DNA of 24,799 nt from a virus, in IMG/VR virus record IMGVR_UViG_3300030451_000474, positions 1 to 24,799 of that record; one strand, written 5' to 3'. Positions within the stretch are counted from its first letter, which is position 1; each line of letters opens with the position of its first letter. The translations under genes were made by a program, and so were the position numbers. This document shows positions 1 through 24,799 of the stretch, piece by piece. Under the pieces are notes generated by a model. That model was not told where the DNA came from, made no database searches, and saw nothing but the letters and a program-made list of their open reading frames with translations.

Positions 1-483
1 GGCGCAGGCGGTACTGCTACAGCCTACGGAAACTACCGACGGGGTAATCTCGTGAACGAAGCCGGTAGCGTTTACTATCACAAAATCTATCAAGTATCTA
101 ACAACTCTTCTAGCGGCGGTGGCGGCGGGAGCGGCGGTAACGGCGGCTCCGGAGGAGTAGGCAGAGGTTACAATCAGTCTGCAGGATCGGGATCAAGCGG
201 AAATAACGGTGCCGGAGGTTCCGGCGGCGGTACTAACGCAGGTAGCGGTGGTTCCGGGGGTGCTGGCGGCAGCGGCGGCGCTGGTGGTGACTACGGAGCT
301 TCCGGATCGTCCGGAGCTACCGGCTCTACAGGAAATTCCGGCAGCAACGGAAACGCCAGCAATGGTAGTGGCGGCTCTAGTGGTAGCGGTGGCTCCAGCG
401 GTGGTGCAGCCGGTAAGTACATTCGCGGCTTGTCGAATGTCACATTTACAAATAACGGAACAGTGCAAGGAGGCACAGCCTAA
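1..483 (+). CDS. Polyglycine-rich tail fibre/adhesin, C-terminal part (5' end outside the window)
   Basis: The frame is open from base 1, so this is the last 160 residues of a longer protein; the GTG at 52 is probably internal. Residues about 38-136 are almost entirely Gly, Ser, Ala and Asn in GGSGG, GGAGG and SGGSGG repeats. The last 20 residues return to an ordinary composition, with NVTFTNNGTVQGG near the end. Known: similar Gly-rich stretches in phage adhesins pack as polyglycine-II helices and form receptor-binding tips, and many tail fibres end in a related N-V-T-x-x-N-x-G-T motif. I infer the distal, host-binding end of a tail fibre. Its stop overlaps the next start by one base (TAATG), so the genes are probably translationally coupled. 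The host receptor cannot be read from the sequence. Confidence 0.85.
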   Translation, partial: GAGGTATAYGNYRRGNLVNEAGSVYYHKIYQVSNNSSSGGGGGSGGNGGSGGVGRGYNQSAGSGSSGNNGAGGSGGGTNAGSGGSGGAGGSGGAGGDYGASGSSGATGSTGNSGSNGNASNGSGGSSGSGGSSGGAAGKYIRGLSNVTFTNNGTVQGGTA

Positions 484-845
484 TGAATTATGATGTCGTA
501 GAAATTAACGGCAGTGTTGCGAAAATACAGTACAGCGACGGTACTCATGCGTTTGTTCAAACGACATCTGACATGACCGAAGCGGACTTTGATGATGTTG
601 TATTCTCCATCTCTCCGTCAAACCTAAACCCGGATGCAGGACAATCTGCTCCTAGCTGGTTGAGTGCCGGTACAACCCGTACTGCCGCACAAAAAACATT
701 CACAGACCCGCGTCCAGCATGGGAAATTGCTAGGGCAGCGGCTTATGGCTCTCCCGAAGCACAGCTTGAATACATTACGGAGAACGGTCTTGCCGCGTGG
801 CAAACTAAAGTGACACAGATCAAGACAGACAATCCTAAGTCATAA
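483..845 (+). CDS. Small tail-fibre-associated protein (putative assembly or attachment factor)
   Basis: This 120-residue protein starts in the TAATG overlap with the tail fibre stop. It has a beta-rich N-terminal half (MNYDVVEINGSVAKIQY). It ends in an amphipathic helical part containing AAAYGSPEAQLEYITENG, a tryptophan and a basic tail. The pattern 'Y-G-S-x-x-x-Q-L-x-x-I-x-x-x-G-x-x-x-W' is one I associate with small proteins encoded next to phage tail fibre genes, some of which act as fibre chaperones or tip proteins. I see no catalytic motif, signal peptide or membrane segment. Its place directly after the adhesin supports a tail role, but the function is inference; a virion tip subunit is an equally good reading. 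Confidence 0.8.
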   Translation: MNYDVVEINGSVAKIQYSDGTHAFVQTTSDMTEADFDDVVFSISPSNLNPDAGQSAPSWLSAGTTRTAAQKTFTDPRPAWEIARAAAYGSPEAQLEYITENGLAAWQTKVTQIKTDNPKS

Positions 846-853
846 GGATGAAG

Positions 854-1048
854 ATGACTATGGAACCCGTACTCAAGACACAGATGGAACTTGAGGCACA
901 CGAAAAAGAGTGCGCCATACGCTATGCGGCTGTGCAAGAGAGACTTGACAGCTTGGACAAGCGTATGTGGCGTCTAGAGGCTATGATTATGGGAAGCACT
1001 GTTTTGGTGGTGGCTATGGTCGTCTCTGTATTTATGGGGATTAGGTAA
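854..1048 (+). CDS. Small one-helix membrane protein with N-terminal coiled coil (XhlA/holin-accessory-like)
   Basis: This 64-residue protein has a charged helical N-terminus (ELEAHEKECAIRYAAVQERLDSLDKRMWRLEAM) followed by one hydrophobic segment (IMGSTVLVVAMVVSVFMGI) ending in Arg. Helix plus a single C-terminal membrane span is the layout of XhlA-type proteins that work with holins in lysis. Similar small proteins sit between tail and internal-protein genes in marine phages. I chose ATG 854 because AAGGA (844-848) lies five bases upstream; ATG 848 in the same frame would overlap that site and add two residues. No endolysin is visible in this window, so a lysis role is inference from topology alone; a membrane-anchored virion component is the alternative. 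Confidence 0.75.
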   Translation: MTMEPVLKTQMELEAHEKECAIRYAAVQERLDSLDKRMWRLEAMIMGSTVLVVAMVVSVFMGIR

Positions 1049-2472
1049 TGTCAGAAGATAACACCACAGAAGAGCAGCAGGAAGACCCGCGCACCGAATT
1101 CGAAAAGAAAACGGAGACGATGGCTGCGAAGGTCGGGACCGATGCCACTCAAGTAACAGGTGTCACGCAGACTGTCAAAGACAATGAACTGTTGTCTGAT
1201 ACTGACGTCACACTATCTACTAAGAAAAAGCCCGACGACGTAACGACACAACAGGAAGGCGCATCATACATGCCTGCTGTTGATCCTACTCTTATGGATA
1301 CAGCGGACATGTCTCAATACAATGTGGATAGACCTAGTCCTTCTAAAGAAGACTTGGGTCAAGTTGATGCTATCGACAGTGCAGTGGACCGCACTAAACA
1401 AATTAGCCTAGATGCGGCGCAGTCTGACTTCGATGATCTGATCGACTTAGACGACATCTCTTCGCAAAAACTGTCTGAAGGAGCATTTGCTGAAGCACAG
1501 ACAGCCGAATTGGACAAGCGCGCCACAGTAAGTTATCAGCTTAGTGAGCTATTTGCAGGAATCGAAGACGGCAAGCCTCTTCCCCCTTGGGCATCTCCAC
1601 AGGCACGTAAGGCTGTGGCACTCATGCAGCAACGGGGGTTAGGGGCTTCTTCTATGGCCGCTGCAGCAATTACGCAGTCCATCATGGAGTCCGGCATCTC
1701 TGTAGCGTCACAAGATGCACAGATGTACGGTGCCATCCAGCTTAAAAACCTAGACAACAAGCAGCAAGCCGCTCTTCAGAACGCGCTGCAAGTTGCTACG
1801 ATGGACCGTCAAAATGCTGACGCCCGTACAAAGGCCGCTATTTCGAATGCACAAGCCCTGCTATCTGTCGATCTGAAGAACCTCGACAATCAACAACAGG
1901 CAAACACTCTCAAGTATAGCGCCGCTACGCAGGCTGCTTTGACCGATGCTGCGGCAGAGAACGCGCGCAAGCAATTCAACGCAAAGAGTGACTTACAGAT
2001 TGAAGAGTTTTTCACTGAATTGGGCGTTCAGATCGACACTGCCAATATCAACCGTGGTATAGCGATTGAACAGTTTAACATCAATCAAGAAAATGCGTAT
2101 AAAGAATTCAACGCATCTATGCAAGATCAGCGTGAAAAATTCAACGCCAATATGAAATTCGCAATCGATCAGTCCAACGCACAGTGGCGTCGGTCTGTGA
2201 ACACCGCAAACACAGCCACGCAAAACGAAGTCAACAGGATCAACGCCCAAAATACGTACAATGCTGCACAGACAGCAATGAACCAGTTGTGGCAGATGTA
2301 CCGTGACAATGCGACGTTCAACTTCACTGCTTCTGAAAGTGAAAAACAGAGAACCCACGAGACTATGCTGAAGTCCCTAGAGGTATCTGCCACAGAGAAG
2401 CTGTACGATAAAGAACAAAGAAATCAGATTGCAAAGAACCTTATCAAGGTTATAGGCAGATGGGGAGACTAG
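1048..2472 (+). CDS. Helical Gln/Asn/Ala-rich structural protein (putative internal virion protein)
   Basis: This 474-residue protein starts in a one-base overlap (TAATG) with the preceding stop. Residues 1-120 are acidic and low in complexity, probably disordered. Residues about 200-430 are long helices rich in Gln, Asn and Ala, with a duplicated segment: LKNLDNKQQA at 232 and LKNLDNQQQA at 276. Repeated F-N units (QFNAK, QFNIN, EFNAS, KFNAN) occur every 10-15 residues between about 310 and 375. This looks like a rod- or core-forming virion protein. No enzyme motif is visible. Its place between tail genes and the giant proteins suggests a minor capsid, core or ejection component. I recall unnamed marine-phage proteins of this style but cannot name the family. 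Confidence 0.8.
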   Translation: MSEDNTTEEQQEDPRTEFEKKTETMAAKVGTDATQVTGVTQTVKDNELLSDTDVTLSTKKKPDDVTTQQEGASYMPAVDPTLMDTADMSQYNVDRPSPSKEDLGQVDAIDSAVDRTKQISLDAAQSDFDDLIDLDDISSQKLSEGAFAEAQTAELDKRATVSYQLSELFAGIEDGKPLPPWASPQARKAVALMQQRGLGASSMAAAAITQSIMESGISVASQDAQMYGAIQLKNLDNKQQAALQNALQVATMDRQNADARTKAAISNAQALLSVDLKNLDNQQQANTLKYSAATQAALTDAAAENARKQFNAKSDLQIEEFFTELGVQIDTANINRGIAIEQFNINQENAYKEFNASMQDQREKFNANMKFAIDQSNAQWRRSVNTANTATQNEVNRINAQNTYNAAQTAMNQLWQMYRDNATFNFTASESEKQRTHETMLKSLEVSATEKLYDKEQRNQIAKNLIKVIGRWGD

Positions 2473-2475
2473 GTA

Positions 2476-2910
2476 ATGCTGGGTGATTTTAAACTTTCTA
2501 AGTCTATAGGCAAATACTTCGGAGACGCATACGAACTGTTCAAGCTAGGAGCGCAGTTTATCGATGCTGTATCCCCTCAAGAGAAAGAAGACGACAACTT
2601 CATTCCACGGCGCAGGTATAACTTTGACTCTAACCTGCGGTCTGCCCGTCCCACTCCTCAACTGATGCAAGCACCTGTGGGGTTGAGGGCACCCAATCTA
2701 CAGGATGCTTTTCGTTACTTTGCCGACAAGACCGCTAGGGATGTAAACCTTGCGAGTATCGTAGCTAGAAACTATAAAGCAGGCATAACTAAGAAACGTC
2801 AGAACGTCAACCCTAACTTTGCTGCCGGAGGATTCGGCAATGCAGGGGTGGGAAGCGCACGTTCCAATCGCGTAGGACGCGCACGATTTAGAACTCACTT
2901 GCAGAGCTAG
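2476..2910 (+). CDS. Small basic hypothetical protein of the virion module
   Basis: This 144-residue protein is not assigned to a family. Its N-terminus (LSKSIGKYFGDAYELFKLGAQFIDAV) could form an amphipathic helix. The rest is Arg- and Lys-rich, and the C-terminal 40 residues are Gly/Asn/Arg-rich (FAAGGFGNAGVGSARSNRVGRARFRTHL), so that tail is probably flexible and could contact DNA or another virion protein. It begins three bases after the preceding stop and is followed after 11 bases by the next gene, so it belongs to the same transcript. A small virion protein or scaffold partner is the most I can infer. Confidence 0.75.
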   Translation: MLGDFKLSKSIGKYFGDAYELFKLGAQFIDAVSPQEKEDDNFIPRRRYNFDSNLRSARPTPQLMQAPVGLRAPNLQDAFRYFADKTARDVNLASIVARNYKAGITKKRQNVNPNFAAGGFGNAGVGSARSNRVGRARFRTHLQS

Positions 2911-2921
2911 GAAAGACACAC

Positions 2922-3533
2922 ATGTTTGTAGGACAAAAACCCGCCGAACCTCGACGCGGAGACGTCGAAACCCGTGATCCCTTTGCTTCGGCACCTCCGG
3001 GCATCTCTCTCACTGTAGAGAACGAACACTGGCCGTGGGGCAATCCGCCTAAACATGTAGATGTGGACGAGGTCTTAGAAGAGGCGACAGGTAAACTGGA
3101 CTCTGACGAAGTGTTTCGTGGTGAGATGTTCAAGCTGCTTATTGCAGGCATCTCTATCGAACACATCGTAGAGGCTTGGGTTATGTCCGGATTTGAGAGC
3201 GGTCAATTCACTCTCGACGTAGGTCTTATCGCAAAGGGTCCACTAGCTGTATACGTTGCGTATCTTGCAGATCAAGAAGGTATTCCCTACCGCATGTTCG
3301 AACAAGACGATCCTACCGCTGACGAGAGACTGGACGACGTAGAGTATCTACAACTCCTTAAAACTAACAATCCTCGCATGTTTGCTGCCATGAGAGAAGA
3401 GCTTAACAAAACCTTGAGACAAGGCGGAAAAGACGCAGGTCCGGGCATTCAACTGCCGCCGGATAACGCCCCTGTTGCTCCTCCTGCCCAAGAAGGCTTT
3501 ATGAATACAGAGGAGACAGAAGATGGGCAGTGA
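2922..3533 (+). CDS. Conserved marine-phage structural protein (unknown role)
   Basis: This 203-residue acidic protein has a Pro-rich N-terminus (PPGISLTVENEHWPWGNPP), a helical middle (residues about 45-130, including FKLLIAGISIEHIVEAWVMSGFESGQFTLDVGLIAKGPL) and a Pro-rich, acidic, probably disordered C-terminus. The combination of a 'W-x-x-P-P' N-terminal segment and a helical core with 'G-F-x-x-G-x-x-x-x-D-V' is one I recall from uncharacterised virion-associated proteins of cyanophages and roseophages. No catalytic motif is apparent. AGGAAAG lies about nine bases before the ATG. The C-terminus overlaps the next gene by 11 bases, which points to coupled expression with the 989-residue protein. 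Confidence 0.8.
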   Translation: MFVGQKPAEPRRGDVETRDPFASAPPGISLTVENEHWPWGNPPKHVDVDEVLEEATGKLDSDEVFRGEMFKLLIAGISIEHIVEAWVMSGFESGQFTLDVGLIAKGPLAVYVAYLADQEGIPYRMFEQDDPTADERLDDVEYLQLLKTNNPRMFAAMREELNKTLRQGGKDAGPGIQLPPDNAPVAPPAQEGFMNTEETEDGQ

Positions 3534-6492
3534 TCTTACTTACGCCGTCGTTGGGGGAATACTCGAAAACATCCTAGGAGGTTTCGACGCACGTGACGCA
3601 CAGAAAAAGAAAGAAGCCGAGGATGCAGCCAAAAGGGCAGAAAAAGAAGCAGAAAATCTGTTCACTAACTCAAACAATCTCGTAGCTCATCTGTCTCACA
3701 AAGACAACAGAGGGGCAGCGGTATCGTTTATTCACGGAACTGCGGTGCCAAACTCTCCCGCTTCTATGGTGTATAACAGTCTAGATGCGTATCAACAGAT
3801 GCAAATAAGCACCAATGCTATGGGGCATCTTCCCGATCAGCTTCAAGAGGTTTTAACACAAGCAGCTACAAACGTAGAAGCTGCAAGATCATTAGCACAA
3901 GATCAGACTATTCTGCAGATGTTCAGTACAAGTCCTATGGCGATGGCGCAGCTTAGTGCTTACGCTGCAAAGCCGCTGTCTGCACAAGAGCAAGCTATCA
4001 TCGATGGCGCACCAAAAAGTGCGGATATACCTGTTCAACTAGCGTATTACAACTCTCAGAAAGTTATTTACCCTACTGGTACTCCCGCCGGAGATTACCT
4101 CGACAGTGTAATCACCAACTTGGGTGCAATCAAGCCGGAGAGAGAGTACACGTCTATCTCAGAAACCGTCAAGGGTATCGAAGATTCTATCCGTAATGAA
4201 CTTACTGACGCTAAAGACGGCGAACGTGAACCTTCTCTAGTCCCTCTTCTAAGTCAAATACGCGCACTGAAAGCTAATATAGCATCCTTTGCAATCGATC
4301 CGGAGTATGCAGAAGGAGAGGGAGATCGCCTAGAGGACAATTACGCTGCAAAGTATCAATTCGAATTCTTTCCGAAGGCCGTGAACGAGTACGTTGCACT
4401 TGAGCGTTTAGAGCAACAGATTGTATCGGGCGTCTACGGTGACGATCTAGAACAGATGGCAGAGACTGATTGGCTAAACGTCCTACAAACGATGGTGAAA
4501 GAAGTCAATGAAATGAACGTCGGCACGGGATCGGGAGGATTGAGGGCTAAGTCCACTGATGCGGCAGACAAGATAAACACGCTAAAGTCGGGCGGTTTTA
4601 ACATTCAAGATTATCTGAACAAAGGCGATGAAGAGTCTTTGGAGATCGTATCTAAGTATGAGCAGCTTCTAAACTTTTCGACCTCTATGGAAGAAGTAGC
4701 TAGAAACGAGAAAGTTTTCACTTCCGGTACAGGTGACAACGAAAGACAAACCACCTTCGACATGGACGAGAAGAACCCGCTAGAAGCTCTAGCGGAGATG
4801 AATGCGATCCCCAACGTGGGCGAATTTTACAGGGGTCTTCCCGACACAGGTCCGGGTTCTAAGGTAGAATTCCTAAACCGTGCTGAAGAGATGATATCCT
4901 TGATCCTAACTGGTAGCTCCGGAGGAGAGGACAATGAGTCGAAAGAAGCTCGACCCGACCTAGCTATCGATCAATTTGCAAATCATCTGTTTGACGAGAT
5001 TCCCGGATTTGCGGACATGGTAAAAAACAGGGGCTTCCCAATGGCAGGTGAAACTACCACTGGCATGAAGACCACAAACTACGAGCAACCTGCCGACACA
5101 AACACCTTCGCTGTAAACGCACGATATTCGTTCACTGCTACAGATTCAGTACAGAAGGTAGCAGCCGCATACGGCAAAACTCCGCAAGCCATGTTCCTTA
5201 CAAACAGTGTAGCTTACGCTCTTGTTAAGCCCGGAGAAGCACAGCCTTTAAAAGCGTTCGATGCAGTGAACACTCTGCAACAGAGCGGTATCTTTACTAT
5301 GGAACCCGGAGTAGCCATGACTCCCAAACAGGCAAATAGTGTGGTTCTTACTTTGGCTAGAAATGGACAGTTCGATAGGGGGACGCAGGTTGATATCATA
5401 GCCGCTTCTATCCTTGATCCGAAGCTGCCCGAAGGCATACAACCCGCCATGTTTTCTACAGGTTTCACTCTAGCTCAACTAAATTCAGTGATTAGAACAA
5501 CGCTGGGTCACGACGTAAACTTCGAAGACGTGTCGAAAGCAATCACAAATCACACAACCTTCGTAACACAGGCAGAAGAAGTTGAAAAACTACTTCTTGA
5601 GGCGGGTGTGGGAAGCGCATTTACAGATAATCTCACTGTTAAAATTCTCGACGTGTTTGGTATGAAAGACTCTGTAATCGCCACTATCGGTAGCAATATC
5701 CAAGCCTTTGCCTTTAACGACAATGACGCACTGTTTTCAGCCGCCGACATGAGAGTCGAGCAGGGTCAAAGCGCAGAATTGCAAAAAGCAAAAATCATAG
5801 AGATGGCAAATGATTTTGTGAAAACAAACTTTAGGGCGAATCAAGCTAAACTTGGTTCCGCTCTTGTAACACTGGCTTACAATTACGCGAAGACTATGGA
5901 CCCAAGTGGCCGAATCTCTGAACGAGACTTTCAAGCTGCCCTTGTAGCGGTTCAAGGAGATGGCACCGCAGGGGTCGGAGCGCGGCTGGCCTTGGTCCGA
6001 GATATTATTCGCAAGTCTAGAAACGAGCTTGTGTATAATCAGAAGGTGTTTAGGATCAAATCTACCGGAACAGGTAACAATATTCGGTATCGTCTCAGCA
6101 AGCCTCACTTGCAGCGTATGCAGGCTCTTACACACTACCGCCCACTGCTTCGCGCCTCTCGCGGTATGGAAGACGTACAGCGATACAGGAGCATACTAGG
6201 CAGCGTCGATGGACCCGTATTCAATGCTAATGGAGGTTTTGTAAATGCTAATATGGCAGCACAATACTCCGTCGATAATGCAGCCGCTGAAGCATTTTTT
6301 GGTACGGGACAAACCGCAGCGGGTCAAGTATACTCTATCGCTGAAGCTAATAATATTGGCGTTTTGAAACTTGGCCCCGATCCGAATAAAGCCAAAGACC
6401 TTCTCGTAGGTATTCCCATATTCATCGACACAAGAACGGGCGAGATTATACCCAACTCTAGAATAAGACAACTCACGGGACAAGGACTCTAA
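3523..6492 (+). CDS. Large internal virion/DNA-ejection protein candidate (989 aa)
   Basis: The protein has a short hydrophobic Gly-rich N-terminus (LTYAVVGGILENILGGF). A strongly charged helix rich in Lys, Glu and Ala follows (QKKKEAEDAAKRAEKEAENL, residues about 29-48). After that come more than 900 residues of mixed alpha-helical sequence. I see no lysozyme, transglycosylase, peptidase or polymerase motif. Size, gene order and the even larger downstream protein resemble the internal core proteins of T7-like phages (gp14-gp15-gp16), which leave the capsid with the DNA and span the cell envelope. That parallel is by position and size, not by sequence. AGGAG-like bases inside the upstream gene precede the ATG. 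Confidence 0.8.
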   Translation: MGSDLTYAVVGGILENILGGFDARDAQKKKEAEDAAKRAEKEAENLFTNSNNLVAHLSHKDNRGAAVSFIHGTAVPNSPASMVYNSLDAYQQMQISTNAMGHLPDQLQEVLTQAATNVEAARSLAQDQTILQMFSTSPMAMAQLSAYAAKPLSAQEQAIIDGAPKSADIPVQLAYYNSQKVIYPTGTPAGDYLDSVITNLGAIKPEREYTSISETVKGIEDSIRNELTDAKDGEREPSLVPLLSQIRALKANIASFAIDPEYAEGEGDRLEDNYAAKYQFEFFPKAVNEYVALERLEQQIVSGVYGDDLEQMAETDWLNVLQTMVKEVNEMNVGTGSGGLRAKSTDAADKINTLKSGGFNIQDYLNKGDEESLEIVSKYEQLLNFSTSMEEVARNEKVFTSGTGDNERQTTFDMDEKNPLEALAEMNAIPNVGEFYRGLPDTGPGSKVEFLNRAEEMISLILTGSSGGEDNESKEARPDLAIDQFANHLFDEIPGFADMVKNRGFPMAGETTTGMKTTNYEQPADTNTFAVNARYSFTATDSVQKVAAAYGKTPQAMFLTNSVAYALVKPGEAQPLKAFDAVNTLQQSGIFTMEPGVAMTPKQANSVVLTLARNGQFDRGTQVDIIAASILDPKLPEGIQPAMFSTGFTLAQLNSVIRTTLGHDVNFEDVSKAITNHTTFVTQAEEVEKLLLEAGVGSAFTDNLTVKILDVFGMKDSVIATIGSNIQAFAFNDNDALFSAADMRVEQGQSAELQKAKIIEMANDFVKTNFRANQAKLGSALVTLAYNYAKTMDPSGRISERDFQAALVAVQGDGTAGVGARLALVRDIIRKSRNELVYNQKVFRIKSTGTGNNIRYRLSKPHLQRMQALTHYRPLLRASRGMEDVQRYRSILGSVDGPVFNANGGFVNANMAAQYSVDNAAAEAFFGTGQTAAGQVYSIAEANNIGVLKLGPDPNKAKDLLVGIPIFIDTRTGEIIPNSRIRQLTGQGL

Positions 6493-6495
6493 GAC

Positions 6496-9400
6496 ATGCT
6501 TGACACAGTATTCTCACGTTCCCGGCTGGGTGAACAGACGTTTCCCGGCGGGACTACATACGAAGAATATCTAGCAGCATACGAGAAAAGCGGTGCGATG
6601 GACGAACTGAAGGCAGGCATCCTGCCCGGAGTACGTTCTCAGTTCCTAGAGTATGGTCTATCCGGCGAAACATACGACAAGTACGAAGGTCCAGTAAACC
6701 TCGACAATTACTTCGGCCCTAGCTCTCCTGTGTTTCTGCAGCCGGGAGAATATGACGCTGCCAAGGAAGCATACAAAAGAGAGCAAGACGGTACTGCCAC
6801 ACAGGACGACATCGATCTTCTAGCACGGGTACGTGACCCCGACGGGCCTATTATGAAGCGTATCGCTAGACTGTCGGGTAATGATCCCACAGGGGTTCTG
6901 CAACAGGGCTACCTAGAAACTGGCGGCTTCCCGCAAAACTTGATGACGGGCGAGATCGTGCTTCCCGATGAAGTCAAGGCTATGCAGCTTCCTATCGTAG
7001 GCACTGTAGGCGACGTTCCCGAAAACATTTATGGAACTAACTTTATAGAGAGCATCCCTCTCCTTGGCAATATCATTCCCAACGGACTGAATTACAATCG
7101 CATTGAAGCACGAGAGCGTTCTGAACAATCCCTAGAGCTTCAGACTTTCTTGTCTGATAACATACAGACCCCTCGTGACCCTGTAATTCGCAAGGCACTA
7201 GATCAAGTCATAAACGCCGACTTGTTTGGCATACTCGCCGAACGTATGTACAATCTTGCCGATATAACAGAAGAAGGCGTGGAACACTATCTTCCGCGCT
7301 TGACCCACTGGGCTACGAACTACAATCTCACCACTGAAAACACTTTCGGTCTTCTCTCTGCAGAAAACTACCTTACAGACGAGGACGTTGCTGCAGACTT
7401 AGCACAGGTACGTTCGTTAAGCACCTTCGCTGACAGGGGCGCAGTTCTCAACGATCTGCTTCGCAAGCAGGTAAAAGACATCGTAGGCGAAGAAGCATTC
7501 AACGAATCTATCTACGCCATCAAGGACGAAGTGACATATGAGACAGCGGACGGCAGGACTGTAACAAAAGAAGAATATAGACACAATTTTGTTTCCGAAA
7601 GTTTCGCAGAACAGTTTTTCGAAGCAGTCCTAAACAGCAAGGGTATGATCGACAAGATGGCAATCTTTGTACTGGAGAACGTAGGAGCGGGATACGCCAT
7701 CCGTGCGCCCTTCGCTGTGGCAGGAACAGCCGTACGTGCAACAGCACGTGCTGCGTCAGACGTCCCTTTCCTTTCTCGTGGAGCTTTGGGCACTGCACCT
7801 AGGTTTATTGGCAAGGATGGTAAAATCCTAACGAAGGCGCAGGCAGACGAACTTGGAGAAGGCCAGTACATGACACTGCCGTATGCAGCGCAGTACATGG
7901 ACACTCCCACTCTCGTCAAGTACACAGAGCAATACGCCAAATTCCGTGGCATTCCATTTACTACAGCCGCAAGACAACTGCAGAGAGCGACCCGTGCAGA
8001 GAGTATGCTTGTCAATGCCACTATTGGGACACTGGTTGGAACCGGCCCCATGAGAGGGGGACGTTTAGCGGCTGTAGCTGATGCAGGCCAAGGCAAAGCT
8101 GCCCTCAAAGAGGCTGCAGATACCGCATCTAAAGGCGTTAGCACTGCCAAAGATCGTCTCTTTAAGGCCATTGATGAAGGAGATAACGCAGGGGTTATCA
8201 ACGCAGCCTTCGATCTGCGTACAGCCCGTGCCCGACAGAATTGGGCAATCACTCGCACAGCTATAAACGGGGCGAGAGACTTTGGTTTTTCTCCCGGCTT
8301 CGATACTGCCATAGCCCTATCACAGGCTCTGTATAGAGAAGTCTCTCCGGAAACTGGGCCTATCTCTGATTTCTACGCTGCAACAGCGGTCATGGGCGCA
8401 CTCACTATCAAGCGCGGATTTGACATCCGAGGTGGCATACCCTTTGTAAGCTCTATGGCTGCTACGGGTATGTACAATGTAAAGGCTGTCACTGAAGACG
8501 CCGCAGCGTACGTGTTTGGTAATCTAGCTGCTATGCGTACAGGCAGAGGTCTAAGCACCGATGCACAGGACGCCATAAGGGAAGCAGGCGCAGCACGGGC
8601 GTACGGTACGCTGACGCCTCCGGGACTTCGCAATCTTCTTGCTATGTCGCCCGACGAAGTAGAAAAGCTGCCAGTAGCCACGCGGCGTATGCTTCAGAAC
8701 TTCTCTACCGGCATGTTCCGTGGCTTGGCACCGGACGACAGAAATGCACTCCTTCTAGATATGGACGAAGGCATTGCTGATCTTCAGAATGTTTTGAAGC
8801 CGTTCTACACAATGACAGATTCTCAAGGCAATCGTGTTTTCTCCGACGCTGAAATTAGAGAGCTAGAAGTAAACATGTCCTTAAACCTCGCACAGCTTTC
8901 GGGGATGGGCTTCTTGCTTTCTGTTCAAAGACAGCAACAGGCACAGAACAGTGGCGTCCTCATGGGCCATCTGATGAACTACAAGAGGAAGATATCAGAA
9001 GGCGTAAATATGCAGAAGTCCAGTGAAAAGCAGGTAGCAGGTATGGCTGCAGCATCCGAACTTCTAGATGCACAGATCATGCAGTTGAAATCCGAAGACT
9101 TGAGTATGCTGTCTGAAGGTGAGAAGCTGGCTAGACAAGTAGCTATAGAGAACCTAGAGACTTTCGCTGGTCAGTTTAGAAAAGCTGCTACAGAGGGACG
9201 CAGACAGCTTGATGAACTGCTTACTATGGACGCGAGAGACGCCGCACAAACTATCGATGATCTGACCCAGCCGGAAAACGCAAAGCTGCTTGACGCGGCT
9301 TTTGTGTCGGGCGAACTCGACCTACTGCTTTCTAGGATTGCCCTCTCAGAACGTAGGGCGCAGAGTGCTGCACGAGAAGGTGCAGGCGTAGCTGACACAC

Positions 9401-11856
9401 CTGCGGATAAGGCTTCTGACTTTGTAGAGCTTACATCTAAGCAGCTTGCTGATCGCAGAAAGATCGAAGTCGTAGAAGATAGACTTTCAGCGGCGGTGGC
9501 TATGATCCGCGATGCGTCTATAAAGGCGCTGGATAAAGGACGTCCCGCGCAGACGGCCACTGACATATCTGAAAATCAAAGTACACTGATTCGACAGGTT
9601 GTTCAACTAGAGCGCGCAAACAGTGATATCATAATTGAAGACGCCTACTCACAGATATCTACAGACATTACAATCCCTATTGTATCTTTCGGAAACAGCC
9701 TAGATCAAATGTTCCGGACATATGCGGAAGATAAGAACGCATCCTTCCTCTCATTTGTTAATCCTAGCACTCTTAAAGCCTTGGGGGGAAATACAGGAGT
9801 ACGCCTTTACGACGACTTAGACAGTGCCGCAGCACGAAGCATTGATATGTGGTTTGGTTCTAGATCAGAAGCAATCAATACCAAGTTTAAGAGATTCGGA
9901 CGAGTCTTTGAAGACGGTGCATCCTTCCGAGAGTTTATGAAGGAGCAAATTGTAAAGTCTGATCCGGAAGCGGCAAAACTACTGAATGTCACTGATCCTA
10001 CGCAGATATCTGATTTACAGCTTGCCTATTACATGGCGCAGCCTAACAAGCTGAAGGTATCAGCGCAAGACTTGCAGATGGTGACCAGCCCTATGGAACT
10101 GGAGACTTTCCGTCAAGCTGCTAATAAGATGATGGGTCCGGGTAATACTGATGCTGTGAAGGCACTAGGCTCACGGCTACAACAAGAAGTAGATCGTGCA
10201 TTCGAAAACTGGGCTTTATCGACAGGAAGCGTAGACGAGTACAATCAAGTTATTGTCGCTCGTACAGTGTATCGTGCAGAACAACTCCGCTTCGAAGGCA
10301 AAGCCACTTTCGGCGGTACTGTGGAGAACGTCGATACATCCGCTCAACTGACAGGGGATGTCACCGACGCACGAGACTTGGGGTATATCCTCAACCCCTT
10401 TGTACAAGCCATATCCAACCCCAAAGACGGATCGGTATCTGTGATAAAGACCGAAGTATCCAAGATTGTAAACACTATCGCACCAATCAGTCACTCCTTA
10501 ATGGAACAGAAACTTCTCAAGAATGTAGGGCCGGACGGTAAACTCGTGGCACCTACAGATGCAGACATTGCATCTATGGTAGAGAGAACCGTAGATATGG
10601 ACACCTTTGAGACCATGAAGGGTCTGCTAGGTAACGCAGTGAGAAACGCATTCTATGGGTCAAGCGATATGTCTAGAATACGCTACGCTCTTGATAACGG
10701 TCAGATACCCGGACTCGTGCCGGGGGATGCCCCGAAGCGTATCAAAGTCCCGGAGGTGTATGAGGGAGACGTACGGAAGTATCTTCAAGCCATAGAAGAC
10801 GCTTCCATCATCACAGTGAATACTGTTGACGGGCCGAAGCAGATGAAGCTCCTAGACATGCAAGACTTGATAATGGCGGATCGTCAGATCGATGTTGTTG
10901 TCAACTCTATCCCGGAGTTTAGGGCCGCTCACAAAGACCTTCTTACCCTCGCAAAGAATGCACAAGACGACCTAGCAACTGCAGGGAAAAGAGAACAAGC
11001 AGGCGCAGATCAGCTTGCAAAGGTCGAAGCGAAACTGCCGGACTCTTTCAGTGGACAAGGTTTTCTGAAGAATGTCTTGGGAAGCGATGCTCCCGACGAA
11101 TCCCGCGTGTTCCTGCAGCAACTGCAAACATCGAAGGCATTCCGAGCCATGTCTCCGGAACAACAGAACCTAGCTATGCAGTCTCTGTTTGTAGACACGA
11201 TCAAAACTCTTGGGGGTTATGGACCTAGCAATCGATCTGTCCGTCTGTTTGACGGCAGCACTGTTGTGACAGGCGCGTATAACAATCCTGCAGAAGTGTT
11301 TGCCATACTGGACGACGCACTGGTGGGGGCTAGCAAAGAAGGTGTGGCACTCAAGAGATTGGCGGACGCTGCAGGCATAGAGCCGGAACAGCTTGAAACC
11401 TTGCACTCTTTGTTCCGCATGTCTGTCCGTATCAATCAAGCTGATCTGCTTGCACGTAACTCCGACGGAAAGCTGACGAGCGTCACAAAGGGCTTCACAC
11501 TGGACAACGCTCTGTCGAAGGCATTTAACCTTGCTAGGGGCATGGTCAGTAAAGAGTACGTCATGGCAGAGGTTGCAATCCGATACGCAGCACTGGCTAA
11601 GGGCAAGTCTCTCGACTTCCTTCTTAATGACAAGAAGTCTGCAGATATCGTAAAGCAGCTTTTAGAAGACGAAACGCTGGTAGCTGACGAAGATGCGTAC
11701 TACTTCGCTACACAGCTTATGAAGTACGTAGCAGACGAGATTCCGCGTGGTGTACTGGACGCCGATGTAGACTCAAACGCTTACCTAGAAGAATACTACA
11801 TCAGCCTAGGCGTCATGCAGCCTGTCGATGTGGGCGAGATAGTCTTCAATCAATAG
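6496..11856 (+). CDS. Giant internal virion/DNA-ejection protein candidate (1786 aa)
   Basis: This is the largest gene of the window. Around residues 385-425 (MAIFVLENVGAGYAIRAPFAVAGTAVRATARAA region) and again near 500-520 there are Ala/Gly-rich hydrophobic stretches that could insert in membranes. Residues about 960-1030 are charged, coiled-coil-like helix (QLADRRKIEVVEDRLSAAV). Most of the rest is predicted helical by eye. No lytic transglycosylase 'E-S' region like that of T7 gp16 is apparent. Known parallel: T7 gp16 (1318 aa) and analogous giant proteins of marine podoviruses form the ejection channel. AAGGA at 6482-6486 sits nine bases before the ATG. A virion RNA polymerase, as in N4, was considered, but I see no T7-type polymerase motifs. 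Confidence 0.8.
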   Translation: MLDTVFSRSRLGEQTFPGGTTYEEYLAAYEKSGAMDELKAGILPGVRSQFLEYGLSGETYDKYEGPVNLDNYFGPSSPVFLQPGEYDAAKEAYKREQDGTATQDDIDLLARVRDPDGPIMKRIARLSGNDPTGVLQQGYLETGGFPQNLMTGEIVLPDEVKAMQLPIVGTVGDVPENIYGTNFIESIPLLGNIIPNGLNYNRIEARERSEQSLELQTFLSDNIQTPRDPVIRKALDQVINADLFGILAERMYNLADITEEGVEHYLPRLTHWATNYNLTTENTFGLLSAENYLTDEDVAADLAQVRSLSTFADRGAVLNDLLRKQVKDIVGEEAFNESIYAIKDEVTYETADGRTVTKEEYRHNFVSESFAEQFFEAVLNSKGMIDKMAIFVLENVGAGYAIRAPFAVAGTAVRATARAASDVPFLSRGALGTAPRFIGKDGKILTKAQADELGEGQYMTLPYAAQYMDTPTLVKYTEQYAKFRGIPFTTAARQLQRATRAESMLVNATIGTLVGTGPMRGGRLAAVADAGQGKAALKEAADTASKGVSTAKDRLFKAIDEGDNAGVINAAFDLRTARARQNWAITRTAINGARDFGFSPGFDTAIALSQALYREVSPETGPISDFYAATAVMGALTIKRGFDIRGGIPFVSSMAATGMYNVKAVTEDAAAYVFGNLAAMRTGRGLSTDAQDAIREAGAARAYGTLTPPGLRNLLAMSPDEVEKLPVATRRMLQNFSTGMFRGLAPDDRNALLLDMDEGIADLQNVLKPFYTMTDSQGNRVFSDAEIRELEVNMSLNLAQLSGMGFLLSVQRQQQAQNSGVLMGHLMNYKRKISEGVNMQKSSEKQVAGMAAASELLDAQIMQLKSEDLSMLSEGEKLARQVAIENLETFAGQFRKAATEGRRQLDELLTMDARDAAQTIDDLTQPENAKLLDAAFVSGELDLLLSRIALSERRAQSAAREGAGVADTPADKASDFVELTSKQLADRRKIEVVEDRLSAAVAMIRDASIKALDKGRPAQTATDISENQSTLIRQVVQLERANSDIIIEDAYSQISTDITIPIVSFGNSLDQMFRTYAEDKNASFLSFVNPSTLKALGGNTGVRLYDDLDSAAARSIDMWFGSRSEAINTKFKRFGRVFEDGASFREFMKEQIVKSDPEAAKLLNVTDPTQISDLQLAYYMAQPNKLKVSAQDLQMVTSPMELETFRQAANKMMGPGNTDAVKALGSRLQQEVDRAFENWALSTGSVDEYNQVIVARTVYRAEQLRFEGKATFGGTVENVDTSAQLTGDVTDARDLGYILNPFVQAISNPKDGSVSVIKTEVSKIVNTIAPISHSLMEQKLLKNVGPDGKLVAPTDADIASMVERTVDMDTFETMKGLLGNAVRNAFYGSSDMSRIRYALDNGQIPGLVPGDAPKRIKVPEVYEGDVRKYLQAIEDASIITVNTVDGPKQMKLLDMQDLIMADRQIDVVVNSIPEFRAAHKDLLTLAKNAQDDLATAGKREQAGADQLAKVEAKLPDSFSGQGFLKNVLGSDAPDESRVFLQQLQTSKAFRAMSPEQQNLAMQSLFVDTIKTLGGYGPSNRSVRLFDGSTVVTGAYNNPAEVFAILDDALVGASKEGVALKRLADAAGIEPEQLETLHSLFRMSVRINQADLLARNSDGKLTSVTKGFTLDNALSKAFNLARGMVSKEYVMAEVAIRYAALAKGKSLDFLLNDKKSADIVKQLLEDETLVADEDAYYFATQLMKYVADEIPRGVLDADVDSNAYLEEYYISLGVMQPVDVGEIVFNQ

Positions 11857-11865
11857 GAGATAACA

Positions 11866-12033
11866 ATGAAGATGTACGCTAAAGGCGCAGAAGTACGCAA
11901 GGCAGAAGGTGATTCTGCAGAGATAAAGAATAAGGAGAAGGCTGATCTCGACAACGACGGTAAGCTGTCATCCTACGAGGTAGCACGGGGAAAGAAGATC
12001 GAAGCGGCTATGGCTAAGACACGTACTGCCTAG
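11866..12033 (+). CDS. EF-hand microprotein (55 aa)
   Basis: ATG 11866 follows AGGAGA (11855-11860), which overlaps the stop of the giant gene and is placed five bases from the start. The product is 55 residues, Lys- and Glu-rich. Residues 27-38 read DLDNDGKLSSYE, matching a canonical EF-hand loop at every key position: Asp 1, 3 and 5, Gly 6, hydrophobic 8, Glu 12. A charged helix follows (VARGKKIEAAMAKTR). I recall similar one-loop proteins (KADLNxDGKLSxYE type) at the end of structural runs in marine phages. Calcium binding is a family-based inference; a single hand would need to pair with a second copy. It is the last gene of the rightward module and its stop overlaps the converging gene. 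Confidence 0.85.
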   Translation: MKMYAKGAEVRKAEGDSAEIKNKEKADLDNDGKLSSYEVARGKKIEAAMAKTRTA

Positions 12034-12226
12034 ACTTATCGATCATCTCGTCAGTCACTGAATTGACATATCTAAGAAGGGACGCGATGGAGTGTGCGCC
12101 GTCATAATCGGGCACTCCCGCGTCCATTTCTTTTTGTAGTTCGTCGGGACGAACGGACTCTTTCTGAAGTTCTATGTTACCGTCCTGTCGCAGGTATACA
12201 TGGAAAGAAAACAGATTTGCTTTCAT
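12014..12226 (-). CDS. Hypothetical protein (70 aa), last gene of the leftward operon
   Basis: I chose ATG 12226 (product starts MKANLFSFHVYL) because it forms an ATGA overlap with the stop of the upstream 67-residue gene and has AGGA about nine bases upstream; a GTG seven codons further up is possible. The N-terminal third looks beta-strand-like (FSFHVYLRQDGNIELQ), and the rest is acidic and helical (HSIASLLRYVNSVTDEMIDKS). No family is recognised. Its 3' end overlaps the end of the EF-hand gene on the other strand by 20 bases, and a terminator for the opposite strand lies within it. Confidence 0.7.
   Translation of the reverse strand: MKANLFSFHVYLRQDGNIELQKESVRPDELQKEMDAGVPDYDGAHSIASLLRYVNSVTDEMIDKSRQYVS
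12080..12135 (+). terminator. Rho-independent terminator for the rightward virion transcript
   Basis: The arms GGACGCG (12080-12086) and CGCGTCC (12119-12125) pair perfectly. Within them, GGAGTG (12089-12094) pairs with CACTCC (12113-12118), with a two-base bulge between the two stems. The T-rich run TTTCTTTTT (12127-12135) follows almost at once on the + strand. The hairpin is 47 bases downstream of the last rightward stop codon. It lies antisense inside the 70-residue leftward gene. On the - strand the following bases (CTTCTTAG) are only weakly T-rich, so I call it mainly for + transcripts. Confidence 0.7.
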
Positions 12227-12426
12227 ACTGATGGTTCCTGTTCGCACTTATAGTGCAACGTGTAGGGTGGTGGAACGGGTACACGGACAGACAGTATACC
12301 CCTCACCATTTCCATAGCCCTTTCTTGACATTCTTCTTTAGTCTCTCGCAGCCGTATCGTGTCCTCGAACGTCAGACACAAGTCCGGCACTTGGAGAGAG
12401 CATAGCATTACCAATGTCTTGAACAT
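12223..12426 (-). CDS. Small Cys-containing hypothetical protein (67 aa)
   Basis: ATG 12426 has a strong GAGGAG seven bases upstream. The stop overlaps the next start as ATGA. The sequence begins with a hydrophobic stretch (MFKTLVMLCSLQV) and has Cys at positions 9, 17, 34 and 61. It ends in a Pro-rich segment (VPVPPPYTLHYKC), which resembles small exported or membrane-associated phage proteins with paired cysteines. No family name can be given. Its first 89 bases overlap, out of frame, the C-terminal end of the upstream nuclease gene, an unusually long overlap for this operon. The good ribosome site and the coupled downstream start argue that it is real. Confidence 0.65.
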   Translation of the reverse strand: MFKTLVMLCSLQVPDLCLTFEDTIRLRETKEECQERAMEMVRGILSVRVPVPPPYTLHYKCEQEPSV

Positions 12427-12892
12427 TGTGCAACTCCTCTATAGGCAGGTTGTAGCAGTCAGCGTGAGACGTCCAGTTGTTAGAGGGATCGAAGTCACCC
12501 TTCTTTACGAAAGTGGCTTTGTCGAAATACTCTTTGGGTGTGCAGTATCCGAGATACCATCCCACTGAATAGTCCTTCATCACTCGCGTAAATGCGTAGA
12601 TATCGCATTGCTGATGCGTGTTGAAGTTTGATATAGAGCATGAGTAGTCCGGCTTCGGCACAACAGTGGTCTGCTTTGTTTTGACTTCGACCTTCAAGCC
12701 GTTCTCTAGAACGACGTCGTACTCGTAGGTATTAGCCCACTCGCCCCCAAGCACTTGCAGTACAATCTGTTCGCCGAGGAACCCTGCAATGCTGCCGTTG
12801 CCTTTGATGATAGAGTTACGCAGGAGTCCCATCTCACTGTTTTTCTGACGGGCCTTCAAGAACATATCATCTGTGATCTTTACTGGAATCAT
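12338..12892 (-). CDS. PD-(D/E)XK-fold endonuclease-like protein
   Basis: This 184-residue protein shows a nuclease core: Glu41 (GFLGEQIV), Asp59 (YEYDVVL) and Glu69-Val-Lys71 (LKVEVKTK), spaced as in the restriction-endonuclease-like fold. The substrate is DNA by family; the cleavage specificity is unknown. In phages such enzymes help degrade host DNA or process replication products. ATG 12892 (MIPVKITDDMF) is preceded by an AAGAAGAG stretch. A longer frame upstream exists but runs through the 49-residue gene. The C-terminal residues after about 155 (NVQDIGNAMLSPSAG onward) lie in the 89-base overlap with the next gene and look unlike the core, so the tail may be a late extension. Confidence 0.75.
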   Translation of the reverse strand: MIPVKITDDMFLKARQKNSEMGLLRNSIIKGNGSIAGFLGEQIVLQVLGGEWANTYEYDVVLENGLKVEVKTKQTTVVPKPDYSCSISNFNTHQQCDIYAFTRVMKDYSVGWYLGYCTPKEYFDKATFVKKGDFDPSNNWTSHADCYNLPIEELHNVQDIGNAMLSPSAGLVSDVRGHDTAARD

Positions 12893-13016
12893 ACTCTTCT
12901 TTTTCCTTCTTCTGTTGCCACTCCTTGTAACAAGGATGATGGCGAGGGGGAGTGAATTGAACCCAGCCATCCCCCCGCTTCCATGCGAGGGGTGGCTTTT
13001 TCTTTGTCTTCTTCAT
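12867..13016 (-). CDS. 49-residue basic microprotein
   Basis: ATG 13016 overlaps the stop of the upstream oxygenase as ATGA, the same junction type seen elsewhere in this operon. The stop lies 26 bases inside the start of the nuclease gene. The product begins MKKTKKKPPLAWKRGDGW and continues with WVQFTPPRHHPCYKEWQQ, then a charged helical tail. It has three Trp and one Cys among many Lys and Arg. I recognise no family. Without this gene the operon would have a 120-base gap, which is out of character; with it every junction is tight. A + strand terminator hairpin lies inside it. Confidence 0.6.
   Translation of the reverse strand: MKKTKKKPPLAWKRGDGWVQFTPPRHHPCYKEWQQKKEKEEYDSSKDHR
12966..13001 (+). 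terminator. Rho-independent terminator, + strand, antisense within the 49-residue gene
   Basis: The left arm GCCATCCCCCCGC (12966-12978) pairs with the right arm GCGAGGGGTGGC (12985-12996), with one bulged T and one C-A mismatch, around the loop TTCCAT. TTTTT (12997-13001) and then CTTTG follow directly. The - strand has no T run after the hairpin, so the signal is directional and would stop rightward transcripts that pass the first terminator. Confidence 0.6.
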
Positions 13017-13588
13017 CGAAACTTCGGACCTTCCATCCACGCTACCAGTGAATATCTTGTGCCCTCTGTTACGGGAGTTACGCGATGACTTAGATACGAA
13101 GGAAACAGTATAGCACTGCCCTGCAACCGCATAGCGTCCGTGTCCATACCTTCGATATCCTTGAATTCTAGGTCGCCACCTTTATAGTCAAAGCTGTTCG
13201 ACAACTGGACACTCATAGATATCTTTCTGTGATAAGCCTTATGATGATCCGCCCAAAAGATGTCTTCGTGCCAATCGTACTTTCCTCCCTCTGATCCAAG
13301 ATACTCTGTAAACTGTATCTCCGGAACGTAGTCTATATTGTAACCGTAGAGAAGACGATTTGCCGTCCTAAACATATGCTCTACTTCATCAAAGAGAGCT
13401 TTCCATCGTGGCTCCGGAACAAGCCAGCAAGTATTACATTTCCGTACCTGCTCTACTTCATTTATATGGTACTGTCCCGGCATACCTGTAGAAGCCCGGT
13501 CTAGTCCTTGCTCTACTGCCATGTCGATTATCTGTTTACAGGCTTCTTCTGACCACGCAGATTGCGCGAACTCTATCAAATTGTTCAT
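13013..13588 (-). CDS. 2OG-Fe(II)-dependent oxygenase (prolyl-hydroxylase/PKHD-like)
   Basis: This 191-residue protein has the double-stranded beta-helix motifs. The iron ligands are His107-x-Asp109 (YDWHEDIF) and His168 (YLSHRVTPV), and Arg178 (GTRYSLVAW) is placed to bind 2-oxoglutarate. The family hydroxylates protein side chains or small molecules using Fe(II), O2 and 2-oxoglutarate. The substrate here is not predictable. The size is normal for a single-domain enzyme and no key residue is missing. The ATG at 13588 has GAGGAG about nine bases upstream. It sits between NrdJ and the 49-residue gene, the latter coupled by ATGA. Marine phages often carry such enzymes. Confidence 0.85.
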   Translation of the reverse strand: MNNLIEFAQSAWSEEACKQIIDMAVEQGLDRASTGMPGQYHINEVEQVRKCNTCWLVPEPRWKALFDEVEHMFRTANRLLYGYNIDYVPEIQFTEYLGSEGGKYDWHEDIFWADHHKAYHRKISMSVQLSNSFDYKGGDLEFKDIEGMDTDAMRLQGSAILFPSYLSHRVTPVTEGTRYSLVAWMEGPKFR

Positions 13589-13602
13589 CTGCTTACGCTC
13601 CT

Positions 13603-15531
13603 CTAGGCGGCATTTAGGTCTACAACTTCACAGACTCCTGCCGTACAGGCTAGTTCTCGTGATCCTGTGGTGTTATCTTCTTTTTCATACTCTGAAAGAA
13701 CATCCCAGTCAACCTGTATTCCGCCCCTCTCAAGCTGCCACTCTACGTAGTCGTCAGCCTCTATGTCTTGATAAGGAGCCTGTTGATACGTGTGGTCAGA
13801 GTGTGGCAGGAATGATACACCGGATGCGATTTCAAAGTTATCGTACACCCAAGCACCTACATCCATCCACTCGTCTTCCTTGACACTGATTGTGACCGAA
13901 GGCTTGTGTTCGCACCAGTGAACGGCGTACACCTTCCATAACTCTAGCTGTTGAATAGCTGTCATCTGTGTTCTTGTCACCGCGCCTTCCGGAGACTGCA
14001 TGGCAAAAGAGAACACAGTGGTCGAGTCCGGCTTCATCACACAAGCCTCGCTATACACGCCCTGTTCCTTGAGGAATTGTGTCAAGGGGTCTTTGTTGTC
14101 ACCACGAACTGTACGGATGTAGTAGTCATTGTGACGAGCGTGAATTCCGCTTGCGGCGTCCACTAGCTGAGACACAGTGCCCGACGGCTTTACACAAGTG
14201 ATAGCAGCCGACTGTGGGATTCCAAGGAGTTTTGCAAAATCCTTGTTCACCTGCACGGCCACTTCTCGCATCTCTTCTAGCCAACGAACCGAGTCTATTG
14301 TTTTTGAAAGCACGGGATGATCCATGATACCAGTCAAGGATACGCCCAACAAGCGTTCTTCTTCTGTGTTTGTCTTCCATACCTTCCTCAAGTATTTGAA
14401 ATCAGTGAGCGTGGACTGTATCGTGCCGAGGATAGTAGCGATACGCACTTTGCGCTTGAGGTCTTCTAGGCTGTCTGCCTCTCGTACTACAACCTCTGAC
14501 AGATTGCAGAACTGATACGGACGCAGGATGATCTCACTGCAGGGGTTGGTGCCCCACATGTGACCTACCTCGCGTCGTCCGTTACGAGCTACTTGCTTGT
14601 CGGCAGCATCCCGATTGAACATGCCCCGCTCTCCCGACTTAGAGTCGTACAGAGCCAGCCACTCTCGCATGAATGTGCCCATCTCCGGCTTACCCTTGTA
14701 GGCAACAGAGTTATTAGCCAGCGCACGTTGACCTTCATTCTCCCACCATGCACCGGACTTGGCGTGTGCCATCTGATCATCGTTGAGGTTCGACAGGGAG
14801 ATCAAGGCAGAGCGACGTACACCGCCCACGACTACAATCTCGCCGATCTTACACATGAGATCGTGACACTCAATAGGGAACAGGCGACGGCCTTGTGCCT
14901 TCTTGAACATCTCTACTGCAAACAAAAAGAGGTCATTCAGTGGTCCGGGACCGGAAGCTCGTCCGCCCATAGTCTTCAAGCGTTCACCCGACGCACGTAC
15001 CGCCGACAAGTCCCACATAGGAATCTGTCCAGCGTAAAGCAGTGCGATAAGTTCACGCAACGACTTGGCCCATCCCGGCTTGGAATCGCCTACTTTGATT
15101 ACAGTGTCAGTGTCGTGCATGGCGTCACTGATGACAGGCAGCTTGTCTACGTTCTCCCGCTCGACAGAGAAGCCCACACCTGTGCCACACATCAGAATGT
15201 ACATACACTCGTCAAATGCACGGGGGCTGTCTACTGGAATGTAACTGCAGTTGTATCCGCAGATATTGTCACGAGCTAGCGCATCTCCTGCAGTCATCAT
15301 AGCCCTCATAGAAGGCATGACTTCTAAGCTAAGGATTGCATTTTCGATCTCTAGCAGATCAGCCTCATCCATGCTGTGGTCATGTTTGTTCTTTAGATGA
15401 TTGTGCATGAAGTTGGTGTATCGATACACTGTTTCATCCCAGTTCTCGCGGCGCTGTTCGTCATCGATCCAACGCGCATAACGGGACTTATGTATAAACT
15501 GTTGATAGGGTGTGGGCAGCATATTATTCAT
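13603..15531 (-). CDS. nrdJ: Class II (adenosylcobalamin-dependent) ribonucleotide reductase, monomeric type
   Basis: This 642-residue enzyme converts ribonucleotides to deoxyribonucleotides for phage DNA synthesis; class II enzymes need vitamin B12 coenzyme and no oxygen. The active-site motif NPCSEI is at 329-334 (thiyl Cys331, Glu333). The second catalytic-pair Cys342 lies 11 residues on, and its likely partner is Cys95 (CGYNCSY). The C-terminal redox pair is Cys629/Cys634 (ACTAGVC). These spacings match the Lactobacillus enzyme (Cys408/419, Cys731/736), which is a nucleoside triphosphate reductase. I took ATG 15531 because GAGGAG is seven bases upstream; a TTG five codons earlier lies on that site. 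The start overlaps the DUF3310 gene by eight bases. No key residue is missing. Confidence 0.95.
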   Translation of the reverse strand: MNNMLPTPYQQFIHKSRYARWIDDEQRRENWDETVYRYTNFMHNHLKNKHDHSMDEADLLEIENAILSLEVMPSMRAMMTAGDALARDNICGYNCSYIPVDSPRAFDECMYILMCGTGVGFSVERENVDKLPVISDAMHDTDTVIKVGDSKPGWAKSLRELIALLYAGQIPMWDLSAVRASGERLKTMGGRASGPGPLNDLFLFAVEMFKKAQGRRLFPIECHDLMCKIGEIVVVGGVRRSALISLSNLNDDQMAHAKSGAWWENEGQRALANNSVAYKGKPEMGTFMREWLALYDSKSGERGMFNRDAADKQVARNGRREVGHMWGTNPCSEIILRPYQFCNLSEVVVREADSLEDLKRKVRIATILGTIQSTLTDFKYLRKVWKTNTEEERLLGVSLTGIMDHPVLSKTIDSVRWLEEMREVAVQVNKDFAKLLGIPQSAAITCVKPSGTVSQLVDAASGIHARHNDYYIRTVRGDNKDPLTQFLKEQGVYSEACVMKPDSTTVFSFAMQSPEGAVTRTQMTAIQQLELWKVYAVHWCEHKPSVTISVKEDEWMDVGAWVYDNFEIASGVSFLPHSDHTYQQAPYQDIEADDYVEWQLERGGIQVDWDVLSEYEKEDNTTGSRELACTAGVCEVVDLNAA

Positions 15532-15880
15532 CTTCTTTCTCCTCAATAAGCCTGTCTAAATACCACTGTGCCTTTTTCAAATCCTGTACGCCGTTCTTGT
15601 AACGATACCGCCACAGATATTTGATAATGTTTCCTTGCAGGTAATATTCGTATCCATCGCCTGTAGCAGCGCGGATAGCATCGATGCACTCAATCCCTGC
15701 TTGATTGTAGTGCGGCGGACTGTTCACCATGTCCATCTGTTCTTTGTAATAGCCGTCTAACAGCTTCTCTTCATCAGCCGCCCACGCAGCATTCGCCCTG
15801 CTTTGCAGGCTAGCCATGCTCTCTTCTTCCGCCTTCATTTTCATATACGCCTCGTGTCTCATGGACTCCGCACTTATCAT
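15524..15880 (-). CDS. DUF3310 (SaV-like) protein
   Basis: The C-terminal half of this 118-residue protein (from VNSPPHY, residue 52) has the family pattern H-Y, G-I-E-C-I-D-A-I, then LQGNIIKYLWRYRYK and a helix with DLKKAQWYLDRLI. DUF3310 proteins are common in tailed phages and sometimes annotated as nucleotide kinases, but their role is not established to my knowledge. The N-terminal 45 residues are a charged helix rich in Met, Glu and Ala. It starts in an ATGA overlap with the MazG gene and overlaps NrdJ, so three nucleotide-related genes are in one translationally coupled block. Confidence 0.85.
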   Translation of the reverse strand: MISAESMRHEAYMKMKAEEESMASLQSRANAAWAADEEKLLDGYYKEQMDMVNSPPHYNQAGIECIDAIRAATGDGYEYYLQGNIIKYLWRYRYKNGVQDLKKAQWYLDRLIEEKEDE

Positions 15881-16224
15881 CTGTTGTCACCGTCACCGAT
15901 AATCGTACCCTTAGTCTTTCGACATTTCAACTTATAGATGTTCATCTCTGCAATTTGCTGCAGGGTGTAACCCAAGTCTTCCGCAAGGTTGGCGCAGTAC
16001 CACAAGACGTCACCGATCTCTTTTGCAATCTCTGCCTTGAAGCGTGTGTCGTCCCGTCCGTCTGCATAGTCGCCACGATGAATGCGCTTTACCTTGTCAG
16101 CCACTTCCCCTGCCTCACCGGCAAGACCCAACGCCGGATACGTCATGCTGGCTCGTTCCGGATACACTGCAAACTTACGGGCCTGCATCTGATAGTTGTT
16201 TAGGTTCCAGTTTTCTCTGATCAT
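15877..16224 (-). CDS. mazG: MazG-like nucleotide pyrophosphohydrolase
   Basis: This 115-residue all-alpha protein carries the Mg-binding motif Glu37-x-x-Glu40 (GLAGEAGEVAD) and Glu69-x-x-Asp72 (AKEIGDVLWY). The helix KLKCRKTKGTI near the C-terminus also fits the family. MazG-type enzymes hydrolyse (d)NTPs to monophosphates. In marine phages they are thought to adjust nucleotide pools or alarmone signalling, but the substrate for this one is unknown. It begins in an ATGA overlap with the acidic unknown protein upstream and ends in an ATGA overlap with the DUF3310 gene. The length is typical for single-domain phage MazG. Confidence 0.9.
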   Translation of the reverse strand: MIRENWNLNNYQMQARKFAVYPERASMTYPALGLAGEAGEVADKVKRIHRGDYADGRDDTRFKAEIAKEIGDVLWYCANLAEDLGYTLQQIAEMNIYKLKCRKTKGTIIGDGDNR

Positions 16225-16565
16225 TGTAGTTTCCCAAAATCAATCTTGACGATGTTGGAGTCGGGCAAATGCTCTACTGTAGCTTCGCTGTCTGCCTCTT
16301 CTATGAAGGCTTCTTTCGTAGCTTGAAATCTCATACGAGCCAAGCCTGCACTCATTACACGTTCGAAGTCATTCTCTAGAAGCTCCATCATACCTGCCAG
16401 CATGATTGCACCCGCAGGGATATACTCGTCGTCTTCGTCTTCCGGCGTAGTGTCGTAGGCTGTCATTCTGACTGTGCCTTCTTCATCCCCATCTCGGATT
16501 ACGATATAATACCTGTCTTGTAGCAGGCTAGCCCTCTCTAGGGTTGTTTCAAAATCTTCAGTCAT
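16221..16565 (-). CDS. Acidic hypothetical protein (114 aa)
   Basis: I placed the start at ATG 16565 (MTEDFETTLERASLL), overlapping the endonuclease I stop by eight bases with GGAG about ten bases upstream; the frame is open further up but only through the nuclease gene. The protein has a strand-rich part (RYYIVIRDGDEEGTVRMTAY), an acidic linker (PEDEDDEY), a helical part (GAIMLAGMMELLENDFERVMSAGLARM) and an acidic tail. I recognise no domain. It is coupled to MazG downstream by ATGA. Its place between recombination and nucleotide genes suggests a role in replication or nucleotide metabolism, but nothing in the sequence proves that. Confidence 0.75.
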   Translation of the reverse strand: MTEDFETTLERASLLQDRYYIVIRDGDEEGTVRMTAYDTTPEDEDDEYIPAGAIMLAGMMELLENDFERVMSAGLARMRFQATKEAFIEEADSEATVEHLPDSNIVKIDFGKLQ

Positions 16566-16944
16566 CTTTATACCACTCCTCCGGTATCGAACCTTCAGCC
16601 CACTTAAATCCGTGCCTGTCTGCCCATGCACCGTATGTTGTCTTGCTTCCCTTATATATCTTGTTCTTAGCATTCAGAAACACTATTCGAATATCGTGAT
16701 CCGGATACTGTTCTTTGATAAGCTGCATCTTCACCCTGTCCCCTTTATCAAAGTACCCCTTCACTTCGATAAACATCTTCTGTTCCGGCAGGTAGAAGTC
16801 GGGCGTGTAGGTTCTAGGCTTAGGCACATACGTCAGCTTAACGCTCTCGTACTCGTACGGCACCTTCTTGTTAGCCAAAGACCTAGCAACGCCTAATTCA
16901 AAGTTAGAGCGAAACCCTGCCTTCTTTGCTGACGACTTTCTCAC
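16558..16944 (-). CDS. T7-like endonuclease I (Holliday junction resolvase)
   Basis: The core matches T7 gp3: FRSNFELGVARSL (Glu16), YTPDFYLP (Asp49), FIEVKGYF (Glu60, Lys62), then IRIVFLNAKNKIYKGSKTTYG and a C-terminal AEGSIPEEW. These are the catalytic residues of T7 endonuclease I (Glu20, Asp55, Glu65, Lys67). The enzyme cuts branched DNA, resolving replication and recombination junctions before packaging and helping to break host DNA. I prefer GTG 16944, giving 128 residues, because it forms a GTGA overlap with the upstream stop and has AGGA eight bases before it. ATG 17052 would add 36 basic residues but overlap the upstream gene by 112 bases. Confidence 0.9.
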   Translation of the reverse strand: MRKSSAKKAGFRSNFELGVARSLANKKVPYEYESVKLTYVPKPRTYTPDFYLPEQKMFIEVKGYFDKGDRVKMQLIKEQYPDHDIRIVFLNAKNKIYKGSKTTYGAWADRHGFKWAEGSIPEEWYKDD

Positions 16945-17321
16945 AGACGCATTCCTATTGATCCTAGACGTTTTAGCACGTACCCCGCTACCCTTGGGGA
17001 CAGTTTTTCGAGGTAACTCAGTTCGTCTGTCAACGGCTTCAGAGGAACGCATACAATAGCTCCGGATTGTGAAAGTCGGCTGATTGTCTGTATTTCGTTT
17101 TCTACCTGCAGAATGTCACGCTTCTCTGTTTCGGCATCGAAGTGACCGAATTCAGTGTAGTCGTTCAGCAGGGTCAAGGGCAGGCTTCTGTGGTCTTGAC
17201 GCAAGCGCACAACTTTCCTGCCACCGCCAATCTTCTTGACGGACTCTATAAGTACATGATGTAGATTGTCGTTTAGCTCTAGTAGCTCTTCGGAATAGTC
17301 CCGGATAAATACGAACGGCAC
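16941..17321 (-). CDS. Hypothetical protein (126 aa) between two nuclease genes
   Basis: The start is GTG 17321, one base after the stop of the Cas4/RecB-like gene, with AGGAG seven bases upstream. The sequence contains ELLELNDNLHHVLIESVKKIGGG, then a basic segment (RKVVRLRQDHRSLPL) and a C-terminal part with IVCVPLKPLTDELSYLEKL and VAGYVLKRLGSIGMRL. I do not recognise it. There are no clustered Cys or His and no membrane segment. It sits between an exonuclease and a junction resolvase in a tight operon, so a recombination or DNA-end role is possible; this is inference from context only. Confidence 0.75.
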   Translation of the reverse strand: MPFVFIRDYSEELLELNDNLHHVLIESVKKIGGGRKVVRLRQDHRSLPLTLLNDYTEFGHFDAETEKRDILQVENEIQTISRLSQSGAIVCVPLKPLTDELSYLEKLSPRVAGYVLKRLGSIGMRL

Positions 17322-17322
17322 A

Positions 17323-18216
17323 TTACATCTCCTTGTTCTTGAGACGGGTATACCAAACTTTCGGGGGGTTCTTAGCTGCCGAGGTTACTTTACCATGCAA
17401 CTGTGCGTCCGGCCAACAGTGATGCCTATAGCCGCAGAGGTTACACTCTTTTGCCAGCACCTTGTTTCCGGTGCGGATGATCTCGCCCTTGCGGCGATAG
17501 GTTTCGAATGTGTCGGGGAAAGGCTTCGAAAATTTGACATTAGGGTCTGTCAAAAGTTTGACACGACGCTTGGCTTCCGCGAGGTATTCTTCTTTGTCTT
17601 CTTGGCACCAATCCGGAACCTCTACGACAGCTACCTCACCGCTGGACTTGTTGACCACAATCCAGCCACCGAAGGGCATACCGACGGCCTCGGAGTACAG
17701 AAAGCCCTGCATTACGTAGCCAAAGGGATCGTCCTTCTTAATGCCCTCGTAGCCTTCGTAACCAGTGAACTTAGACTTGTATGCGTAGTCACTGGCAGAC
17801 TTGATATCCCACACCTTCTCCACACCACTCTCGTCGCGTATGATGACGTCGAGGGTGCCCTTGACTACGATGCCGTCAAGATCAAGCTCGACAGGTCGCT
17901 GATAGTCAACAATGTCTACCCCTGCCTCTTTCATAATGAGCATGATGATGCTCTCGGTGATGTCACCGAACAGGAATCTGAAAAGAGTATTGTAAGACAT
18001 CGACTCTTCGATGCCCTGCTTGTCAAGTATCTGTTGACAGATAGGTCGGCCTAGTCCCGACATACGAATACGCCACTCTCCCTTCTTACGAGAGAGTTGG
18101 GTTTCTGTCGAGGCCCGACAGTCTTCTGCAAACTCTTGAAGAACTGACGGGGGAACATCAGTGTCCCCCCGCAGCGCCCTAGACATAAAGTCTTGGATGT
18201 TAAGCAGCGTCAGCAT
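17323..18216 (-). CDS. Cas4/RecB-like PD-(D/E)XK exonuclease with Cys cluster
   Basis: In this 297-residue protein the nuclease residues are Glu88 (ITESII), Asp123 (GTLDVII), Asp137-Ile-Lys139 (VWDIKSAS) and Gln170 (GYVMQGFLY), as in the RecB/Cas4 family. Near the C-terminus are Cys258, Cys261 and Cys267 (CNLCGYRHHC), with Cys60 upstream as a likely fourth ligand, the arrangement of a Cas4-type 4Fe-4S cluster. I infer a DNA exonuclease for recombination or host DNA breakdown. ATG 18216 has GGAG seven bases upstream; the GTG just before it is less well placed. The first 17 bases overlap the upstream gene. No cas1 or cas2 gene and no CRISPR array is present, so a phage replication role is more likely than spacer capture. 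Confidence 0.88.
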   Translation of the reverse strand: MLTLLNIQDFMSRALRGDTDVPPSVLQEFAEDCRASTETQLSRKKGEWRIRMSGLGRPICQQILDKQGIEESMSYNTLFRFLFGDITESIIMLIMKEAGVDIVDYQRPVELDLDGIVVKGTLDVIIRDESGVEKVWDIKSASDYAYKSKFTGYEGYEGIKKDDPFGYVMQGFLYSEAVGMPFGGWIVVNKSSGEVAVVEVPDWCQEDKEEYLAEAKRRVKLLTDPNVKFSKPFPDTFETYRRKGEIIRTGNKVLAKECNLCGYRHHCWPDAQLHGKVTSAAKNPPKVWYTRLKNKEM

Positions 18217-19066
18217 CACCGAACTCCGCAGCTAAGTCAACGTCCTCTTGAGAGGCCATAGCTTTCACTGCCCCGCGATGCTCGGTCATCACTGTATCGT
18301 TATGACCTTTCACCGTATCGGCGAACAAGGTAAACAAGTCCTTGTCGGAGTCACTGATGCTTACTGTCTCGCCCATTTGAGCAACAGGCGTCCAGTAAGT
18401 CACACTGCCCTTTTTGTTCTTCATCGTAGAGAGCTTCATCTCTACACAAGCCATGAGCTTGTTCTTCTTCGTCAGCCCGTCGATGAAGTCAGAGATCGGC
18501 TTGAAGCCGGAACGCTTAAAGTAAGCGATCATTGGCTCGTCCGAAAGCTCGAAAGTATCACCGTCGGCATTTTTGAAGGTGCCTGCGATACGTCCGTAGA
18601 TGACTTGGTTACATACAACCGCACGAGAGTTGATGTACGATGGGTCATCCTTGTCGAGGGCATTCTCCTCGTCGCGGGTCAAGCGGCCACACTTGTTGCC
18701 ACCTGCACTGTCCGGAAACGATCCCCCGAAAGACGTCTTCTGAACGGACTTAGAGGCGAAACCACCCCTGCCCTCATTCATCTCCGCGTCCCACAGGCTG
18801 TATTCGAAAGTCCGAAGAAGGGGACGCACTACTACTTCGTCAGCGTAGAGCATCTGCCCACCGTGGAAAATCTTCCACGTTCCACGAGCCAAAGGCCGAC
18901 CATCGTCAGTCTCGGTATCGTAGTTGATATTCAGTCGGGGAAGCCCGACACGTTCTTGCACGGCACCTTGTCCGGTCATCTCCATCAGCGACTCAACGTC
19001 GTCATTCCGGAAAGCCTTCGCCATTGCGCCGAAGTCGTCAAGTTCCATAAGTTCATTCCCATCCAT
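18200..19066 (-). CDS. Probable single-stranded DNA-binding protein
   Basis: This 288-residue protein is encoded directly after the polymerase and before the exonuclease. Its N-terminus is acidic (ELMELDDFGAMAKAF); the middle is rich in strand-like segments with Lys, Arg and aromatic residues (LARGTWKIFHGGQMLYADEVVVRPLLRTFEYS). Cys at 126 and 152 lie within Gly- and Arg-containing loops. It ends in an acidic tail (QEDVDLAAEFGDADAA), as SSB proteins do to bind partner proteins. I recall proteins of this type annotated as ssDNA-binding in marine podoviruses, but the OB-fold cannot be proven by eye. The start ATG follows AAGGAG nine bases upstream. Confidence 0.7.
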   Translation of the reverse strand: MDGNELMELDDFGAMAKAFRNDDVESLMEMTGQGAVQERVGLPRLNINYDTETDDGRPLARGTWKIFHGGQMLYADEVVVRPLLRTFEYSLWDAEMNEGRGGFASKSVQKTSFGGSFPDSAGGNKCGRLTRDEENALDKDDPSYINSRAVVCNQVIYGRIAGTFKNADGDTFELSDEPMIAYFKRSGFKPISDFIDGLTKKNKLMACVEMKLSTMKNKKGSVTYWTPVAQMGETVSISDSDKDLFTLFADTVKGHNDTVMTEHRGAVKAMASQEDVDLAAEFGDADAA

Positions 19067-19104
19067 GTTCCTAAACTCCTTTACATGAGGGTGGTAGATT
19101 GATC

Positions 19105-20640
19105 TTAGCCATATACAACGTCTAAGTCAAGCCAGTTTTTGCCTGCCTTTATTTCTATTCCAACAGGCATGTCATACGCAATACCATATCTTCTCATAGT
19201 TTCAAAGGGAAGAGATAGCATGGCGTGTTTCATAAGATCGATACACGTGTCAAATTCATCCGGATGGACATCCATCACAATCGAATCGTGTACCGTATTG
19301 CAGATCACGCTTTGTAGGTCCGCATCCTTTACCGCCTTGTGCAGAGACACAAGAGCGATAGGTAGCAGGTCTGCCGTGGCAAATCCCTGCACAGGATAGT
19401 TGCAGATGTTAGTCCTGTTCGTAGCTGTACCGTAGGGCGTCCAACGAGCGTCCGGGAAGGCGTACTGACGTCCCGAAGGTAGGGTGATGACCCTTTTCTC
19501 TACAGCCTCTCTCTGAAGCTCGTCGTGCCATTCAGTGACCTTTTCGTACTTCTCCTTGAAAGCACGATAGTAGTTCTTCTGTTCCGGGGTGCCGCTGGTG
19601 CCGCCATACAGAGGCTTGAAGGTGTGTGCCTTAGCATCTTGCCGCGAACAGCCGATGATCGACGCAGTGTAGCTGTGTACATCTGTACCATTGACGACAT
19701 CATCGTAGGCTTGCTGATCCTTGGCAAGAAACCCTGCTACCCGAAACTCTAGTTGAGAGTAGTCCCCTTCCACAATCTTTCCGCCGTCAAAACGACTCTC
19801 GACAACCTTCCGGATTTCGAAAGTGCTGCCGCGAGGCATATTTTGGAAGTTAGGATTGCGGCTCGAAAGGCGACCCGTCGCCGTAATCGTCTGCTGAAAC
19901 TCCGGGTGTATGAAAGCATTCGCATCGACATTGTTCTTCATCCCCTCAACAAACGTACTAAGATAGGTGCGTAAGGCGTTATATCTAACGTACTTTTCTA
20001 CAAACACACGGGCTTCACCTGTAAGTACAGTGAAGAAGTTTTCAAGTGTTTCACGATCAGTGCGGAAGCCTGCGGACGCTACATCCATAGGATTGCGCGG
20101 TATCATCTTGAAGCCTGCCACTTCATTAGTGTTATGATAGATGACGCCTGCCCCGTTACAGTGGGTGCATATACGCACTGCCTTGCCGGGACTCCCATCC
20201 TTGCGAGGCGGAGAGAACCTTCCCGTGCCTGCACAGTGACTACAGTGTTCCGCCCGTGTCTTGTACACTACTTTGGTATTTCGTGACACGTTGGCAGCAA
20301 ACTCTCGGGGCGTCATACGAGGACGCATCTTCGGCTTGGCAGTGGCCCCGCGTATCTCCGTGCCTAGATTGAAGATGCTCTTCCATGTGCCCTTGTTAAG
20401 AACGGCCCGTGAGTAGAACAATCTAGATTTGTCGTCCGGACTGTTTAGGTTCACGGGTGTATCGCCCATAGCCTCTTGAGCTAGGTCACGCAACTCACCT
20501 TCTAGAATGAGTAGTTCCTGTCTGTACTGATCTTCGATCTCTTCAAGCGTGTCAAGATTGATCTTCAGTCCGCTGCGTTCGATATCACAGAGAACATCCG
20601 TCATCTCCATAGACAGTTTAATTGTCGGTACGAGGCTCAC
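19105..20640 (-). CDS. polA: Family A DNA polymerase (polymerase domain) with DnaJ-type zinc insertion
   Basis: This 511-residue replicative polymerase lacks a fused exonuclease domain. Motifs in order are TGRLSSRNPNFQN (255-267), motif A DYSQLE with Asp293, motif B Arg333-Lys337-Phe341-Tyr345 (KAHTFKPLYG) and motif C His451-Asp452-Ser453. Phe341 corresponds to E. coli Phe762; in marine phages Phe or Tyr at this place has been linked to a lytic life style. Before the palm are two DnaJ-like motifs, CSHCAGTG (133-140) and CTHCNGAG (158-165), enough to hold one zinc. The insertion lies where T7 gp5 has its thioredoxin-binding loop. Start GTG 20640 has GAGGAG seven bases upstream and overlaps the exonuclease gene. 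Confidence 0.95.
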   Translation of the reverse strand: MSLVPTIKLSMEMTDVLCDIERSGLKINLDTLEEIEDQYRQELLILEGELRDLAQEAMGDTPVNLNSPDDKSRLFYSRAVLNKGTWKSIFNLGTEIRGATAKPKMRPRMTPREFAANVSRNTKVVYKTRAEHCSHCAGTGRFSPPRKDGSPGKAVRICTHCNGAGVIYHNTNEVAGFKMIPRNPMDVASAGFRTDRETLENFFTVLTGEARVFVEKYVRYNALRTYLSTFVEGMKNNVDANAFIHPEFQQTITATGRLSSRNPNFQNMPRGSTFEIRKVVESRFDGGKIVEGDYSQLEFRVAGFLAKDQQAYDDVVNGTDVHSYTASIIGCSRQDAKAHTFKPLYGGTSGTPEQKNYYRAFKEKYEKVTEWHDELQREAVEKRVITLPSGRQYAFPDARWTPYGTATNRTNICNYPVQGFATADLLPIALVSLHKAVKDADLQSVICNTVHDSIVMDVHPDEFDTCIDLMKHAMLSLPFETMRRYGIAYDMPVGIEIKAGKNWLDLDVVYG

Positions 20641-21181
20641 TGTATATCTCCTCAAATGTTGTGCCCAGCTTTTCTAGCTGTGCGAGAGCTATCTCTTCGG
20701 TAGCCATAACGTCAGCTATTCCATACTCTCGTACGATGTCCCACGGGATGTCGTAGAACGTGTACCCCTCCTCAAGGTACGGTACAACGAGGTCTTTCTC
20801 TTTCTTGGTGACGTTATACTTCTCTGCAAGACTAGCAAGTCCAAGAGGCCGACTTTGCGATCTCGCGAGTATATATTCCGCCACCATCGTATCGTAGACA
20901 TTACCATCGTAAACAAAACCACACTCCCTTATCCATGCCAAGTCGAACTTGACGTTGTGACCGACAATGACGTCGGCGTGATCTAGTGCTAGTTGAAACT
21001 TCTCCGCAGCGGCCTGTGTCGGAGGTTCAGTCGAATGATAGTAACAGTCGTAGTCTACACCACTGACTAGCCACTTGTAACCTACAGAGACGAGATGATT
21101 GCCAAAGTAAGGCAGAGGGGTATGCCCACCGCCTGTCTTCTCCTTGTGCGTAGTCTCTACATCAAACGTAAGAACATTCAT
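20618..21181 (-). CDS. Stand-alone 3'-5' exonuclease (proofreading domain of the polymerase)
   Basis: This 187-residue protein is a DnaQ-like RNase H fold. Exo I is FDVET (Asp7, Glu9), Exo II is GHNVKFDLAW (Asp80) and Exo III is YGIAD (Tyr153, Asp157); all four acidic metal ligands are present. The pattern matches the proofreading domain of family A polymerases, here encoded apart from the polymerase domain, with the two genes overlapping by 23 bases. I infer that the product works in trans with the polymerase. ATG 21181 has GGAG eight bases upstream; the GTG three codons earlier is closer to that site and less likely. The length is that of a bare exonuclease domain. Confidence 0.93.
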   Translation of the reverse strand: MNVLTFDVETTHKEKTGGGHTPLPYFGNHLVSVGYKWLVSGVDYDCYYHSTEPPTQAAAEKFQLALDHADVIVGHNVKFDLAWIRECGFVYDGNVYDTMVAEYILARSQSRPLGLASLAEKYNVTKKEKDLVVPYLEEGYTFYDIPWDIVREYGIADVMATEEIALAQLEKLGTTFEEIYSEPRTDN

Positions 21182-21186
21182 TATAA

Positions 21187-21294
21187 TCACTCCGCCAGCG
21201 CAGCAAACAGTATGCCTGCGCCAACAACTGACGTTGCAGGTTCACCGTGGCCCATCATCAACAAGCCAAGTAGTAGCATAACCATAGCCCACAT
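21187..21294 (-). CDS. 35-residue membrane microprotein
   Basis: ATG 21294 overlaps the helicase stop as TGATG. The stop is five bases before the exonuclease start, and GGAG near its end serves as the exonuclease ribosome site. The product is almost wholly hydrophobic: an N-terminal stretch (MWAMVMLLLGLLMM), a short polar turn (GHGEPATS) and a second stretch (VVGAGILFAALAE). This could be a helical hairpin or one bent membrane helix. I recognise no family. Position in the replication core suggests an early role such as membrane attachment of replication proteins or effects on the host envelope; a small holin-type protein is the alternative. Both are inference. Confidence 0.6.
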   Translation of the reverse strand: MWAMVMLLLGLLMMGHGEPATSVVGAGILFAALAE

Positions 21295-22523
21295 CAGTAG
21301 TACACCCCCTTGTGAACGTCGATATGCGTATTGATAGGACCGTGCCAACCGTTCAGTTTATTCTTAGATATACACAGTATACGCATCGTGTTTTCGATGT
21401 CACTGCCGCCGGTCTTGGCAATACCTAGAATGATGTCAGCCTCGCCTGCCTTGCCTGTCCGAGAGTTGTCCATCATAGAGAAGTCAATAAACTGACGGTC
21501 CTCGGCCTCGTACGATGCTTGGCACACTGCCCATATCAATGCGTCGTTACGCTTGGCAATCTCACGAGCGTTGACATAAATCTCCTTCAGCTTCTCGTCC
21601 CCTCGGCTGTACTCACCCTTGATCCGGAACTTGTCTAGCTGATCCATGAAGATGATGTCCGGTTTGTTCAGCTTGATGAACTCGTCGGCCTCTTCCACTG
21701 ATGTGCCCACAGACCGCATGATGCGGAAGAAGGGCTGTATCTCGTTGATGTACCGCTCGTTGTACATAGCGCGGTTCTCATTCAACTCGGCGCGTGTCAC
21801 ACAGAAGTAGCTCTGACACAGACGAATCTTGATCTTCTCGGCTCGTTCCTCATTGGCCCAATACAAGACCTTGAAGCCTTGTCGTATGTAAGACGCGGCG
21901 AGGAAACAACAGAAAGTAGTTTTGCCGGATTCCGGACGAGCGAAGATGATACCTAAGTTACCCCGATCTAGACCCTCAACTCTCTCCCGGATCAGATCGA
22001 ATTCGAAAGGGAAATCGGGAGGCCCACCATGATCCTCTAACAGTTCAAGCAGACCCTCTGTCACTTCAGAGTAAGTAGTCTTGTCGCTGATCCTGCCGTC
22101 TTCTACGGTTTCGATCATACGGCGCAGTTCGCCGAACTCCTCACTGTCTCCGGTGAATATCTCTATGGCCTTCTCGCCGATCTGCCTAGCACGATCCCGT
22201 AGCCAAAAGCTGTTCACCAAATCCATATGCAAGTCGATGTTGTCCGGATTGCCGGGAGACAGTTCTGCGATTAGCTCGTGTGCCCGTTCCCGTGTGCTGT
22301 CCGGCATGGCTGGATTGCGATCATCAAACAGGACAGCCAACTCTCCGACAGTCAAGTCCTTACCATACTTGGTATGGCAGAAAGATATGACATCGAACAC
22401 GTCCCGCATCTCTCGCGAAAACATGTCTCTGTTTACTATGTTTGCAACCTTGCCAAAGAAGTCGCTACTGAGGCAAAACCCCAGCACTTGCTTATCTGTT
22501 GATTTGGCGTCGTAAGAAATCAT
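21294..22523 (-). CDS. dnaB: Replicative DNA helicase (DnaB-like, RecA fold)
   Basis: This 409-residue protein has an N-terminal helical domain (residues 1-150) followed by an F4-type ATPase core. Walker A is RPESGKTT (196-203), the catalytic-glutamate region is YWANEER (221-227), Walker B is DIIFMD (289-294) and the H3 region is WAVCQAS with Gln335. The enzyme unwinds the fork as a hexamer and works with the primase encoded just upstream. T7 carries both functions in gp4; here they are two overlapping genes (32 bases). ATG 22523 has GGAA about seven bases upstream. The length is a little shorter than bacterial DnaB, as expected for phage versions. Confidence 0.93.
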   Translation of the reverse strand: MISYDAKSTDKQVLGFCLSSDFFGKVANIVNRDMFSREMRDVFDVISFCHTKYGKDLTVGELAVLFDDRNPAMPDSTRERAHELIAELSPGNPDNIDLHMDLVNSFWLRDRARQIGEKAIEIFTGDSEEFGELRRMIETVEDGRISDKTTYSEVTEGLLELLEDHGGPPDFPFEFDLIRERVEGLDRGNLGIIFARPESGKTTFCCFLAASYIRQGFKVLYWANEERAEKIKIRLCQSYFCVTRAELNENRAMYNERYINEIQPFFRIMRSVGTSVEEADEFIKLNKPDIIFMDQLDKFRIKGEYSRGDEKLKEIYVNAREIAKRNDALIWAVCQASYEAEDRQFIDFSMMDNSRTGKAGEADIILGIAKTGGSDIENTMRILCISKNKLNGWHGPINTHIDVHKGVYY

Positions 22524-23316
22524 CCCGTTCTTCCCTTTCCATATTCTTCAAGTCGTTGTTCAGCACCGCTAGCTTTGCTGGGACACCCTCTTGTACCAGC
22601 ACTCGTACCATCTCTATAGCCTTGTCGGTGGCATCTTTGTCAAGAGCCACGATGACCTTATCGTAACGTCGCAGGACATCGATGTGTTCCTGTAACAGGT
22701 TAGTGCCCATCAAAGCCACGCCTGTCATCTGATGGGAACAGCTACAGGCACTAGCGCAATCCTCTACAACGATAGCTACAGAGTGTTCCCCACAGATGAA
22801 CGGCTGCTTACTGTTTGCGTATCTGTACCACTTTGGTCCTGTCCCGTTTATCAATCGCCCGACAGCATCCACAATCACACCTCTCTTCTTCACCAAAAAG
22901 ACCACACGGTTCTTCTTGACGTCGTAGCGTATGTCGGCGCGATTTTGTAAGTATGAATCATATACCCCCACCTTACGAAGGTACACTTCCGCGTCTAAGC
23001 TGCGGGACAGCGGCACAAACGTGTGGGGTATTTCGTAAACAGAATCAGATACTTGAGGGTCCGCAGTCGATGTGCGCTTGGTAAAAACACTCGCTGCGTT
23101 TTCAGAATTCAGTGTCACGCCAGTATATCCCTTCACATTGCAGTCAGCATGAAAGCAGTACCACTTTCGTTGTAGGCCGTCGTCTGTCACACTGAATGTA
23201 TTCTTTGCGCCACACACAGGACAGTCGTATCGTGCGGTGGTCAAAGCCGGTATTTGCAGAGACTCAACGTGCCCCTCTAACCATGACGGCTTATCGATCA
23301 TCCGTAAATTCCCCAT
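22492..23316 (-). CDS. DNA primase (zinc-binding and TOPRIM domains)
   Basis: In this 274-residue protein the N-terminal zinc site is Cys32/Cys35 (CPVCGAKNTF) with Cys54/Cys59 (WYCFHADC). The TOPRIM fold is at about 180-230, with Glu185 (VVEDCAS) and Asp226/Asp228 (VALDKDAT). This matches the primase half of T7 gp4, which makes RNA primers for lagging-strand synthesis. ATG 23316 overlaps the preceding stop as TGATG; ATG 23301 has GGGGAA seven bases upstream and is a fair alternative that would shorten the protein by five residues. The C-terminus overlaps the helicase gene, which fits a split primase-helicase working as a complex. Confidence 0.92.
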   Translation of the reverse strand: MGNLRMIDKPSWLEGHVESLQIPALTTARYDCPVCGAKNTFSVTDDGLQRKWYCFHADCNVKGYTGVTLNSENAASVFTKRTSTADPQVSDSVYEIPHTFVPLSRSLDAEVYLRKVGVYDSYLQNRADIRYDVKKNRVVFLVKKRGVIVDAVGRLINGTGPKWYRYANSKQPFICGEHSVAIVVEDCASACSCSHQMTGVALMGTNLLQEHIDVLRRYDKVIVALDKDATDKAIEMVRVLVQEGVPAKLAVLNNDLKNMEREERDDFLRRQINR

Positions 23317-23900
23317 CAGCGAACCCGATTAAATGGGTCAAGATCGATAACCCATCCTGTCAGAATATACTTGGTGCCGGACATGGGTGGATTACCCCTG
23401 TGAGTGTGCAAGAAACTACACGGGAACAGAGAGAACCTAGCCTCTACAGGCTTAACTCTCATATTCTGATACAGGAATTCAGTTTCCCCGCCCTCGAAAT
23501 CATCGTTCAGATACAGCGTGTATGCCAGTATTCGATCAGAGGTGACGCCGTCAAAGTTTTCGTAGTGCCAACCATGAAAGCCCCCTGCTGGGTGTGTTCT
23601 TTGTGCCTTGCAGTCTAGTATTGACAACTGTCTGTGGCGTAGAACAGGGAACCGTGTCTGATATTCCGGCAGCGCCCTAGCGTAAAACTGTTTCAGCATA
23701 CTATGAGCCATGTTGGTGCCTTCTGCGCCCACGATGCAAAGGTGAATGCACTCGTCTTCTCTTCCCGAATCGATGTTCACTTCATTACAAAAACCCGCAT
23801 TGATTAGACTGTCGATCTGTTTTACTGCGGCTCTGCAATCTTCCACCGGCACAAAGTCATCTATCGTCAGAATCTCGTTGTAATCGTTCACAAGTGTCAT
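23316..23900 (-). CDS. 2OG-Fe(II) oxygenase, P4H-like, first gene of the leftward operon
   Basis: This 194-residue protein has motifs His112-x-Glu114 (GWHYENFDG), a GGETEF turn (137-142), His167 (LHTHRGNPP) and Lys177 (GTKYILTGW), spaced as in prolyl 4-hydroxylase-like enzymes. The second iron ligand is Glu where most of the family has Asp; Glu is tolerated in some members but is worth noting. Substrate unknown. I chose ATG 23900 because AAGGAG lies seven bases upstream; the frame is open further but runs into the promoter. As the first gene after a strong promoter it should be expressed early. It is a different subtype from the oxygenase at 13013-13588. Confidence 0.87.
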   Translation of the reverse strand: MTLVNDYNEILTIDDFVPVEDCRAAVKQIDSLINAGFCNEVNIDSGREDECIHLCIVGAEGTNMAHSMLKQFYARALPEYQTRFPVLRHRQLSILDCKAQRTHPAGGFHGWHYENFDGVTSDRILAYTLYLNDDFEGGETEFLYQNMRVKPVEARFSLFPCSFLHTHRGNPPMSGTKYILTGWVIDLDPFNRVR

Positions 23901-23935
23901 GCCACTACTCCTTATCAAACTGGCAACTTGCCGCG

Positions 23936-23964
23936 ACAGTAATCGGCCCATGAAACTCTGTCAA
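23936..23964 (-). promoter_or_regulatory. Sigma70-like promoter for the leftward replication operon
   Basis: Read on the - strand, a perfect -35 box TTGACA (23964-23959), a 17-base spacer and a -10 box TACTGT (23941-23936) precede the AAGGAG and ATG of the first leftward gene. The predicted transcript starts near 23929, giving a leader of about 29 bases. This suggests that the operon is read by host RNA polymerase. Confidence 0.7.
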
Positions 23965-23993
23965 TGACATTTTTTGACTTGACCCCGCTTGAC
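23960..23993. promoter_or_regulatory. Cluster of four TTGAC half-sites between divergent promoters (candidate operator)
   Basis: TTGAC occurs at 23974-23978, 23979-23983 and 23989-23993 on the + strand and in inverse orientation at 23960-23964. The direct copies start 5 and 10 bases apart, about half and one helical turn. Two of the copies are also the -35 boxes of the two promoters. Ribbon-helix-helix repressors bind short repeated half-sites like these, and one is encoded 170 bases away. The regulatory link is inference. Confidence 0.4.
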
Positions 23994-24002
23994 AAATACG
24001 CT
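23974..24002 (+). promoter_or_regulatory. Sigma70-like promoter for the rightward regulator operon
   Basis: The -35 box TTGACT (23974-23979), a 17-base spacer and the -10 box TACGCT (23997-24002) lie about 40 bases before the start of the 47-residue gene. The promoter is back to back with the leftward one, with only nine bases between the two -35 boxes. Confidence 0.6.
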
Positions 24003-24040
24003 ACCCCATTAAGAGAGTAACCCATAGGGATGACCCTGTT

Positions 24041-24184
24041 ATGAAAAAGATTAGTAAAATCAATCCTATAGCTAGTCAATTAAGAAGATTAGGTAAACAG
24101 GTAGTTCCCGACAAACGTCGTGACAAAGAAGATAAGCGGCTGAAGAAGGAAGCTAAAGATGCCAAGACCCAACAAGATACTTGA
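24041..24184 (+). CDS. Small basic protein (47 aa), first gene of the rightward regulator operon
   Basis: ATG 24041 begins a 47-residue, strongly basic product (MKKISKINPIASQLRRLGKQ) followed by VVPDKRRDKEDKRLKKEAKD. The 'N-P-x-A-x-x-L-R ... Q-V-V-x-x-K' pattern is one I recall from very small, often unannotated proteins of T7-like and marine podoviruses, function unknown. The charge suggests nucleic acid binding. A GGGA near 24028 is a weak ribosome site. Its 3' end overlaps the next gene by 26 bases and carries that gene's AAGGAAG ribosome site. Confidence 0.7.
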   Translation: MKKISKINPIASQLRRLGKQVVPDKRRDKEDKRLKKEAKDAKTQQDT

Positions 24185-24359
24185 ACCTACCAAAACTTAC
24201 AATCTTCTCATGACCAAGACGCAGTATGACAAACTGTCTACACATGCTGAAGCCATGCAGAAGGTAAGCAGGGAACAGGTTGCTGTTGCCGATCTTATAC
24301 GCGAAGCCATTGATGTATACATCGAAGTCCTTGACGAGGAAGAGAATGAGAAAGACTAG
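24159..24359 (+). CDS. Ribbon-helix-helix (CopG/Arc-like) DNA-binding protein
   Basis: This 66-residue protein matches the ribbon-helix-helix layout: an N-terminal strand with alternating residues (KTYNLLMT, 12-19), helix A (KTQYDKLSTHAEAMQKV, 20-36) and helix B (VADLIREAIDVYIEVL, 43-58), then an acidic tail. Such proteins dimerise through the strand and insert it in the DNA major groove, usually as repressors. It sits downstream of divergent promoters with repeated TTGAC half-sites, so control of its own operon and of the leftward replication operon is a reasonable inference. The start has AAGGAAG six bases upstream. Confidence 0.8.
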   Translation: MPRPNKILEPTKTYNLLMTKTQYDKLSTHAEAMQKVSREQVAVADLIREAIDVYIEVLDEEENEKD

Positions 24360-24627
24360 AGATATCCGACTGCCGAAGGATTGGAAAGGCAATCATTTAG
24401 TCCCCCATGTCGTATCCCAAAACGGGAGACATGAAGTGCTGGCTCCTGTTTCATCTGTACGCATTGGAGAAACCGACGCAGACCTAGTGCAGCAAAGGCA
24501 GTGCGTAGACTATCCCCGCTGGGTTGCGGTGTTTGTGGGGCGTACCGAAAAAGAATGCAAATGGTGGCTTGACAAATACATGGCACCAGTGTTAAGACTC
24601 TGTGTGCCTTACAAAGCAAAGAACTGA
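24346..24627 (+). CDS. Hypothetical protein (93 aa)
   Basis: I placed the start at ATG 24346 (MRKTRDIRLPKDW), which overlaps the regulator gene by 14 bases and has GAGGAAG just upstream. The protein carries VVSQNGRHEVLAPVSSVRIG, then a Trp-containing part (YPRWVAVFVGRTEKECKWWLDKYM). That looks like a small alpha-beta domain, but I recognise no family. It is the last gene before a strong terminator. An early host-takeover protein is a guess from position only. Confidence 0.7.
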   Translation: MRKTRDIRLPKDWKGNHLVPHVVSQNGRHEVLAPVSSVRIGETDADLVQQRQCVDYPRWVAVFVGRTEKECKWWLDKYMAPVLRLCVPYKAKN

Positions 24628-24648
24628 CCCCTTTCTATAGGTTCTTTG
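24617..24648. repeat. Inverted repeat CAAAGAAC / GTTCTTTG over a stop codon
   Basis: Eight bases at 24617-24624 pair perfectly with 24641-24648 around a 16-base loop that begins with the stop codon of the 93-residue gene. The outer bases add a few weak pairs, and TTTG follows. It could protect the 3' end or act as a weak first terminator ahead of the stronger one. Confidence 0.45.
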
Positions 24649-24676
24649 TTTGTCACGGTAATCTCCTCAATGTGAA

Positions 24677-24711
24677 GGGGGGCTGGTCTTCTGACTGGCC
24701 CCTCTTTTTTT
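24677..24711 (+). terminator. Rho-independent terminator of the regulator operon
   Basis: Twelve pairs, three of them G-T wobbles, form between 24677-24688 and 24693-24704 around the tetraloop TTCT; the base of the stem is GC-rich. Seven T residues (24705-24711) follow directly. It lies 50 bases after the stop of the 93-residue gene. Confidence 0.85.
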
Positions 24712-24714
24712 GTG

Positions 24715-24743
24715 TTGACTGTCTGTATAGATACCTGTATGGC
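24715..24743 (+). promoter_or_regulatory. Sigma70-like promoter after the terminator
   Basis: TTGACT (24715-24720), a 17-base spacer and TATGGC (24738-24743) begin four bases after the T run of the terminator and about 60 bases before the next start codon. The -35 box is identical to that of the promoter at 23974. This marks a new rightward transcription unit. Confidence 0.55.
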
Positions 24744-24780
24744 TAAGTAATGACAACGCCAGCACACAGGAGATTGGCAC

Positions 24781-24799
24781 ATGGAAATCACCGTAAACG
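24781..24799 (+). CDS. First codons of the next rightward gene (truncated by the window)
   Basis: ATG 24781 has AGGAG (24768-24772) eight bases upstream and a promoter before that. Only MEITVN is visible, so no function can be assigned. Confidence 0.6.

Follow-up and report, generated by a model that had tools for sequence, protein, structure and literature searches.

The HMO-2011-type phages dominate in the ocean, where they are widely distributed (PMC9038755). Their family A DNA polymerases carry a partial DnaJ central domain that has been placed "between exonuclease and polymerase domains" (PMC9038755, PMC6918029, PMC8528129). The module itself is thus known, as the first-pass annotation of the DNA described here had stated; the word "thumb" is absent from these three accounts, and the published descriptions consulted assign no tested role to the polymerase module. 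Elsewhere in family A, thumb insertions have precedents. In a simulation, the thioredoxin-binding loop of T7 gp5 closes over the DNA via basic residues that are exposed by thioredoxin (PMC5984650), and insert 1 of Pol theta, likewise a thumb insertion, is described as touching the minor groove of the DNA and as promoting the processivity of synthesis (PMC9962433). In the literature searched, we found no relevant report of CXXCXGXG zinc motifs located in the thumb of a polymerase. The place of the module within the thumb, and the two-protein arrangement of proofreader and polymerase in the clade studied here, seem not to have been described previously.

Polymerase gene and its relatives

The window, i.e., the whole stretch of DNA that was analyzed, is a complete virus record of 24.8 kb and is probably a genome fragment. 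The features discussed below are listed in Table 1. The open reading frame of the polymerase contains no exonuclease domain. Nearly all relatives have GTG or ATG as the start codon at this position, and in the window GAGGAG lies seven bases upstream of the GTG at 20640. The nearest cultured relatives of the polymerase are those of HTVC033P, CRP-3, and HMO-2011 (47%, 42%, and 41% identity, respectively, over nearly the full length), and in the tree it falls within the HMO-2011 group, where it forms a clade together with HTVC033P (support 96/96). It resembles the polymerases of HMO-2011, HTVC033P, and CRP-1 to CRP-3 in that all belong to family A, carry two zinc motifs at the same place, share 37-47% identity over nearly the whole polymerase, and have similar gene neighbors (primase, helicase, and polymerase). 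In those isolates, however, the exonuclease is fused to the polymerase, whereas in the clade of the window it is encoded by a separate, overlapping gene.

Table 1. Features of the polymerase locus and their positions in the window
Feature	Coordinates	Strand	Basis
Separate 3'-5' exonuclease gene, 23-base overlap with the polymerase gene	20618..21190	-	Pfam DNA_pol_A_exo1, E 2.3e-12
Ribosome-binding site of the polymerase gene, GAGGAG, inside the exonuclease gene	20648..20653	-	Sequence; similar in relatives
Family A DNA polymerase, 511 aa, GTG start at 20640	19105..20640	-	Pfam DNA_pol_A, E 4.8e-52
Predicted thumb helix H1, residues 68-76, directly precedes the insert	20413..20439	-	AlphaFold model; aligned to Klenow FNLSSTKQLQTILFEKQ
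Predicted thumb insertion, residues 77-195 (~119 residues)	20056..20412	-	AlphaFold model, pLDDT mostly 77-96
First knuckle CSHCAGTG, residues 133-140	20244-20221	-	C133, C136, G138, and G140 in 308/308
Second knuckle CTHCNGAG, residues 158-165	20169-20146	-	C158, C161, and G165 in 308/308; G163 in 252/308
Predicted thumb helix H2, residues 196-201, canonical fold resumes	20038..20055	-	AlphaFold model; FRTDRETLE aligned to Klenow STSEEVLEE
Motif A DYSQLE, catalytic Asp293	19747..19764	-	Sequence; polymerase alignment
Gene downstream of the polymerase, product of 288 aa with a conserved acidic C-terminal tail; candidate single-strand binding protein	18200..19066	-	Tail composition

Separate exonuclease and polymerase genes

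The exonuclease and the polymerase are split into two overlapping genes in all 79 window-clade loci with readable context, whereas they are fused in one gene at 224 loci outside this clade and in the seven cultured phages for which the gene content was inspected. A frameshift or a sequencing error was considered as the cause of the split and was rejected because all 79 loci show it, nearly all of them with a GTG or ATG start at the junction. The split loci form a single clade (support 100/100), which is sister to the HTVC033P group (96/96). From these sequences, the split is most simply explained as a single old fission of a fused HMO-2011-type polymerase, long maintained since.

The published HMO-2011-type architecture includes a fused exonuclease, which the 511-aa polymerase of the window lacks; this polymerase is a variant within the HMO-2011 group rather than a plain member of that architecture. 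The literature searched yielded no relevant report of a phage family A polymerase whose exonuclease is encoded by a gene of its own. The published DNA polymerase tree was built from sequences longer than 540 aa with at least 80% coverage (PMC9038755), so that polymerases of 511 aa would fall outside it, and surveys with a length cutoff for the polymerase would probably overlook the split-gene clade.

Zinc motifs and their conservation

The positions of the two CxxCxGxG motifs, the 17-residue gap between them, and their distance of about 130 residues from motif A (Asp293) are exactly those given in the first-pass annotation when residues are counted from the GTG at 20640. These two are the only matches to the pattern in the window in all six frames. 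Among 200,000 shuffles of the polymerase sequence, none contained two such motifs, and 116 contained one.

Conservation was assessed in 308 aligned polymerases, including that of the window, which fall into 43 clusters at 80% identity. The four cysteines are invariant throughout the set, as are Gly138, Gly140, and Gly165, and the first glycine of the second motif (Gly163) is replaced in 56 polymerases, which would therefore be excluded if, as published, two strict CXXCXGXG motifs were required. The spacing from CxxC to CxxC is 21 residues in most polymerases and 33-34 residues in one clade. Outside the clade of the window, identity to its insert falls to 31-43%, and the retention of all four cysteines despite this divergence suggests that selection holds the putative metal site more tightly than its surroundings.

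Four viral-contig scans that started from zinc-type polymerases revealed no relative without the module or without its cysteines, nor did the full-length hits in genome contigs of marine metagenome-assembled genomes (MAGs); owing to these seeds, the search is biased toward close relatives and could miss module-less variants. Cellular Pol I and VpV262-type polymerases do not have CxxCxGxG motifs. In phage records other than the 12 of the HMO-2011 type, the module showed only weak likeness, mostly to primase regions, and a viral-structure search with the module returned mostly small proteins, several of which are named DnaJ-like, together with one low-probability polymerase match.

Location of the insert in the thumb

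The AlphaFold model of the polymerase, which was calculated with 45 sequences and represents the protein without zinc or DNA, has a mean pLDDT of 90.5 and a pTM of 0.78. Compared with solved structures, it matches Bst with a Z of 32.8 over 386 residues (rmsd = 2.8), Taq and Klenow with Z values of 31.6 and 31.1, respectively, and T7 with a Z of 28.9 over 382 residues; the Bst and T7 superpositions leave about 120 of the 511 residues unmatched. The predicted thumb consists of helix H (residues 29-58), H1 (68-76), the insert (77-195), H2 (196-201), and I (208-237), in which the helix names are assigned by analogy with Klenow. Within the insert, the model shows a hairpin, a helix (111-121), and a β-stalk (122-132 and 166-174) that bears the zinc knuckles.

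The profile alignment to Klenow is continuous through ILFEKQ (H1), breaks at the insert, and resumes past it. When this insert and the T7 loop were both removed before alignment, the insertion site fell after H1, at about Klenow residues 594-602. According to both alignment and model, the entire insert belongs to the thumb, where it separates helix H1 from helix H2. The earlier proposal that the zinc module is an independent thumb insertion is borne out by the break in the Klenow alignment, with which the model agrees, and the predicted fold keeps the zinc motifs in the thumb and not away from it. The loosely defined "partial DnaJ domain between two domains" thereby becomes an insertion of exact location, in the region of the polymerase that holds the duplex. 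Deletion of Klenow residues 590-613, which we take to be the same thumb tip as the insert site, reportedly lowers DNA affinity and processivity.

The insert is absent from VpV262-, StenR-, and Vibrio 1.209-type polymerases. For the module-less sequences of Stenotrophomonas phage StenR_269, VpV262, and Vibrio 1.209, the alignment covers the NLNSPxxL..Y helix and is taken up again at the FxTDKxT helix. As a separate observation, a thioredoxin-domain gene (809-1075) of StenR_269 is located close upstream of its family A polymerase, which has neither the zinc module nor a T7-like loop.

Charge and possible role of the insert

The polymerase is near-neutral outside its strongly basic insert. The net charge of the insert is +14, whereas segments of equal length more than 60 residues away reach at most +4. 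The basic excess of the insert is found in every clade and is strong in that of the window; positions 78, 83, 127, 146, and 178 are lysine or arginine in at least 97% of the weight, and no position is acidic at 80%. This charge fits both the docking of a partner and the gripping of DNA. On the grounds of the basic insert and of the thumb-insertion precedents in Pol theta and T7, we favor a zinc-stiffened extension of the thumb over docking.

In the mechanism that we propose, a one-zinc DnaJ-type module would sit on a short β-stalk in the H1-H2 loop, at the tip of the thumb. The zinc would most likely make the β-stalk rigid, and the basic insert would most likely extend the thumb along the duplex product and slow dissociation. 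It would act as a built-in processivity element that does, by convergence, part of the job of the thioredoxin-stiffened T7 loop, and it might also dock the acidic tails of phage partners. We infer zinc occupancy, DNA contact, and an effect on processivity for the insert, and we give about an even chance to the reading of the polymerase as an HMO-2011-type replicase whose thumb tip carries a zinc-stiffened basic extension that holds duplex DNA and thereby confers processivity. The thumb insertions 1 of Pol theta and of the plant organellar polymerases are comparable in that family A thumb insertions are tied to DNA contact, processivity, or lesion bypass; however, no zinc motif has been described in them, and that of Pol theta is shorter. 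Other observations run counter to a clamp. In Pol theta, DNA binding was unaffected by one point mutation in insert 1 (PMC11080051). Proteins are frequent binding partners of DnaJ-type modules, as TRAP is of anti-TRAP, and the C-terminal zinc finger of UvrA is reported not to bind DNA directly, according to a study cited in PMC5053424.

The main rival to the thumb clamp is the docking of an acidic phage tail. The basic module would bind the acidic C-terminal tail of the phage single-strand binding protein (SSB), perhaps the 288-aa protein encoded downstream, and would tether the polymerase at the fork. The T7 thioredoxin loop, which binds the acidic tails of gp2.5 and gp4, provides the model: it is reported to bind the helicase-primase and the DNA binding protein (Hamdan 2005, cited in PMC3997047), as well as the C-terminal tail of the T7 SSB (PMC7699545). 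The last 15 residues of the 288-aa family contain on average 5.4 D/E and 0.4 K/R (244 sequences), whereas the tail of the helicase is not acidic (1.8 D/E versus 1.7 K/R), and the insert has the charge that such docking calls for. The 288-aa protein has relatives in most HMO-2011-type loci, and its tail makes it a possible phage SSB; no match to the PDB, to a protein family, or to a named PHROG gave it an identity. It is, however, only a candidate SSB, and many SSBs that bind elsewhere also have acidic tails. We regard docking of this kind as unlikely.

It is improbable that the insert serves fidelity, lesion bypass, or strand displacement with no effect on processivity, as in plant organellar polymerases. 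The thumb insertion 1 of AtPOLI is lysine-rich and is needed for lesion bypass and lyase activity (PMC7699545), which gives this reading a precedent, but nothing in the sequence of the window points there, and the plant insertions have no described zinc motif.

Nature of the zinc module

To judge from sequence profiles and the modeled fold, the module in the insert is most likely a DnaJ-type zinc module and not a DnaJ. The Pfam model of the DnaJ central domain scores 19.4 bits on the polymerase, below the curated cutoff of 32.7, and all 43 cluster members match this domain at E values of up to 1 (best, 3.9e-08). A sequence profile of the module matches lambda Q (E = 0.0038) and DnaJ (E = 0.0037), the latter at motifs that are adjacent in the E. 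coli protein. The first fold neighbors of a model of the module alone (mean pLDDT = 83.7, pTM = 0.53) are BSD2, DnaJA2, DnaJA3, and anti-TRAP, to which E. coli DnaJ, UvrA, and lambda Q are added after realignment. These matches (Foldseek and VIA-align) are weak (E = 0.05-0.75, best Z = 4.5), low scores being expected for about 50 residues, and nearly every row above a Z of 2.5 is a DnaJ-type zinc module. Anti-TRAP, the C-terminal zinc module of UvrA, and lambda Q resemble the module in being two-motif zinc modules that are either separate or inserted in another protein; the host proteins and their functions are different, however, and the scores are weak (Z = 2.5-3.7). The invariance of the four cysteines would also suit an iron-sulfur cluster or a redox switch with no structural zinc, but this is very improbable, as the glycine pattern, the profile matches to DnaJ and lambda Q, and the fold neighbors are all those of zinc modules.

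The module shares the CxxCxGxG knuckles and a profile match with the central cysteine-rich domain of DnaJ (Hsp40), which has four motifs and two zinc sites, whereas the module has two motifs and a single possible zinc site, and the Pfam search detected no J domain in the polymerase. It is on these two differences that we call it DnaJ-type and yet not a DnaJ. A co-chaperone role, in which the module recruits host DnaK or acts as a DnaJ, would agree with the sequence likeness to the DnaJ central domain and with the critical part of DnaJ in lambda replication that is noted in PMC9038755. We consider it highly improbable, because the J domain and the second zinc site are missing and the only HPD tripeptide of the polymerase lies in the palm, after motif C.

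Comparison with the T7 thioredoxin loop

The thioredoxin loop of T7 lies between helices H and H1, at Klenow residues 570/578 when the insertions are removed before alignment. A first all-against-all alignment had suggested the same site for the loop and the zinc insert, which was refuted once both insertions were removed. Both are basic thumb insertions in family A phage polymerases (net charge of +6 in 76 residues for the T7 loop versus +14 for the insert); however, the T7 insertion requires thioredoxin, whereas that of the window, in the H1-H2 loop, has a putative metal site of its own. No shared sequence was seen between them. The remark in the first-pass annotation that the module lies at almost the same distance from motif A as the T7 loop is loosely true but misleading, since the insertion sites differ, and its suggestion that the module stands "in place of thioredoxin" is not supported as a statement of homology because the thumb loops are different. 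Located in different loops, the two insertions are probably convergent. That the insert is a homologue of the T7 thioredoxin-binding domain and uses host thioredoxin is extremely improbable: the subdomain is the same and the sign of the charge is similar, but the thumb loop is a different one, no common sequence was seen, and the insert carries a DnaJ-type module instead.

If the module acts as a clamp, family A phage polymerases have found two independent ways to processivity. We put forward only tentatively the wider scenario in which the family A replicase of a large group of marine phages became processive without a host factor through a self-contained, zinc-stiffened clamp in the thumb that arose independently of T7, and in which one branch then split off the exonuclease, which resulted in a two-subunit replicase.

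Other genes and contigs

Identical viral contigs of the HMO-2011 type occur in the bins of two different bacterial MAGs (Flavobacteriales TMED123 and Neomarinimicrobiota MED589), and a Euryarchaeota MAG contains a similar one; these are likely the result of binning contamination and give no evidence of the host. Two 2OG-Fe(II) oxygenase genes (PF13640; 13013-13588 and 23316-23951), both on the minus strand, are present in this single phage fragment. The ribonucleotide reductase encoded at 13603-15546 (minus strand) is apparently B12-dependent (class II), and an adenosylcobalamin-dependent ribonucleotide reductase is encoded downstream of the replication genes in HMO-2011.
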